Origin: Herminiimonas sp.
Lineage (GTDB): Bacteria > Pseudomonadota > Gammaproteobacteria > Burkholderiales > Burkholderiaceae
DNA: 64,000 bases
Direction of reading: 5' to 3'
Assembly (NCBI RefSeq): GCF_030655415.1
Contig: NZ_JAURVN010000015.1
Span: forward strand, 310,001-374,000
Both the position numbers and the translations under genes were made by a program. How positions within the stretch are numbered: the stretch's first letter is position 1; the number at the start of each line of letters is the position of its first letter. A model generated the notes under the pieces. The model was not told the DNA's origin. It worked only from the letters and a program-made list of their open reading frames with translations, and did not search any database. This document shows positions 1-64,000 of the stretch, piece by piece.

Positions 1-555
1 GCCATCGAATTAATGGGCAACGAAGCGCAGCCGGAAATACGCGGCGAACTGAAGCGCAACATCGGCGAACTCGATCAACTGATTGATGAGATTTTGCTCG
101 CCAGCCGACTCGATGCGACTGCAGATACGGCACAAGCGTTTGAGAATATCGATCTCACTGCGCTGGTTGCTGAAGAATGCGCGCGCCTCGATGCGCAACT
201 CGAAGCACAAGCGATTGAACTACCCGGCGATGCGCGGCTGTTGCGTCGCATGGTGCGCAATCTGTTGGAGAACGCAAAGCGCTATGGCAATGGCACAGCA
301 ATCGACGTGACGCTTTCAAAGCATGGAAATAATATCTTGCTGCAGGTATGTGATGGCGGCCCTGGCGTTCCGGACAAAGAACGTGAAAAAATCTTTGAAC
401 CCTTCTATCGCGTAGCTGGTGCCAGCGAGCGGGAAGGCGGTGTTGGTCTGGGCTTAAGTCTGGTGCGACAAATCGCGCGCAGGCACGGCGGCGATGTCAC
501 CTGCGTTGTGCGTAACGAACCTGGCAGTTGTTTCAACGTCAGCTTGCCCGCCTGA
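1..555 (+). CDS. Sensor histidine kinase, C-terminal part
   Basis: The 5' end lies outside the window; 184 residues are visible. Seen: the second dimerisation helix (around residues 23-37, ELDQLIDEILLASRLD), then a GHKL ATPase domain with an N box (RNLLENAKRYGNG), a G1 box (VCDGGPGVP), an F box (IFEPFYR) and a G2 box (GVGLGLSLV). The protein ends shortly after the ATPase fold, so it has no receiver or HPt module. Family knowledge: it is the autokinase half of a membrane two-component system phosphorylating a response regulator probably encoded just upstream. The sensory input cannot be named from this fragment. It converges on pabBC with 25 nt between stop codons, across a shared hairpin. Confidence 0.93.
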   Translation, partial: AIELMGNEAQPEIRGELKRNIGELDQLIDEILLASRLDATADTAQAFENIDLTALVAEECARLDAQLEAQAIELPGDARLLRRMVRNLLENAKRYGNGTAIDVTLSKHGNNILLQVCDGGPGVPDKEREKIFEPFYRVAGASEREGGVGLGLSLVRQIARRHGGDVTCVVRNEPGSCFNVSLPA

Positions 556-566
556 TTGTCAAAACC

Positions 567-604
567 GCGACGATCGTTTTTTAGTTATTCCAAACGATCG
601 TCGC
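567..604. terminator. Hairpin between convergent kinase and pabBC genes
   Basis: A perfect 13-bp inverted repeat (567-579 and 592-604, gcgacgatcgttt) with a 12-nt loop. The right arm and the loop overlap the last codons and stop of pabBC. On the minus strand the stem is followed by GGTTTT, a short T-run; on the plus strand no T-run follows. It probably ends pabBC transcripts and may also stop or protect the kinase mRNA 3' end. Confidence 0.6.
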
Positions 605-2443
605 AGGTAATGCGCCACGCAAGGCATTGCAGATCACAACTTCCTCTGCCCTGCGCAAATCGGTCAGGGTTAATATTTTTTCTTCTGCGTTCAAGGTCGC
701 ATCTTCCAGCAATACGGCACGCATCACACCAGGCAATACACCGACACTCAAAGGCGGCGTGTACCAATGGCCATCGAGTTTGATGAACACTGTGCTGCGG
801 CCACCTTCCGTCAATTGGCCATCTTGATTGCAGAATAATTGATCGAAAGCGCCCTGCTGCTCAGCGGCACGCCATGCGGCGTCGTAGCCAGAACGGACCG
901 TAGTCTTGTGTCGCAAAAAGATATCGCCAGCATCGGTCGGCGTTTCTGCCAGCAGAACTTTTACCGGACTTGTTATTGCTGACAATGGCGCTGATTGAAT
1001 GATGCATGCGCCATCAGCCTGCAAAGCAAGTCGCAAGCGATATGGCGTCGCCTCGGAAAATTGTAAGCAGGTATCGCGTAAGGCGTCGCGTATTTTCACA
1101 TCATCAAACGCGAAACCAAAATACTCTGCTGAACCACGCAAGCGTTGCAAATGGCGATCAATATGTCGGCAACCATCAGCGCGGGTTGCATAGATGGTTT
1201 CAAATAATTCAAATTCAGCCGGCATATCGATCAAAAAACCTGCCTTGATGCGGCATTCTTCATATTCAGCTTTTGCAACGCTGTCATGCACGATGCCAGC
1301 ACCTACGCCCATTTCGCCGCGACGAATTTGCAATTCGTCTTGCGCTTGCAACTGCAAGGTACGGATAGGAACCGACAGGCAAAAATTACCAACCGTTTGC
1401 GTGGACTGCGGCGGATCGAACCAGCCTATCGCGCCGGTATAAATGCCGCGTGGGTTGGCTTCCAGCTCGCGAATGATTTGCATCGTTCTATGTTTGGGCG
1501 CACCGGTAATCGAGCCGCAAGGATACAAAGCATCGAAGATCTCGGGCAGTGCAATATCGTCACGCAATCGCGCATGCACAGTCGAAGTCATTTGCAACAC
1601 GCTGCTATAACGCTGCACATCGAACAACTTATCGACGACGACAGTACCCACTTCAGCAATCCGTCCTAAATCATTCCGCAGCAAATCCACAATCATCAAA
1701 TTCTCTGCACGATTTTTTGGGTCGGCGGCCAAGGCATGCGCCGATACATCATCTTGCTGCGGGTTACCGCTGGCTGCAGCCGTGCCCTTCATAGGCCGCA
1801 CAGTCAACAAACCATCATCGTGTCGTACAAACAATTCCGGCGATAAGGACAGCACCGCGCGACCATCCGGCAATCCTATCAACGCACCATACGGCACCGG
1901 CTGACGTTCACGCAAACGGCGATACAGCGTATGCACAGAGCCGTAGGCATCGAAGCGCAAGCGATAGGTGTAATTGACCTGATAGGTATCGCCGGCGGCG
2001 ATGTAATCGTGGATACGTGCCAGCGCGCTATCGAATGCTGCTTCAGATATATCAGGATGTACGTTGGCGATTCCCGCTGGTGAGGAAGATGCGTGTTGGG
2101 CTAGCCATGCGCTGACCTGTTCGGCGGAGAGTTTTTCACAGCGCTGAAACAGCAGTACTTCTGCCAAAGGCACAGCCGTCGCATCTGATGCTGTTTCATG
2201 CGGCGCGATGCCATGCATGGCAGCACCGAGTTCATAGGCAAACAAACTGACCGCGAACTGTCCTTGCAGCAAAGCCTGCTGCATTTGCTGCAACATGGCT
2301 GGCAGCTGATCCGCTCTCTCGCAGACTAGAGTGCCAACATGCGAGGAATAAAGTCGCGAGCGCGCATCTACCGCGCTTGCATCATTATCATCAAGCAGAG
2401 CGAAGCAGTTGGAAGAGGAATCAGCGGGAACGAACAGGGACAT
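581..2443 (-). CDS. pabB: Fused aminodeoxychorismate synthase component I / aminodeoxychorismate lyase
   Basis: 620 residues, about the sum of PabB and PabC. The N-terminal two thirds is a chorismate-binding domain with the catalytic-lysine motif (RPMKGTAAASG), the DLLRNDLGRI segment and SITGAPKHRTMQII. From about residue 400 a class IV aminotransferase fold follows (ELFETIYATRADG, RHKTTVRSGYDAAW with the probable PLP lysine, and GQLTEGGRSTVFIK). Inferred role: chorismate plus amide nitrogen gives 4-amino-4-deoxychorismate, which the lyase half converts to p-aminobenzoate and pyruvate for folate. The glutaminase PabA is not in the window. Start ATG near 2443. The gene lies 102 nt downstream of slmA on the same strand. 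Such PabBC fusions are known in other bacteria. Confidence 0.92.
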   Translation of the reverse strand: MSLFVPADSSSNCFALLDDNDASAVDARSRLYSSHVGTLVCERADQLPAMLQQMQQALLQGQFAVSLFAYELGAAMHGIAPHETASDATAVPLAEVLLFQRCEKLSAEQVSAWLAQHASSSPAGIANVHPDISEAAFDSALARIHDYIAAGDTYQVNYTYRLRFDAYGSVHTLYRRLRERQPVPYGALIGLPDGRAVLSLSPELFVRHDDGLLTVRPMKGTAAASGNPQQDDVSAHALAADPKNRAENLMIVDLLRNDLGRIAEVGTVVVDKLFDVQRYSSVLQMTSTVHARLRDDIALPEIFDALYPCGSITGAPKHRTMQIIRELEANPRGIYTGAIGWFDPPQSTQTVGNFCLSVPIRTLQLQAQDELQIRRGEMGVGAGIVHDSVAKAEYEECRIKAGFLIDMPAEFELFETIYATRADGCRHIDRHLQRLRGSAEYFGFAFDDVKIRDALRDTCLQFSEATPYRLRLALQADGACIIQSAPLSAITSPVKVLLAETPTDAGDIFLRHKTTVRSGYDAAWRAAEQQGAFDQLFCNQDGQLTEGGRSTVFIKLDGHWYTPPLSVGVLPGVMRAVLLEDATLNAEEKILTLTDLRRAEEVVICNALRGALPATIVWNN

Positions 2444-2545
2444 AAGTCAGGAAAAGCGATGCTGGGCAAGGCGCTATTGTACGACCAAGCGACCTGACCT
2501 TGCCGACGTCAGCATACGATTTAAAAAACGATGACGAACCAGCTA

Positions 2546-3121
2546 TTAAGCCAGCAACATCGCGATCTGCGCGGAGGCATAGACGGATGGATTTTGTTTG
2601 AAGCCGGTTTTGGCATAACGCTGCCAATGACCAAGCACTGCACTTGTAATCAAGTTGGCGCGCGCGGCGACTTCTGCTTCGTTGGCCTGCCCCTGGCTGG
2701 CAGCGACACGCAAAGATTGTTTGATCGCCAGCTCTATGCGCTCAATGAATTGATTCATGCGTGCTTGCAGACGTTCATCTTCATTCACCAATGCGTCGCC
2801 TATCATCACGCGCGTCATGCCAGGATTACGTTCAGCAAAGTTAAGCAGCATCAGTACGGTTGCTTGCACTTGCGACAAACCATTTTCCTGCTGTTCGGTA
2901 ATTTTGTTGATCAAGCCAAACACCGTCGATTCGATGAACTCGATCAAGCCCTCGAACATTTGCGCCTTGCTGGCGAAATGTCGATACAAGGCCGCCTCCG
3001 AAACTTCGACGCGCGCAGCCAAAGCTGCGGTCGTAATTTTTTCTCCCTTGGGCTGCTCCAACATCGTCGCCAATGTCTGAAGTATTTGCAGCTTGCGTTC
3101 GCCTGGTTTGGTGGTTGCCAT
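2546..3121 (-). CDS. slmA: Nucleoid occlusion factor SlmA (TetR fold)
   Basis: 191 residues from the ATG at 3119-3121. A longer frame upstream gives residues unlike the family. The N-terminal TetR helix-turn-helix (ITTAALAARVEVSEAALYRHFASKAQMFEGLIEFIE, about residues 28-63) resembles E. coli SlmA very closely, as does the ERNPGMTRVMIGDAL segment and the RMNQFIERIE helix. SlmA binds chromosomal sites and antagonises FtsZ rings over unsegregated DNA. I identify it by motif similarity recalled from memory, not alignment; a generic TetR regulator is the alternative. It lies 28 nt downstream of the HAD gene and is probably co-transcribed with it. Confidence 0.8.
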   Translation of the reverse strand: MATTKPGERKLQILQTLATMLEQPKGEKITTAALAARVEVSEAALYRHFASKAQMFEGLIEFIESTVFGLINKITEQQENGLSQVQATVLMLLNFAERNPGMTRVMIGDALVNEDERLQARMNQFIERIELAIKQSLRVAASQGQANEAEVAARANLITSAVLGHWQRYAKTGFKQNPSVYASAQIAMLLA

Positions 3122-3149
3122 ATTTTTTATAAGTAGGTAAGCAATCGGA

Positions 3150-3875
3150 CTAGCGCAGTCGGTGCAACTTCCTGAATAGTTGCCCAACGGATTTTACTTT
3201 GACATCGACATAAATAGGGCGTTTTGTGTAGGCGACTGTTGCGTGCTTGTCGTCTGCCGCTCCTTTTATCGAATCGCTGGCCAGATATTGCGTCACCCAG
3301 ACCGTGTGCATGCCGAGTTCCTTCGCGCCTTTTAAATGCGCGACTGTGTCTTCGACCAGTATGCAATCACGAGCTGAAATGCGCTGGCGCGCCAGCAGCT
3401 TTCGCAGCATCTGTTTCGATGGTTTGGGATGCAAGCGGCCATGTACGCGCATCGCTTCTATCGGAATGTGTTTGGCGAAATGCCTATGCAAGCCAAGATG
3501 TCGCAAGACGTCAGCCGAATAGCGGCGGGGTGCATTGGTCAGTAAAATTTTTTGACCTGGAAGTCTACGCAATAATTTTCCCAGACCACGCTCGGCACGA
3601 ATCATCGTCGCCAGATCATCAAACCGATGCGCCTCACGCAAGAAATCTTCAGGCCGCACCTGATGATGATTTACCATACCGAGCAAGGTGGCGCCGTAAC
3701 GCTGCCAGTACATGACGCGCGCGGCATTGACGGCGGCTTCATCAGAGGGCAAGCCGGACTTGTGCAGCACCCGCTCGATAAAGACATTCATATTCAGATG
3801 GATCGCGGGAAAAATCGCATGCGACGCATCGTGCAGCGTATTGTCCAGATCGAACAGCCAGGTCAGCTTACGCAT
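3150..3875 (-). CDS. HAD-family pyrimidine 5'-nucleotidase
   Basis: 241 residues. HAD motifs in order: DLDNTL (motif I, nucleophile Asp about residue 10), LLTNAP (motif II), KPSKQM (motif III lysine) and VEDTVAHLKGAKELGM (motif IV). The helical cap between motifs I and II and the WLFDLDNTLHDAS start fit the SDT1/pyrimidine 5'-nucleotidase subfamily, which dephosphorylates UMP/CMP-like nucleotides. The substrate is inferred from the family. The last 35 residues are basic and variable. It precedes slmA and is divergent from the TraB-type gene with 40 nt between starts. Confidence 0.85.
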   Translation of the reverse strand: MRKLTWLFDLDNTLHDASHAIFPAIHLNMNVFIERVLHKSGLPSDEAAVNAARVMYWQRYGATLLGMVNHHQVRPEDFLREAHRFDDLATMIRAERGLGKLLRRLPGQKILLTNAPRRYSADVLRHLGLHRHFAKHIPIEAMRVHGRLHPKPSKQMLRKLLARQRISARDCILVEDTVAHLKGAKELGMHTVWVTQYLASDSIKGAADDKHATVAYTKRPIYVDVKVKSVGQLFRKLHRLR

Positions 3876-3915
3876 GATGCAGGCAGCGCATTATCAATAC
3901 AGAAAAAGGAGTTAC

Positions 3916-4878
3916 ATGCATCGTCATTTTGTTCTTGTCCTTAGCCTACTATTCAGTTGCTTCTTGTCGCAGGCGCATGCGGATGCTAGCGCTGACGCTA
4001 ATGCAAAAAACACCGCACTCAAAACGCCAGCCGTACACTCGCAGAAATCGACAGCGCCACAGCGCGGCGTTTTATATCGGGTCAGCCATAAGGGCAACAC
4101 CAGCTATCTGTTCGGCACCATTCACGTCGGGCAAGCTGCATTCTACCCACTCGAACCGCAAGTGACACGCGCCTTGTCGGCCGCCGACAAGCTGGTGCTT
4201 GAAGTCGATATCCGCGATACGACAGCGCTGCAACAAGCCGCCGCCAGACATAGCATTTATCCAGACGGCCAAACCATAGATCAGCATATTTCAGCGGCCA
4301 GTCTGGAAAAATTGAAACAAGCACTGCAAAGCGCGAGCATTCCATTTGAAAGCATAGTCCGCATGAAGCCGTGGCTAGTCACCAATCTGTTGATCGTGCA
4401 AGCCATGGCGCGCGCAGGTTACCCGGCTGAACAAGGCATAGAACTGTATTTTCTGACGATCGCAAAGAATGAAAAGAAAACCGTAGCGCAGCTTGAAACT
4501 GCAGATTACCAACTCTCTCTTTTCAATGGTTTGACTGATAAGCAGCAAGAAGAATATCTATTGGAAACACTCGCTCAACTGGCCGACGGTAGCGCCATCA
4601 AAAAGGGATTAGCCCTGATCACCGCATGGCAGCATGCAGATAATCCAGCTTTGGAAGCGGCATTGTTGGAGTTGCAAAACGAAGAATCTACGTCCGCCAA
4701 ATTCTTGCAGCACGTGCTACTGGATGAACGCAATCCAAACATGGCGGACAAGATAGGGACACTACTGAAAACAGACAAGAAAAGTTTTGTCGCAGTAGGC
4801 GCCCTGCATTTGATCGGTGATAAAGGCGTACCGGCCTTATTGCAAAAACAAGGCTACAAGGTTGAGAAGTTGTATTGA
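3916..4878 (+). CDS. Exported TraB/GumN-family protein
   Basis: 320 residues. Start chosen at the ATG after AAAAAGGAGTTAC, a good ribosome site; the frame is open further upstream but without family residues. A signal peptide is visible (HFVLVLSLLFSCFLSQAHA, cleavage near residue 23). The body has the TraB/PrgY/GumN hallmarks: YLFGTIHVG near the start, a central MKPWLVTNLL and PAEQGIELYFL region, and the C-terminal FVAVGALHLIGDKG with conserved GxxH. Some relatives act on peptides (plasmid pheromone control) or are suspected metalloproteases; the role here is unknown. It is probably periplasmic. Confidence 0.85.
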   Translation: MHRHFVLVLSLLFSCFLSQAHADASADANAKNTALKTPAVHSQKSTAPQRGVLYRVSHKGNTSYLFGTIHVGQAAFYPLEPQVTRALSAADKLVLEVDIRDTTALQQAAARHSIYPDGQTIDQHISAASLEKLKQALQSASIPFESIVRMKPWLVTNLLIVQAMARAGYPAEQGIELYFLTIAKNEKKTVAQLETADYQLSLFNGLTDKQQEEYLLETLAQLADGSAIKKGLALITAWQHADNPALEAALLELQNEESTSAKFLQHVLLDERNPNMADKIGTLLKTDKKSFVAVGALHLIGDKGVPALLQKQGYKVEKLY

Positions 4879-4888
4879 ATCCAAATGC

Positions 4889-4925
4889 ACACGGGGTCGA
4901 GAAATAACTTGTCGACCCCGTGTTT
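4889..4925. terminator. Bidirectional terminator, TraB-type gene / chemoreceptor
   Basis: A perfect 12-bp stem (4889-4900 acacggggtcga; 4912-4923 tcgaccccgtgt) with an 11-nt loop, followed by TTT. It lies 10 nt after the stop of the plus-strand gene and 65 nt beyond the stop of the convergent chemoreceptor gene. Confidence 0.8.
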
Positions 4926-4989
4926 GCTCTACGTACTTGCGCTCTTGTGAGTGATCAAAAACGCAAAGCAATCGCCACTACCATCTTGC

Positions 4990-6588
4990 TCAACGCAGTT
5001 GCAAAGCCGCCTGCTGGTTAGTACCCGACAGTTTGAAAACACCAACCACGTCATTCAATTTACGCGCCTGATCCTGCATCGCTTCGGCTGCTGCGGCGGC
5101 TTCTTCTACCAATGCAGCATTTTGCTGCGTCACTTGATCCATCTGCGCGATCGCCTGATTAACCTGCTCGATGCCTGCGCTTTGCTCTCTGCTCGCCGCA
5201 GTGATTTCAGCCATGATGTCGGTCACGCGTTTCACGCTGCTGACGATTTCGTTCATCGTGACGCCCGCTTCCGCGACCAGGTGACTACCTGAATCAACCT
5301 TGTCTACCGAGTCGCCGATCAAGCTCTTGATTTCTTTGGCGGCGGAGGCGGAGCGTTGCGCCAGATTTCTTACTTCGGTTGCGACGACGGCAAAACCACG
5401 GCCTTGCTCACCAGCACGTGCAGCTTCGACCGCCGCATTCAAAGCCAGAATATTGGTCTGGAACGCGATGCTGTCGATCACGCTGATGATGTCGACAATC
5501 TTCTTCGAGGAATCAGTGATGGATCCCATCGTATCGACCACGCGCGCAACAACTTCGCCGCCTTTGACCGCAACTGCGGAAGCCTGCGCCGCGAGTTGAT
5601 TAGCTTGTTGAGCATTGTCTGCATTTTGTTTGACGGTGGAAGTCAGTTCTTCCATCGACGATGCGGTTTCTTCCAGCGAGCTTGCTTGCTGTTCGGTACG
5701 CGATGACAGATCCAGATTGCCGGCTGCGATCTGGACCGAAGCAGTGGCGATGGTATCGGTACCGACCCGCACTTCACCGACTACTTTCGCAAGACTGTCG
5801 CGCATGCTCTTCATCGCGAATAACAGACTGGTGCTATCACCTGGACGTGTCTTGACGTCTACCGTCAAATCGCCGTTCGCGATATCGCCTGCGATCGCTG
5901 CCGCGTAGCCTGGCTCACCACCAAGTTGTTTGAGCAAACCGCGGGTAATCACCATGCCGATGACAAACAAGATTATGGCCAGAATCGCCGCGCCTATCCC
6001 GAAGTAAATCAGGCGCTGCATGATCGTGGCTTCCACGGTATCCATATAGACACCGGAACCGATGATCCAGCCCCAAGGTTCAAAACCTTTGACGTAAGAC
6101 ACTTTCGGCACCGGCTCGGAATTGCCCGGCTTGGCCCACATATACGGCACGAAACCAGCGCCTTCTGCCTTGACGATTTTGACGAATTCCACGAATAGAT
6201 GTTTGCCAGTCGGATCTTTATTTTCCGTCAGATCCTTGCCGTCCAGCGCTGCATTGATCGGATGCATCAACATGCGCGGTTGCATGTCATTGATCCAGAA
6301 ATATTCGTTGCCGCTGTAACGCAAACCCTTGATGGTTTGCATCGCTTGTTGTTTGGCGTCAGTCTCGGTCAGCGTCCCTTTGCTGGCCAACTGCTGGTAA
6401 TAAGCGAGTATGCCGTGCGCCGCTTCTACTACCTGGCGCACATTACTTTTGCGCTCTTCAAGAATGAGTTTTCGTTCAGAGATCAGGGATAAGGCGGTGA
6501 GAATAATAATGCCGAGAATCGCGCTGGCGATGAGCAGCCCGAGCTTTTTGGCGATCGTCATTGAACTGCGTGTTTGCAGGCTGGACAT
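4990..6588 (-). CDS. Methyl-accepting chemotaxis protein with single Cache sensor
   Basis: 532 residues from the ATG at 6586-6588, which has GGAG 8 nt upstream; the longer frame upstream lacks this. TM1 about 13-34; periplasmic sCache-like domain about 36-185 ([38 protein letters not shown]); TM2 about 193-218; HAMP; then the cytoplasmic signalling hairpin with the highly conserved tip [30 protein letters not shown]. The C terminus (QAALQLR) has no CheR/CheB tethering pentapeptide. sCache domains often bind small carboxylates; the ligand cannot be told. No che genes are adjacent, so it is an orphan receptor. I found no convincing sigma-28 promoter upstream. Confidence 0.95.
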
Positions 6589-7043
6589 AGGAATCTCCAA
6601 AATTTTAATTATTGTTTTACAGCTTCGGCAGCTCACTCAATCAAGTCGATCGAATCGCCACCCTCCGTCCCTTAAATATTCACTTAGAATGCTCTCAAAA
6701 GGAATTGAAATCCTTTGCTGTGCGAACGCTCCATTCAACGACAGGTATTGAAGTATTGCTGACAGAATGCAACATTAATATCCCATGTTTATGGTTCGAA
6801 TGATCAACATTTCATTTGAGAATGTTGCGAAAAAATCAGGCGGGACAACACTTTCCCTTAGCCGCACTCGCTTGATGCATTTTCTCGAATGAATAATTTC
6901 CACATGGAAATTCACTACTACATACAGGTAAAAATGAAGACGTGAATAGCTCAAGCAGGAAATCTGCAAGCAAACAAAAAGGCCTGCTAACAGTGAAGTC
7001 AGCAGGCCTTTTTTGCGAGTGAATCGCTAAAGCGAAATTCTGT
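6589..7043. other. 455-nt intergenic region without a supported gene
   Basis: Between the chemoreceptor start and the argB stop. It is AT-richer than the flanks, and its short ORFs have no recognisable composition or ribosome site. The only firm element is the terminator at 6976-7013. The rest should hold the chemoreceptor promoter; a small RNA is possible but unsupported. Confidence 0.6.
6976..7013. terminator. Terminator downstream of argB
   Basis: AAAAA-GGCCTGCT ... AGCAGGCC-TTTTTT: 8-bp GC stem (6981-6988 / 7001-7008), extended by A/T pairs, with 12 nt between arms. Symmetric, so it can act on both strands. It lies 31 nt beyond the argB stop on the minus strand. Confidence 0.85.
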
Positions 7044-7946
7044 TTAGTGCGAACGTATCATCGTACCGAATGCTTGCTCGGTCAGCACTTCCAGCAGCAA
7101 GGAATGTTCGATACGACCGTCAATGATATGCACGGTGTTGACGCCGGATTTCGCCGCATCCAGCGCGGAAGAAATCTTCGGCAACATGCCGCCAGAGATC
7201 GTGCCGTCGTCGAACATTTCGTCGATTTCACGCGCGGATAAATCGGTCAGCAGATTGCCTTGCTTGTCTTGTACGCCAGCGATATTGGTCATCATGATCA
7301 GCTTTTCAGCTTTCAGGATTTCCGCGATTTTGCCAGCGACGACGTCGGCATTGATGTTGTAAGCCTGGCCGTCATCACCAAAACCGATAGGCGAAATGAT
7401 CGGGATGAAGGCATCGTCCTGCAATGCTTTTACGACCGCAGGATTGATCGCTTCGATCTCGCCGACAAAACCGATGTCGAGGAACTGACCTGGGTTTTCA
7501 CGATCTGGCATTTTCATTTTGTGCGCACGAATCAGGCCGCCATCTTTGCCGGTCAAGCCAACAGCCTGGCCGCCGTAATGATTGATCAGCATGACGATAT
7601 CTTGCTGCACTTCGCCGCCCAAAACCCATTCGACAACTTCCATGGTTTCTTCATCGGTGATGCGCATGCCCTGGATGAAGGTGCCTTGCTTGCCGATTTT
7701 CTTCAGCGCGTTGTCAATTTGCGGACCGCCGCCGTGAACCACAACCGGGTTCATGCCGACCAGTTTCAACAAAATCACATCGCGAGCGAAGCTGTGCTTC
7801 AGACGCTCTTCGGTCATCGCATTGCCGCCGTATTTGACGACGATGGTTTTGCCGTGAAATTTGCGGATATACGGCAGCGCCTCGGCCAGAATTTGCGCCT
7901 GTATTTGCGGCGAAACTACAGTAAGATCGGCATTCGTGTCAGTCAT
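7044..7946 (-). CDS. argB: Acetylglutamate kinase
   Basis: 300 residues, the normal family length. Phosphorylates N-acetyl-L-glutamate in the second step of arginine synthesis, in the cytoplasm. Seen: the amino acid kinase fold with KYGGNAM (lysine of the phosphate loop, residues about 39-45), the [10 protein letters not shown] loop, the [13 protein letters not shown] region and the C-terminal [19 protein letters not shown] monocistronic gene: convergent empty DNA downstream with its own terminator, and 212 nt upstream before a divergent small gene. Arginine feedback type cannot be judged reliably from the sequence alone. Confidence 0.97.
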
Positions 7947-8158
7947 GGCAAGTCCTGAAAATAGATGACCGCGATTTTACAGTGAATGCCGAATGTTTTC
8001 CCGGCTCTTGTCTGAATTCCCACAAAATTTCCGCACACATATTGCACGTTTGACAAAATGCGACAAAAATCTTGCGCCATGCGCGCCTGCCATCTGCCCC
8101 AGTTCACAAGCCAGCATCCCGCTTTACGCCCTACTTTGATGCATGATCGGATAAACCT

Positions 8159-8383
8159 ATGAGCCATTGCTCACAATGCGGCGCTACGTTTTCATGCGGC
8201 ATGGTCGATACGATATCAGCGCAACGGTGCTGGTGCACCGCCTTGCCGACGGCAAGCAAATCTGAATTGGTATTGGATGCAAACGGTCAGGCAAAAAACT
8301 GCATGTGCGAAAAGTGTTTAGCCGTCTTGCGCGCATCACGTGCGCAACAGCGTCTTGAAGACAAGCTATCGCAAACTAGCTGA
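8159..8383 (+). CDS. Small Cys-rich CWC-type protein
   Basis: 74 residues, ATG directly after ATAAACCT. Eight cysteines arranged CxxC near the start (CSQCGATFSC), a CWC tripeptide (QRCWCTAL, about residue 24) and CMCEKCL near residue 46. This matches the short Cys-rich CWC proteins of proteobacteria, which probably bind zinc; function unknown. It is divergent from argB (212 nt) and converges on the SPOR gene with 38 nt between stops. Confidence 0.75.
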   Translation: MSHCSQCGATFSCGMVDTISAQRCWCTALPTASKSELVLDANGQAKNCMCEKCLAVLRASRAQQRLEDKLSQTS

Positions 8384-8421
8384 CTCATGTTCGCGATATT
8401 TCTGTAAGGCCTCGCGAGAGT

Positions 8422-9174
8422 TTAGCCAGCAGCAGCGCTGCATTCACGCAGCTCTTGCTTGGGGAAAGCTTCCTTGATTTTAGTCACGCTGTTCTTCGCA
8501 GCTACATCCAGCCCACGCAGTTGAAACGCAACTTTGGTCGCGCTTGGCGTGTGCGCACCCACGCGCGCACTACGCACGCCTTTTTGATTCAAGGCGGCGA
8601 GTTGATTACGTGCGGCTTCCTCGGATTTGAAGATCCCCAGCGAAATTCCCCATTGCAAAGGCGAATTGTCTTGAATGACGAAGAAGTCTTCCACGCCTAG
8701 TCGCTTCAGTTCGCCGGCCTTTTTATCGGCAGCGTCTTTGCTTCCCAAAGACGGGATGTAGACCATGTGTCGTACATTCTCAGGAATGGCACGGCGCGTC
8801 AGTCTGTCACCAAGTGACAGTGCGGCCAGTTGCGCTTCGAATTTCTTAGCTTCTGCTGTATCGAAATTGCCGACCTCGGCGCATGCCAGCCCATTCGACA
8901 TCTTGTCTGCGCGGGCCAGATTTTTTTCCGGCTCAGCAGGCGCTACAACAGCAGCCTCTTTCACTTCCGATTTGGTTTCGGATTTAGCACCAGCTTTATC
9001 GTTGGTAGTTGCGGCAGTCGTCGTTGAAATCAATTTGAGTTTGTCAGCATTCAATTGCTGCGCCAAACGCGACGGTTCACGGTTCGATGGCGACAAGGTG
9101 TCGAGATAACCTTGTTGATAAGCGAACAAGCCGCCGTTGAGCAATAACAGTAAGCCGAACAGAATTTTTAGCAT
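8422..9174 (-). CDS. SPOR-domain membrane protein
   Basis: 250 residues. One N-terminal membrane helix (LFGLLLLLNGGLFAYQQGYL, about 5-24), a low-complexity Ala/Lys/Glu linker (about 50-90), then a SPOR-type repeat (HMVYIPSLGSKDAADKKAGE and GISLGIFKSEEAARNQLAAL, about 135-205). SPOR domains bind glycan strands stripped of stem peptides at division septa. Its ATG overlaps the stop of coaX (ATGCTAA, 7 nt), so translation is coupled to the birA-coaX operon. No division partner is adjacent; role inferred from the domain only. Confidence 0.85.
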   Translation of the reverse strand: MLKILFGLLLLLNGGLFAYQQGYLDTLSPSNREPSRLAQQLNADKLKLISTTTAATTNDKAGAKSETKSEVKEAAVVAPAEPEKNLARADKMSNGLACAEVGNFDTAEAKKFEAQLAALSLGDRLTRRAIPENVRHMVYIPSLGSKDAADKKAGELKRLGVEDFFVIQDNSPLQWGISLGIFKSEEAARNQLAALNQKGVRSARVGAHTPSATKVAFQLRGLDVAAKNSVTKIKEAFPKQELRECSAAAG

Positions 9175-9947
9175 GTAGGTAAAGTTTGAGTAGCCACAGT
9201 ATGCAAACCGATCAACACCAGATTATCGACGCGCTGATAAGCAATCGACAGCTGCGGCGCAATCAAATCCGCCGCGCCGCCAGCCAGAATACAGCAAACC
9301 TCGTCGTCAGGATGCGCGTTTGAGTGCGCCGCAAATGCACGTTCTATCGCGCCGGCCTGCGCCGCCAAACAACCGCTGACGATCGCCGCATCCGTATGAT
9401 CGGCAAATGGTTGCGAGGCATCCGCGTGCAAGGCAACTTCCGGCAGCTGCGCAGTATTTTTTGCGAGTGACGATGCCATCAAACCCAATCCGGGCAAAAT
9501 CATGCCGCCGACAAAAGTGCCGTCTGCATTCACGGCATCGATGGTGGTCGCCGTACCGCAAGTCGCGACCAGCAAATTTTTATTCGGGAACAAGGCATGC
9601 GCACCGATGACTGCGGCAAAACGATCGCTGCCGAGCTGGTTCGGATTCAAATATTGATTGCGCACACCGCCTAACAAAGCAGCAGACTCAAACCATTCCA
9701 TCGCGACTGGCTTCATGCCGGCCGAATGCGATACCGCTTTTTCAAGTTCGTCGCGCATCCCGGCGCCGGCCACGTTTGACAAAAGAATACGACCGATTTT
9801 AAAAGCACTCCACGCCTGCACCAGTTGCGCTGCATCGGCGCGCGCCACGTTGCCTGATGCATGCCAGATGCCCGGCGTCTGCGCGATCGATCTATCGACC
9901 ACCGCCCATTTGATACGCGTATTGCCTGCGTCGACCAATAACAACAT
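9168..9947 (-). CDS. coaX: Type III pantothenate kinase
   Basis: 259 residues from the ATG at 9945-9947 (MLLLVDAGNTRIKWAVV). Catalyses ATP-dependent phosphorylation of pantothenate, the first committed step to coenzyme A. Seen: the phosphate-1 motif DAGNTRIKW, GSDRFAAVIGA (about 100), the phosphate-2 motif LVATCGTATTIDAV and GGMILPGLGLM. It follows birA by 34 nt, the usual birA-coaX (baf) pairing in betaproteobacteria. An upstream frame extension has no family residues. Confidence 0.94.
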   Translation of the reverse strand: MLLLVDAGNTRIKWAVVDRSIAQTPGIWHASGNVARADAAQLVQAWSAFKIGRILLSNVAGAGMRDELEKAVSHSAGMKPVAMEWFESAALLGGVRNQYLNPNQLGSDRFAAVIGAHALFPNKNLLVATCGTATTIDAVNADGTFVGGMILPGLGLMASSLAKNTAQLPEVALHADASQPFADHTDAAIVSGCLAAQAGAIERAFAAHSNAHPDDEVCCILAGGAADLIAPQLSIAYQRVDNLVLIGLHTVATQTLPTC

Positions 9948-9981
9948 CGTCTTGTTTCTCCGTGTATTTCTCTGTGTATTC

Positions 9982-10767
9982 TTATGCAGTTCGCAAGGAC
10001 ACATCGCCAGCGACAATCGCAATACGGCCATCTGCTGTATCCAGCAATAAGCGACCCGCATCATCAACGCCGGCCGCTGTACCGCTATGCAGAATTTTTC
10101 CTTGATCCAGAATATTCACATCAAGTCCGCCATAGGCGTCCAGCGCATTCCACGCGGCTGCAAAAGCAGAAAATCCATGTTGCTCGAATGCCGGCAAGGC
10201 GACGCTAAAACGATTCAGCAAGGCAGCCATGACTGGTTCACGTTGCGCCAGCAACTCGGGCGCATCGGCTACAGCACGACCTAGTTGCTCGCTTAATTGC
10301 TCAGCCTGCGCAAGATTGATGCCTATGCCTATGATGGTCCAGATCGCTGAGCGATCGTCTTTATCCACTGCGGTTTCAATCAAGATGCCGGCCAACTTGT
10401 CGCCGTCTTTTAATACATCATTAGGCCATTTCAAGCTGGCAGCGACGCCGAACGATGTCAGCGCTTCTGCCACGACGACACCAACCGCAAGCGATAAGCC
10501 CGCCAGCGCTTGAGCCGGCAAGTCAAATTTCCACGCCAGAGAAAATGTCAGCGTGGCGCCAGCCGACGAATGCCAGTTGCGGCCAGCGCGGCCTTTACCC
10601 GCCGTTTGCGACTCGGCCCACAACAAGGTCGGACCAGTGAGCCGCCCCACTTCAGACAGCAAATCGGCATTGGTCGACCCAGTTTCGGCGACGATATGGA
10701 TGGCAATATTCTGTGCGCTTGATTCACACAATGAAGCAAGGGTTTTTACTGTGGCGGTCAATGTCAT
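9982..10767 (-). CDS. birA: Biotin--[acetyl-CoA-carboxylase] ligase, short form
   Basis: 261 residues. Activates biotin to biotinyl-AMP and attaches it to the carboxylase biotin carrier. Seen: ETGSTNADL (about 28-36), the biotin-binding loop AGKGRAGRNWHS, KWPNDVLKDGDKLAGILIE, the IIGIGINL strand and a small C-terminal SH3-like domain. It lacks the N-terminal winged helix of E. coli BirA, so it should not repress the biotin operon (class I enzyme). First gene of birA-coaX-SPOR; divergent from the Mla operon. Confidence 0.94.
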   Translation of the reverse strand: MTLTATVKTLASLCESSAQNIAIHIVAETGSTNADLLSEVGRLTGPTLLWAESQTAGKGRAGRNWHSSAGATLTFSLAWKFDLPAQALAGLSLAVGVVVAEALTSFGVAASLKWPNDVLKDGDKLAGILIETAVDKDDRSAIWTIIGIGINLAQAEQLSEQLGRAVADAPELLAQREPVMAALLNRFSVALPAFEQHGFSAFAAAWNALDAYGGLDVNILDQGKILHSGTAAGVDDAGRLLLDTADGRIAIVAGDVSLRTA

Positions 10768-10879
10768 GTGCGCATTGTAGCGGGATGGCTACGCCGACGG
10801 AACCAATCCAGCGACCGGCAGCTCGCGGATGTGCGGTGCCGCACGTGACGCCCGCGCGTTTCTCCCTTACACTTCCCGC

Positions 10880-12007
10880 ATGCCCAACGATGCATCCCCT
10901 ACTCTCAGCTACACCTCAGACGACAATGCCACTGCGACGCTAACCGGATCGTGGCAGGTACGCGCACTGGCGGAGGGCAACACGATGCAAACCATCACCG
11001 CAGCACTGCAAGCACCTGCCAAAGTGACGGATGAAGTGCGCTGGGATCTGTCGCAAGTGACAGCACTGGATTATATAGGCGCCCAATTATTGTGGGACGC
11101 GTGGGGCAAAAAGCGGCCAGCGCAATTGACGCTGGCACCGCAACATGAAGATTTTTTCCATAGACTGGAAGAAACCGGCCCGCTGGCTTTAAAGAAGCCG
11201 CCTAAAAAATACTGGTACGCGCCTACCTCTTTGCGCTTACTCAAGGACAAGCTGCAGGATCATCTGATCGGCTTCGTCAGCCTGATTGGCCAGTTGGTAA
11301 TGGATCTGGGCCGTTTCGTCAAAGAACCTGTGCGCGGCCCCTGGAAAGAAATTTCCGCGAATATTTTTCATACCGGTTATCAGGCACTGGGAATTACCGC
11401 GCTGGTGGGATTTTTAATCGGCGTCGTGCTGTCTTATTTATCGGCACAACAATTGCATCAATTTGGCGGCGATGTCTTCCTCGTCAATATTCTGGGCATG
11501 AGTGTGGTGCGTGAGCTCGGCCCTTTGCTGGCAGCAATTCTGGTGGCGGGTCGGTCCGGCTCATCGATCACGGCGCAGCTAGGCGTGATGCGCGTCAATG
11601 AAGAACTCGACGCGATGCTGGTGATGGGCTTGCCGCACGGCTATCGCTTGATCATGCCGAAAGTGATTGCGCTGGCGATAGCGATGCCTTTGTTGGTGGT
11701 GTGGACAGATGCGATGGCCTTGATAGGCGGCATGGTCGCGGCCAATCTGGAGCTCGGTTTGTCGTACAAATATTTTATTCGCGAATTGCCGGATGCCGTG
11801 CCGATTGCGAATTACTGGATAGGTTTGGGCAAGGGCGTTGTCTTCGGCGGCTTGATTGCATTGGTCGCATGTCACTTCGGATTACGCATAGAACCAAATA
11901 CAGAGAGCTTGGGTGAAGGCACCACGACTTCAGTGGTCAGCGCCATCACCATCGTGATTCTGGCGGATGCGGTGTTTGCCATCATCTTCACCGGAGTGGG
12001 GTTTTAA
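10880..12007 (+). CDS. MlaE-type lipid ABC permease fused to a STAS (MlaB-like) domain
   Basis: 375 residues from the ATG at 10880; an in-frame start at 10829 would add 17 residues with no family character. Residues about 1-95 form a STAS-like domain (VRWDLSQVTALDYIGAQLLWDAW), followed by an MlaE permease of 5-6 membrane segments with the signature GRSGSSITAQLGVMRVNEELDAMLVMG. In E. coli, MlaB and MlaE are separate proteins; here they are one chain. Inferred: inner-membrane permease of an MCE phospholipid transporter. Its stop overlaps the ATPase start (TAATG). Confidence 0.92.
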   Translation: MPNDASPTLSYTSDDNATATLTGSWQVRALAEGNTMQTITAALQAPAKVTDEVRWDLSQVTALDYIGAQLLWDAWGKKRPAQLTLAPQHEDFFHRLEETGPLALKKPPKKYWYAPTSLRLLKDKLQDHLIGFVSLIGQLVMDLGRFVKEPVRGPWKEISANIFHTGYQALGITALVGFLIGVVLSYLSAQQLHQFGGDVFLVNILGMSVVRELGPLLAAILVAGRSGSSITAQLGVMRVNEELDAMLVMGLPHGYRLIMPKVIALAIAMPLLVVWTDAMALIGGMVAANLELGLSYKYFIRELPDAVPIANYWIGLGKGVVFGGLIALVACHFGLRIEPNTESLGEGTTTSVVSAITIVILADAVFAIIFTGVGF

Positions 12008-12900
12008 TGGAACACACCAGCGAAAAAGTACCGGAAAATGTAATCGACTGCCCCGCTGCAGACGAAAGCGCACGCCCTATCATCCAGATCGAAAATCTGC
12101 GCACGCAATTCGGCGATACCGTTGTCCATGAAAATGTAAATTTGACCATCAATCAAGGCGAAATTGTTTCGCTGGTTGGTGGTTCTGGTTCAGGCAAAAC
12201 AGTTTTATTGCGCCAGATGCTGGGCTTGAATCATCCGGCGAGCGGTACGGTGCGCATCTTCGGCGAAGACATCAATCAGATCAGCCAGGAAGAGTTGCAA
12301 AAATTACGCAATCGCTGGGGCATGTTGTTCCAGCACGGCGCGCTGTTCTCGGCACTGACAGTATTCGATAACGTGGCGCAGCCTATGCGCGAATTGCGCG
12401 TACTGCCCAAGCAATTGATACGCGAAGCAGCACTGCTGAAATTGCAAATGGCAGGCATCGGTCCTGAGCATGCACTGAAGATGCCATCCGATTTATCCGG
12501 CGGCATGATCAAGCGCGTAGCACTGGCACGTGCACTGGCATTGGAGCCGGAGTTGCTGTTCCTCGATGAGCCGACTGCAGGACTGGACCCGAATGCATCG
12601 GAGAGTTTTGTCGATCTGATCCGTACCTTGCGTGATGAAATGCGCTTGACAGTGGTGATGGTCACGCATGATCTGGATACACTTTTTTCGCTGTCATCGC
12701 GTGTCGCAGTGTTGGCCGACAAACACATCATTGCGTACTGTGATCCGGCCAATGTGGTCGAGTTCAAGCATCCGTTTATTGAAACGTTTTTCCGTGGTGA
12801 GCGTGGTTTGCGCGCCATCGAAGCATTACCAGACTCACCGGAAAACAACGAAGAAAAACGTCAAGCGCAGCAACACCATCATCAGGACAACGCATCGTGA
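12007..12900 (+). CDS. mlaF: Mla-type ABC transporter ATPase
   Basis: 297 residues. Walker A GGSGSGKTVLL (about 58-68), Q-loop region GMLFQHGALFSALTVFDNV, ABC signature LSGGMIKRVALARALAL, Walker B ELLFLDEPTAGLDP and switch histidine VVMVTHDL. The FQHGALFSALTV stretch is typical of MlaF/Ttg2A ATPases. Powers the adjacent permease. The ATG overlaps the permease stop, and mlaD follows after 18 nt. The last 40 residues are charged and His/Gln-rich. Confidence 0.94.
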   Translation: MEHTSEKVPENVIDCPAADESARPIIQIENLRTQFGDTVVHENVNLTINQGEIVSLVGGSGSGKTVLLRQMLGLNHPASGTVRIFGEDINQISQEELQKLRNRWGMLFQHGALFSALTVFDNVAQPMRELRVLPKQLIREAALLKLQMAGIGPEHALKMPSDLSGGMIKRVALARALALEPELLFLDEPTAGLDPNASESFVDLIRTLRDEMRLTVVMVTHDLDTLFSLSSRVAVLADKHIIAYCDPANVVEFKHPFIETFFRGERGLRAIEALPDSPENNEEKRQAQQHHHQDNAS

Positions 12901-12918
12901 ACATTCTAAAAAATAATT

Positions 12919-13857
12919 ATGGAAAATAAAGCGCACGCATTAATGGCCGGCATTTTCACGATCGTTTTATTGATCGCTGCCGTGCTGATTGCCCTCTGGT
13001 TCAACCGCGATCGCGTGGAACGTGTCCCCTACGAAATCGCCACCACGCTGTCAGTGCCGGGCCTCAATCCACAAGCTGGCGTGCGCTATCGCGGCCTCGA
13101 CGTCGGTCGCGTGGATGCCGTCCTGTTTGATCCGCAAAAACCTGGTCAGATCCTGATTCGCTTCAGCGTGTCGAAAGATACGCCCATCACGCACTCGACC
13201 TTTGCAACTTTGAGCTATCAAGGCGTGACCGGCATCGCTTACGTACAACTGGATGACGATGGCACCAAGCCTACTTTGTTGCCATCGACAGCAAAAAAAG
13301 TAGCGCGCATAGAATTGCGTCCGGGTTTCCTCGACACCTTACAGCAACGTGGTCTGGAGATTCTCAAACAAACCGAAGTCGTAATGAGCCAAATCAATAC
13401 ACTCTTGTCTGAAGAAAATCAGAAAGATATTCTGGCCGCTTTCAAGGATGTCAGCGCCGCGGCCAACAAGGTCGGCATGATTCGGGATGACCTCGAACCA
13501 GCATTAAAAAATATGCCTGAATTGACACGCAAGGCAGACAAGGCATTGGCTTCGTTCAATAAACTCTCGGATGACGCGACTCGTTTAACCGGCAGCCTGA
13601 ATGAATTCACCGCCAAGTTGAATGCACCTGACGGCCCATTGAACGGTTTCAACGGCGCAGTCAATAATATCGGCTCGGCTGCTTCCACCGTGGAATATCA
13701 AGTCGTACCGCTGATCGATGAAACTCGCACCACCATGCGCGCACTGAATCGCACCTTGGAGACGGTCAATCAGCAACCACAAAGTATCTTGTTTGGCACC
13801 ACGCCGGCGCAACCAGGGCCAGGCGAAGCCGGCTTCAGCGCACCTGCAAGTAAATAA
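12919..13857 (+). CDS. mlaD: MlaD/MCE-family substrate-binding protein
   Basis: 312 residues. One N-terminal membrane anchor (ALMAGIFTIVLLIAAVLIAL), a single MCE domain (about 38-117, with GLNPQAGVRYRGLDVGRV and STFATLSYQGVTGIAYVQL), then a long predicted helical segment (about 130-270) and a Pro-rich tail. MCE proteins form hexameric rings that pass lipids across the periplasm. It is longer than E. coli MlaD; the helical tail resembles the needle-forming extension of longer MCE proteins, an inference from composition. It lies between the ATPase and the auxiliary lipoprotein. Confidence 0.9.
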   Translation: MENKAHALMAGIFTIVLLIAAVLIALWFNRDRVERVPYEIATTLSVPGLNPQAGVRYRGLDVGRVDAVLFDPQKPGQILIRFSVSKDTPITHSTFATLSYQGVTGIAYVQLDDDGTKPTLLPSTAKKVARIELRPGFLDTLQQRGLEILKQTEVVMSQINTLLSEENQKDILAAFKDVSAAANKVGMIRDDLEPALKNMPELTRKADKALASFNKLSDDATRLTGSLNEFTAKLNAPDGPLNGFNGAVNNIGSAASTVEYQVVPLIDETRTTMRALNRTLETVNQQPQSILFGTTPAQPGPGEAGFSAPASK

Positions 13858-13878
13858 AATCATTGCTCAAGGCTTCCG

Positions 13879-14493
13879 ATGAAAAACATGACTCGCCGAT
13901 TTTTTACCCTGTTCGCACTCAGTTCCAGCTTGCTGCTCACAGCGTGTGCAACCGACCAGCAATCTGCCGCGCTCTTTGATCTGGGCCCCTTGCGCGCGCA
14001 AGCGCCTGTGAGCGCAGGTGCACCCTTGCCTGCCATCAGCATTGCCGATATCAAAGCACCGGTCTGGCTCGATAGTCAGGCCATGTTTTATAGACTGAAT
14101 TACGCCAACGATTTACAACCGCGGCCGTATTCGGCGAGCAAATGGACGATGGCACCGGCACAGTTATTCCAGTTGCGTTTGAAGTCGCGACTGTCGCAAG
14201 CTGGCGGCGTGGTGGTTCCAGCTTCGGATGGCGCAGTCAATCTGCCGGTCTTGCGAATTGAAGCCGATGATTTTTCGCAAGGCTTCGATAGCGCAGGTAA
14301 AAGCAGTGCAAATATCGCCATACGCGCATCCTTATTCGACGGCCGCATTTTGCGCGCACAGAAAATGTTCGTGAAACAAATGCCTACCAGCAGCGCAGAC
14401 GCCCAAGGTGGCGCTGCTGCATTGGCAGTTGCGAGTGATGCAATCATCGATGAAATGGCCGTATGGTTAGCGACACTGCCGCCGAAAAAATAA
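13879..14493 (+). CDS. ABC-type transport auxiliary lipoprotein (PqiC-like)
   Basis: 204 residues. Lipoprotein signal with lipobox LTAC (SSSLLLTACATDQQ, Cys about 23). The mature part resembles the ABC_trans_aux/PqiC family: GPLRAQAP, then PVWLDSQAMFYRLNYAND and PYSASKWTMAPAQLFQ, the last like the R-W-aPP motif. Such outer-membrane lipoproteins accompany MCE operons and probably help dock the MCE needle. This partner suggests an operon of the PqiC-associated type rather than canonical mlaFEDCB, because MlaC is absent. Its 3' end overlaps the next gene by 31 nt. Confidence 0.85.
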   Translation: MKNMTRRFFTLFALSSSLLLTACATDQQSAALFDLGPLRAQAPVSAGAPLPAISIADIKAPVWLDSQAMFYRLNYANDLQPRPYSASKWTMAPAQLFQLRLKSRLSQAGGVVVPASDGAVNLPVLRIEADDFSQGFDSAGKSSANIAIRASLFDGRILRAQKMFVKQMPTSSADAQGGAAALAVASDAIIDEMAVWLATLPPKK

Positions 14494-15620
14494 GTCCGTT
14501 ACCACCGCTCGCGCCGACGCCACAAGCGTCGGCTTTTTCGCGTGGTGCGCTGCTGGCGTATCTACTGCTGATCGTCTATGCCAGTTTGTATCCATTTTCA
14601 GGATGGCAAAGCATGGGCCTGCCGCTGCAAACTTATTTGCTGGCAGGCTTCCCGCGTTACTGGACAGGCTTCGACGTTGCGATCAACATCCTCGGCTATA
14701 TTCCCCTCGGCATCCTGACTGTATACGCGCTCCATCCCAAAATTCGCGGTGCGATTGCCATTGTGCTGGCGATGCTTTTTGGCATCGTGTTGTCCGGCTC
14801 TATGGAAGCAACTCAAACCTTATTGGCAAATCGCGTCGCATCCAATCTGGATTTTTTTACCAATAGCCTGGGCGCATTGATAGGCGGCGTCATCGGCAGT
14901 GTCAGCAGCCATCTGGTGCTGGAGCGCAGTCGCTTGCGCTATTACAGACAGCGCTGGTTTTCGGCACAAGCGAGTCGCGGTTTGATCATTTTTGCGCTAT
15001 GGCCTTTGGCGCAAATTTATCCGCAAAGCTATTTATTCGGCAATGGACAAATGCTGCCTATCTTGTCCGACTGGTTATCGATGCTGCTGGAAATGCCCAT
15101 CGATCTGGGTAGTTTGTTACGCAATGGCGTGCAACTTTCAGTCGAACAATACTGGATGGCAGAAGCGATCATTACGGCTTTGAGCATGAGCGGCGCTTTG
15201 CTCGCCTTGCTATGCATGTTGCGCGACAAGGCGCCACGCGTCGTGCTGTTACTGGCATTGTTGGTTGCCGCGCTGGCCGTCAAAACATTATCGACCGCAT
15301 TATTCTTTACACCAGAAAACGCATTTACCTGGATCACTCCGGGCGCGCAAGGCGGCGTCTTGCTGGGCTTGGGATTGTTGACTGGCTTCGCTTTTCTGCC
15401 GTCATCCACGCAAAGACGCTGCGCCGTCGGACTCTTGATTGCGGCGCTGATCGTGATCAATGTTGCGCCAACTAATCCTTATTTTGTCGCCACACTGGAA
15501 ACCTGGGTGCAGGGCAAATTCCTCAACTTCAACGGTGCGGCGCAATTCCTCTCGCTGCTATGGACGGTTGCCGCATTGTGGTTCCTGCTGCATGCGAGCC
15601 ATCGCGTGAAACGAAAATGA
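14463..15620 (+). CDS. VanZ-like integral membrane protein
   Basis: 385 residues, about ten predicted membrane segments. The N-terminal third matches VanZ-like proteins: LIVYASLYPFSGW, DVAINILGYIPLGILTVYAL and GSMEATQTLLANRVASNLDFFTNSLG contain the conserved Asn/Gly/Glu positions. The C-terminal half is hydrophobic and not recognised. Function unknown; the link to the lipid-transport operon is positional. The start ATG lies inside the preceding lipoprotein gene, and the next in-frame Met falls after TM1, so the 31-nt overlap is probably real and implies coupling. Confidence 0.8.
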   Translation: MVSDTAAEKISPLPPLAPTPQASAFSRGALLAYLLLIVYASLYPFSGWQSMGLPLQTYLLAGFPRYWTGFDVAINILGYIPLGILTVYALHPKIRGAIAIVLAMLFGIVLSGSMEATQTLLANRVASNLDFFTNSLGALIGGVIGSVSSHLVLERSRLRYYRQRWFSAQASRGLIIFALWPLAQIYPQSYLFGNGQMLPILSDWLSMLLEMPIDLGSLLRNGVQLSVEQYWMAEAIITALSMSGALLALLCMLRDKAPRVVLLLALLVAALAVKTLSTALFFTPENAFTWITPGAQGGVLLGLGLLTGFAFLPSSTQRRCAVGLLIAALIVINVAPTNPYFVATLETWVQGKFLNFNGAAQFLSLLWTVAALWFLLHASHRVKRK

Positions 15621-15657
15621 TGCGGGTGTATCATTCCGGTCTTTGAGGAATACCCTG

Positions 15658-15978
15658 ATGACCGAAAACAAACAACATTTTGGCCAGCATCTTTTTATCT
15701 GCATGAATCAACGCGACGATGGCCGCGAATGTTGTGCTGAAAAAGGTGCGCACGCCGCGCAACAGCATCTGAAAGCACGCGTCAAAGAGCTGGGCTTGAG
15801 CCGCAGCGGCGAGGTGCGAGTCAATCAATCCGGCTGCCTCGGTCGCTGCGAAGAAGGCCCTGTACTTGTAATTTATCCGCAAGGCACCTGGTACACCTAT
15901 ATCGACAACGACGACATCGATGAAATCATCGACGAACATCTGGTTGGCGGAAAAATTGTAAGTCGCCTGAAAATCTGA
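15658..15978 (+). CDS. Thioredoxin-like [2Fe-2S] ferredoxin
   Basis: 106 residues; ATG preceded by TTGAGGAATACCCTG. Seen: HLFICMNQRDDGRECCAEKGA with Cys at about 18 and 27-28, then VNQSGCLGRCEEGPVLVIYPQGTWY with a CxxxC pair at about 60-64. The spacing is that of the Shethna-type/NuoE-like 2Fe-2S ferredoxins. Electron-transfer partners are unknown. It is a short separate unit 37 nt after the VanZ-like gene. Confidence 0.87.
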   Translation: MTENKQHFGQHLFICMNQRDDGRECCAEKGAHAAQQHLKARVKELGLSRSGEVRVNQSGCLGRCEEGPVLVIYPQGTWYTYIDNDDIDEIIDEHLVGGKIVSRLKI

Positions 15979-16034
15979 AGTTCTTCATTCGATATTCAAA
16001 TCGCCATACAGCCATCCTTCATTCAAGATAAAAC

Positions 16035-16658
16035 ATGAACGCCCAAACCCAACGTTTTTCCTTGCAAGGTGCAGCCGGCGCGCTTGAATGCGCATTGGAT
16101 ATTCCTGAAACGACACCGCGCGGCCTCGCGCTGATCGGCCATCCGCATCCGCTGTTCGGCGGCACGATGGATAACAAGGTTGTACATACCTTGACACGCG
16201 CATTCGTGGCACTTGGCTATGCAGCGGTACGCATGAATTTTCGCGGCGTCGGTGCTTCTGAAGGTGCATACGATGAAGGCGTGGGCGAGACCGACGACAT
16301 GGCGCAATTGCTGACGCATATGCGTGAACAATATCCGGATGTACCGTTTGCATTGGCCGGCTTTTCTTTCGGTACCTTCGTGCAAACTCAATTGCAAAAG
16401 CGTTTGGAAGAACAAGGCACGCCGGCCGAGCGTCTGGTATTGGTCGGCTCCGCGCCGGGCAAATGGCCTTTGCCTGATGTGCCAGCCGATACCATTTTGA
16501 TACACGGCGAGTTCGATGAAACGATTCCATTAACGAATGTTTTTGAATGGGCGCGTCCGCAAGATCTGCCTGTAATCGTCGTGCCGGGTGCCGATCATTT
16601 CTTTGGCCGCAAGCTGCATCACATCAAAAATCACGTCATTGCATTGTGGCGTGCTTGA
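16035..16658 (+). CDS. Alpha/beta hydrolase
   Basis: 207 residues. Seen: HPHPLFGGTMDNKVV (oxyanion region, about 36-50), MNFRGVGASEG, the nucleophile elbow GFSFGTFV (Ser about 111), the acid loop HGEFDETIPL (Asp about 161 or 163) and a C-terminal PGADHFFGRKLHHI with the catalytic His. It matches the COG2945 group of small serine hydrolases, often annotated as CocE/NonD or dienelactone-hydrolase-like. Substrate unknown; cytoplasmic (no signal peptide). Confidence 0.88.
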   Translation: MNAQTQRFSLQGAAGALECALDIPETTPRGLALIGHPHPLFGGTMDNKVVHTLTRAFVALGYAAVRMNFRGVGASEGAYDEGVGETDDMAQLLTHMREQYPDVPFALAGFSFGTFVQTQLQKRLEEQGTPAERLVLVGSAPGKWPLPDVPADTILIHGEFDETIPLTNVFEWARPQDLPVIVVPGADHFFGRKLHHIKNHVIALWRA

Positions 16659-16772
16659 TGGAACTTGTTTCCATCTCTGTCCGTCCAAGTGCCGCACGTC
16701 TATAATTACCCTTTCTTCAATCAGCAGATGCATGATCGACATGATCATCGCTTGTGCGCAATGCAAAGTCTT

Positions 16773-17951
16773 ATGAAAAAATTATTTGCGGTCATCGCAG
16801 CCTCCATCTTTTCCCTTTCCGCCGTCGTCACCAGCAACGCCGTTGCGCAGACATCTTTTGCACAAGCTATCCCGGCACCGACCATCGCTGCCAAATCGTG
16901 GCTGTTACTCGATTCGACCAGCAATCAAATCCTGGCATCAAGCGAGCCGGATATGCGCATAGAGCCGGCGTCGCTGGTCAAATTAATGACGGCGTACATT
17001 GCCTTTTCTGCAATTCAGGAAAAACGCATCAGCTTGAATCAAATGGTGACCGTCTCGACCAATGCGTGGAAAGTCGATGCAGAAAGCTCGAAAATGTTTA
17101 TCGAGCCGCGCGTGCCGGTTTCGGTTAACGATTTGCTGTACGGCTTGATCGTGCAATCGGGTAACGATGCTGCAGTGGCATTGGCAGAAACAGTTGCAGG
17201 CACTGAAGATGCCTTTGCAGTGTTGATGAACCGTGAAGCAGAACGCATGGGCATGAAGTCCACCCGTTTCGCCAATTCGCATGGCTTGCCTAGCCCGAAT
17301 AATTATTCGACCGCACGCGATCTTTCGATTTTGGCCGAGCATTTGGTCAACGACCACCCAGAGTTTTACAAGATCTATGCGACCAAGGATTTCACGTACA
17401 ACAAGATCAAGCAATCCAACCGCAATCGTTTGCTGTGGCTGGACCCAAGCGTGGACGGTATGAAAACTGGCCATACGCAACAAGCTGGTTACTGCCTGAT
17501 TTCGACAGCTAAACGTCCGAATGGCAATCATGAACGTCGCTTGATTTCTGTTGTGCTGGGTACCACTTCAGATCAATCCCGCGCGCAAGAAAGCCAGAAG
17601 CTGTTGAACTGGGGCTTCCAGAATTTCGACACGGTCAAACTGTATTCAAAAGATGTGGCAATCGCCACGCCTAGTGTCTGGAAAGGTTCGCAAAACAGCG
17701 TCAAGATCGGCTTTACGCATGATGTTTATGTGACCGTGCCAAAAGGCCAAGGCGACAAAATCAAACCACTGCTGTCGCGCAAAGATCCACTGGTCGCGCC
17801 TATCGACAAAAACAGCCAGGTTGGCACTATCAAGGTGATGTCGTCCGAAAATAAAGTCATTACCGAATTGCCGGTAGTAGCCTTGGAACAAGTAGCGCAA
17901 GCCGGCATGTTCGGCCGCGCACTTGATTCGATCCGTTTGTGGATACATTAA
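16773..17951 (+). CDS. dacC: D-alanyl-D-alanine carboxypeptidase (PBP5/6 type)
   Basis: 392 residues from the ATG at 16773; an in-frame ATG at 16761 would add four residues, and no strong ribosome site separates them. Signal peptide (KKLFAVIAASIFSLSAVVTSNAVAQ). Penicillin-binding motifs: SxxK in EPASLVKLMTAY (about 63-66), SxN in QSGNDAAVAL and KTG in GMKTGHTQQAGYC. A PBP5-like C-terminal domain (about 285-380) ends in an amphipathic helix (GMFGRALDSIRLWIH) that would anchor it to the membrane. It trims terminal D-Ala from peptidoglycan. It precedes the D-amino-acid aminotransferase gene, a conserved betaproteobacterial order, but a strong terminator separates them. Confidence 0.94.
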   Translation: MKKLFAVIAASIFSLSAVVTSNAVAQTSFAQAIPAPTIAAKSWLLLDSTSNQILASSEPDMRIEPASLVKLMTAYIAFSAIQEKRISLNQMVTVSTNAWKVDAESSKMFIEPRVPVSVNDLLYGLIVQSGNDAAVALAETVAGTEDAFAVLMNREAERMGMKSTRFANSHGLPSPNNYSTARDLSILAEHLVNDHPEFYKIYATKDFTYNKIKQSNRNRLLWLDPSVDGMKTGHTQQAGYCLISTAKRPNGNHERRLISVVLGTTSDQSRAQESQKLLNWGFQNFDTVKLYSKDVAIATPSVWKGSQNSVKIGFTHDVYVTVPKGQGDKIKPLLSRKDPLVAPIDKNSQVGTIKVMSSENKVITELPVVALEQVAQAGMFGRALDSIRLWIH

Positions 17952-17993
17952 TGCTGTCGGGCATAGGTACCTGACTGACAAGTAAGAACAAGT

Positions 17994-18041
17994 AAAAGAA
18001 AAGCGGCGCATTCAAACTTTTGAATGTGCCGCTTTTCTTTT
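17994..18041 (+). terminator. Strong terminator after dacC
   Basis: A near-perfect 23-bp stem (17994-18016 with 18019-18041, one G.T pair) around the core aagcggcgcattcaaa / tttgaatgtgccgctt, flanked by A-rich and T-rich tracts. Forty-three nt after the dacC stop. It indicates that the lip cluster has its own promoter in 18042-18086. Confidence 0.9.
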
Positions 18042-18086
18042 GTTCTCGTCTTTTCCCTGCGCATAGTCTGAGCGGGTATTCGCTTT

Positions 18087-19010
18087 ATGTTGCAAGCTTT
18101 TCAACGCGCGCTGAGTGGCTTTGTGCCAAAATCACCCTTCAATCCCGATTTGACCGCAGCCATGGATGATCCCTTCGTATACCTGAACGGCACGATGACT
18201 CCGCTTTCCGAAGCGAAAGTGCCGGTGCTGGACAGAGGCTTTATTTTCGGTGACGGTATTTACGAAGTGATCCCGGTTTATGGCCACAAATTATTCAGGC
18301 CAGAGCAACATTTAGTGCGCCTGTTCCGTGGTCTGGCTGCGGTGAGCATAGATAATCCGCATACCGAACGACAATGGCTGGATCTGATTGAAGAAGTCGT
18401 GCGCCTGCATCCGGCTGCAGATCAACTCGCGTATATTCAAGTCACGCGCGGCGTTGCAAAACGCGTGCATGCTTTCCCGAACAGTGAACCAACGCCGACA
18501 GTTTTTATCATGAGCAATCCGCTGATTCCATTGCCGGATACAGCACGCGAAAATGGTGTGGCCTGCGTCACAATGGAAGACAAGCGCTGGCTGCGTTGCG
18601 AAATCAAATCCATCTCGCTACTCGGCAATGTACTCGCAGCGCAAAATGCAGCCGCCAATGATGCGAATGAAACGATACAGTTTCGTGATGGTTTTTTGAC
18701 AGAAGGTTCGGCATCGAATGTGTGGATAGTCAAGGATGGCAGCCTGATCGGCCCTCCGCGTGACAACCTGATTCTGGAAGGCATACGCTACGGCTTGATG
18801 GAAGAATTGTGCGCTGCCGACCACATCCCATTCAAGACGCAACGCATCTCGCGCGCAGAAGTGTTTGAGGCAGACGAAGTATTATTGTCATCAGCATCAA
18901 AAGAAATACTGCCGGTCGTCACCATCGATGGCAAAGCCATAGCAAATGGCAAACCCGGCCCCATATACAAGAAGTTATATGCCGCTTACCAAGCGGTAAA
19001 AATTGCGTAA
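18087..19010 (+). CDS. dat: D-amino-acid aminotransferase
   Basis: 307 residues. Class IV PLP enzyme: YLNGTMTPLSEAKVPVLDRGFIFGDGIYEV at the N terminus, catalytic lysine in CEIKSISLLGN (about residue 174), FLTEGSASNVWIV and RYGLMEEL. It interconverts D-alanine/2-oxoglutarate and D-glutamate/pyruvate, feeding peptidoglycan D-amino acids. A shorter start at 18162 (MDDPFVYLNG) is equally plausible, since relatives usually begin there; the first 25 residues look non-conserved. First of the cluster dat-ybeD-lipB-lipA. Confidence 0.9.
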   Translation: MLQAFQRALSGFVPKSPFNPDLTAAMDDPFVYLNGTMTPLSEAKVPVLDRGFIFGDGIYEVIPVYGHKLFRPEQHLVRLFRGLAAVSIDNPHTERQWLDLIEEVVRLHPAADQLAYIQVTRGVAKRVHAFPNSEPTPTVFIMSNPLIPLPDTARENGVACVTMEDKRWLRCEIKSISLLGNVLAAQNAAANDANETIQFRDGFLTEGSASNVWIVKDGSLIGPPRDNLILEGIRYGLMEELCAADHIPFKTQRISRAEVFEADEVLLSSASKEILPVVTIDGKAIANGKPGPIYKKLYAAYQAVKIA

Positions 19011-19079
19011 AAATCAAGCGCTTCACGACATCATTCATTTACATCGTTGCGCGACTTGGCAACTACAGAGAGCATCATC

Positions 19080-19385
19080 ATGACCGAACCGACTAAACCG
19101 CTTGATTTGACCAAACCGATAGATCCGTCAGAAAGCCTGATCGAATATCCTAGCGACTTCCCCATCAAAATCATGGGTGCGATGCATGATGAATTCGCCG
19201 CAACCATCGTCGAACTGGTGACGCTGCACGATCCTGAATTCCATGAGGGAAAACTGGAAACTCGCCCGTCTTCCGGCGGCAATTATCTCGCGCTGACAGT
19301 AACGATACGCGCGACCAGTCGTGAACAACTCGATAATCTATATCGTGCTTTGTCCTCGCATCCGATGGTAAAGGTTGTGCTGTAA
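19080..19385 (+). CDS. ybeD: DUF493/YbeD-family protein
   Basis: 101 residues from the ATG at 19080. ACT-like small domain: [26 protein letters not shown] and [40 protein letters not shown] follow the YbeD family. Often encoded just before lipB and thought to regulate lipoate metabolism; function unproven. LipB follows 11 nt after its stop. Confidence 0.93.
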
Positions 19386-19396
19386 GCCACGCACGA

Positions 19397-20047
19397 ATGA
19401 CAGCACTCAACCGTCCGCTGGTTCTGCAACGTGGACGCGAAGCCTACGACATCACATTCGCAGCGATGCGCGCATTTACCGATGCGCGCACGCCGCAGAC
19501 TGCCGACGAATTGTGGATAGTCGAGCACCCGCCAGTCTTTACGCTCGGGCTGGCGGCTGATCCTACGCATGTCCTCGACGCGCACGACATTCCAGTCGTG
19601 CAAACCGATAGAGGCGGCGAAGTCACGTATCACGGCCCAGGTCAGGTTGTCATTTATTTACTGCTGGATTTGCGGCGCAATCAAGCCAATTCCCGCGTCT
19701 TTGCCCGCGAACTCGTCAACAAAATTGAGCAGGCGGTGATCGATACGCTGGCGGCGTATAATCTCGCCTGTGAACGCAAGCTCGGTGCGCCCGGTATTTA
19801 CCTGTCGGACGGCCCGATGCAAGGCGCGAAAATCGCCGCACTCGGTTTGAAGATACGTGGCAATGGCTGCACCTATCACGGCGTATCGCTGAATGTTGCG
19901 ATGGATTTGACGCCGTTTTCGTGGATCAACCCCTGCGGTTATGAAGGTTTGGCCACGATCGATATGCAAAGTCTGGGCGTGCAAACGACATTAAGTGCCG
20001 TGCAAAATGCGCTCGCGGAAAAGTTGACGCAAAGCCTGTCCAGATAA
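19397..20047 (+). CDS. lipB: Octanoyl-[ACP]:protein N-octanoyltransferase
   Basis: 216 residues. Transfers octanoate from acyl carrier protein to lipoyl domains. Seen: [17 protein letters not shown], the [12 protein letters not shown] motif (about 73-84), [11 protein letters not shown] with the catalytic Lys (about 142) and [10 protein letters not shown] with the catalytic Cys (about 176). Cytoplasmic; immediately downstream of ybeD and 187 nt before lipA. Confidence 0.96.
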
Positions 20048-20234
20048 AAGCGATAAGCACGCAGCATTCACCATCCGCATTCCCGTTTTTGCATCGCCGT
20101 TTTTGTATTACCGTATTTATTACCCGCAGCATCCATTTTTATCGTGGCAAAGACGAACGTCCAAGCTACGCGTTGTTATCCAGCGCCGCACCCAGCACTG
20201 TAATGGCAACATTTGACGAAGAGCGACCAGCCCA

Positions 20235-21266
20235 ATGACGATCGAAACGAATCCAGAATCCTCCGCAACAGCTGAAGCTGCTGCTCAAACTGCAGTCCCT
20301 GCCCGCGCTTACAACCCAAGCGAAAAGCAAAAAGGCTCAGCCAAAACCATACGCATCCCGATCAAGGTGATCCCGATGGAACGGCTGCCGAAGCCGGACT
20401 GGATACGCGTCAAAGCCGCCTCGCCATCTACCCGTTTCTACGAAATCAAAGATATTCTGCGCGCCAATAATCTGGTGACGGTATGCGAAGAAGCCAGTTG
20501 CCCGAACATCGGCGAATGCTTCGGCAAAGGCACCGCAACCTTCATGATCATGGGCGACAAATGTACGCGTCGCTGCCCATTCTGCGACGTCGGCCACGGC
20601 CGCCCAGATCCACTCGATGTGAACGAACCCGAGAATCTCGCAAAAACCATCGCTGCTTTACGCCTCAGCTATGTCGTCATCACCTCAGTTGATCGCGACG
20701 ATTTGCGCGACGGCGGTGCTGGCCATTTCGCCGAATGCATACGTCGCGTACGCGAACTTTCGCCGAATACCCGCATTGAAGTGTTGGTACCCGACTTCCG
20801 CGGCCGCATGGATAAAGCATTAGAGATTCTGAATCTCGCACCACCAGACGTCATGAACCACAATCTGGAAACCGCACCGCGCCTCTACAAAGAAGCGCGC
20901 CCTGGTTCCGATTACGCCTACTCATTGAATTTGCTGAAACGCTTCAAGGCACTGCATCCAAATACGCCAACCAAATCCGGCATCATGGTCGGCCTCGGCG
21001 AAACCGACGAAGAAGTATTGCAAGTCATGCGCGACATGCGCGCTCACGATGTCGACATGCTGACCATAGGCCAGTACCTGATGCCTAGCGGCGACCATTT
21101 GCCGGTACGTCGCTATGTGCATCCCGACACTTTTAAAATGTATGAAGAAGAAGCCTACAAAATGGGCTTCGCACATGCAGCGGTCGGCGCGATGGTACGC
21201 AGCTCTTATCACGCAGATCAGCAGGCGCATGGTGTAACCACCGGCGGCGGAATCAGTAGCCAATAA
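20235..21266 (+). CDS. lipA: Lipoyl synthase
   Basis: 343 residues. Radical SAM enzyme inserting two sulfurs into octanoyl groups. Seen: the auxiliary cluster motif [12 protein letters not shown] (Cys about 83, 88, 94), the radical SAM motif CTRRCPFC (about 109-116) and the family-specific C-terminal RSSYHADQ. The N-terminal 40 residues are Ala/Thr-rich and typical of betaproteobacterial LipA. The 187 nt before it contain no gene. Confidence 0.97.
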
Positions 21267-21322
21267 ACGAAGCAGCGCAAGATGGTTTCAGCCGCAGATG
21301 CAGCATCACCAAGAGGAAACGA

Positions 21323-22909
21323 ATGGTTTTCGGTATTTCATTAATTCTGGTGATCTTACTGGCAGTGGTTGCGGGGTTCGCACCGCAACCATTTGAGGCT
21401 GTCAGCAATGCAGCGCTGGCAGCGGTCATCCAGCATGCCGGCTGGCTCTATCTGCTCATCGTGTTCCTGACTTTGGTGTTTCTTGCCTACCTTGCATTCG
21501 GCCCCACTGCAAAATTGCGGATAGGCGGACGCGATGCCGAACCAGAATTTTCGAACTCGACCTGGCTGTCCATGTTGTTTGCCGCGGGCATGGGCATAGG
21601 TCTGGTTTTCTGGGGCGCGGCTGAGCCTATCTCGCATCTGGTCACACCGCCGGAAGGATTGACACCACATACATCACAAGCCGCTCGAGCTGCGATGCGC
21701 TACACCTTCTTCCACTGGGGTCTGCATCCGTGGGCAATCTACGCGTTGATGGGATTGGCCATCGCCTGGTTTCAATACAACCGCAACGGCCGCGGTCTGA
21801 TCAGCGACTTGCTGCAACCACTAATCGGCGACCGGCATCTCGGATGGATAGGCAAGCTGGTCAACATTGTTGCTGTCGTCGCCACTGCGATAGGCGTGGC
21901 GACTACGCTGGGCTTTGGCACCATGCAGATCAGCGCAGGTATTCATCGCGTTTTCGGCCTGCCAAATGGCATAGTCATGCAGTTATCGGTGATTGCCATT
22001 TGCTTCGTGCTATACATGGCATCCAGCATTAGCGGAGTTGATCGCGGCATCAAATGGCTATCAAGCTTCAATCTTGCATTGGCCGGGGTACTGCTGCTGG
22101 CAGTCGCATTGCTGGGGCCAACCAGCTTCATCTTTGAAAACTTTACTACGACGCTAGGCAGCTACCTCGACCATCTGGTGGATATGAGCCTGCGTATGTC
22201 GCCGTTCTCTGCCAACACCTGGGTGGCCGACTGGACAATTTTTTACTGGGCTTGGTGGATTTCCTGGTCACCATTCGTGGGCGCTTTCATTGCGCGCGTA
22301 TCGTACGGGCGCACCGTGCGCGAGTTTGTGTTCGGTGTGGTCGTCGCGCCCAGCCTGCTGGGCTTTGTGTGGTTTGCCACCTTTGGTGGTACCGCACTAT
22401 GGAGTCAGATTTTCGGTGGAGTAGACATGGCAGGTGCGCTTGCAGCCGGGCACGAGACGGTGCTATTCCGCATGTATGACGCCCTGCCGCTATCCTCGCT
22501 GCTGTCTGGTCTGACAATTCTGTTGTTAGTGATTTTCTTCGTCACTTCCGCTGACTCGGCTGTGCTCGTGCTGGGATCGATGTCCAGTGAATCCTCTGGC
22601 GATCCGACACTGCCACGCAAGTTTGCATGGGGTATCGCCATCGCACTGATCGCCGTGGCGATGCTGATGGCTGGCGGTCTACAGGCACTGCAGACGCTGA
22701 TCACTGTGGCCGCACTACCGTTTGCGCTCTTAATGCTTGCCGTGATGATCGGACTGTACCGTGTGCTAAGCGTGGAAGCGTCACGCGAGAAAGCCGAAGA
22801 AAGACGTGCGCGCCGTGCGATTGAAGACTGGATTGCACGTGAGCAGCGTGAGAAGAACATCGCTCAGCCAACCGGCAAGGCGACTGATGGCAGCGCTGAA
22901 CCGCAATGA
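21323..22909 (+). CDS. BCCT-family transporter
   Basis: 528 residues, twelve predicted membrane segments; ATG preceded by AGAGGAAACGA. Seen: the BCCT core MLFAAGMGIGLVFWGAAEPI and the Trp-rich signature WAWWISWSPFVGAFIARVSYGRTVRE (about 306-330), plus FFVTSADSAV. The family imports betaine, choline or carnitine with Na+ or H+ for osmoprotection or nutrition. Whether this is BetT- or BetP-like cannot be fixed; the C-terminal tail is short (about 40 charged residues), without a long osmosensory extension. Confidence 0.92.
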   Translation: MVFGISLILVILLAVVAGFAPQPFEAVSNAALAAVIQHAGWLYLLIVFLTLVFLAYLAFGPTAKLRIGGRDAEPEFSNSTWLSMLFAAGMGIGLVFWGAAEPISHLVTPPEGLTPHTSQAARAAMRYTFFHWGLHPWAIYALMGLAIAWFQYNRNGRGLISDLLQPLIGDRHLGWIGKLVNIVAVVATAIGVATTLGFGTMQISAGIHRVFGLPNGIVMQLSVIAICFVLYMASSISGVDRGIKWLSSFNLALAGVLLLAVALLGPTSFIFENFTTTLGSYLDHLVDMSLRMSPFSANTWVADWTIFYWAWWISWSPFVGAFIARVSYGRTVREFVFGVVVAPSLLGFVWFATFGGTALWSQIFGGVDMAGALAAGHETVLFRMYDALPLSSLLSGLTILLLVIFFVTSADSAVLVLGSMSSESSGDPTLPRKFAWGIAIALIAVAMLMAGGLQALQTLITVAALPFALLMLAVMIGLYRVLSVEASREKAEERRARRAIEDWIAREQREKNIAQPTGKATDGSAEPQ

Positions 22910-23070
22910 TAAATCAGTGCATATATTTTAAGCAGCTCGACGCAGACATCAGCAAAATGACGAAGCGGCGAGCAACTATTACAATGCAACGCAACTAAGA
23001 ATCACCTTTTTAGCTGGATTGTGCAGCCTCTGCATAATTTAAAAAATAATAAAATCCTGGGTAACGCACG

Positions 23071-24351
23071 ATGAGCAATTCTGACTCCAAAAAAATAAAT
23101 TCTCCGTCCACAGTTCTGTTCGCCAGCCTGATCGGCACCACGATCGAGTTCTTTGATTTTTATATTTACGCAACTGCGGCGGTGCTGGTTTTTCCTCATC
23201 TGTTTTTCCCTTCATCCAGTCCGACTGCTGCGGTGCTGCAATCGCTGGCAACTTTTGCCATCGCATTTTTTGCGCGCCCGATCGGCTCTGCCGTTTTCGG
23301 CCATTACGGTGATCGCATCGGACGCAAGGCGACGCTGGTTGCTGCACTGCTGACCATGGGGATATCAACTGTTGCGATTGGTTTGCTGCCGACCTACGAA
23401 ACGATAGGTACATTGGCGCCGTTGCTGCTGGCCTTGTGTCGCTTCGGTCAAGGTCTGGGACTTGGCGGCGAATGGGGCGGCGCAGTTTTACTCGCTACTG
23501 AAAATGCACCACCGGGAAAAATCGCCTGGTATGGTTGCTTTCCACAATTGGGTGCGCCGCTGGGCTTCTTCATGTCGGGCGGAATTTTCTTGTTGCTGAG
23601 CGAAACGCTGACCAATGAACAATTCTTCAGCTACGGCTGGCGCATTCCTTTCCTCGCCAGTGCAGTGTTGGTGCTGGTCGGTTTGTATGTGCGTTTGAAA
23701 ATTACGGAAACACCCGCTTTCCAAAAAGTGTTGGACCAAGGCGAGCGCGTCAAACTGCCACTCGCGACGGTATTCCGCGATCATGGTCGCATGCTGGTGT
23801 TGGGCACCATCATCGCGCTCGCAACCTTCGTTTTGTTTTACCTGATGACGGTGTTCGCCTTGAGTTGGGGTACCACAGCGCTCGGATATTCACGTCAAGA
23901 ATTTCTGATCGTCCAATTGTTTGCGGTCGTGTTCTTTGCGATCACGATTCCGGTCTCCGCTTTGCTAGCCGACAAATACGGTAGACGTATCACGATGATT
24001 CTGGTGTCCATCGGCATGATTATTTTTGGCTTGGTGATGACGCCTATGTTTGTAGCTAACGACCTGGTTAGCGTGACGATATTTCTATCGCTGGGATTGG
24101 CATTCATGGGCATGACTTACGGTCCGCTCGGCACGATGCTGTCTGAGCTCTTCCCTCCAGAAATTCGCTACACAGGCGTTTCTTTGACCTTCAATCTGGG
24201 CGGGATTTTTGGCGCATCGCTGGCGCCGTATGCCGCGACGTGGCTGGCGACCAATTATGGTTTGCACTACGTCGGCTTTTATCTGTCGGGCGCAGCGGCC
24301 TTGAGTCTGATTGCTTTAGCCTTGGTCGGCAAACCGAAACAAGCTATGTAA
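23071..24351 (+). CDS. MFS transporter, metabolite:H+ symporter type
   Basis: 426 residues, twelve membrane segments. Seen: GTTIEFFDFYIYATAAVLVFP near the start, the loop 2-3 motif GHYGDRIGRKATLV (about 81-94), RFGQGLGLGGEWGGAVLLATENAP and the loop 8-9 motif ADKYGRRITM. This is the MHS subfamily (ShiA, KgtP, ProP, citrate and dicarboxylate permeases). Substrate not assignable. It follows the BCCT gene by 161 nt and has its own terminator. Confidence 0.9.
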   Translation: MSNSDSKKINSPSTVLFASLIGTTIEFFDFYIYATAAVLVFPHLFFPSSSPTAAVLQSLATFAIAFFARPIGSAVFGHYGDRIGRKATLVAALLTMGISTVAIGLLPTYETIGTLAPLLLALCRFGQGLGLGGEWGGAVLLATENAPPGKIAWYGCFPQLGAPLGFFMSGGIFLLLSETLTNEQFFSYGWRIPFLASAVLVLVGLYVRLKITETPAFQKVLDQGERVKLPLATVFRDHGRMLVLGTIIALATFVLFYLMTVFALSWGTTALGYSRQEFLIVQLFAVVFFAITIPVSALLADKYGRRITMILVSIGMIIFGLVMTPMFVANDLVSVTIFLSLGLAFMGMTYGPLGTMLSELFPPEIRYTGVSLTFNLGGIFGASLAPYAATWLATNYGLHYVGFYLSGAAALSLIALALVGKPKQAM

Positions 24352-24374
24352 GTTTTTATAAAATAAAATCTTAC

Positions 24375-24411
24375 AAAAAAAGGGAGCATGTGATTACATG
24401 CTCCCTTTTTT
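24375..24411. terminator. Terminator after MFS gene
   Basis: A perfect 11-bp stem (24381-24391 agggagcatgt; 24396-24406) with a GATT tetraloop and A/T tracts on both sides. Bidirectional; it also serves the convergent ABC exporter gene whose stop is at 24472. Confidence 0.9.
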
Positions 24412-24471
24412 ATTTTCATCAGACTGGCAGTTCACACCATTTGATGTTTTAAACGCGCTTCAAATTCACCA

Positions 24472-26328
24472 TCAACCATTGGCGATTAATTGATCGTCAT
24501 CTGCTTCTTCACCGAGGAAGCCACCACTTTGATGCGCCCACAAGCGCGCATACAAACCATTCTGTTGCAGCAGTTCGTGATGTGTACCTTGTTCGACGAT
24601 GCGGCCTTTATCCAGCACGATCAATCTATCCATCGCGGCAATCGTCGATAGTCGATGCGCAATCGCTACTACGGTTTTGCCTTCCATCAGTTCATACAAG
24701 CTGGTTTGAATTGCGGCCTCGACTTCTGAATCGAGCGCACTGGTTGCCTCATCCAGCAACAGTATTGGCGCATCTTTCAACATCACGCGCGCGATCGCAA
24801 TCCGCTGACGCTGACCGCCGGATAATTTGACGCCGCGCTCACCGACATGCGCGTCGTAACCGGTACGGCCTTTGGCATCACTCAAGTTCAAAATAAAATC
24901 GTGGGCTTCAGCGCGCTTGGCCGCATCGGTCATGTCGGCATCGCTAGCATCGGGTCTGCCATACAAAATGTTGTCACGTACCGAACGATGCAAGAGCGAA
25001 GTATCTTGCGTGACCATGCCGACCTGCGCGCGCAGACTGTTTTGCGTGACGTGTGCAATATTCTGGCCGTCAATCAAAATCCGACCTGACTCCAGATCAT
25101 AGAAGCGCAGCAGCAAATTAACGATCGTCGATTTACCCGCACCGGATCGGCCGACCAGTCCGACCTTCTCGCCTGGACGTATCGTCAGATCCATCTGATC
25201 GATCACTGCACGCGTACCGCCATAAGCGAAGCCGATGTTATCGAAGGTCAACTCGCCCTTGGCTACTTGCAAAGGTTTTGCATCAGCAGCGTCGGTCACT
25301 GTATGTACGCGTGACAGCGTGTTGATACCGTCCTGCACGGTACCGACTTGCTCGAACAGCGATGACATTTCCCACATGACCCAATGTGACATACCGTTCA
25401 GGCGCAAAGCCATTGCGGTCGCGGCGGCAACGGCACCTACCCCGATCTGACCCATCGCCCATAACCACAACGCGACACCAGCAGTGCCGAGGATCAACAA
25501 CATGCTGAGGCTGTGATTGACGACTTCAAAACCGCTGACCAAACGCATTTGTCCATGTACCGAAACCATGAACTCTTTCATCGCGCTGCGGGCATAACCG
25601 GCTTCACGACCAGCATGCGAAAACAATTTGACGGTACTGATGTTAGTGTACGCATCGGTGATACGGCCGGTCATCAGCGAACGCGCATCAGCCTGCTTGC
25701 GCGAAACCTTGCTCAAACGCGGGACGAAGTAACGCAAGGCGCACAAATAGAAAAATGCCCACGTCAAAAACGGTACCAGCAGCCAGCGATCAAAGCTGCC
25801 GACCACGGTCACCAACGTGACGAAGTAAATCAGGACGAACACCAGAATGTCGCACGTGATCATGCACACATCGCGCACCGCCAGCGCTGTCTGCATGACC
25901 TTGGTCGCGACACGACCGGCAAATTCATCCTGATAAAAACCCATGCTTTGATTCAGCATCATGCGGTGAAAATTCCAGCGCAACTGCATAGGGAAGTTAC
26001 CGGACAGCGTCTGATGCTTGAAGAAAGTCTGCAACGCCACAAGGATCACGCTCAGCATGACGATGGCCGCCAGCCACAAAAGATTGTCGCCTTCCTGTTG
26101 CCACAACATTGCCGGCTCGACATGCGCCAGCCAATCGACAATGCGACCCATCATCGCGAACAATAATGCCTCGAACGCACCAGTCGCAGCCGTGACCACC
26201 GTCATCGCCAGGATGTAACGACGCGCGCCTTTGGTACACGACCAGATAAATGCAAGAAAGCCGCGCGGCGGTGTCGCCGGCACTTCTTCCTGATACGGAT
26301 GCAACAATTTTTCAAACCAGCCCAGCAT
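24472..26328 (-). CDS. ABC exporter, fused membrane and ATPase domains
   Basis: 618 residues. Six membrane helices (about 35-330) with the exporter coupling region GFYQDEFAGRVATKVMQTA. ATPase domain from about 360: Walker A GRSGAGKSTI, Q loop MVTQDTSLLHRSV, signature LSGGQRQRIAIARVML, Walker B ILLLDEATSALD and His switch AHRLSTI. It belongs to the homodimeric multidrug/lipid exporter class (MsbA/LmrA-like), but the N terminus PYQEEVPATPPRGFLAFIWSC marks a subgroup usually called only multidrug ABC transporter. The substrate is unknown. Single-gene unit. Confidence 0.93.
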   Translation of the reverse strand: MLGWFEKLLHPYQEEVPATPPRGFLAFIWSCTKGARRYILAMTVVTAATGAFEALLFAMMGRIVDWLAHVEPAMLWQQEGDNLLWLAAIVMLSVILVALQTFFKHQTLSGNFPMQLRWNFHRMMLNQSMGFYQDEFAGRVATKVMQTALAVRDVCMITCDILVFVLIYFVTLVTVVGSFDRWLLVPFLTWAFFYLCALRYFVPRLSKVSRKQADARSLMTGRITDAYTNISTVKLFSHAGREAGYARSAMKEFMVSVHGQMRLVSGFEVVNHSLSMLLILGTAGVALWLWAMGQIGVGAVAAATAMALRLNGMSHWVMWEMSSLFEQVGTVQDGINTLSRVHTVTDAADAKPLQVAKGELTFDNIGFAYGGTRAVIDQMDLTIRPGEKVGLVGRSGAGKSTIVNLLLRFYDLESGRILIDGQNIAHVTQNSLRAQVGMVTQDTSLLHRSVRDNILYGRPDASDADMTDAAKRAEAHDFILNLSDAKGRTGYDAHVGERGVKLSGGQRQRIAIARVMLKDAPILLLDEATSALDSEVEAAIQTSLYELMEGKTVVAIAHRLSTIAAMDRLIVLDKGRIVEQGTHHELLQQNGLYARLWAHQSGGFLGEEADDDQLIANG

Positions 26329-26547
26329 TTAATTCTCCAAATAACGATCATTCACGGATCGCTGTTACTTCTCGTTGTTACTTTTCGCTATTACTTCTTA
26401 TGTGCACTAAATAATTCTCGCCGAAAAATTCGCGAAGACAGATTATCGCTTACTCGACACATCAACGTCGGTCGTCAAACTACTTTGTGATGTGCGGTGC
26501 ATCGGCTACTCTATGGCTCTCACTATTCATTTCCCAAAGAAAATCTC

Positions 26548-26994
26548 ATGATCATTGCGAAATTTCTACACATCCTCGGATTCACTATTTGGGTAGGCGG
26601 CATGTTCTTCGCCCATAACGCGTTGCGCCCTGTTGTCGCAGTGACATTAGAACCGCCGCAACGCCTGACTTTATTGGCAGGTGTATTCACCAAATTTTTC
26701 TTGTGGGTATGGATTTCAATTGCGCTGATTTTCGGTAGCGGAATGGCAATGATGGCCGGCATGGGCAAACCGCCACTGCACGTCATGCTGATGTTTGTGC
26801 TCGCGGTTGTGATGCTGCTGATTTTTTCTCACATCTTCTTTGCGCCTTATCGTCGCTTGAAACGCGCAGTCGCAGCACAAGACTGGAAAGCCGGCGGCGC
26901 CGCAATGGCCACCATACGCAAACTGGTCGCCGTCAATCTGATCATCGGCTTGCTGACGATTACGATTGGCACCTTGGGACCACTTGCACTGTAA
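26548..26994 (+). CDS. CopD-like membrane protein
   Basis: 148 residues from the ATG at 26548; an upstream in-frame start at 26497 adds 17 unlikely residues. Four membrane segments. KFLHILGFTIWVGGMFF with the conserved His and Gly, and the later HIFFAPYRRLKRAV, fit the CopD/DUF2214-like cytochrome-b-type fold. Such proteins may bind copper or haem through the conserved histidines. No copper genes are adjacent; role unknown. Confidence 0.75.
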   Translation: MIIAKFLHILGFTIWVGGMFFAHNALRPVVAVTLEPPQRLTLLAGVFTKFFLWVWISIALIFGSGMAMMAGMGKPPLHVMLMFVLAVVMLLIFSHIFFAPYRRLKRAVAAQDWKAGGAAMATIRKLVAVNLIIGLLTITIGTLGPLAL

Positions 26995-27351
26995 AAATTG
27001 CTCGTCGAAAAAGATCGCGGATGATTTTCTGTCCGCGACTTTTCATCATGCCCTTATAATATTGGCTGAAGCAAACTTGATGCGTGCAACATTTGCATCA
27101 AATCTTCAGTATCAAGTAAGTACCGCGACGTTTAAACACATCGCACTCAACGCAAACCTGTCAGGCCTTTAGTCTGGTTGTTGAGAGTTGTATCCAGTCC
27201 TGGACTGTGACCGACGCAAGTCATACGCTGATCTCTACACATTGAGGAGATATTTTTATCAATCAAGAATTCTCGCGCCCATGCGATGCGAGCCGTGTCT
27301 GCTGATTTTTACTGATATTGGCTGATTATTTTTCCTGAAGATTTACTGCGC
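26995..27351. other. 357-nt intergenic region before the pha operon
   Basis: Contains a terminator (27008-27044) and, at 27195-27207, the palindrome CAGTCC-T-GGACTG. A GAGGAG-like site with no start follows (27243-27250). It must hold the promoter of the antiporter operon; I see no convincing -35/-10 pair and no supported ORF. Confidence 0.5.
27008..27044 (+). terminator. Terminator after CopD-like gene
   Basis: Stem tcgcgga / tccgcga (27015-27021 and 27032-27038), extended by an imperfect GAAAAA / CTTTTC outer pair, ending in a short T-run. Fourteen nt after the CopD-like stop. Confidence 0.65.
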
Positions 27352-30282
27352 ATGTACAGAATTCCCGAATCCATATTGCTACTCACCATCGTTATCGCGC
27401 CCTTCATCGGTAGCGTGATCGCCGCATGCATGCCGGCTAACGCCCGCAATCGTGAATCAATATTGGCCGGTGGCGTCGCATTGCTCGGTCTGCTCATTTC
27501 GGTATATCTGTATCAACAAGTCGGCGCAGGAGAAGTAGTCCGTTATCAAGCTGCGTGGATGCCGGCCTTCGGCGCGGAATTCATGTTGCGCATGGATGGG
27601 CTGGCGTGGCTGTTCGTGATGCTGGTGCTGGGCGTCGGCTTGCTCGTCGTGCTGTATGCGCGCTATTACATGTCCGAGCAAGATCCAGTGCCGCGCTTCT
27701 TCGCGTTTCTGCTGGCGTTCATGGGCTCGATGTTGGGTGTGGTGTTGTCCGGCAATCTGATTCAACTCGTGGTGTTCTGGGAACTGACCAGCATCACATC
27801 CTTCTTATTGATTGGTTACTGGCATCACCGTATCGATGCGCGACGTGGTGCGCGTATGGCATTTACGGTGACCGGTGCTGGCGGCTTGTGCCTGCTGTGC
27901 GGCGTGCTGATCATCGGTCATATCGTCGGCAGTTATGACCTCGATACCGTGCTTGAAGCTGGCGACCTGATACGCGCACATGATTTGTATTTGCCGGCAT
28001 TGATACTGGTCGCGCTGGGCGCATTGACCAAAAGTGCGCAATTCCCTTTCCATTTCTGGCTGCCACATGCGATGGCTGCGCCTACACCGGTATCGTCATA
28101 TCTGCATTCGGCGACGATGGTGAAGGCCGGTATTTTCCTGTTAATGCGATTCTGGCCAGCTTTGTCCGGCACGGAAGAATGGATGTGGATCATTGCTGGC
28201 GCTGGTGTCTGCACCCTACTACTCGGTTCTTTCGTCGCGATTTTTCAGCACGATCTCAAAGGCTTGCTGGCCTACTCCACCATCAGCCATCTTGGCTTGA
28301 TCACGGTATTGCTGGGCATAGGCTCACCGCTAGGCATGGTCGCGGCGATTTTCCACACAGTGAATCACGCGATTTTTAAAGCATCGTTGTTCATGGCTGC
28401 CGGCATCATCGATCACGAAACCGGCACCCGCGATATGCGCGTCTTGCGCGGTTTGCGACATGCTCTACCGATCACGGCGACGCTGGCGATTGTCGCGAGC
28501 GCAGCGATGGCCGGCGTGCCTTTGTTGAATGGCTTTCTGTCTAAGGAAATGTTCTTTGCCGAAACCGCGCTGGTCGGTGGCAACGATAGCTGGTGGATGT
28601 CCTATGCGGCGGTCGCGATGGGTATTTTCAGCGTGACGTATTCCTTGCGCTTCATTAGTGTGTTCTTCGGCAAGCTGAATCAAGACTTGCCAAAAACTCC
28701 GCATGAGCCGCCGCGCTGGATGCGCTTCCCGGTTGAATGTTTAGTCTTGCTTTGTTTGATCGTCGGTGTTGCTCCTGGCATTAGTATCAAACCGTTTTTG
28801 GATAGCGCAGTGGTATCGGTACTTGGCGCGCGCGCGCCAGTATACGATCTGGCAATGTGGCACGGCTTCAACCTGCCGCTGTTAATGAGCTTTGCTGCAC
28901 TCGCTGGCGGCATAGCTCTGTATGTCATCTTGCGCAAATACTTCACCTTGCAGTCACGCGATCGCGTGCCGGTATTCCACAAATTAAGCGGCGCACAAGC
29001 CTACGAAAGCACGATGTTGCGCTTGTCTTCCGGTGCCGCATTTTTGGTCAAATGGTTGGGCACGCGACGTCTGCAGCCGCAATTATTCTTGATGATTGTG
29101 GCGATGATTGCGATACCGCTTTTACTCGTCAGACCTTTACCAACATTAGGCAATATCTCTTTTACCAATGTCGATCCGCTGTTCGCGATGATGTGGGTGA
29201 TCGGTTGTGCCTGCGCAATCGCGGCCGCGTGGCAAGCGAAGTATCACCGACTCGCCGCCTTGATTTTAATCAGCGGTACAGGCGCGGTCGTCAGCATGAC
29301 CTTCCTCTGGATGTCGGCACCTGATCTGGCCTTGACGCAGTTGATGGTGGAAACCGTCACCACCGTTTTGATCCTGCTTGGTTTGCGCTGGTTGCCTCGC
29401 CGTCTGGTGCCGCGCGAATTGAATATGCAAATTCCACGCACAGTATGGTTGCGCCGTTCACGCGATATGGTGCTGGCGATCATAGGTGGTCTGAGTATTG
29501 CCGCGGTCAGTTACATCGTGCTGATGCATCCACAACCGGCCAGCATAGGTGACTTCTTCCTGCTGCGCGCGTTGTCAGAAGGTGGCGGCACCAATGTCGT
29601 CAACGTGTTGCTGGTCGACTTCCGCGGTTTCGATACGATGGGGGAAATTACCGTACTCGCCATCGTCGCATTGACGGTTTATGCCTTGCTGCGACGCTTC
29701 CGTCCAACGCCGGAAAGCATGGCACTGCCTGAGCAACAACTCAACAACATCGACCCGGCTGCCAAACAAATGCCGGCGGAACAAGTTGAGAGCGGTTACC
29801 TGATGATCCCTGCCGTGTATCTGCGCTTTTTGCTGCCATTCATGGCGATGATCGTCGCGTACTTCTTCATGCGCGGCCACAATCTGCCGGGCGGCGGCTT
29901 CGTCGCCGGCTTGATCTTCGCCGTCGCCATCATCGTGCACTATATGTTGACTGGTACCACCTGGCTGGAATCGCATTTGCATCTGCGGCCGCTACGCTGG
30001 CTGTCATTTGGGTTGATCACCGCGTGCGTTACCGGCCTCGGTGCGGTCGCGCTTGGCTATCCTTTCCTGACCAGTCACACCGCGCACGTGAACTTCCCGC
30101 TATTGGGAGAAATTCATATTCCTAGTGCGTTCTTCTTCGACCTCGGCGTCTTCGTGGTCGTGGTCGGTGCCACCATGTTGATCCTGGTCGCGCTGGCGCA
30201 TCAATCCATACGTAGTCGTCGTCCGCAAGCTGGCATTGCCAATGAAGCGGCCACGACAAGCAACAAGCGAGGAGTCATTTAA
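27352..30282 (+). CDS. phaAB: Pha/Mrp-type cation:proton antiporter, fused subunits A and B
   Basis: 976 residues. The N-terminal part is a NuoL-like proton-translocating domain (FWELTSITSFLLIGYWHHR about 142-160, the AQFPFHFWLPHAMAAPTPVSSYLHSATMVKAG discharge region, and HAIFKASLFMAAGIIDHE). A DUF4040/MbhD-like segment follows (about 610-690, MSAPDLALTQLMVETVT), and an MnhB domain at the C terminus (about 820-955, FFMRGHNLPGGGFVAGL). It is the A+B fusion form of group-2 Mrp systems. The complex exchanges K+ or Na+ for protons and supports pH and salt tolerance. First gene; its stop overlaps phaC. Confidence 0.95.
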   Translation: MYRIPESILLLTIVIAPFIGSVIAACMPANARNRESILAGGVALLGLLISVYLYQQVGAGEVVRYQAAWMPAFGAEFMLRMDGLAWLFVMLVLGVGLLVVLYARYYMSEQDPVPRFFAFLLAFMGSMLGVVLSGNLIQLVVFWELTSITSFLLIGYWHHRIDARRGARMAFTVTGAGGLCLLCGVLIIGHIVGSYDLDTVLEAGDLIRAHDLYLPALILVALGALTKSAQFPFHFWLPHAMAAPTPVSSYLHSATMVKAGIFLLMRFWPALSGTEEWMWIIAGAGVCTLLLGSFVAIFQHDLKGLLAYSTISHLGLITVLLGIGSPLGMVAAIFHTVNHAIFKASLFMAAGIIDHETGTRDMRVLRGLRHALPITATLAIVASAAMAGVPLLNGFLSKEMFFAETALVGGNDSWWMSYAAVAMGIFSVTYSLRFISVFFGKLNQDLPKTPHEPPRWMRFPVECLVLLCLIVGVAPGISIKPFLDSAVVSVLGARAPVYDLAMWHGFNLPLLMSFAALAGGIALYVILRKYFTLQSRDRVPVFHKLSGAQAYESTMLRLSSGAAFLVKWLGTRRLQPQLFLMIVAMIAIPLLLVRPLPTLGNISFTNVDPLFAMMWVIGCACAIAAAWQAKYHRLAALILISGTGAVVSMTFLWMSAPDLALTQLMVETVTTVLILLGLRWLPRRLVPRELNMQIPRTVWLRRSRDMVLAIIGGLSIAAVSYIVLMHPQPASIGDFFLLRALSEGGGTNVVNVLLVDFRGFDTMGEITVLAIVALTVYALLRRFRPTPESMALPEQQLNNIDPAAKQMPAEQVESGYLMIPAVYLRFLLPFMAMIVAYFFMRGHNLPGGGFVAGLIFAVAIIVHYMLTGTTWLESHLHLRPLRWLSFGLITACVTGLGAVALGYPFLTSHTAHVNFPLLGEIHIPSAFFFDLGVFVVVVGATMLILVALAHQSIRSRRPQAGIANEAATTSNKRGVI

Positions 30283-30623
30283 TGGAAATTGTTATCTCGC
30301 TTGCTATCGGCGTGTTGTTCGGATCGGGTATCTGGCTGATCTTGCGTCCACGTAGTTTTCAGGTGCTGACCGGATTGATGTTGATGTCGTATGCGGTCAA
30401 TCTGTTTATCTTCATCATGGGTCGGCTGTGGGTTAATCGTCCGCCGCTGACGCTGGGCGCTGGCGTGCCCGATCCCACGATGTTCAGTGATCCATTGCCG
30501 CAAGCACTGGTATTGACCGCAATCGTCATCGGCTTTGCGACTACCGCTCTTTATCTGGTCGTCATGATCGGTTCGCGCGGCTTGACCGGCACCGATCACG
30601 TCGATGGTGAGGAGTCCGATTGA
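30282..30623 (+). CDS. phaC: Cation:proton antiporter subunit C
   Basis: 113 residues, three membrane helices; NuoK-like. Seen: GIWLILRPRSFQVLTGLMLMSYAVNLFIF and DPLPQALVLTAIVIGFATTAL, the conserved MnhC/MrpC core. The ATG overlaps the phaAB stop (TAATG) and its TGA overlaps the phaD start (TGATG). Confidence 0.95.
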   Translation: MEIVISLAIGVLFGSGIWLILRPRSFQVLTGLMLMSYAVNLFIFIMGRLWVNRPPLTLGAGVPDPTMFSDPLPQALVLTAIVIGFATTALYLVVMIGSRGLTGTDHVDGEESD

Positions 30624-32251
30624 TGAAGCTGGATTGGATGCAACACCTGATCATTCTGCCGGTGCTGTTGCCGCTACTGTGCGGCGCATTGCTGATCCTG
30701 ATTAACGAGAAACGCCATCAGTTCAAGTTCTTCGTCAATCTTTCCTCCGTGCTGTTGCAGCTCGCCGTTGCGGTCGCATTGATCCATCTGACCGACAGTG
30801 GCAAATGGACTGAAGGCATGGGCGTCTACTTGGCCGCGAACTGGTCAGCGCCATTCGGGATAGCTTTGGTCGCCGATAGACTGGCGGCTATGATGTTATT
30901 GCTGACCGCAGTGTTGGCGACTGCTGCATTGTTGTTCTCTATGCTGCGCTGGAGCCGCATAGGCGTGCATTTCCACACGCTATTCCAGTTTCTGTTGATG
31001 GGAATTAACGGTGCGTTCCTGACGCATGACTTGTTCAATCTATTCGTGTTTTTTGAAGTCATGCTGGCCGCATCGTATGGTCTGGTTCTGCATGGCTACA
31101 ACACCAATCGCATACGTGCCGGCATGCAATACATCGCCGTCAATCTGGCGGCATCACTCTTGTTCTTGATCGGCGTCGCCTTGATTTATGCGAGCACCGG
31201 CACGATGAATATGTCGGATCTGGCAGTGCGTCTGGTGAACATCGCGACCACCGATCTGATCTTGTTGAAGATAGGCGTGGCGATCTTGGCGATTGCCTTC
31301 CTGGTGAAAAGCGCGATGTGGCCGCTAGGCTTTTGGCTGCCGACCACTTACTCCGCCGCCTCGCCACCAGTTGCTGCGATGCTGGTGCTGATGACCAAGG
31401 TCGGCGCTTATGTGATTTTGCGTTTGTGGTTGCTGGCTTTTTCTTCCGATGCCAGCGCGGCTGTCGGCTTTGGCTTCGAAGCATTGTTGTGGGGTGGCAT
31501 GGCGACCATCGTGTTCGGCGCAGCCGGCATGTTGGCGAGTGAAACACCGGGTCGCATGGCGGCGTATGGCGCGATCATTTCATCCGGCACGCTGCTCTCG
31601 GTGATCGGTTATGGACAAGAGTCCTTGGTCACAGCCGGCTTGTATTATCTGATCGGCTCGACACTTGCGATGGCTGCCTTCGTGTTGCTGATCGAATTGG
31701 TTGAACGTATACGCTCACCGGGTGCGGCGATGCTGGCACTGACGATGGAAGCGTTCGCGATTGAAGAAGCACCTGAAGAAACCGCCGGCATCGGCATTCC
31801 AGGCGCATTGGCTTTTCTCGGCTTGGCATTCGCCGCGTGCGCATTGATCATCACAGGCTTGCCGCCTTTGTCCGGCTTCGTTGCGAAGTTCGGTCTGATC
31901 CATGCAATGCTTAATCCTGAGGCTAAGGATACGATTATCGGCACAACGACCTGGGTCTTGATGGCGCTGATCGTACTGTCTGGTTTAGCCGCGATCATCT
32001 CGATGCTGCGTTTTGGTGTGCGTACCTTCTGGGCATCAGGCGCCATCGCTGCGCCACGTCTGCATATTTCAGAAGTCGCGCCGATCAGCTTGTTATTGAT
32101 CTTGTGCGTGGGCTTGACTGTGCAAGCCGGGCCTGTCTACGAATATCTGGCACGCACCAGCAAAGACCTGCATCAGCCTACGCAATATATTCATAAAGTG
32201 CTGGATGCCACGGCGGTGCCGAGTCCGCGCAAAGAAGGAGGCACGCCATGA
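30623..32251 (+). CDS. phaD: Cation:proton antiporter subunit D
   Basis: 542 residues from the ATG at 30623, which overlaps the phaC stop; a TTG one codon earlier is unlikely. NuoN/NuoM-like proton-translocating subunit with about 14 helices: FEVMLAASYGLVLHGYN (key Glu of TM5), FLVKSAMWPLGFWLPTTYSAASPPVAAMLVLMTKVGAY, and LPPLSGFVAKFGLIHAML. Ends with ATGA overlap to phaE. Confidence 0.95.
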   Translation: MKLDWMQHLIILPVLLPLLCGALLILINEKRHQFKFFVNLSSVLLQLAVAVALIHLTDSGKWTEGMGVYLAANWSAPFGIALVADRLAAMMLLLTAVLATAALLFSMLRWSRIGVHFHTLFQFLLMGINGAFLTHDLFNLFVFFEVMLAASYGLVLHGYNTNRIRAGMQYIAVNLAASLLFLIGVALIYASTGTMNMSDLAVRLVNIATTDLILLKIGVAILAIAFLVKSAMWPLGFWLPTTYSAASPPVAAMLVLMTKVGAYVILRLWLLAFSSDASAAVGFGFEALLWGGMATIVFGAAGMLASETPGRMAAYGAIISSGTLLSVIGYGQESLVTAGLYYLIGSTLAMAAFVLLIELVERIRSPGAAMLALTMEAFAIEEAPEETAGIGIPGALAFLGLAFAACALIITGLPPLSGFVAKFGLIHAMLNPEAKDTIIGTTTWVLMALIVLSGLAAIISMLRFGVRTFWASGAIAAPRLHISEVAPISLLLILCVGLTVQAGPVYEYLARTSKDLHQPTQYIHKVLDATAVPSPRKEGGTP

Positions 32252-32754
32252 AGCGCTGGCTACCTTCGCCCTGGATGTCTTTTGCATTGCTGCTGTTCTG
32301 GCTGCTGCTGAATCAAACTTTAGAGCCGGCCCATTTACTGTTGGGCGCATTCCTTGCTGTTGTAGTGCCGCTGCTGACAAAATCATTGCAACCGATGCCT
32401 TATCCACGCATCAAAAAACCATTCACGCTATTTCGATTGATCGGCATGGCTTTGGTGGAAATTGTGCGTTCCTGCTTCAACGTTAGTTGGCTGATTCTGT
32501 TTACGCCCAAGAGCAAATTGAATTCGCAGTTCATCAAGATACCGCTGACGATGCGCGATCCTTACGGGCTGGCTCTGTTGTCGTGCCTGATCAATTCAAC
32601 GCCGGGCACAGTGTGGGTCGAAATTCTTTCAGAGAAACATGAACTCGCGCTGCATGTATTCGACTTGCATGACGAGCAATGGTGGATAAAGACCATCACG
32701 ACGCGATACGAAAAACCATTGATGGAAATTTTTGAACAGGAGCAGAACGCATGA
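32248..32754 (+). CDS. phaE: Cation:proton antiporter subunit E
   Basis: 168 residues. MnhE/MrpE family: two or three N-terminal helices (FALLLFWLLLNQTLEPAHLLLGAFLAVVV), then FTLFRLIGMALVEIVRSCFNVSW and the cytosolic tail with LLSCLINSTPGTVWVEI. Needed for assembly of Mrp complexes in studied systems. ATGA overlaps on both sides. Confidence 0.94.
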   Translation: MKRWLPSPWMSFALLLFWLLLNQTLEPAHLLLGAFLAVVVPLLTKSLQPMPYPRIKKPFTLFRLIGMALVEIVRSCFNVSWLILFTPKSKLNSQFIKIPLTMRDPYGLALLSCLINSTPGTVWVEILSEKHELALHVFDLHDEQWWIKTITTRYEKPLMEIFEQEQNA

Positions 32755-33029
32755 CGACGCTACTGGAATGGTCTATCGCATTCGCCTTCATCTGCATCCT
32801 GCTGGCAATGCTGTTTTGTACCGTACGTTTGTTGCTCGGCCCTACCGCGCATGATCGCGTACTCGCGCTCGACACCCTGTGGATGTGTGCGATGCTGCTG
32901 TCGTTAATGATGGGCATCACCTTCGGCAGTCAGATTTATTTCGAGGCAGCGATGTTGATTGCGCTGCTTGGTTTTGTATCCACCATCGCGCTGACCAAAT
33001 TCCTGATGCGTGGGGAGATTATTGAATGA
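32751..33029 (+). CDS. phaF: Cation:proton antiporter subunit F
   Basis: 92 residues, three helices. MnhF/MrpF family: VRLLLGPTAHDRVLALDTL, with the conserved Pro and Asp in the first loop, and MGITFGSQIYFEAAMLIALLGFVSTIALTKFL. Four-nt overlaps with phaE and phaG. Confidence 0.94.
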   Translation: MTTLLEWSIAFAFICILLAMLFCTVRLLLGPTAHDRVLALDTLWMCAMLLSLMMGITFGSQIYFEAAMLIALLGFVSTIALTKFLMRGEIIE

Positions 33030-33400
33030 AGACTTTTGAGAGTTTGCCCGCCTGGGCAGCATTACCGGTATCGCTACTATTGATACTCGGTGGCGCGATC
33101 ATCTTGATAGGCGCACTGGGCTTGATGCGCTTGCCGAGTTTTTATCAACGCATACACGGCCCGGCGATCACCGTTACGCTGGGAGCCGGCTGCATATTGC
33201 TGGCATCCATGCTGTACTTCTCGGTGCTGCAATCGCGCGTGGTGATTCATGAAATTATCATCTCTTTATTCGTTCTGCTGACAGCGCCGGTCGTCGCCAT
33301 GCTGATCATGCGTGCAGCGGTTTATCGCGATTTGCGTCTGGGCAAACGCGCTGAGCCAGCAGACGCGGCTGAGGTTTATCAATTCTCCAAAAAGGATTGA
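33026..33400 (+). CDS. phaG: Cation:proton antiporter subunit G
   Basis: 124 residues, three helices. MnhG/MrpG family: GGAIILIGALGLMRLPSFYQRIHGPAITVTLG, with the R-L-P-x-x-Y/x-R-x-H motif, and ISLFVLLTAPVVAMLIMRAA. Last gene of the antiporter operon; a hairpin follows 54 nt later. Confidence 0.94.
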   Translation: MKTFESLPAWAALPVSLLLILGGAIILIGALGLMRLPSFYQRIHGPAITVTLGAGCILLASMLYFSVLQSRVVIHEIIISLFVLLTAPVVAMLIMRAAVYRDLRLGKRAEPADAAEVYQFSKKD

Positions 33401-33453
33401 ATGTTGATTTGAAGTTTTGAATTCAAACTTCATCAATTAAAAAACTGGGCATG

Positions 33454-33484
33454 CAGCGCCACACTTCAAGTTGGCGCTGAGTTT
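33454..33484 (+). terminator. Probable terminator of the pha operon
   Basis: Stem cagcgcca / tggcgctg (33454-33461 and 33472-33479), with additional pairing inside the loop and a short T-run (AGTTT) after it. A second AT-rich hairpin (about 33406-33429, ttgaagttt..aaacttca) lies just upstream and has no T-run. Confidence 0.55.
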
Positions 33485-33610
33485 CAACTATCCGCAGAGC
33501 GCAGTTCTACGCTTTTCTTTATTGCAGAAAAGCGTATTCAGATCAGCAACATTTCGCCTATCCCGCTGGTAGAATCAGAACACCGCCACTCTTGGTCAGT
33601 GCTGACTCCC

Positions 33611-36600
33611 ATGCAAAAATCCCTCCAGCAGTTGCCCCAGTCTTTACGTCAACTTTCCGGCAAGCCGGCTTTCAGACGAACTGCGATCGGGCTGGTGATT
33701 TTCATCGTCTTTATCGGCTTGTTTGGCTACTTTGCGCTGCCCGGCATTATCAAGTCGCAAGCTGAAAAAATCATTTCCGAAAAACTGAATCGGCAAACCA
33801 CAATAGGCCAGGTCGAAGTCAGCCCTTACGCGATGCGTCTTACCTTGCGCGACGTCAAGATGATGGAGCCGGAAGGCGATGTGAAGTTTGCAGGCTTCGA
33901 CGCACTGACCGTCAATTTATCCATCCAATCACTATTCCGCTTCGCACCAGTAGTCGAACAATTGCAAGTCAGCGCGCCGTATGTGCATCTGGTGCGCAAG
34001 GACGACACGCATTACAACATCGATGACATCATCGAACTGATCAATAGCCAACCGCCTTCGCCAGAACCGGCGCGCTTTTCTGTCTTCAATATCGAGATCG
34101 ATAGAGGACATATTGAATTCGATGACAAACCAGCCAAGACCGTGCACAAGGTCACTGACTTGAAAATCGGCGTGCCCTTTATTTCATCACTGCATTCCAA
34201 AATCGATGTATTCGTCGAGCCATTATTAAGCGCCAACGTCAACGACACGCCGCTGCTGATCAAGGGAAAAACACTCCCCTTTGCCGATCCTGTACAAGCT
34301 GTGGTTGACCTGAATCTGGACAATCTGGATCTCACTACGTATTTGAAATACATCCCGGGCACGCCGCGTTTCAAAGTGCCAAGTGCACGCCTTGATCTAC
34401 ATTTGATCGCGAATTTTCAGCAACCAAAAGATAAAGCGCCAGCGCTGCTGCTGAGCGGCGACATCAAGTTGAAATCGCTGCAGCTGAATGATCAAGACAA
34501 TAAATCCATCATCAAACTGCCTGAGCTTGCCGTCACATTAAAAGATGCGAGCCTGCTGAGCGATCGTATAGAAGTCGCCAAGCTAGCAATCAACGGTGTA
34601 GAAGCTGACATTACACGCAATGCAAATCAGCAGTTCAATTTTGAAAATCTGCTGGTGCCACCGACAGGCGCAGCGCCATTAAAAACAGCGAAAAAACCTG
34701 CGGTCGAACCTGCAACAATCACGACTGCAGATCCAACTACAACAGCAAAACCGGCAGTGGTTGCGGAACCTACCAAACCGAAAGCTGCACTCAGTTTTGC
34801 ATTGGCAGAACTGGATATTAAAAATGCCGCGCTGCGTTTTACCGATATGCAGACTGCGCATCCTATGCAAGCCAAGGCAGAAAAGTTTGATCTGAGCGTG
34901 CGCAAAATTGAAGTTGATACTGGCAGCAAAATCGTCAGCGTCGATGAAGTCGTTTCGAATCAAGCCGCTTTCTTTTTGCAACAAGACAAACCACGCGCAG
35001 ACTCCGGCAAAGTCGCAGCGCCTGCTAGCAGCAAAACTAAAAGTAACGATGCCAGCGCTGCTTACGTCGTCAATGTCAAAAAAATTGGCATCGATAATTG
35101 GTCAGCACGATTGGAAGATCGCAGCCTGAAACGTCCCGCTGTCACCACTATAGAACCATTGAAGTTAGCCCTGCAAGACATCTCGACCAAGGCTGGAGCA
35201 CGCGGCAAACTCGACTTGCAAGCTGCGGTCAATAAAACCGGCAAGCTGGCAGTCAGCGGCGATCTCGGCATGGCACCTTTGCATGCAAATCTGGCGCTCG
35301 ACTTGAAGAACGTCGACATCATGCAAGTGCAGCCCTACATCACCGACAAGATCAATATTCTTTTGACGCGCGCTGACATCTCCAGCAAAGGCACGCTGCA
35401 AATAGACGAAGGAAAAAATGGCGAACTGCTGGGCGGCTTCAAAGGCGATCTGACGCTGGGCAATCTCGCGACCGTAGACAAACTCAGCACCAGTGAATTT
35501 TTACGCTGGAAGTCTTTGTATTTCGGCGGCATGGATGTACGCCTCTCACCGCTCGCCCTGAACATCGATCAAATTGCGCTCAATGATTTCTTTGCACGCG
35601 TAATTCTCGATCCAAACGGCCGCATCAACTTGCAAGATATCCGCGTAGTGAACACCGGCGGCGTACAAAAAAGCGTGACAGAAGCAGCACCGACCGTAGC
35701 ACCGGCACCGATTGCACCCGTCGCAGAAAAAACCGCAGTACTACCGCCGCCAGCAAAAGCAGCCAGCGATATTCCACCTATCAAAATCAAGAAATTGACG
35801 ATGCAAGGCGGCCACGTTCGCTTTACCGATAATTTCATCAAACCAAACTACACCGCCAACCTGATGAAATTTGGTGGAGTGGTTAGTGGCTTGTCGTCGG
35901 ATGTAAATTCCAGCGCCAACGTCAATTTAAAAGGCGAAGTAAATAGCGCACCGCTCAACATCGACGGCAAGATCAATCCGCTCAAGGGCGATTTGACGAT
36001 GGATATCAAAGCCGCAGTGCAAGGCATGGAACTGGCGCCGCTATCCGCTTATTCCGGCCGTTACATCGGCTATGGCATCGAGAAAGGCAAGCTCTCTTTT
36101 GACGTCGCCTACAAGGTAGAGAATCGCGTACTCACTGCGCAGAATCGACTAGTTCTAGAACAACTAACGCTAGGCGAAAAAATTGAAAGCCCAACTGCAA
36201 CAACGCTACCTGTGAGCTTTGCCCTGTCGCTGCTGCGTGACAGAAACGGCGTGATCGACATCAATCTACCGATAGGCGGCTCACTCGATGACCCTCAGTT
36301 TTCCGTAGGCGGCTTGATCGTCAAGGTCATCGTCAATATCCTGACGAAAGCAGTAACAGCACCATTCAGCTTGCTGAGTTCGATGTTCGGTGGCGGCGAA
36401 GAATTATCGATGCTTGAATTCGACGCAGGCCGCGCCCGCATCAATGACGCTAGCGAAACCAAACTGAAAAGCATGGCGAAAATATTAGTGGATCGCCCTG
36501 CGCTGAAACTCGAAATCACAGGCCGCACCGATCCTGAAGCAGATCGCGAAGGTTTGAAAAAAGCATCCATAGACCGCAGAGTCCGCGCCTTGAAATTAAA

Positions 36601-36970
36601 AGACATGGTCGGTCGCGGCGAATCCGCTGAAGCAAACAGCATCACCATTACGCCACAAGAATATCCAGCCTTGTTGAAACGTGTTTATAAAGACGCCGAC
36701 TTCAAGAAACCACGCAATATGGTCGGCCTGCAAAAAGATATACAGGTTGAAGAAATGGAAAATCTTTTAAGCACCAACGCCACCGTCAGCGACGACGATT
36801 TGAATTCACTAGCCAATCGCCGCGCACAAGCGGTGAAGGACTGGCTGACCGGTGAAGGCAAAGTCCCGGATACGCGGATTTTCATACTGGGTTCGAAGTC
36901 GGGTAATCAAGGTGCTAAAGACGACGCGGCTAAAGCGAAGGCGAATCGTGTGGATTTTTCTTTGAAATAA
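33611..36970 (+). CDS. Large AsmA-like DUF748 envelope protein with OmpA-like tail
   Basis: 1119 residues from the ATG at 33611; a GTG at 33599 is an alternative. One N-terminal membrane helix (AIGLVIFIVFIGLFGYFAL, about 26-45) follows a basic leader. Then long DUF748 repeats: GQVEVSPYAMRLTLRDVKM, PYVHLVRKDDTHYNIDDII, and later KKLTMQGGHVRFTDNFIKPNYTANL. Two Pro/Ala/Thr-rich linkers lie at about 355-395 and 695-725. From about 935, LEFDAGRARINDASETKLKSMAKILVDRPALKLEITGRTD resembles the OmpA C-terminal peptidoglycan-binding fold. Relatives are thought to bridge the envelope and move lipids. Role not established; single gene. Confidence 0.85.
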   Translation: MQKSLQQLPQSLRQLSGKPAFRRTAIGLVIFIVFIGLFGYFALPGIIKSQAEKIISEKLNRQTTIGQVEVSPYAMRLTLRDVKMMEPEGDVKFAGFDALTVNLSIQSLFRFAPVVEQLQVSAPYVHLVRKDDTHYNIDDIIELINSQPPSPEPARFSVFNIEIDRGHIEFDDKPAKTVHKVTDLKIGVPFISSLHSKIDVFVEPLLSANVNDTPLLIKGKTLPFADPVQAVVDLNLDNLDLTTYLKYIPGTPRFKVPSARLDLHLIANFQQPKDKAPALLLSGDIKLKSLQLNDQDNKSIIKLPELAVTLKDASLLSDRIEVAKLAINGVEADITRNANQQFNFENLLVPPTGAAPLKTAKKPAVEPATITTADPTTTAKPAVVAEPTKPKAALSFALAELDIKNAALRFTDMQTAHPMQAKAEKFDLSVRKIEVDTGSKIVSVDEVVSNQAAFFLQQDKPRADSGKVAAPASSKTKSNDASAAYVVNVKKIGIDNWSARLEDRSLKRPAVTTIEPLKLALQDISTKAGARGKLDLQAAVNKTGKLAVSGDLGMAPLHANLALDLKNVDIMQVQPYITDKINILLTRADISSKGTLQIDEGKNGELLGGFKGDLTLGNLATVDKLSTSEFLRWKSLYFGGMDVRLSPLALNIDQIALNDFFARVILDPNGRINLQDIRVVNTGGVQKSVTEAAPTVAPAPIAPVAEKTAVLPPPAKAASDIPPIKIKKLTMQGGHVRFTDNFIKPNYTANLMKFGGVVSGLSSDVNSSANVNLKGEVNSAPLNIDGKINPLKGDLTMDIKAAVQGMELAPLSAYSGRYIGYGIEKGKLSFDVAYKVENRVLTAQNRLVLEQLTLGEKIESPTATTLPVSFALSLLRDRNGVIDINLPIGGSLDDPQFSVGGLIVKVIVNILTKAVTAPFSLLSSMFGGGEELSMLEFDAGRARINDASETKLKSMAKILVDRPALKLEITGRTDPEADREGLKKASIDRRVRALKLKDMVGRGESAEANSITITPQEYPALLKRVYKDADFKKPRNMVGLQKDIQVEEMENLLSTNATVSDDDLNSLANRRAQAVKDWLTGEGKVPDTRIFILGSKSGNQGAKDDAAKAKANRVDFSLK

Positions 36971-37195
36971 CGGCGCTTGCAAAAAAACAGAGCGATACAG
37001 ACTTTTAATCGCTTTTAATCAGGGGAAAAGACCAACGCTACAGAAGAATTGATGTTGCCGCTTTTGATTTTGTTTACGGCTACTGATTCTCGCAGTACTT
37101 TTTTTATGAAGTAACCATGTGAATTTTTACGGGAAAGGCGCGCCCAGTTACATAGCGGCTCCCAAATTATCCATCACTTCTCCGGTTTAAACCGA

Positions 37196-37202
37196 GTTAG
37201 GC
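37196..37202 (+). other. Cassette-boundary motif GTTAGGC
   Basis: Matches the integron core site G|TTRRRY exactly and sits 3 nt before the ATG of the next ORF, as in gene cassettes. Upstream, a CGGTTTAAACCG palindrome (37184-37194 area) could be the L' side, but I cannot find a convincing partner arm, so a full attC here is not shown. Confidence 0.5.
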
Positions 37203-37205
37203 GCT

Positions 37206-37391
37206 ATGAGCATCATCGACCTTATCGTTGCTCCCGGCACTGCCGTAGGTTGTGTCATCGGGATAGCTATTGCTGTTGGTTTGAATTGGCTATTTCCAGA
37301 AAAAGATTTGATAACGCCTCAAGCATTGGTTGTTGTTGCTACTACTGCTGTTGGAATGTTTTTCGAGTTTTGGCCGCCTAGGAAGGACTAA
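37206..37391 (+). CDS. Small membrane protein in an integron-like cassette
   Basis: 61 residues, ATG three nt after GTTAGGC. Two hydrophobic helices (IDLIVAPGTAVGCVIGIAIAVGLNW and LITPQALVVVATTAVGMFFEF) joined by a short charged turn (PEKD), with a C-terminal PPRKD. I recognise no family. The composition (membrane hairpin), the low G+C content and the cassette-like placement (no promoter space upstream, attC-like site 26 nt after the stop) suggest a mobile cassette gene. Whether it is expressed is unknown. Confidence 0.6.
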   Translation: MSIIDLIVAPGTAVGCVIGIAIAVGLNWLFPEKDLITPQALVVVATTAVGMFFEFWPPRKD

Positions 37392-37416
37392 AACGAATAC
37401 TCCAATTAACTTCGCG

Positions 37417-37510
37417 GGCTAACCCCATCAATCATAAGTGACTGCAGAACTGACGTGGCGAAATTCTTCAACCGCCATCGCGTCGCAGCCCCTTACCTTC
37501 AACGTTAGGA
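37417..37510 (+). repeat. attC-like recombination site
   Basis: Foldable 94-nt imperfect inverted repeat lying between two ORFs. Outer pair CTAAC (37419-37423) / GTTAG (37504-37508). Inner stem 37435-37445 (taagtgactgc) with 37485-37495 (gcagcccctta), 9 of 11 pairs. Then gacg (37452-37455) / cgtc (37481-37484) and tggcg (37456-37460) / cgcca (37473-37477), closing a 12-nt loop. The left arm has extra unpaired bases, as attC sites do. The right part (cagccccttaN..CGTTAG) and the left GACTG..CGTGGCG resemble Vibrio-type attC sequences as I remember them. The last base of GTTAGGA deviates from GTTRRRY. Confidence 0.72.
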
Positions 37511-37514
37511 TTTT

Positions 37515-38138
37515 ATGTATTGCGATAAATGTTTCACATTGAGTTCAGACAAAAGTACCCATTGCATTCAATGCGGGAAGACCTTCTTTGAGGAAAGGCC
37601 TAAACTTCAATCTCCCATCAAGAAATCAAACGACGGCATAGGCCTTTTTACAGGTATCGCAGGGCTAGCAGTTGGTCTATATTCCGGCATATTTGTACTG
37701 CTGCTGTTAGCGGCTTACGGCGTGACGTCTTGGTGCGGGAAGAAATTCTTAAATCGAAAAGCAATTCCATTCCTTCCTACTATCGCAGTACAAATTAGTT
37801 TGATAGTCATTCCTACGACCTTTTACTTAATTCTTTACCTAAAAGGGTTAATGCCACTATCAGCAACGTTTCTCTTAATAGATATGAGTCTTCCGTGTAT
37901 TGGTCTTATATGGCTGATAAAGAAGCCAGGCGTGAAGCCAGCAATTGCACTTAGTGTTTTCCAACTAGTTACTCTCGGTGTGAACGTTATGGCTATTTTA
38001 GAAATGGATATTGGTACCCAAAATCACAAAGCACTTGCAAACTATATAGTTTGGCGTGTAGGTGCCCTATATCTTTTGTGGGCTCCGTTTTTATGGCGTA
38101 AGGAAGACATTATTCATGACACAGAAAAAGTATTCTGA
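37515..38138 (+). CDS. Zinc-ribbon multi-pass membrane protein in a cassette
   Basis: 207 residues, ATG four nt after GTTAGGA; the TTAGGA itself can serve as ribosome site. N-terminal zinc ribbon MYCDKCFTLSSDKSTHCIQCG (CxxC about 3-6 and 17-20), a polar linker, then five or six membrane segments (about 42-190). No family name is recognised beyond zinc-ribbon membrane protein. It is clearly AT-richer than the chromosomal flanks. The second cassette of the putative cluster; its downstream attC is not clear (see 38139-38220). Confidence 0.7.
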   Translation: MYCDKCFTLSSDKSTHCIQCGKTFFEERPKLQSPIKKSNDGIGLFTGIAGLAVGLYSGIFVLLLLAAYGVTSWCGKKFLNRKAIPFLPTIAVQISLIVIPTTFYLILYLKGLMPLSATFLLIDMSLPCIGLIWLIKKPGVKPAIALSVFQLVTLGVNVMAILEMDIGTQNHKALANYIVWRVGALYLLWAPFLWRKEDIIHDTEKVF

Positions 38139-38633
38139 CTCGTCGCTGAACCTAGGCACGCAAGCTTGTTTGTTAGCTGAGTGCAAACACGGCTATTTCA
38201 ATTCATCGTCATTAAGGTTTGTGCTTCTGCAATGCAGAAGGCGAGCCGAACCAATCGTTCTTCCGCTTTGACGCTGCCGTTTGTGCGGAGCAGAAAATGG
38301 AAAAAGAAGTGAACGCTGTCTGAGCGCAGCGAGTTTCGTTCGCTTCCCATTTTTTGATTTGCACAAACGGGAACCCGAAGGGCAGCGGCTTGCGGTCGCT
38401 TTTTTGGGTTACCTTTTTTGGCGAAGCAAAAAAGGGTAACTAGCCGCCGGGCTACCCCCGGCAACTGAGCCAGCCCGAAGAAAACACCCCATCAGCTACC
38501 AGCAAACGTGACAACAAGAAACATCCCTCAATAAACTGCATTTCATCTCCCGAGTTTTCACCTCTGTCAAGACTGGCGCAATCGTCTAGATTGCGTATCA
38601 TCTAGCGCTCGCTACACTCATTAATCAATATTC
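38139..38633. other. 495-nt non-coding region between cassette ORF and tex
   Basis: The first 80 nt contain GTTAGCT (38172-38178), a possible decayed cassette end. Then a structured repeat fills about 38220-38475. The last 120 nt before tex hold no ORF. An 88-codon minus-strand ORF here (38198-38464) is discounted because it follows the repeat's hairpins. Confidence 0.6.
38262..38476. repeat. Structured non-coding repeat element
   Basis: Long imperfect inverted repeat: ccgtttgtgc..aaaatgg (about 38267-38296) pairs with ccattttttg..gcacaaacgg (about 38346-38370). Beyond it, gttaccttttttg (38408-38420) pairs with caaaaaagggtaac (38427-38440) around GCGAAG, and gccggg (38446-38451) with cccggc (38457-38462). 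From memory, closely similar blocks recur in intergenic DNA of Burkholderiales and give spurious ORFs on the opposite strand. Repetition cannot be shown within this window. Role unknown. Confidence 0.6.
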
Positions 38634-40985
38634 ATGCTGCCTTCCATAGAACAACGTCTCGCCGTCGAACTCGCGGCCAAACCCGTACAAGTTGCTGCGG
38701 CAATCGCCTTGCTGGATGAAGGCGCGACCGTGCCTTTTATTTCCCGTTACCGCAAAGAAGCAACCGGCGGCCTGGATGACATCCAGCTGCGCTTGCTGGA
38801 AGAACGCCTGCGCTATTTGCGCGAACTGGAAGACCGACGCGCAGCCGTCATTGCATCCATCGAAGAACAAAACAAGATGACGCCGGCGCTGCTCGACGCT
38901 ATCACACATGCAGAAGACAAAACCCGTCTGGAAGATCTGTATCTGCCATACAAGCAAAAACGTCGCACCAAGGCGCAGATCGCAGTCGAAGCCGGCCTGA
39001 CAGAATTAGCCGATGCATTGCTGGCTGATCCAACATTGAATCCTGAAGAAGAAGCGGCGAAATATTTGAAGCCTGCGTTCACCGTGGATGGCATCGACAA
39101 TCCCGGCGTGGTTGATACCAAAGCTGCCCTCGATGGCGCACGCCAGATTTTGATGGAGCGCTTTGCCGAAGATGCAACGTTGCTGCAAGCCTTGCGCGAA
39201 TACCTGACTGAGCACGGCATCGTTGAATCCAAAGTAGTCGAAGGTAAGCAGGATGCCGGTGAGAAATTCGCCGATTATTTCGATTACTCGGAGACCATCG
39301 GTACCATTCCTTCGCATCGCGCACTCGCATTGTTCCGCGGTCGCCGCGAAGAAATGTTGAACGTCAATTTGCGTCTGGATACCGAAGAAGAAAAACCAAA
39401 GTGGGATGCGCCGCACAATCCGTGTGAAGGCCGCATTGCAGCGCGCTTCGGTATCAGCAATAAAAATCGTGCTGCCGATAAATGGCTGGCCGATACCGTG
39501 CGCTGGACCTGGCGCGTGAAAACTTTCATGCATCTGGAAACCGAGTTGATGACCAACTTGCGTGAGAAAGCAGAAGTCGAAGCGATTCACGTTTTTGCAT
39601 TGAATCTGAAAGCGCTGCTGCTGGCAGCACCGGCTGGCCCGCGCGCAACCATGGGTCTCGACCCAGGTTTGCGTACCGGCGTCAAGGTTGCGGTGGTCGA
39701 TGCGACCGGCAAAGTGGTCGATACCGCGACCGTCTATCCGCATCAACCGCGCAACGATTGGGAAGGCACTTTGCACACGCTGTCGCAATTGGCAGAGAAG
39801 CACAAAGTTGCATTGATCTCTATCGGCAACGGCACCGCATCGCGCGAGACCGACAAGCTGGCGCAAGACTTGATCAAGCTGCGTCCTGAATTAAAGCTGA
39901 CGAAAATCGTTGTGTCGGAAGCCGGCGCATCGGTGTATTCAGCATCTGAATTTGCGTCGCGCGAATTACCGGATATGGACGTCTCAATACGCGGCGCAGT
40001 ATCCATTGCACGCCGCTTGCAAGATCCATTGGCCGAACTGGTGAAGATCGATCCGAAATCAATCGGCGTCGGCCAGTATCAGCATGACGTCGGCCAAACC
40101 CAATTGGCGCGTTCGCTCGATGCGGTCGTCGAAGATTGCGTGAATGCGGTCGGGGTTGACGTCAACACTGCCTCTGCACCATTACTGGCGCGCGTGTCGG
40201 GCTTGAACAATAGCGTTGCACAAAGCATCGTCAGCTATCGCGACATGAAGGGCATGTTTGCATCGCGTGCCGATTTGCGCGCAGTGCCGCGTTTGGGCGA
40301 CAAGACGTTTGAACAAGCTGCAGGTTTCTTGCGCGTGATGGTCAGCGACAATCCACTTGATGCGTCGGCAGTGCACCCGGAGTCGTATCCGCTGGTTGAA
40401 AAAATCCTGGCTGACATCAAGCGCGATGTAAAAAGTATCATCGGTGACGAAAAAACATTGAAGTCTTTGAATCCGGCCAAATATGCGGATGAGAAGTTTG
40501 GCGTGCCGACGATTACCGACATTTTGAAAGAGCTGGAGAAACCAGGTCGCGATCCGCGTCCAGAGTTCACCACAGCGACTTTCAAGGATGGCGTGGAAGA
40601 GATGCGCGATTTGCGTCCTGACATGATTCTGGAAGGCGTGGTGACTAACGTTGCAGCCTTCGGAGCGTTCGTCGATATCGGCGTGCATCAGGATGGGCTG
40701 GTACATATTTCCGCGCTGTCGAACACCTTTGTCAAAGATCCACACACGGTGGTAAAAGCCGGTCAGGTCGTGAAGGTCAAAGTGCTGGAAGTGGATGAGA
40801 AACGAAAACGTATCGCTTTGACAATGCGTTTATCCGATGCCGCACCAGTGGCTGGCAGCAAACCTGAGCAACGCGCAGATCGTAACGATAGCAAGCGCCT
40901 GTCGCAGCATCAGAACCAACAAGGACGGCAAGCGGAGTCCGGTAGTAGCGCGATGGCAGCGGCTTTTGCCAAACTCAAGGGATAA
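38634..40985 (+). CDS. tex: Tex-family RNA-binding transcription accessory protein
   Basis: 783 residues, normal family length. Domains in order: helical Tex N terminus ([25 protein letters not shown]), YqgF/RuvX-like domain (about 330-460, [16 protein letters not shown]), two helix-hairpin-helix units (about 500-575, [16 protein letters not shown]) and an S1 RNA-binding domain (about 668-735, [27 protein letters not shown]). A Gln/Arg-rich tail follows. Binds nucleic acid and affects transcription and virulence genes in studied species. Single gene with its own upstream non-coding block. Confidence 0.96.
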
Positions 40986-41044
40986 GCAGCAGAAGCGGCC
41001 GGTTTTTCTTATAATGACGCATTAACTTACACAGCGAGGCAGTA

Positions 41045-41359
41045 ATGAGCGACGACGTACAATCCTGGATCAAAGAAACCGTAACCCAAAATGAGGTTGT
41101 TTTATTCATGAAGGGCACGGCACAATTTCCACAGTGTGGCTTCTCAGGCAAAGCGATTGCATTGCTGAAAGAAAGCGGCGTAACGGATCTGATCACCGTC
41201 AACGTATTGGATGACGCAGAAGTTCGCCAGGGCATCAAGGATTACTCCCAATGGCCTACCGTTCCTCAGTTGTATGTCAAAGGTGAATTCATCGGCGGCT
41301 CCGACATCATGAACGAGATGTTCGCGTCCGGCGAACTGCAAACTTTGTTGAAAGCTTAA
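41045..41359 (+). CDS. grxD: Monothiol glutaredoxin, Grx4 type
   Basis: 104 residues. CGFS active site in FPQCGFSGKAIALL (Cys about 30), KGTAQFPQ before it, and WPTVPQLYVKGEFIGGSDI with the cis-Pro and glutathione-binding motif. CGFS glutaredoxins carry and deliver 2Fe-2S clusters with glutathione, often paired with BolA. UbiX follows one nt after the stop, so co-translation is likely. Confidence 0.96.
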   Translation: MSDDVQSWIKETVTQNEVVLFMKGTAQFPQCGFSGKAIALLKESGVTDLITVNVLDDAEVRQGIKDYSQWPTVPQLYVKGEFIGGSDIMNEMFASGELQTLLKA

Positions 41360-41360
41360 T

Positions 41361-41996
41361 GTGACTGCGTCTGCTGACGCACTCTCATTAGCGCAGCCGC
41401 AAGCACCGCGCCGGAAGCGATTAATCATCGCGATCACCGGTGCGACCGGTGTCATCTATGGCGTGCGGCTGCTGCAAGTTTTACGCGATCATGCAGAGGT
41501 AGAAACGCATCTGCTGATCTCTGAAGCTGGCATGCTGAATCTGCATCAAGAACTCGACATGAAGCGCAAAGACGTCGAAGCGTTGGCAGATGTCGTGCAT
41601 AACGTGCGTGATGTGGGCGCATCGATTGCCAGCGGCTCTTTTCAATCTGACGGCATGATCGTCGCGCCCTGCTCGATGAAAACGCTGGCTGCCGTCGCGC
41701 ATGGCTTGTCCGACAATCTGATCACGCGCGCGGCTGATGTGGTTTTAAAAGAGCGCCGCCGTTTGGTCTTGATGGTGCGTGAAACCCCATTCAATCTGGC
41801 GCATCTACGCAATATGACTGCTGTTACCGAAATGGGCGGCATCATTTTTCCACCTCTCCCCGGTTTTTATCATCGCCCTGCATCGATTGCAGATATGGTC
41901 GATCACACCGTTGGTCGCGTACTGGATTTATTCGAGATACAGCATGCGTTGACGCCACGCTGGCAAGGCTTGAAAGTTAAGCCGGACGCGCAATAA
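41361..41996 (+). CDS. ubiX: Flavin prenyltransferase UbiX
   Basis: 211 residues with GTG start at 41361, two codon positions after the grxD stop; no clear ribosome site, consistent with coupling. Makes prenylated FMN for the UbiD decarboxylase in ubiquinone synthesis. Seen: ITGATGVIYGVRLLQVL (about 24-40), SDGMIVAPCSMKTLAAVAHG and VRETPFNLAHLRNM. The first 20 residues are a variable leader; the next in-frame Met is far inside, so GTG is needed. Confidence 0.94.
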   Translation: MTASADALSLAQPQAPRRKRLIIAITGATGVIYGVRLLQVLRDHAEVETHLLISEAGMLNLHQELDMKRKDVEALADVVHNVRDVGASIASGSFQSDGMIVAPCSMKTLAAVAHGLSDNLITRAADVVLKERRRLVLMVRETPFNLAHLRNMTAVTEMGGIIFPPLPGFYHRPASIADMVDHTVGRVLDLFEIQHALTPRWQGLKVKPDAQ

Positions 41997-42011
41997 TCTG
42001 CGTGTTTTTTT
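41986..42011 (+). terminator. Terminator after ubiX
   Basis: Seven-bp stem acgcgca / tgcgtgt (one G.T pair), 6-nt loop, then seven T residues. The left arm overlaps the last codons of ubiX, whose stop lies in the loop side. Confidence 0.7.
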
Positions 42012-42108
42012 CTAAACTTCCTCAGTTTCATTCCGCAATTTAAATCTACCAAGCATCCGCAAACGATTGGGATTTCCTGATTGATCGCATGGCTTCCTGC
42101 GCATAATA

Positions 42109-42128
42109 TACTGTACATAAACACAGTA
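42109..42128. promoter_or_regulatory. LexA (SOS) box
   Basis: CTGT-N8-ACAG core (42111-42126) with the flanking TA on both sides, i.e. TACTGT..ACAGTA, which is the enterobacterial LexA consensus with matching outer bases. It overlaps a candidate -10 (TATACT 42107-42112 or CATAAT 42102-42107) and lies 14 nt before the ATG of the radical SAM gene. Betaproteobacterial LexA commonly recognises this same CTGT-N8-ACAG form. Confidence 0.82.
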
Positions 42129-42142
42129 TTTATGAGGAAGAA

Positions 42143-43351
42143 ATGTCCGATGACGACTTCAGTAATGAAACGCAGCCGCTGGTGCAGATGCCCACAGCGC
42201 GTAAAGGTCGCGGTGCTGTTTCCAACCTGCAAGGCCGTTATGAAATGCAGGCGCGCGAACGGTTTGATGACGGCTGGCTGAATGATAGTTGCGGCAATGG
42301 ATCTGATGAGAATGGTGATCACCTATTCAACGAAGATGGAAGCAATAACACTGCGCCGCCTACCTGGAAAACTTATGTCACTGAAGAAAAAGCGAAAAGC
42401 ATCCTGACGCGCAATGCGTCACCTGATATTCCGTTCAGCGTTTCGCTTAATCCGTATCGCGGGTGCGAACATGGTTGTATCTACTGCTTTGCGCGGCCCA
42501 CGCATAGTTATCTGGGACTTTCGCCCGGCCTGGATTTTGAAAGTCGAATTTTTGCGAAGATCAACGCCCCAGAATTATTGCGTCAGGAGCTAGCCAAATT
42601 TTCGTATGTCGCGCAGCCCATCGCGCTCGGCGTCAACACCGATGCCTATCAACCTTGCGAGCGTGAATACCAATTGACCCGACGCGTGCTCGAGGTATTG
42701 CACGAGTGCGAACATCCGGTGGGCTTGATCACCAAATCATCATTGATCGAGCGCGACATCGACCTGTTATCCGCAATGGCCGCCAAGCGACAAGCGGCCG
42801 TAGCGATCACCATCACAACGCTCGATCCCGCCATCGCACGCACGCTGGAACCCAGAGCCGCGGCACCAGTGCGACGCTTGCGCACGATACGCACGCTGAC
42901 AGATGCCGGCATTCCGGTCAGCGTCAGTATCGCGCCCGTGATCCCCTTTATTACCGAACCGGATCTGGAACGCGTACTAGCCGCAGTCGCGGAGGCAGGT
43001 GCCATCAGTGCGCATTACATCGTGCTACGTTTGCCGTGGGAAGTTAGTCCCTTGTTCCAGCAATGGTTGCAGACGCATTTCCCGGATCGCGCGCAACGCG
43101 TCATGAATCACGTGCGGGAAATGCGTGGCGGCAAAGATTACGATGCCAATTTTGGTACCCGCATGCGCGGCGAAGGGATTTGGGCCGACCTGATTCGGCA
43201 ACGCTTTGAGAAAGCGGCAAAGCGGTTAGGCCTCACTGGACATTCACATCGTTTTCACGCGCTCGATGCTTCACGCTTTCGCCGGCCCTTGCATATTCCG
43301 GCGCAGGCAAAATCAAATGGCAAGGCTTGCGATCAGCAAGATCTTTTCTAA
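42143..43351 (+). CDS. PA0069-family radical SAM protein
   Basis: 402 residues; ATG preceded by GAGGAAGAA. Radical SAM CxxxCxxC in GCEHGCIYCFARPTHSYLG (Cys about 109, 113, 116), preceded by SVSLNPYRGC. The N terminus GRGAVSNLQGRYEMQARERFDDGW is typical of the PA0069/Rv2578c group, which resembles spore photoproduct lyase-like enzymes (COG1533). The biochemical reaction is unknown. The LexA box just upstream suggests a role in DNA-damage response, a point inferred from the site and the kinship to SPL. Confidence 0.9.
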   Translation: MSDDDFSNETQPLVQMPTARKGRGAVSNLQGRYEMQARERFDDGWLNDSCGNGSDENGDHLFNEDGSNNTAPPTWKTYVTEEKAKSILTRNASPDIPFSVSLNPYRGCEHGCIYCFARPTHSYLGLSPGLDFESRIFAKINAPELLRQELAKFSYVAQPIALGVNTDAYQPCEREYQLTRRVLEVLHECEHPVGLITKSSLIERDIDLLSAMAAKRQAAVAITITTLDPAIARTLEPRAAAPVRRLRTIRTLTDAGIPVSVSIAPVIPFITEPDLERVLAAVAEAGAISAHYIVLRLPWEVSPLFQQWLQTHFPDRAQRVMNHVREMRGGKDYDANFGTRMRGEGIWADLIRQRFEKAAKRLGLTGHSHRFHALDASRFRRPLHIPAQAKSNGKACDQQDLF

Positions 43352-43373
43352 ACAGAGAATGCCGCGCGCAAGA

Positions 43374-43409
43374 AAAAACCCTCCGCAACTTTCGTGGCTG
43401 AGGGTTTTT
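43374..43409. terminator. Terminator, duplicated copy
   Basis: Ten-bp stem aaaaaccctc / gagggttttt (43374-43383; 43400-43409) with a 16-nt loop. It serves the radical SAM gene. Sequence and flanks closely match the terminator of tRNA-Thr at 47665-47700, including GCAAGAAAAAACCCTC and GCAACTTTCGT. Confidence 0.85.
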
Positions 43410-43411
43410 AG

Positions 43412-43457
43412 TGTGGAGCCGGCCGTCTGTTTCGAGCTGGCTAGCTGCTGATTACAT
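43412..43457 (-). pseudogene. Remnant of tRNA-Thr, 3' half
   Basis: On the minus strand this stretch aligns with the anticodon-stem 3' side, variable loop, T arm and acceptor 3' strand of the intact tRNA-Thr at 47704-47779. Shared blocks: gtaatca at the anticodon stem, gccag.tcgaaa in the T arm, and cggc.cca at the end. Roughly 70 percent identity by eye with one indel. No 5' half is visible upstream, so it cannot encode a tRNA. It is followed (minus strand) by the matching terminator copy. Confidence 0.75.
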
Positions 43458-43614
43458 CAGCACAAGCATCCATTCCGAAACGTTCATGCCGATATGAACA
43501 ACCTCCCGACACCTATAAAAATATGCCCTTAAAGCTTTTTCCTGCATAAATTATTTCCAGGGCGACGATGCGCACAGCCGGCATCTCATGCTCAGTCGGC
43601 AGTGTGCTCTTGCC

Positions 43615-44583
43615 CTATTCCAGCTTGACGCCGGAGCTCTTGACAACCTCCGCCCAGCGCGCCATTTCGGACGAGATCATCGCGGTGAATTCCGCCTGTG
43701 ACATGTTCGGAATATCCGAGCCGGCACTCGTCCAGTTTCGCTGGATCTCCGGGGACGCCAGCGCTTTCTTCACTTCTTCGGTCATGCGCTCGACCACCTC
43801 GGGTGGGGTGCCCTTGATTGCCCACAGACCGTACCAAGTGGATACTTCATAGCCTGGCACACCGGCTTCCGCAGCCGTCGGAACGTCGGGAAAGCCAGGT
43901 GCGCGCTTGGCAGATGCGACGGCAAGTGCCTTGATGCGGCCGCTCTTTACATGACTGGCCGAGGAACCGAGTCCGTCGAACATGAGATCGAGCTGCCCCC
44001 CGATCAAGTCCTGTAGCGCCGGACCTGCGCCGCGGTATGGAATATGGGTAATGAAGGTCTTGGTTTGGATCTTGAATAGCTCACCCGCCAAATGATGCGA
44101 GGTGCCGTTACCGGCCGAGCCGAAATTCAGCTTGCCAGGATTCTTTCTTACGTACTCCAGCAAACCTTTTAGATCCTGCACCGGAACGCGCTGCGTGTTG
44201 ACCACGATCACCTGTGGCGGTGTGGCAATGACGGTAATCGGGATGAAATCTTTTTGGAGATCGTAAGCGAGCTTTGAATACAGCGCCGGTGCAATCGCAT
44301 GATGCGCTGCGCCAACGAAAAACGTGTAGCCATCAGGTGCTGACTTCGCTGCTACGCCCGCACCAAGAGTGCCACCTGCGCCACCGCGATTATCGATGAT
44401 GACCGCCTTTCCGAGCTGTTTGGTCAGCTGCGCCGCCAACGGGCGTGCAAAGGCGTCGGTTCCGCCACCCGGAGGGAACGGCACGATCAACGTCACCGGT
44501 CTCGTGGGCCAGGTCTGCGCAAATGCACTGACGGATAGGCAAAGTCCAGCGATCACCAAGAGGGGGATTCTAAGTTTCATCAT
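43615..44583 (-). CDS. Bug-family tripartite tricarboxylate-type binding protein
   Basis: 322 residues; signal peptide (RIPLLVIAGLCLSVSAFAQ, cleavage about 23). Bug/TctC features: TWPTRPVTLIVPFPPGGGTDAFAR at the mature start, NRGGAGGTLGAGVAAKSAPDGYTFF, NFGSAGNGTSHHLAGELFK and PYRGAGPALQDLIGGQLDLMFD. A periplasmic receptor for carboxylates or aromatic acids; ligand unknown. TctA/TctB transporter genes are absent, as usual for the many orphan Bug genes of Burkholderiales. Visibly G+C-richer than its neighbours. Ribosome site GGAGACAAG; two adjacent ATGs. Candidate GntR-type operator sites lie upstream. Confidence 0.92.
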   Translation of the reverse strand: MMKLRIPLLVIAGLCLSVSAFAQTWPTRPVTLIVPFPPGGGTDAFARPLAAQLTKQLGKAVIIDNRGGAGGTLGAGVAAKSAPDGYTFFVGAAHHAIAPALYSKLAYDLQKDFIPITVIATPPQVIVVNTQRVPVQDLKGLLEYVRKNPGKLNFGSAGNGTSHHLAGELFKIQTKTFITHIPYRGAGPALQDLIGGQLDLMFDGLGSSASHVKSGRIKALAVASAKRAPGFPDVPTAAEAGVPGYEVSTWYGLWAIKGTPPEVVERMTEEVKKALASPEIQRNWTSAGSDIPNMSQAEFTAMISSEMARWAEVVKSSGVKLE

Positions 44584-44874
44584 CTTGTCTCCAAAATTGT
44601 ATTTTTTATATTAAAGAGTATTCTGCATACAATATAACCATTTTTTGTATACAAGCACCTCTTAATGCGCAGGATTATATTTATGGAAACGTTTGTCAAG
44701 CTAATTCGCCATAAATCCGGCACACCCATATACCAGCGACTATTTATCGTTGACCATCCGTAACCTTTTTCGCTGTACGACGAAATAACAGGTGAAAGCG
44801 AATCCGTTGATGCTCGCGGAACGTATACATCCATACGAGCGCGAATTTTTCGCATGCTTTATCAAGGAGACAAG
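44584..44874. other. Divergent promoter region, Bug gene / msrB
   Basis: 291 nt, AT-rich on the Bug side. Contains TTGTATACAA-like sites (44624-44654) near the Bug start. No ORF is supported. The msrBA promoter should lie in the right half, but no clear -35/-10 pair is visible. Confidence 0.5.
44624..44654. promoter_or_regulatory. Candidate GntR/FCD-type operators
   Basis: TTGTATACAA (44645-44654), a perfect 10-bp palindrome, and TGCATACAAT (44624-44633, on the other strand ATTGTATGCA), 11 nt apart. The T-GTATAC-A form is known for FCD-class GntR repressors of carboxylate catabolism. They lie 41-71 nt upstream of the Bug start. No regulator gene is in the window. Confidence 0.45.
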
Positions 44875-45489
44875 ATGATCAAAGATGGACCTAGCGTCAG
44901 CGGGACTAAGAAGCCTGATGATGAAACCAGTTCGCGCCGTACTTTATTGAAAGGCGGCATCGCGGCTTTGTTCAGCGGCATCTTTTCACGCGAAGTTGTT
45001 GCTGCGAGCACTGCGAAGGAATCTGCAGCCAAACCAAGTGAAGTATCGGTGGAGATTTTTTCAGCGTCCGGCAAGAGCGAAAAAATTGTGACGATCCCAA
45101 AAGTCATCAAGGCCGATGAGCAATGGAGCAAGCAGTTGTCTGTGCAAGCGTTCAAAGTCGCACGCAGAGCCGGCACTGAACGCGCATTCAGCGGCGAGTA
45201 TGCGAAGAGTCATGGCGACGGCTTGTATCGGTGCATTTGCTGCGCCAACGCCTTGTTCGATTCCAAAACCAAGTTTGAATCTGGCACCGGCTGGCCTAGC
45301 TTCTGGCAGCCGATCTCTGCGTTAAATGTGAGCAAGAGTTCTGATCGCAGCTTCGGCATGCAGCGCGATGAAATTTCTTGCTCGCTGTGTGACGCACATT
45401 TGGGCCACGTCTTTAACGATGGTCCGAAACCTACTGGTTTGCGTTATTGCATGAATTCCGTGTCGCTGAATTTTGTGCCTCGCGGATAA
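44875..45489 (+). CDS. msrB: Exported peptide-methionine (R)-S-oxide reductase
   Basis: 204 residues from the ATG at 44875 (AAGGAGACAAG upstream). Twin-arginine signal SSRRTLLKGGIAALFSG (about 20-37), followed by SREVVAAS. MsrB domain from about 70: zinc-site pairs CICC and CSLC, ESGTGWPSFWQPI, HLGHVFNDGPKPTGLRYCMNSVSLNF with the catalytic Cys. Reduces methionine-R-sulfoxide in envelope proteins. The Tat signal implies export after folding, with zinc bound. msrA follows 42 nt later. Confidence 0.94.
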   Translation: MIKDGPSVSGTKKPDDETSSRRTLLKGGIAALFSGIFSREVVAASTAKESAAKPSEVSVEIFSASGKSEKIVTIPKVIKADEQWSKQLSVQAFKVARRAGTERAFSGEYAKSHGDGLYRCICCANALFDSKTKFESGTGWPSFWQPISALNVSKSSDRSFGMQRDEISCSLCDAHLGHVFNDGPKPTGLRYCMNSVSLNFVPRG

Positions 45490-45531
45490 ATAACAGATCG
45501 TTTTTGTACGCTGTATCTTCAGGAGCATTCA

Positions 45532-46254
45532 ATGAAATCAAGCAACAGAATACTCAGCGCTAAAATTGCTTTTCTATCCTTGCTGACACTAGGGGGTTTC
45601 GCATCCCCAATACTGCAAGCGGCCGAAGCACCGGTAGTAATCGCGCGCCCGGCAATCGACAATGCCAAAGCCAAGGGCGCTTTGCAAACGGCGGTGTTTG
45701 CAGGTGGATGTTTTTGGGGAGTGGAAGGCGTATTCGAACATGTGCGCGGCGTGCGCAATGTGGTGTCGGGCTATGCGGGCGGTGACAAGGCGAATGCAAA
45801 TTACAATCTGGTGAGTCGCGGCAGCACCGGCCATGCCGAGGCAGTGCAAATCACTTTTGACCCAGCGGAAGTATCGTACGGTGAGTTATTGCAGATATTC
45901 TTCTCTGTCGCGCACGACCCAACGCAATTGAATCGTCAAGGGCCAGACAGCGGAACACAGTATCGCTCTGCGGTTTTTTATACTGATGACGCACAGCAAA
46001 AAGTAACGGATGCGTACGTCGCGCAATTGAATCAGGCGCATGTTTTTCGCAGCAACATCGTTACGCAAATCACGCCGCTGAAAGAGTTCTATCCAGCGGA
46101 GGAATATCATCAGAACTTCTTACAGCGTAATCCGCGGCATCCTTATATCGTCTATAACGATCTGCCGAAAATCAGCAACTTGAAGCGGATATTCCCTGCT
46201 GTATATGTGGACGAGCCGGTAGCCTCGAACAAGGCACAGCAAATGAAATTCTGA
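45532..46254 (+). CDS. msrA: Exported peptide-methionine (S)-S-oxide reductase
   Basis: 240 residues; CAGGAGCATTCA before the ATG. Sec-type signal (AKIAFLSLLTLGGFASPILQAAE, cleavage about 31). Catalytic motif GGCFWGVEGVFEHV (Cys about 59), YAGGDKANANYNLVSRGSTGHAEAVQ and GTQYRSAVFY, the MsrA core. Reduces methionine-S-sulfoxide. Together with msrB it gives an envelope repair pair covering both epimers; Neisseria PilB fuses equivalent domains. The reductant (DsbD- or CcdA-like) is not encoded nearby. Confidence 0.95.
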   Translation: MKSSNRILSAKIAFLSLLTLGGFASPILQAAEAPVVIARPAIDNAKAKGALQTAVFAGGCFWGVEGVFEHVRGVRNVVSGYAGGDKANANYNLVSRGSTGHAEAVQITFDPAEVSYGELLQIFFSVAHDPTQLNRQGPDSGTQYRSAVFYTDDAQQKVTDAYVAQLNQAHVFRSNIVTQITPLKEFYPAEEYHQNFLQRNPRHPYIVYNDLPKISNLKRIFPAVYVDEPVASNKAQQMKF

Positions 46255-46265
46255 TTTTGATGAAA

Positions 46266-46290
46266 TGCGAGCACATGCTATGTGCTCGCA
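46266..46290. terminator. Hairpin between msrA and antiporter gene
   Basis: A perfect 11-bp stem tgcgagcacat / atgtgctcgca with a GCT loop, 12 nt past the msrA stop and 12 nt beyond the convergent antiporter stop. No T-run follows on either strand, so it may stabilise 3' ends rather than terminate. Confidence 0.55.
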
Positions 46291-46301
46291 TCGTAAGCAG
46301 C

Positions 46302-47510
46302 TCAGTTCGACTTGAAAATCAGTGACTTCAATTTTTGCAATTTTGGATACACGATAGGTACCGTAAGCATCGTGCTAGCCACCGCCATCAGTAACAATGC
46401 GGTAAATGTTTCATTGGTGATGATCTGCTTATCCAGCAGAATATTAGCGAAGATGATCATGATCAGCGCTTTGGTCTGCAACAACCATCCGATAATCGAA
46501 GCTTCACCTTTTTCCCACTTAAGAATTTTACCGGCGGCATGAATGCCCGCCAGCTTGCCGAATACGGAGGCAATCAGCAATACTGCCGCCGCCGCAAATA
46601 CCGCGATCCCACCGACATCCCAGTTTGTTCTCAAGCCTGTGCTCAGAAAGAATACCGGCATAATGGTCAGCAGCACGTGATGTCGCAACAGGTCCATCTT
46701 CTCCTGATTAAACCAGTGCGCGTCCATCACTGCGCCAGCGAGGAAGGCGCCAACCATGAAGTGCAAGCCAGCCCAATCAGCCGCAAAACTGCAGACCGCT
46801 AACCAGATCAAGCTTACATACCAGCGGTCACTTTCTTCCAGCTTGACCATGAGCCGGCGAAACAGGAATGTAGCCACTGCAAATGCCAGCAAAAATCCGA
46901 CCTGCCTGCCGACGCGTGTCCAGTCTAGCAAGATGATTGCGAGGACGCCCCATATCGCGATGTCGTCCAAGCTGGCGTAACGCAAGATGCGTTGGCCGAT
47001 CGGCTGCCGCAAAATATTGAGTTTTTCCATCAGCAAAATAAGAATCGGCAATGCTGTTACCGCGCATGCCATGCCTACGCCCAACACAAATTGCCAGGTC
47101 ATTGCTTTGGGACCGATCCAACCGCTGTACATCAGCATGCCCGCAGCAGCGATGCAGCCGAAGAACAAGGGACTACCTAATGCCAAGCCAGCTGTAATAC
47201 AGCTTTCGCGTCGATGCTCCCAAGCCTTTTTCAAATCAAGCTCGATACCGGCAATCATGACAAACAACATGACCGCCCACCAGGCAATGCCGTTCAGCGA
47301 TTGAATAACCGGTGGCGTAAATACGAATTTGTAATAGTCAGGGAAAACTGCGCCGAGGATGCCGGGCCCGAGCAAAATGCCGGCAATGATTTGCACCACG
47401 ACGAGAGGCGCGTAGTAATCGGTTTTGAAAATGCGCCAGATCAGGTACGGCACACTGAAAATCAGCAGCATCGCGATCAGGAAAATTTCAGTAGTGGTCA
47501 TTGCATGCAT
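46302..47510 (-). CDS. CPA2-type cation:proton antiporter
   Basis: 402 residues from the ATG at 47508-47510 with AAGG 9 nt upstream; ATG at 47501 and TTG at 47546 are alternatives. About twelve membrane segments. Seen: VVQIIAGILLGPGILGAVFPD (TM2-3 region of the Na+/H+ exchanger fold), MIAGIELDLKKAWEHRRE and MDAHWFNQEKMDLLRHHVLL. It lacks the C-terminal RCK/TrkA-N domain of KefB/KefC, so it is a short CPA2 member. Ion specificity unknown. Confidence 0.87.
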   Translation of the reverse strand: MHAMTTTEIFLIAMLLIFSVPYLIWRIFKTDYYAPLVVVQIIAGILLGPGILGAVFPDYYKFVFTPPVIQSLNGIAWWAVMLFVMIAGIELDLKKAWEHRRESCITAGLALGSPLFFGCIAAAGMLMYSGWIGPKAMTWQFVLGVGMACAVTALPILILLMEKLNILRQPIGQRILRYASLDDIAIWGVLAIILLDWTRVGRQVGFLLAFAVATFLFRRLMVKLEESDRWYVSLIWLAVCSFAADWAGLHFMVGAFLAGAVMDAHWFNQEKMDLLRHHVLLTIMPVFFLSTGLRTNWDVGGIAVFAAAAVLLIASVFGKLAGIHAAGKILKWEKGEASIIGWLLQTKALIMIIFANILLDKQIITNETFTALLLMAVASTMLTVPIVYPKLQKLKSLIFKSN

Positions 47511-47664
47511 ATAAGTCTGCCTTAGTGGGTAGATAGTCCGTTGCAACCGCGCTAACAGTCAAAACCCAGCGAGTGTAAATAACTTCCCTAGTCTAGCCAA
47601 GCCTATTCGCTTGCGACCGAATTAGGGCTGTCGCAAATTGCAGACGCGATGCGAGCAGGCAAGA

Positions 47665-47700
47665 AAAAACCCTCTGCAACTTTCGTTACAGAGGGTTTTT
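47665..47700 (-). terminator. Terminator of tRNA-Thr
   Basis: A perfect 12-bp stem aaaaaccctctg / cagagggttttt with a 12-nt loop, directly downstream (minus strand) of the CCA end. A diverged second copy is at 43374-43409. Confidence 0.9.
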
Positions 47701-47703
47701 ATT

Positions 47704-47779
<76 letters not shown>

Positions 47780-47807
47780 GAAACTTTTTCGCAGCGCGTA
47801 TTCTACG

Positions 47808-48317
47808 CTATTTAATCCGAGTTAGTGTAGGTCTTCCACCTTTTTTTGGTGGATCAGGCTCATCGTCCGATTCAACCGCCACATTTTTTTCATTTGGCTT
47901 GGGTGCGGTAGGCACCGAAGTCAATGCAGGCCCTGATGAAGACTGGATAGGCTGGGCTGAAGAATCTTCAGCTTGCTCGTCCGCGCCCTCTGCATCGTCT
48001 GACTTGACAGTCGCCTCGAACGCCATGCCCTGCCCGTTTTCGCGTGCATAGATGGCAACAACATTATCGACAGGAACCGAAATGTCGCGAGAGACGCCGC
48101 CAAAACGCGCACTGAAACGAACCAGATCGTTGTCCATCTTCAAGCCACTCGTGGCGCTGAAGCTGATGTTGAGGACGATCTCGCCGTTCTTGACGAATTC
48201 CATAGGCACGCGTGTGCCCGCGTCGACTACCGCGGCCATGTACGGTGTATAGCCGTTGTCCGTGCACCATTCGTAAATGGCACGTAACAGATAAGGTTTG
48301 GTAGAAGTTTCAGACAT
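47808..48317 (-). CDS. sspB: ClpXP protease specificity-enhancing factor SspB
   Basis: 169 residues from the ATG at 48315-48317. SspB adaptor fold: KPYLLRAIYEWCTDNGYTPYMAAV, EIVLNISFSATSGLKMDNDLVRFSARFGG (about 45-73), VDNVVAIYARENGQGMAF. An acidic Glu/Asp/Ala linker follows, and the C-terminal GGRPTLTRIK is the ClpX-binding tail. Delivers ssrA-tagged proteins to ClpXP. Follows sspA as in most proteobacteria. Confidence 0.96.
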   Translation of the reverse strand: MSETSTKPYLLRAIYEWCTDNGYTPYMAAVVDAGTRVPMEFVKNGEIVLNISFSATSGLKMDNDLVRFSARFGGVSRDISVPVDNVVAIYARENGQGMAFEATVKSDDAEGADEQAEDSSAQPIQSSSGPALTSVPTAPKPNEKNVAVESDDEPDPPKKGGRPTLTRIK

Positions 48318-48436
48318 GATGCCTATCGATGCGATGCAGGTAAAAAGTGTGCCATGAAATGTAGACAATGTCGTTGAATGAAGTACAAGATAGAAATCAG
48401 GCTTTCACTCAACGACCTTGATGCATGGCGCAAATT

Positions 48437-49048
48437 TTAACGACGCATGACCTTTTCAGATGGGGTCAACGCTTCGATGTAAGCAGGACGCGAGAAGATG
48501 CGTTCTGCGTACTTCATCAACGGTGCAGCAGTTTTCGACAATTCGATACCGTAGTGATCCAAACGCCACAGCAATGGAGCGATCGCGACATCCAGCATCG
48601 AGAATTCATCGCCCAGCATGTATTTGTTTTTCAGGAACAATGGTGCCAGCGTGGTCAGGCGATCGCGGATTTCATTGCGTGCTTTTTCCTGCGCTTTTTC
48701 ACCGCTGCGGCCTTTGTCGTTTTCCAACACGTGGACGTGGATGAACAATTCTTTTTCAAAATTGAACAACATCAAACGAGCACGAGCACGCATCAATGGG
48801 TCAGCCGGCATCAATTGTGGATGCGGGAAACGCTCATCGATGTATTCATTGATGATATTGGATTCGTACAAAATCAAATCGCGCTCAACCAGAATCGGCA
48901 CTTGGCCGTACGGGTTCATTGTCGAGATGTCTTCTGGTTTGTTAAACAGATCCACATCGCGTACTTCAAAGTCCATGCCTTTTTCAAACAGGACCAGGCG
49001 GCAGCGTTGCGAAAATGGGCAAGTGGTGCCCGAATAGAGAACCATCAT
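48437..49048 (-). CDS. sspA: Stringent starvation protein A (GST fold)
   Basis: 203 residues. Thioredoxin-like N domain MVLYSGTTCPFSQRCRLVLFEKGM, NPYGQVPILVERDLILYESNIINEYIDERFPHPQLMP, then the helical GST C domain. SspA binds RNA polymerase and alters transcription under starvation and acid stress; it has no glutathione transferase activity in E. coli. Downstream of petC and separated from it by hairpins, then sspB after 119 nt. Confidence 0.94.
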   Translation of the reverse strand: MMVLYSGTTCPFSQRCRLVLFEKGMDFEVRDVDLFNKPEDISTMNPYGQVPILVERDLILYESNIINEYIDERFPHPQLMPADPLMRARARLMLFNFEKELFIHVHVLENDKGRSGEKAQEKARNEIRDRLTTLAPLFLKNKYMLGDEFSMLDVAIAPLLWRLDHYGIELSKTAAPLMKYAERIFSRPAYIEALTPSEKVMRR

Positions 49049-49071
49049 TTTTATAGTTCCTTAGAAACAAA

Positions 49072-49124
49072 GGGGTGAGACGCAGGCGGCTCACCCCAAA
49101 ACAAATGCCCGCAGAGTACGGGCA
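49072..49124 (-). terminator. Double hairpin after petC
   Basis: Hairpin 1: tgcccg / cgggca (49106-49111; 49119-49124), six nt past the petC stop. Hairpin 2: ggggtgag / ctcacccc (49072-49079; 49090-49097). On the minus strand each is followed by short T-rich runs. It probably attenuates read-through from petABC into sspA. Confidence 0.7.
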
Positions 49125-49129
49125 ACAAA

Positions 49130-49894
49130 TTACTTGATATCTTTCCAGTAGGAAGCGTTCAAGCGCCAGGTGATTACGATAAATACACCCAGGAACATCA
49201 ATACCCAAGCGCCTAGGCGTTTGCGGGTATTTTGAGCAGGCTCAGCCATCCAGGTCATGAATGACACCAGATCAGCAACGGATTTATCGTATTCAAGTGC
49301 AGTCAGCGTGCCAGGAGTAATTTGCTCAAAACCAGCAAATTTATGGATCACCTTGCTCGCATCATGCGGATCTTTTTCGTCGACGAACTTGGCTGCACGT
49401 GTACCTTGCAACTCCCACAATACGTGCGGCATTGCCACGTTAGGGTAAGTCAGGTTATTCCAGCCAGTCGCGCGCGTATCGTCTTTATAGTAGGTACGCA
49501 GATAGGTATAGAGCCAATCCGGTCCCGAACCTGCGCTGGATGCTTTGGCACGGGCGATCACCGATAAATCCGGTGGCGCTGCGCCAAACCATTCCTTCGC
49601 ATCTTTCGCCGTCATCGCAATCGTCATCATGCTGCCGACCTTGTCGGACGTGAACAGCAAATTGGTCTTGATTTGTTCTTCGGTCAGACCCAAGTCTTGC
49701 AACTTGTTGTAGCGCAAAGAGGATGCCGAATGACAGTTCAAGCAATAGTTAACAAAGAGCTTGGCGCCGTTCTGCAAAGCCGCGAGGTCTTTGGTGTGGT
49801 CTGGCGCTTTATCCAGTGGGAAGCCACCTTCCGCGGCCAATGCCAAGCCTGGTAAAAGTACTAGCGTCGCAATCAGTTTTTTCATCAAGTTCAT
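49130..49894 (-). CDS. petC: Cytochrome c1 of the bc1 complex
   Basis: 254 residues. Signal peptide (MKKLIATLVLLPGLALAAEG), haem motif FVNYCLNCHSASSLRYN (CxxCH about 53-57), the MTIAMTAKDAKEWFGAAPPDLSVIAR region, and a C-terminal membrane anchor (KRLGAWVLMFLGVFIVITW). Passes electrons from the Rieske protein to cytochrome c. The ATG of MKKL three codons in is an alternative start. Confidence 0.96.
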   Translation of the reverse strand: MNLMKKLIATLVLLPGLALAAEGGFPLDKAPDHTKDLAALQNGAKLFVNYCLNCHSASSLRYNKLQDLGLTEEQIKTNLLFTSDKVGSMMTIAMTAKDAKEWFGAAPPDLSVIARAKASSAGSGPDWLYTYLRTYYKDDTRATGWNNLTYPNVAMPHVLWELQGTRAAKFVDEKDPHDASKVIHKFAGFEQITPGTLTALEYDKSVADLVSFMTWMAEPAQNTRKRLGAWVLMFLGVFIVITWRLNASYWKDIK

Positions 49895-49916
49895 GATTCT
49901 ATTATCCCTTTGCGGC

Positions 49917-51320
49917 TTAGTGCGGATGGAAAACGACGCGATCCGGCACAGGCTTGAACGTTCCCATCGAACTCCACCATGGCATCAGCAGGAAGAAGCC
50001 GAAGTAGATGAAGGTACCAATCTGCGAAACCGCAGTACCGATAGGTGTAGGCGCTTGCACACCAAGATAACCGAGGACGACGAACATAATGCCGAAAACG
50101 ATATAAATGTATTTGTGCCAGCTTGGGCGATAGCGTATCGATTTAACCGGCGACACATCAAACCATGGCAGACCGAACATGATCATGACCGATACGCCCA
50201 TCAACACCACGCCCCAGAATTTTGCATCGGTAACAAACATCGCTACGATGACAAGCAGACCGATTACCGCAGCGGCAGCTTTGAACTTGGTCGCCAAACG
50301 CGTTTTCAAAATGATCAGCGCGACGTATGCGGCGACACCTGCAGCCAGCCACACCATGAAGTCTGAAGTAACCGCACGCAGAATCGAATAGAAAGGCGTG
50401 AAGTACCAGACCGGAGCAATATGCGGCGGCGTTTTCAGCGGGTCAGCTGGAACGAAGTTGTTGTACTCGAGGAAGTAACCACCCATTTCCGGCGCGAAGA
50501 ACACCACACTGGTGAACACGAACAGGAAAATCGTCACGATGAAAATATCGTGCACCGAGTAGTAAGGATGGAAAGGAATGCCGTCGCGCGGAACGCCTTT
50601 TTCATCCAATGTTTCCTTGATTTCAACGCCATCCGGATTGTTCGAACCTACTTCGTGCAAGGCAACGATGTGCGCCACAACCAGGCCGATCAACACTAAT
50701 GGAATCGCGATCACGTGGAACGCGAAGAAGCGGTTCAAGGTTGCATCGGAAACGACATAGTCACCACGAATCCACAGCGACAGATCAGGGCCGATGAAAG
50801 GAATCGCGCCGAACAAGTTAACAATAACCTGCGCACCCCAATACGACATTTGGCCCCAAGGCAGCAAGTAACCGAAGAACGCTTCAGCCATCAGGCACAA
50901 GAAAATACCGACGCCGAACAACCAGACCAATTCACGTGGCTTGCGATACGAGCCGTACAACAGGCCGCGCAACATATGAATATAGACCACCACGAAAAAC
51001 GCTGAAGCACCAGTCGAATGCATGTAGCGCACCAACCAGCCCCAAGGCACATCACGCATGATGTATTCAACCGAAGCGAATGCCAGAGCGGCGTCCGGTT
51101 TGTAATGCATCACGAGGAAAATACCGGTAACGATTTGAATCACCAGCACCAACAATGCCAGCGAACCGAATACGTACAGGAAGTTGAAGTTTTTCGGCGC
51201 GTAGTACTCGGACAGATGCGCTTTATAAGTAGACGACAGCGGGAAACGCGCGTCGACCCAGTTCAATGCTTTTTCTGCAATAGGTGCGTCGGCAGGAAGT
51301 TGTTTTTCGTGGAAAGCCAT
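49917..51320 (-). CDS. petB: Cytochrome b of the bc1 complex
   Basis: 467 residues. Eight core helices with haem-ligand histidine pairs in WLVRYMHSTGASAFFVVVYIHMLRG and FAFHVIAIPLVLIGLVVAHIVALHEVG. The Qo-site motif reads PVWYFTPFYSILRA (PVWY, as in many beta- and gammaproteobacteria, rather than PEWY). A C-terminal extension of about 70 residues carries two extra hydrophobic stretches (AKFWGVVLMGVSVMIMFGL and IYIVFGIMFVVLGYLGV). Oxidises ubiquinol and pumps protons. Starts two nt after the petA stop. Confidence 0.97.
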   Translation of the reverse strand: MAFHEKQLPADAPIAEKALNWVDARFPLSSTYKAHLSEYYAPKNFNFLYVFGSLALLVLVIQIVTGIFLVMHYKPDAALAFASVEYIMRDVPWGWLVRYMHSTGASAFFVVVYIHMLRGLLYGSYRKPRELVWLFGVGIFLCLMAEAFFGYLLPWGQMSYWGAQVIVNLFGAIPFIGPDLSLWIRGDYVVSDATLNRFFAFHVIAIPLVLIGLVVAHIVALHEVGSNNPDGVEIKETLDEKGVPRDGIPFHPYYSVHDIFIVTIFLFVFTSVVFFAPEMGGYFLEYNNFVPADPLKTPPHIAPVWYFTPFYSILRAVTSDFMVWLAAGVAAYVALIILKTRLATKFKAAAAVIGLLVIVAMFVTDAKFWGVVLMGVSVMIMFGLPWFDVSPVKSIRYRPSWHKYIYIVFGIMFVVLGYLGVQAPTPIGTAVSQIGTFIYFGFFLLMPWWSSMGTFKPVPDRVVFHPH

Positions 51321-51322
51321 GA

Positions 51323-51931
51323 TTACGCCTCGCCTTTCTCGTCTTTACCGATGACCAGTTTGGAATCACCCACAAACATGTGACGTGGTACTTCGAGATT
51401 GTCGGGCGCAGGTTTGTTTTTGAATACACGACCAGCCAGATCGAAGGTCGATCCGTGGCATGGGCACAAGAAGCCGCCATGCCAATCATCTGGCAGCGAA
51501 GGCTGTGCGCCGGTCTGGAAGCGGGTTACAGGCGAGCAGCCGAGATGAGTACAGATACCAACCGCAACCAGGATTTCTGGCTTGATGGAGCGATATTCAT
51601 TGCGAGCATATTCCGGTGTCAATTCATCCGGCTTGCGTTCCGAGTTCGGATCGGCCACTTCACCGTCAACCTGTTTGATACCTGCCAGCATTTCGGGCGA
51701 ACGTTTCAAGATCCAGACTGGCTTACCGCGCCATTCCACGGTCTTGAGTTCGCCTGGTACCAGAGAACTGATGTCAACTTCGACAGGTGCACCGGCAGCT
51801 TTCGCACGTTCCGAAGGCTGAAATGTAGATACTAAAACGCCTGTTGTAGCCAACCCAGCCACACCGCCTGCTGCGCACGTGGCGACGAGCAAGCCACGTC
51901 GACCGGAATCGACCTGCTTTTCGTTACTCAT
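51323..51931 (-). CDS. petA: Rieske iron-sulfur protein of the bc1 complex
   Basis: 202 residues from the ATG at 51929-51931, which has GGGGTTGGT upstream; the longer frame has no family residues. Tat-type uncleaved signal anchor (DSGRRGLLVATCAAGGVAGLATTGVLV, shown by RRGLL). Rieske cluster motifs CTHLGC and CPCHGSTFD (about 135-165). Needs the twin-arginine translocase, which is encoded at 56.2-57.9 kb here. First gene of petABC. Confidence 0.97.
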   Translation of the reverse strand: MSNEKQVDSGRRGLLVATCAAGGVAGLATTGVLVSTFQPSERAKAAGAPVEVDISSLVPGELKTVEWRGKPVWILKRSPEMLAGIKQVDGEVADPNSERKPDELTPEYARNEYRSIKPEILVAVGICTHLGCSPVTRFQTGAQPSLPDDWHGGFLCPCHGSTFDLAGRVFKNKPAPDNLEVPRHMFVGDSKLVIGKDEKGEA

Positions 51932-52129
51932 ACCAACCCCAATCGTCAAAATGCGAAATCTGTACGAAACTTCTAGCAACCTTTGATTATATCGAAGGCA
52001 ACGTCCGTTTTGAAGAGAATCGCTGTCTCAAAGCCCATTTTGCTGAACTTTTATAATAATTCTGTTGTTGTATCTACTTATTTGCGACGCATTATCCATC
52101 GAATTTGCCTGAAATAGCGGAAATTTAAT

Positions 52130-52158
52130 TTGACGTTTAAGCCCCCTAAATCTAGGAT
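52130..52158 (+). promoter_or_regulatory. Candidate sigma-70 promoter of mscL
   Basis: TTGACG (52130-52135), 17-nt spacer, TAGGAT (52153-52158); 5 of 6 and 4 of 6 consensus matches. Predicted start about 52165, leaving a 40-nt leader with GGAG. TATAAT at 52052-52057 is a second -10-like hexamer without a good -35. Confidence 0.5.
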
Positions 52159-52205
52159 ACGCTGGCGCATTGCACTTTTACAAACATGTTAAACGGAGAA
52201 TTGCC

Positions 52206-52616
52206 ATGGGCATGATGCAGGAATTTAAAGCTTTTGCAATAAAAGGAAACGTTGTTGATTTGGCAGTTGCGGTCATTATCGGCGGAGCATTCGGCAAAAT
52301 TGTCGATTCGGCGGTTAAGGACATCATCATGCCTATCGTCGGCAAAATTTTCGGCGGACTCGATTTCGCCAATTATTATTTACCATTGAATAATCAAGAT
52401 CCAAGCCTGCCGTTGGTAGAGGCGCAGAAGCTTGGCGCTGTTTTCGCATACGGTAACTTCATCACGATTTCGATCAACTTCCTTATTTTGGCATTCATCA
52501 TTTTTCAGATGGTACGCATTCTGAATAAATTGAAAAAAGATGAGCCTGTAGTGGAAGCTGCAACACCAGAAGATATTGTGTTGCTGCGCGAAATTCGCGA
52601 CTCACTGAAAAAATAA
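52206..52616 (+). CDS. mscL: Large-conductance mechanosensitive channel
   Basis: 136 residues; ATG with GGAGAATTGCC upstream. Seen: [41 protein letters not shown] (amphipathic N helix and TM1), [25 protein letters not shown] (TM2) and a charged C-terminal helix. Pentameric inner-membrane safety valve opening on hypo-osmotic stretch. Monocistronic with terminator. Confidence 0.97.
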
Positions 52617-52618
52617 AT

Positions 52619-52646
52619 AAAAAGCCGCCAGATTTGGCGGCTTTTT
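52619..52646. terminator. Terminator after mscL
   Basis: A perfect 12-bp stem aaaaagccgcca / tggcggcttttt with a GATT loop, immediately after the mscL stop and 17 nt before the convergent regulator stop. Bidirectional. Confidence 0.92.
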
Positions 52647-52662
52647 ATTTGATACCTCTACA

Positions 52663-53394
52663 TCAAGCATCACGCTTGGATTTAAGCTGATCCATCTGCA
52701 GCAAACCACGACGATTGGCTTCATACACGGCTTCGCCGCGCGAATGCACAGACAGCTTGTCGTAAATATTTTTAATATGCGTCTGCACGGTGCCGACTGA
52801 CAAGGTCAGCTGTTTGGCGACATCACCGTAACTATCGCCACATGCGATCAAATCAAGAATAGCCGCTTCACGCTTGGTCAAAAATACTTGCGGACCGGTT
52901 TCCTTATCGACTTGCTCAGACGCCGCATCGGTCACTTTTTTATCATCGCGCATGCGTGACAAAAGCTTGCGGGCAATCGTTGGACTAATAGGCGAACCGC
53001 CGGTATGCAGTTCCAGCAAAGAACGTCCGATATCAAGTTGACCCGCATCTTTTAAAACATATCCGGATGCGCCGGCTTCTATGCTGTCGACTACGCTGTC
53101 TTGATCGCTGGAGGTGGTGATAACCATGATGTTGCAGTCGGGATAGCGCTCGGCGCAAAAACGTATGATGTCTATCCCCGAGCCGTCTGGCAAACCCAGA
53201 TCAACCAGCAAGACATCTGGCTGTTGTTGCAGTAACCAGCTCAATGCTGACTTCACACTATCGAGTGCGTCCAGCAATTTGAATGCAGGTTCTTTTTCTA
53301 TCCCTAAACACAATGCGCGCCGTGTTACCGCGTCGTCTTCAACAACTAAAACTGTGATGGGCTTAGACGGCGTATCCGTTATCGGTTGCGACAT
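52663..53394 (-). CDS. Orphan NarL/LuxR-type response regulator
   Basis: 243 residues from the ATG at 53392-53394; the upstream 50-codon extension is AT-rich and unlike the family. Receiver domain about 15-130: VLVVEDDAVTRRAL with acidic pair, DVLLVDLGLPDG with the phospho-Asp (about 65), VITTSS and VLKDAG. HTH about 175-240: LTKREAAILDLIACGDSYGDVAKQLTLSVGTVQTHIKNIYDKL. No kinase is adjacent, so the partner and regulon are unknown. The 159 nt upstream are AT-rich and contain a TTGACG plus TATTAAT pair that may be its promoter. Confidence 0.92.
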   Translation of the reverse strand: MSQPITDTPSKPITVLVVEDDAVTRRALCLGIEKEPAFKLLDALDSVKSALSWLLQQQPDVLLVDLGLPDGSGIDIIRFCAERYPDCNIMVITTSSDQDSVVDSIEAGASGYVLKDAGQLDIGRSLLELHTGGSPISPTIARKLLSRMRDDKKVTDAASEQVDKETGPQVFLTKREAAILDLIACGDSYGDVAKQLTLSVGTVQTHIKNIYDKLSVHSRGEAVYEANRRGLLQMDQLKSKRDA

Positions 53395-53553
53395 GATTAT
53401 CGGTATCCCTGTCTCTGGCACGCATACGATGCGCGCTCTGTCTATTTTCGAATTGGTAGTTATACCATAGCAATTTATAGATTTGTCATACGTACCGTGT
53501 TGAAACGAATCAATGCGCGAATTAATAAACACATCTATATACACGTCAATAAA

Positions 53554-54321
53554 TCACACTGGATTATCAATGTCGATAAAGTGATGGGCGATGCCGAATT
53601 GTGCAGCCAGATGTTCGCCCAAAGCCTGCACGCCATAACGCTCGGTGGCGTGATGCCCGCATGCAAGATAAGCGACGCCACTCTCACGCGCCAAATGTAC
53701 TGTTGGTTCGGAAATTTCACCGCTTAAATATACGTTGGCACCAGCGGCAATCGCATCGCCCAACAAACTTTGCGCAGCGCCCGTGCACCAGGCAATCTTG
53801 CCTAGCTTTTGTGCGGGATCGCCAATCACCAGCGGCCTGCGGCCTAATTGGCGTTCGACTTGCTGCGCCAAATCCGCTACCGATGTAATCGAGGCATCGT
53901 TCATTGCGCCCAACCAGCCCAGATCATCTTCACCAAAACGGGATTCAGCTTGCAAGCCCAGGCGTCGCGCGAGCTGTGCATTGTTGCCAAACTCTGCATG
54001 CATATCGAGCGGCAAATGATAGGCGAATAAATTGACGTCATTTGCCAGCAACAATTTCAAACGCTTGTGTTTTTGTCCGATCACGCGGGCATCTTCGCCG
54101 CGCCAGAAATAACCGTGATGCACCAGAATTGCATCGGCACCGTTTTCAATCGCTGCCTCAAGCAAAGCCTGACTCGCAGTCACGCCACTCACCAGTTTTT
54201 TAATTTCTTTACGACCTTCAACCTGCAAGCCGTTTGGGCAAAAATCTCGAAAACGAGTAATATCAAGCGTTCTCGCCAGATATTTGGCAAGATCATCTCT
54301 ATCTATCATTTTCTGACTCAT
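53554..54321 (-). CDS. Nif3/YbgI-like dinuclear metal centre protein
   Basis: 255 residues from the ATG at 54319-54321 (AGGTAGGGAAA upstream); an ATG four codons in is possible, and the longer frame runs into the divergent gene. Seen: [38 protein letters not shown] (metal ligands HH), [18 protein letters not shown] and the C-terminal GHHATERYG. Hexameric toroid binding two metals; GTP cyclohydrolase I-like activity has been proposed for relatives, but the role is unsettled. Its start is 13 nt from that of the protease gene. Confidence 0.93.
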
Positions 54322-54334
54322 TTTCCCTACCTTT

Positions 54335-55510
54335 ATGCGACGTCTCTGGCTGTTGTTTGCGCAAACCGTAACTGTCGGTTTAGCAATTTTGTTTATTGTA
54401 ACGACCTTGAAGCCCGAGTGGGCAGGTGGCGTATTAGGCGGCGGGCAAAAAATCCGCAGCGCGACATCGGTGCCGATGCTGGAGGCGCCGCCAAATGCCG
54501 CAGCAACGCAAGGCTCATTTCGCGATGCTGCCAAAATAGCGATGCCGTCGGTAGTTAACATTTTCACCAGCAAAACTGCCGCGCCTTCGCAAAATCCATT
54601 CATGGACGATCCGTTTTTCCGGAAGTTTTTCGGTGATCGTTTTGATGATCAACAAGAAAAACAAGTCAGCCTCGGCTCAGGCGTGATCGTCAGTGCACAA
54701 GGTTACATCCTCACCAACAATCACGTGGTTGAAGCGGCGGATGAAATCGAAGTTGCGCTGGCTGACGGCCGCAAAGCAATTGCCAAAGTGGTTGGCGCCG
54801 ATCCAGAAACTGATCTGGCCGTCGTCAAAATCGATCTGGATAATCTACCTGCCATCACGCTTGGTCATGTAGAAGATGCGCGCGTCGGCGATGCAGTACT
54901 GGCAATCGGCAATCCATTCGGCGTGGGCCAAACGGTCACGATGGGTATTATTTCTGCCCTGGGCCGCAATCATCTGGGCATTCTGGATGCGTTTGAAAAC
55001 TTCATTCAAACCGACGCGGCGATCAATCCGGGCAACTCTGGCGGTGCATTGATCGATGCCAACGGCAATCTGCTCGGCATCAACACCGCAATCTATTCAC
55101 GTAGTGGAGGCTCGCTAGGCATAGGCTTCGCGATCCCAGTCACCACCGTCAAATCGGTGATGGATGCAATCATCAAGAACGGTCAGGTAGTCCGCGGGTA
55201 TATCGGCGTCGAGCCGCAAGACATCACACCTGAACTGGCAGAAAGCTTTGGCCTGAAGAAAACCAATGGCGCCATTATTGCCGGCGTATTGAAAGGCGGC
55301 CCAGCAGATAAAGCGGGGATGCAGCCGGGAGATATTCTGGTTTCCGTGGAAGACAAAGCGGTAACGGATATGGCGGATATGCTGAACCAAATCGCGCAAC
55401 TTTCGCCAGGCAAAAAAGCCAAAATGGTCGTGTTGCGCAGGAATCAGGAAACTACGCTAAACATCACAATTGGTATGCGTCCGAAAGCGCCGCCACGCAC
55501 CGCTGAATAA
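54335..55510 (+). CDS. DegS/DegQ-type serine protease with one PDZ domain
   Basis: 391 residues. N-terminal membrane anchor ([22 protein letters not shown], about 4-25), then a trypsin-like domain with His in [12 protein letters not shown] (about 131), Asp in [10 protein letters not shown] (about 161) and Ser in GNSGGAL (about 233), and a single PDZ domain (about 290-380, [25 protein letters not shown]). The anchor plus single PDZ is the DegS/AlgW plan, so it may trigger regulated proteolysis of an anti-sigma factor. A general quality-control role is the alternative. No rseA/rseB nearby. Confidence 0.9.
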
Positions 55511-55549
55511 TATCCAAAAAGATAGACGCACTTAATCAGACACACCTTT

Positions 55550-56212
55550 ATGCATATTCGCGACCTCACACAATTCCTGGCCGAGTTATCGGAAAACAAT
55601 AATCGCGCATGGTTTGTCATGAACAAACCACGCTACGATATTTTGCGCGCTGAATTTTTGGAGTTGGTAACTGGCTTGATCGCGGACATTAGCAAGTTTG
55701 ATCCAGCAGTTGCAGGCTGCAATCCAAAGAAAGCCTTGTTCCGCATCAATCGCGATATGCGTTTTTCGAAAGAGAAGATTCCGTACAAGACGCACTTCTC
55801 TGCAGCGATCAATGCCAGCGGCTTGAAGAAGCCCAGTCAAGGCGGCGGCCCGACTTATTACTTCCACATTGATCAAACTGGAACATTGCTGATTGCAGGT
55901 GGCGAATGGATGCCGCCAGCTGAGCGCTTGCGCGCGATACGTGAATACGTCATCGCCGATGCAACGGGATTTTCAAAGCTATTGAAAAACAAGAAGTTGA
56001 AAGAGACTTACGGCGATTTGCAGCAGGAAGGGAAATTGACGCGCCCACCAAAAGGTTTTGACGCCGATGTGCCGCATCTTGAATACATCAAGTTGAAAAG
56101 CTTCATCGTATGGAAAGAAGTCGACATCAAGAAAGTGACGGACCTGGAAAAGACCTTGGCATCCGAATTCAAGGATGCCTATCCGCTGATTACCTGGCTG
56201 CGCCAGGCTTAG
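55550..56212 (+). CDS. DUF2461 family protein
   Basis: 220 residues. FLAELSENNNRAWFVMNKPRYDI at the N terminus, FRINRDMRFSKEKIPYKTHFSAAI (about 65-90), GPTYYFHIDQTGTLLIAGGEWMP and FIVWKEVDIKKV follow the DUF2461 (TIGR02453) pattern. Cytoplasmic, function unknown. Converges with tatC with only 4 nt between stops, so the 3' ends must overlap or share termination. Confidence 0.9.
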   Translation: MHIRDLTQFLAELSENNNRAWFVMNKPRYDILRAEFLELVTGLIADISKFDPAVAGCNPKKALFRINRDMRFSKEKIPYKTHFSAAINASGLKKPSQGGGPTYYFHIDQTGTLLIAGGEWMPPAERLRAIREYVIADATGFSKLLKNKKLKETYGDLQQEGKLTRPPKGFDADVPHLEYIKLKSFIVWKEVDIKKVTDLEKTLASEFKDAYPLITWLRQA

Positions 56213-56216
56213 TGAT

Positions 56217-56963
56217 TCAGGTCGATTCGGATTCTTTAGGCGCCTGCGTGATCTTCACGAACAGCGGCGCCAACAGCAAACCTACTTCGTACAAAATACA
56301 CAAAGGAACGGCCAGCAATAACTGGCTCATCACGTCCGGCGGCGTCACCACCGCTGCGATCACAAATGCACCGACAATCACGTAAGGACGTATCTGTTTG
56401 AGTTTCTCCACAGAGACCAGTCCCATGCGCACCAGCACGATCACAATCACCGGCACTTCAAACGTCAGGCCGAAGGCGATGAACATCGTCATCACAAAGC
56501 CGAAGTAGCTATCGATATCCGGCGCGACAGAAATCGACTTAGGTGCAAAGTTATTGATGAAATGAAAAATGACGCCGAACACAAAGAAATAACAGAAGGC
56601 AACGCCGATCATGAACAAGGCTGACGACGATATCACCAGCGGGGCGATCAACTTCTTTTCGTGCGTATACAAACCTGGCGCAACGAAAGCCCATAGCTGA
56701 TACAGCACCCACGGCAACGAGATAATAAAGGCCACCAGCATCGTGACCTTGACCGGGATCAGGAATGGTGTGATCACGCCGGTCGCGATCATCTTGCTAC
56801 CTTCGGGCAATGCCAACATCATCGGACGCGCGAGGAAGTCGTAAATGTCGCCGGCCCAAGGCATCAGGCAAAGAAAAATCACAATCACGACGATAGACGC
56901 CTTCATCAAGCGACTGCGCAACTCGACTAAATGTGAAATGAATGAATCTTCGTTACCTAGCAT
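56217..56963 (-). CDS. tatC: Sec-independent translocase TatC
   Basis: 248 residues from the ATG at 56961-56963; a TTG 12 codons earlier is less likely. Six membrane helices. Conserved EDSFISHLVELRSRL (N-terminal Glu and Arg of the signal-binding site), LPWVLYQLWAFVAPGLYTHEKK and FGLTFEVPVIVIVL with the functional Glu. Recognises twin-arginine signals together with TatB. 117 nt after the tatB stop. Confidence 0.96.
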   Translation of the reverse strand: MLGNEDSFISHLVELRSRLMKASIVVIVIFLCLMPWAGDIYDFLARPMMLALPEGSKMIATGVITPFLIPVKVTMLVAFIISLPWVLYQLWAFVAPGLYTHEKKLIAPLVISSSALFMIGVAFCYFFVFGVIFHFINNFAPKSISVAPDIDSYFGFVMTMFIAFGLTFEVPVIVIVLVRMGLVSVEKLKQIRPYVIVGAFVIAAVVTPPDVMSQLLLAVPLCILYEVGLLLAPLFVKITQAPKESEST

Positions 56964-57080
56964 GTCTTTATCTTCATTCAGTGTGCTGCAGCGTTGCAAG
57001 CACCGGAGAGAATAATTAATTATTCAAATTAAACGGCTGCGCAAACATATTTGCTGCGACCGTTTATTTTTATCGGTGCA

Positions 57081-57581
57081 TCAATTGAAAAAAGGCGTGG
57101 ACTTGCGCGCACTCGCCGGACGAAATTTTGCCATGCGTGCCGCACCAGAAATGACGCGCGATTTTTGTCCGCTTTGACGTTTGTACCAGGAAGGCACTGC
57201 AGAAGTCGCAGCCAGTTTTTTCTTGCGAAAATTTTTCGATTTGTCTGATGACTGATCGTAGGTCGGCGGCTCCATCAAAGGATTGATGTCGGTATCCGAA
57301 CCTTCCCACGCAGAATGCAAACCACTGTCTGCTGCGGATATATTTTTCGTAATACTGCGCTCAACATCGCTGGCCGCATCCTGCACATCCTTGTGCATCT
57401 TGCGCAGCTCATCCAGCTCCATCTCGCGACTTACTTCGGATTTGACGTCATTGATATAGCGTTGCGCACGACCAAACAAAGTGCCGGCCATGCGCGCTAC
57501 TTTAGGCAATTTTTCCGGCCCGATGAACACCAGTGCCGCAACACCAATGATCGCAAGTTTGGAGAAGGCAATATCGATCAT
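57081..57581 (-). CDS. tatB: Sec-independent translocase TatB
   Basis: 166 residues. One membrane helix (SKLAIIGVAALVFIG) with the EKLP hinge, an amphipathic helix (KVARMAGTLFGRAQRYINDVKSEVSREMELDEL), then a long, basic, poorly conserved tail ending PASARKSTPFFN. Longer tail than TatA. Forms the receptor complex with TatC. Confidence 0.94.
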   Translation of the reverse strand: MIDIAFSKLAIIGVAALVFIGPEKLPKVARMAGTLFGRAQRYINDVKSEVSREMELDELRKMHKDVQDAASDVERSITKNISAADSGLHSAWEGSDTDINPLMEPPTYDQSSDKSKNFRKKKLAATSAVPSWYKRQSGQKSRVISGAARMAKFRPASARKSTPFFN

Positions 57582-57651
57582 AGGATGGACGATAGGCTAA
57601 ATGATTTGTGAGCAGCGTCATGGCGATAGCCGTTACGCAACGCACAAGACA

Positions 57652-57882
57652 TCAGCTGTTCGACTTCTCTTTCACTTCAACATCAACAGTACCTTTGTCT
57701 ACAACTTGTGTAGGCGCAGCGTTCTGGGCAGTAGGTTTTTCATCTTCACCTTTCATGCCATCCTTGAATCCTTTGACTGCTTTGCCGACGTCGGTACCCA
57801 TGCTGCCGATTTTTTTGGTGCCGAAAACCAGTGCAACAATAACCAGTACGATCAACCAGTGCCAGATACTAAATGAACCCAT
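57652..57882 (-). CDS. tatA: Sec-independent translocase TatA
   Basis: 76 residues; ATG with AGGAGAAAATA upstream, far better than the longer frame. [17 protein letters not shown] membrane helix, the GTKK hinge, and the amphipathic [20 protein letters not shown] helix. Forms the pore. Between HIT and tatB genes. Confidence 0.96.
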
Positions 57883-57929
57883 TATTTTCTCCTCAAAGGA
57901 CGCTGTCGTCCGGAATTCAGAATCGTTCG

Positions 57930-58304
57930 TTAAGCCAGTGAGCGCTGCCACGGACGCGGACCGCCTATCACATGCATATGCAGATGGTACACCTCTTGCC
58001 CACCATCAGGCCCGGTATTGAATAGTGTTTTAAAACCACCTTGCGGCGCACCGTTCGCATCCACGCTGTAACCGCAACCAAGCTCTTTTGCCAACTTGGG
58101 AGCAAGCAAGGATATTTTACCCAACAAAGCGGCATCGCTTTCATTGCAATCTGCCAAAGTTGCCAGATGTTTTTTTGGAATGATCAGGAAGTGAATAGGC
58201 GCAGCCGGATTGATGTCGTTGAATGCGAGCACATCGTCGTCTTCGTAAATAATTTGCGCAGGAATTTGTTTGGCGGCAATTTTACAAAAAATACAATTAT
58301 CCAA
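57930..58304 (-). CDS. hinT: HIT-family (histidine triad) hydrolase
   Basis: 124 residues with a TTG start at 58302-58304, chosen because GGAG lies 6-7 nt upstream and the family begins DNCIFCKI at exactly this point. No ATG is suitable. [38 protein letters not shown] and the triad HLHMHVIGG (about 109-113). Hydrolyses purine nucleoside phosphoramidates. Conserved position between hisE and tatA in betaproteobacteria. Confidence 0.94.
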
Positions 58305-58358
58305 ATGAATCTCCGTGGGGGCTATGATCAAATCAGGCGCAAGTAAATGCAACGCATG

Positions 58359-58700
58359 TCAGTCGGCTTTGCGACTGGCCTTTTCGGCTATACCGGAAAT
58401 GCCTTCGCGGCGCGCCAGTTCGTTGAGTACATCTTGTGGCTTCAGATCAAATTGCGCGAGCAACACTGCGGTGTGAAACCAGAGGTCGGCACATTCATAC
58501 AGCACATGCGATTTATCGCCATCAACACGCGCATCTTTTGCTGCCATGACCAACTCTGTCGCTTCTTCGCCGATTTTTTTTAAAATCGCGTCGTCGCCTT
58601 TGACGAACAGTTTGGCCACATACGATTTTTCCGGGTCACCACCATTCGCTGGTTTGCGCGACTCTAGTACATCGGACAAACGTTTCAGTGTTTCACTCAT
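58359..58700 (-). CDS. hisE: Phosphoribosyl-ATP pyrophosphatase
   Basis: 113 residues. MazG-like helical fold: [32 protein letters not shown] (acidic metal-binding EExxE-like cluster about 42-46) and [19 protein letters not shown]. Second step of histidine synthesis. 42 nt after hisI; a short AT tract (58700-58742) separates them. Confidence 0.96.
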
Positions 58701-58742
58701 GACGAGTTTGCCTTGTTTTATTTTTAAACTTATTTTTAAATT

Positions 58743-59147
58743 TTATTTGTAAAACGTCTTCGGGTCTTTCAGCACCGGCTCTACCGTTTGCCATTCGCCC
58801 TCTTTTACATCGCCTTCAAATTTCTGGAAGAAGCACGAGTGACGTCCGGTGTGGCAAGCAATCTCACCGACCTGCTCCACTTTTAGCAAGACCACATCTT
58901 CGTCGCAATCGAGGCGCACTTCATGCACTTTTTGTGTGTGACCGGATTCCTCACCCTTGTGCCACAACTTCTTGCGCGAGCGGCTCCAGTAAATTGCTTC
59001 GCCGGAGGTGATGGTTTTTTCCAATGCTTCGCGATTCATCCACGCAAACATCAATACATCGTTAGTACCAACTTCTTGTGCGATGACCGGCACTAGGCCG
59101 TGCTCATCCCACTTCACTTTATTCAACCATTTTGCGCTGCCGCTCAT
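58743..59147 (-). CDS. hisI: Phosphoribosyl-AMP cyclohydrolase
   Basis: 134 residues. Zinc and Mg sites in [30 protein letters not shown] (Cys ligands about 91, 107, 114), plus AWMNREAL and [17 protein letters not shown]. Third step of histidine synthesis; separate from HisE as is usual in betaproteobacteria. Start overlaps the hisF stop by 4 nt. Confidence 0.97.
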
Positions 59148-59908
59148 ACCAACCTCATCGCAATACCTTGTTCGGCCATGAAGCGCTTGGCTTCCTGCAC
59201 TGTGTGCTGACCGTAATGAAAAATACTCGCTGCCAATACAGCATCGGCACGACCTATTTTTACACCGTCTGCCAAATCCTGCAGACCACCGACGCCGCCC
59301 GATGCGATCACCGGAATACTGATCGCATCCGATACCGAACGCGTCAAGTCAAGATCAAAACCAATCTTGGTGCCGTCTCTGTCCATGCTGGTCAGCAGGA
59401 TTTCACCCGCGCCCAGGCTTTCCATTTTCTTGGCCCATTCGATCGCATCCAGACCGGTTGCCTTGCGGCCGCCATGTGTAAAAACTTCCCAACGGCCATC
59501 CGATGCTTTCTTCGCATCGATGGCGACGACTATGCATTGCGAACCATACTTTTGCGACGCGTCGAATACCAGTTGTGGATTGCTGATCGCTGAACTGTTA
59601 ATACCAACTTTGTCTGCGCCGGCATTCAACAAACGCCGCACATCGTCGACGGCGCGCACGCCACCACCAACCGTCAATGGAATAAATACCTTCGATGCGA
59701 CAGCTTCGATAATGTCGAGTATCAGGTCGCGGCCATCCGAGGTCGCGGTGATGTCGAGAAAAGTAATTTCGTCCGCGCCCTGATCATCGTAACGTTTGGC
59801 GATTTCTACCGGATCACCGGCGTCGCGCAATTCCAGAAAATTGACACCCTTGACGACGCGACCAGCAGTCACATCCAGACAAGGGATGATGCGTTTTGCC
59901 AATGTCAT
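59144..59908 (-). CDS. hisF: Imidazole glycerol phosphate synthase, cyclase subunit
   Basis: 254 residues, TIM barrel. Catalytic Asp in [18 protein letters not shown] (about 11) and VFTHGG..; later [16 protein letters not shown] with the second Asp (about 130). Pairs with HisH to make IGP and AICAR. Four-nt overlaps with hisA and hisI. Confidence 0.97.
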
Positions 59909-60690
59909 TCGTCTGCTTCCGGTTCGAAACCGCTCAATTCGTCTGCCCTGTCCTGCGCTGAGCGCAGATCCAATGTGCCTTCGTAAATCGAACGGCCACA
60001 GATCACGCCTTCAATGCCTTCGTCCTGCACTGCACACAAGGATTCAACGTCCTTGATATTGTGCACGCCGCCGGATGCGATCACCGGAATTGTCATGCTT
60101 TGCGCCAGCTTGACCGTCGCTTCGATGTTTACGCCGCCCATCATGCCGTCGCGGCCGATGTCGGTGTAGATGATCGATTCGCAACCGTAATCTTCAAATT
60201 TTTTCGCCAGGTCGATCACTTCGTGACCGGACAATTTGCTCCAGCCGTCAGTTGCGACTTTGCCGTCCTTGGCATCGAGGCCGACAATGATCTGGCCCGG
60301 GAAAGCGCTGCATGCATCGTGCAAAAAGCCAGGATTCTTGACCGCAGCGGTGCCGATGATGATGTAGCTCAAACCATCGTCGAGGTAACGTTCTATCGTA
60401 TCCAAATCACGGATCCCACCGCCGAGCTGAACCGGGATTTCTTCAATCCCGTTTTTCTCTGCGTATTCGCGGACTGCTTGCAGAATGGCTTTGACTGCGG
60501 GCTCATTCTTAGGCTTGCCGGCGAACGCGCCGTTCAAATCAACCAGATGCAGGCGACGTGCACCTTGCTCCAGCCAGTGGCGCGCCATATCGGCTGGGTC
60601 TTCGGAGAATACGGTAGCTTGTTCCATATCGCCTTGTTTCAGGCGAACGCAGTGACCGTCTTTGAGATCGATGGCAGGTATGAGCAGCAT
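59905..60690 (-). CDS. hisA: ProFAR isomerase
   Basis: 261 residues, TIM barrel homologous to His[21 protein letters not shown] with catalytic Asp (about 7), [35 protein letters not shown] with the second Asp. Fourth step of histidine synthesis. 54 nt after hisH. Confidence 0.97.
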
Positions 60691-60744
60691 GGATGCGTTG
60701 AGTTTAAAAAGTTAGTTAGAGAAATGAAGCTTGCCGATGAGTGC

Positions 60745-61383
60745 TTAAGGCTTCCAGTGAACAAAGTTTTTATACAGTTGCAAACCGGCGCTTGCGCTTT
60801 TTTCCGGATGGAATTGCGTTGCAAAAATATTGTCGCGAGCAATCGCACTACAAAACGGTGCGCCATATGGCGTTTCACCAACGATGTGCGCACGATCTGT
60901 AGGGACTGCGTAATAACTATGCACGAAATAAAAATAGCTGTCATCGGCAATCCCGTTCCACAAAGGATGGGACAAGGATTGATGCACGCGGTTCCAACCC
61001 ATTTGCGGGACTTTGAAGCGCGAGCCGTCTTCCTGCAGGCGATCTTCGAAACGGAACTTGATGACCTTGCCGGGGAATAGACCCAAGCCTGGCGTATCGC
61101 CTTCTTCGCTCCAGTCGAACATCAATTGTTCGCCTACGCAGACGCCGAATAATGGTTTATTGGCAGCCGCTTCCAGCACCGCCTCTTTCAAACCGGATTC
61201 CTGCAGCGAACGCATGCAATCCGGGATTGCGCCTTGCCCTGGCAACACAATGCGGTCAGCAGAACGGATATCGGCAACCTCGCCAGAAATACGTACATCT
61301 GCTTCCGGCGCGACTTGGCGCAGGGCCTGCGCCACTGAACGCAAATTGCCCATTCCGTAATCCACTACAACTATTTTGTTCAT
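60745..61383 (-). CDS. hisH: Imidazole glycerol phosphate synthase, glutaminase subunit
   Basis: 212 residues, class I glutamine amidotransferase. [26 protein letters not shown], nucleophile [12 protein letters not shown] (Cys about 84), FVHSYYAVP and [14 protein letters not shown] with His and Glu. Supplies ammonia to HisF. 53 nt after hisB. Confidence 0.97.
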
Positions 61384-61436
61384 ACCGATGATTCAGATTT
61401 CAGTGAATTGAAACATTCTTGTTCGCAAACAACAGC

Positions 61437-62033
61437 TTACAGGCTGCCTTTGGTCGATGGAATCGTGCCAGCGGAACGCGGATCCAGCTCTGCAGCCATG
61501 CGCAATGCGCGGCCGAATGCCTTGAATACGGTTTCACACTGATGATGCGCGTTTACGCCGCGCAGATTATCAATGTGCACGGTCGCCAACGCGTGGTTTA
61601 CGAAGCCATGAAAGAATTCGCTGGTCAGATCGACGTCGAATGCACCGATCATCGAGCGCGTAAATGGCACGTTGAATTCCAAGCCTGGACGACCGGAGAA
61701 ATCGATAACGACGCGTGACAGCGCTTCATCCAGCGGTACATAGGCATGGCCGTAGCGACGGATGCCTTTTTTATCGCCTAGCGCTTTGGCAAAAGCCTGG
61801 CCGAGCGTGATGCCGACGTCTTCCACCGTGTGATGCGCATCGATATGCAAATCGCCTTTGGCTTCAATATCCAGATCGATCAGACCGTGACGTGCAATTT
61901 GATCCAGCATGTGATCGAGGAAAGGCACGCCGGTGTTCAGATTTTGTTTACCTGTACCGTCGAGATTGATCGCAACGCGGATTTGCGTTTCGTTGGTATT
62001 ACGGGTGATTTCTGCGGTGCGTGGCGTAGACAT
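61437..62033 (-). CDS. hisB: Imidazoleglycerol-phosphate dehydratase
   Basis: 198 residues, monofunctional. [14 protein letters not shown] and [21 protein letters not shown] (first metal site), [16 protein letters not shown] and the second-half [25 protein letters not shown]. Mn-dependent sixth step of histidine synthesis. No phosphatase domain, so histidinol-phosphatase is elsewhere. Confidence 0.97.
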
Positions 62034-62297
62034 ATTCGATTGACCGTTACGATGAGAATGAGGTTTTAAAACCGTCGAGGTGTAGATATTTCCTGATGTT
62101 GCTAGGCCAAACCGAAAGCGTTTTCTGACAATACATGCATTTTACCCATATTTTCAGCAAGCACTTTGCGTTCCAGCGACTGAATCTGCCTATCTCCGCA
62201 TTTTTTACATTTGCGAGTGGTAATGCGGATGCAAAAACAGCGTTAAACGACTCGTGGCTCTTCTTCAGAGCAACTAATGAATCCGATAAGAAGCTTG

Positions 62298-63116
62298 TCA
62301 GATCTCTTCTGGGACAGATTTTCCTTGATCGTCGAGGATGACCACCGCTTCGTCATCTTTTACATCAAGCGCTGCCAGCCGTTTTGCTATCAAATCGCAA
62401 TATTCGGTATTCAGTTCGAAACCAACAAAATGGCGGCCGCAGCGTTTGGCCGCCACCGCCGTGGTTCCGCTGCCCATGAAAGGATCCAGTACCACGCCGT
62501 CTGGCGGACACGATGCTTTCAACATGCGCTCGATAATTTCCAGCGGCTTTTGGGTTGGATGATCGGCGCGTTCTTTATGCTCTTTATGCAGACGCGAAAC
62601 GCTCCACACATCTTTCGGGTTGTAACCCAGTTCCAGCCATTTTGCGCCAACGAAAATCGAACGCGAACGGGCTTTCTTGGTTACCGCGTCGTAGGGAATG
62701 CGTATCGCGTCGAGGTCGAAGTAATAATCCTTGGCTTTGGCAAAGAATCCGACTGTGTCGTGCACCGATGAAAATCGGCGTGTACTGCCGCCCATCGATG
62801 GCACGCGTCTGTCCCAGATAATTTCATTGACCATCGTCATGCGCTTCTTCAGCATGACAAATACTTCCGGCGAATAGCGCCACGTCAGGAAAATATACAG
62901 GCTGCCGTTGGGCTTAAGCTTGGGCAATGCTGCATCGACCCATTGCTCCATCCATAACAGATAAGCATCGGCATCGAGCTTATCTGAATCGTTACCGTAA
63001 TCCTTGCCCAAACCGTAAGGCGGATCCGCGATGATCAAATCGATAGCGCCATCGGGAATACGCGCCAGGCCTGCCAGCGCATCTTCGCAAAAAATGCGAT
63101 CGCGCCATTCCGTCAT
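62298..63116 (-). CDS. Solitary DNA methyltransferase, N4/N6 class
   Basis: 272 residues from the ATG at 63114-63116; a GTG at 63134, one nt after the hisD stop, would add six. Motif order IV before I (beta class): DLIIADPPYGLGKDY (about 27-41, catalytic DPPY), then a target-recognition middle with RRVPSMGGSTRRFSSVHDTVGFFAK, and C-terminal VVLDPFMGSGTTAVAAKRCGRHFVGFEL (SAM-binding). DPPY suggests N6-adenine methylation, though N4-cytosine cannot be excluded. No restriction endonuclease is adjacent. Directly downstream of hisD in the histidine operon; composition like its neighbours. Confidence 0.9.
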   Translation of the reverse strand: MTEWRDRIFCEDALAGLARIPDGAIDLIIADPPYGLGKDYGNDSDKLDADAYLLWMEQWVDAALPKLKPNGSLYIFLTWRYSPEVFVMLKKRMTMVNEIIWDRRVPSMGGSTRRFSSVHDTVGFFAKAKDYYFDLDAIRIPYDAVTKKARSRSIFVGAKWLELGYNPKDVWSVSRLHKEHKERADHPTQKPLEIIERMLKASCPPDGVVLDPFMGSGTTAVAAKRCGRHFVGFELNTEYCDLIAKRLAALDVKDDEAVVILDDQGKSVPEEI

Positions 63117-63135
63117 TGCGGGGCCTGGAAGCACG

Positions 63136-64000
63136 TCATTTTTTCAGCCGATATTCAGCTGAACGAGCGTGTGCCTGCAAACCTTCACCGTAGGCAAGTT
63201 CTGCTGCGACTTTGCCTAAAGTCTGTGCCCCGCCTTCACTTACTTGCAACATACTGGAACGCTTTTGAAAATCATAAACGCCGAGAGGGGATGAGAAACG
63301 CGCAGTGCGCGAAGTAGGCAACACGTGATTTGGACCCGCGCAATAATCGCCTAAAGATTCGGACGAAAAACGACCAAGGAACATCGCGCCTGCGTGACGA
63401 ATCTTGTCTGCCCAATGTTGTGGATTTTCTGTAGAAATTTCCAGATGTTCAGCAGCAATCGAATTCGCGATCTCGCACGCTTCATCCATATCGCGTACTT
63501 TGATCATCGCACCGCGATTGGTCAGCGAAGTCGCGATCACATCCTTGCGCGGCATCCCGGCCAATTGGCGATTGATACTATCTGCAACGGCCTCGATGTA
63601 AGCAGCATCAGGGCAAATCAAAATCGATTGCGCCAATTCATCGTGCTCGGCTTGCGAAAAAAGATCCATCGCGATCCAATCAGGATCCGTGGTGCCATCG
63701 CAGATCACCAAAATTTCCGATGGACCTGCAATCATGTCGATACCGACTGTGCCAAACACGCGACGTTTAGCGGCTGCCACATATGCGTTGCCAGGACCGA
63801 CGATTTTATCGACTTGCGGAATCGTTGCGGTGCCGTACGCGAGTGCGCCTACGGCCTGCGCGCCACCAATCGTGAACACGCGATCAACGCCCGACATCGC
63901 AGCGGCGGCCAACACCAATTCATTCTTCACCCCATTCGGCGTCGGCACTACCATGATGACTTCTTGCACGCCTGCCACTTTGGCGGGAATCGCATTCATC
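63136..64000 (-). CDS. hisD: Histidinol dehydrogenase, C-terminal part
   Basis: Runs off the window; about 288 C-terminal residues of the usual 430 are visible. [41 protein letters not shown] (catalytic and zinc residues), [20 protein letters not shown]. Catalyses the last two steps of histidine synthesis (NAD, zinc). The 3' end abuts the methyltransferase gene. Confidence 0.97.

Follow-up and report, generated by a model that had tools for sequence, protein, structure and literature searches.

A small gene pair between DUF748 and tex in Herminiimonas sp. is very probably left over from an integron cassette array without an adjoining integrase

Two small foreign genes lie between the housekeeping genes DUF748 and tex in a 64-kb stretch of the genome of Herminiimonas sp. 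(64,000 nucleotides; here called the window), and it is very likely that they are what is left of an array of integron cassettes lacking an adjoining integrase. The best reading, held with strong confidence, is a decayed, integrase-less array at a site that has been used repeatedly. Integrase-less cassettes are common and may arise by any of three routes listed in PMC8618304, namely, off-target insertion, loss of intI, and rearrangement. Here, 14 related genomes show a single gap in different states (empty, attI-bearing, cassette-bearing, and decaying), and this comparison, together with a relative whose integrase is intact, makes the routes testable.

RESULTS

Layout of the locus

The left border of the locus is a conserved DUF748/AsmA-like gene (positions 33599 to 36970; plus strand, like all features described below), which was identified by a Pfam match and is found in relatives. 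Its product shares 88% identity with the H. fonticola protein (L001) and 85% with the protein of a Burkholderiales bin (L005). The right border is tex (38634 to 40985), likewise a Pfam match and present in 13 of the 13 genus-level genomes searched; in a tree of tex DNA, the nearest rows to the window are G005 (L005) and G001 (L001), with full support. Between these neighbors lie a leader (37020 to 37195), a GTTAGGC core (R'; 37196 to 37202) that starts the first cassette, ORF1 (37206 to 37391), the attC site of cassette 1 (37417 to 37510) with its GTTAGGA core at 37504 to 37510, ORF2 (37515 to 38138), and a probable decayed attC of cassette 2 (38133 to 38189). The ORFs begin 3 and 4 nt behind their cores and have a G+C content of 45% (ORF1) and 40% (ORF2) versus 52% for the window, and a simple promoter scan listed no plus-strand promoter between 36940 and 38022. 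Core positions, spacing, AT-rich ORFs, and the lack of promoter room all agree with a preliminary description of this DNA. To the left of the GTTAGGC core, no left half of an attC was seen, leaving a half site.

A dispersed genomic repeat (38196 to 38500) lies to the right of the array and was recognized by repeat searches of the window and of the genus genomes. The window has one copy, and 12 of the 13 genus genomes have 2 to 18 matches each. In L001, L005, and L063, copies flank the insert on its right, and in L092 one follows the single cassette. A link between this repeat and cassettes, considered on account of the copy behind the L092 cassette, was rejected, since the repeat is scattered through the genus and is not cassette specific.

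ORF1 and ORF2

ORF1 encodes a hydrophobic orphan of 61 amino acids, and ORF2 encodes a protein of 207 amino acids with two CxxC pairs at its start followed by five predicted helices; by inspection, both appear to be small membrane-type proteins. Neither belongs to a family in Pfam, NCBIfam, or PADLOC. Among 5.8 billion proteins, ORF1 retrieved its own record only, and ORF2 retrieved five matches, one of them nearly identical (P0001, which is left out of alignment A2 of ORF2 relatives) and four at 51 to 86%. The predicted structure of ORF2 (five helices; mean pLDDT of 62.5, a poor model) had no match in the PDB at E ≤ 0.001. No relatives of ORF2 were found in plasmids or IMG/VR, and none of either ORF in arrays elsewhere. 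ORF2 was also without a match in the 392 family and 399 order genomes sampled, searches that had no positive control and show little. Both ORFs are missing from the tex locus of six named relatives (L001 to L006). The preliminary description had proposed this comparison and had counted the lack of a covariance-model attC hit, combined with the presence of both ORFs at the same place and with conserved flanks in all relatives, as a refutation of the cassette cluster; that outcome did not occur.

An attC site lies between ORF1 and ORF2

The 94 nt at 37417 to 37510, with R'' at 37417 to 37423 and R' at 37504 to 37510, are an attC site. Motif counts and plain folding were tried as evidence for it and rejected, since neither separates the site from chance. 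The GTTRGRY motif, which occurs 26 times in the window versus 39.6 expected, carries no weight alone. Plain folding of the site was weak (z of -1.41 for the bottom strand and -0.60 for the top strand), and when the R box was imposed, the bottom strand reached -12.9 kcal/mol versus a free minimum of -13.0 kcal/mol.

Because motif and free folding were uninformative, we built an attC covariance model without any sequence of this genus. A search for intI in 392 family genomes gave 46 genomes at E ≤ 1e-60 and 43 over the curated cutoff. Twenty stretches beside intI were fetched, and candidate sites were collected by script; 14 stretches yielded sites, and four had no candidate. L085 and L086 each lost one poor candidate; two L081 sites and one each of L080, L084, L073, and L083 were dropped by hand as poor; L061, from the same genus, was deliberately excluded; and only sites on the expected strand were taken. 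Removal of near-copies reduced 66 sites to 52, drawn from the 14 stretches beside intI outside the genus and modeled with R and L boxes paired. Pair counts are inflated, because the training sites were selected for pairing.

Searched against both strands of the window at E ≤ 10, the model gave a single match, at 37417 to 37510 on the plus strand (16.9 bits; E = 0.075). In 1.7 kb with the filters off, the same site ranked first among 12 matches (E = 0.002; next match, 0.17). The covariance search suggested in the preliminary description thus returned its exact 94-nt site, though weakly. Direct alignment gave 70 of 94 identical bases with a 93-nt attC of L080 (local score of 86; best of 500 shuffles, 32) and 67 and 65 of 94 with two 93-nt attC sites of G062. 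In the alignment to the 93-nt sites, the right arm is nearly unchanged and the L'' arm is degraded. A candidate filter written for attC sites missed the 94-nt site, which the covariance model and direct alignment recovered. At E ≤ 1, Rfam offered one weak match only, to a plant-virus pseudoknot, which was set aside. A blastn search with the 123-nt stretch around the site found no plasmid match.

Cassette logic and a probable second site

In three intact arrays, R'' mirrored the core of its own cassette at 7 of 7 positions in 26 of 37 neighboring pairs versus 208 of 649 other pairs. In cassette 1 of the window, an attC with paired boxes follows the ORF, and the R'' of this attC mirrors the cassette's own GTTAGGC core at 6 of 7 positions (5 of 7 for the linear attC match). 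For cassette 2, TTCTGAC at 38133 to 38139, which overlaps the ORF2 stop codon, pairs with the GTTAGGA core at 7 of 7 positions (five, plus two G-T pairs); it is unique in 38101 to 38260, and 0.075 places pairing this well are expected per 40 nt. TTCTGAC is probably the R'' of ORF2's own attC. Two stretches picked out by eye, GCTGAAC (38145 to 38151) and GTTAGC (38172 to 38177), suggest the L'' and L' boxes of the same site, whose R' core would be gone, so that cassette 2 retains a probable R'' and L boxes only. The preliminary description had seen a possible decayed site in GTTAGCT at 38172 to 38178. These letters may indeed be part of one, but they fit an L' box better than a core.

With the filters off, the attC model recognized neither a left nor a right attC of the window. 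One attC by model, a half site on the left, and a right side that looks decayed make the earlier wording "CALIN-like" apt. The right end of the insert (38125 to 38200) resembles that of G062 (L060:1350-1430; score of 32 versus a best of 29 in 500 shuffles), perhaps as a shared attC remnant. Between the window and L005, the inserts' right ends bore hardly any resemblance (score of 25; 31 of 500 shuffles as high).

The DUF748-tex gap in relatives

Among the 13 genus-level genomes, the gap was empty in five (G002, G003, G151, G173, and G184; about 177 to 193 bp), held other genes in seven (G001, G004, G005, G006, G062, G103, and G162), and was interrupted by a contig end in one (G195). The tex tree requires at least two changes to account for the empty state, and both gain and loss therefore happened.

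In Oxalicibacterium flavum (G006; L006:13324-14960), an attI-like leader is followed in the gap by three short ORFs and, after these, by a longer gene; the two attC sites there scored 45.8 and 31.9 bits, and the cores match at 7 of 7 positions. The leader aligned with the G062 sequence separating intI from the first cassette (score of 75; best of 500 shuffles, 48), and both end in TCTAAATATAGTTAGGC. The tex gap of O. flavum thus carries an attI-like leader with no integrase. In G162 (L063:7173-7751), a leader is followed by a different ORF, weakly HepT-like and below the Pfam cutoff, and by a decayed attC that belongs to the same sequence family as the window's (score of 92; best shuffle, 47); the model gave this G162 site only 3.2 bits. 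The L005 gap has the leader and then a SHOCT-domain gene; a lipoprotein gene was assigned to the G005 gap. The L001 insert starts with the last 15 bases of an attC of the window/G162 family. In G062, GTTAGGA stands about 20 nt behind DUF748 and is followed by a 345-amino-acid ORF. The G062 and G005 gaps yielded no demonstrable attC. The gaps of G004, with a DUF4062 gene (L004:6215-7303), and G103, with an HNH-like gene recognized by eye (L062), had no attC match at E ≤ 5. PADLOC gave no match for the two gap genes tested, those of L004 and L063.

A leader common to three genomes

The window leader is homologous to the G162 leader (score of 170; best shuffle, 48) up to the GTTAGGC junction, beyond which the genes differ. 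Its similarity to the L005 leader is weaker (score of 95; best shuffle, 56). When the window leader was compared with the attI of O. flavum and of G062, 192 and 213 of 500 shuffles, respectively, scored as high, and among the regions 5' of intI at 30 loci, none rose above the maximum of 100 shuffles (L044 equaled it). The window leader is attI-like or attG-like by position and last bases only. Searched as DNA against 392 family genomes, it had six matches (G162 and G005 at tex, 39 nt elsewhere in G062, and three weaker ones); the genus genomes added three further weak matches. That the window, G162, and L005 have this leader in common, each with other genes after it, shows a single fixed boundary, as expected both if the gap had been an attI platform and if cassettes had been inserted off target.

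The window-G162 alignment also has nine identical bases beyond the core region, CTATGAGCA. We take this identity to reflect constraint on the start plus chance, although it is still a point against cassette exchange. Within the leader, window positions 37105 to 37130 contain GAAGTAACCATG, which is also present in L005 and G162. On visual inspection, a short frame starts there and continues across the junction in G162, whereas in the window a stop follows immediately. The attI1 site has small leader ORFs, which the GAAGTAACCATG frame recalls.

Integrase and cassettes elsewhere in the genus

No IntI-like protein was found in the 64-kb window (tblastn; nine IntI queries; E ≤ 0.01), as the preliminary description had stated, and none of the six genomes G001 to G006 has intI over the cutoff. 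G062 has one intI. Reading six other genomes as negative, given their absence from the positives of the 392-genome search, intI occurs in 1 of 13 genomes of the genus. Across 13 gaps, among them that of the window, no IntI remnant was found (best E, 0.8). Forty intI-bearing family genomes (of the 43 over the cutoff) were searched for tex, and in none does intI lie beside it; the smallest distance between the two on a shared contig is about 133 kb, and many pairs are split between contigs, some of them short.

The G062 integron, 308 kb from tex, has an open intI of 328 amino acids and five attC sites (L061:7073-10616) and by eye lies beside pyruvate dehydrogenase-type genes; further attC sites in this genome are a cluster of four at C1:505163-507046 and a single site at C1:781076. 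A genus-wide attC scan (E ≤ 0.1) found sites in at least 8 of 13 genomes, two of these eight only at E of 0.05 to 0.06, and at least ten sites in G062; as at most 150 candidates were scored per genome, these counts are lower bounds. Among the candidates scored, no site was found in G162 or G001, indicating that the scan misses decayed sites. Away from tex, single cassettes whose bounding core and R'' agree at 7 of 7 positions occur in G184 (C54; L090) and G005 (C16; L092), two of five sites tested. No intI was found in G184 and G005, and cassettes in genus genomes without intI imply that cassettes outlast the integrase in this group.

DISCUSSION

The identification as a cassette remnant draws on the model match at the exact site, homology to attC beyond all shuffles, the mirroring of R'', and the low G+C content of the ORFs, and also on the absence of both ORFs from six relatives, the attC sites and attI-like leader of O. 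flavum, and the same leader with another ORF in G162. Counting against it are the modest model score (E = 0.075), the left and right attC missed by the model, and the 3.2 bits of the G162 attC, together with the lack of attC in the G062, G004, G005, and G103 gaps, of ORF relatives in arrays, and of intI beside tex, and the CTATGAGCA run past the core, which exchange between G and TT does not predict. If the gap were instead a generic insertion hot spot that took up genes by other means, the resemblance to attC would be due to chance. The DUF4062, lipoprotein, and HNH-like genes of G004, G005, and G103, in gaps with no attC evidence, and the chance-level motif counts and plain folds would suit such a hot spot, but the homology of the 94-nt site to attC, far beyond the shuffles, contradicts it for the window and the clear attC sites of O. 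flavum contradict it at the same place there; we regard it as highly improbable. Even less credit, close to none, goes to the idea that the ORFs are old native genes of the lineage that were never inserted. Nothing beyond their intact reading frames speaks for it, and it is contradicted by the absence of both ORFs from the loci of the six named relatives and by the attC homology; that ORF2 was not found in the 392 family or 399 order genomes sampled, in searches run with no positive control, also points away from it.

If the locus is a decayed cassette array, an integron integrase would have joined circular cassettes, in an ancestor, between the G and the TT of a fixed site behind DUF748. Cassettes would then have been exchanged behind DUF748 in different lineages, and the array, now without an integrase, would be frozen and decaying, as may be seen in the degraded L'' arm and a second attC that is mostly gone. 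We put the chances at about even that the site was a former attI platform at tex that lost its intI, and we lean toward this origin because O. flavum keeps an attI-like leader in its tex gap. A fuller history would make the gap an attI platform in the ancestor of Herminiimonas and Oxalicibacterium, with intI lost in nearly all descendants and the site refilled, after the split of the window and G162, by an integrase acting in trans; in this complete form the proposal is tentative and rather unlikely.

An origin by off-target insertion has a substantial chance, somewhat short of even. An integrase elsewhere in the ancestor's genome would have put cassettes into an attG-like secondary site that was never a platform, leaving the cassette identity of the array unchanged and altering its origin alone. 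This is one of the three routes listed in PMC8618304. It fits a G062 integron that lies 308 kb from tex and a G062 insert that begins at GTTAGGA about 20 nt behind DUF748, the single cassettes with 7-of-7 cores elsewhere in G184 and G005 (two of five tested), and the absence both of intI beside tex in 40 intI-bearing family genomes and of an IntI remnant in 13 gaps. Cassette insertion would not, however, have brought the attI-like leader of O. flavum to the same place, and the leader common to the window, G162, and L005 points to an old fixed boundary. Rearrangement, the third route in PMC8618304, would have excised part of a cassette array, its attI included or not, from an integron at another chromosomal position and transferred it to the tex gap. 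This would account for an attI without intI in O. flavum, but 7 of 13 genomes have different genes in the gap, which one move does not explain, and no mobile element was recognized at either border, where the specific search covered the 38196 to 38500 repeat only; we consider this origin improbable.

Literature searched on Herminiimonas and Oxalicibacterium integrons and on Burkholderiales CALINs gave no evident account of a DUF748-tex cassette locus. Among known systems, the sedentary chromosomal integron of G062 has related 93-nt attC sites and GTT cores, whereas the window has no integrase or demonstrable attI and, lacking an intI gene, is not a complete integron. A single attC without an integrase has been called a SALIN. 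Cassette insertions at attG sites (Loot et al. 2024, as described in PMC12901181 and PMC12444791) are similar in that they occupy a chromosomal intergenic site with no integrase. In E. coli, such insertions are reported to be widely spread (PMC12444791), whereas here one gap was used repeatedly, and the attI-like leader of O. flavum at this locus is a further difference. CALINs of Xanthomonas sit at conserved places and are defined by at least two attC sites, according to PMC12444791. The present locus resembles them in its chromosomal cassettes and attC, in having no integrase within 64 kb (E ≤ 0.01), and in its conserved place, and differs in having one attC by model, which falls short of the strict two-attC rule. 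The kind is thus already known, as CALINs at conserved places, and this locus shows its history unusually clearly.
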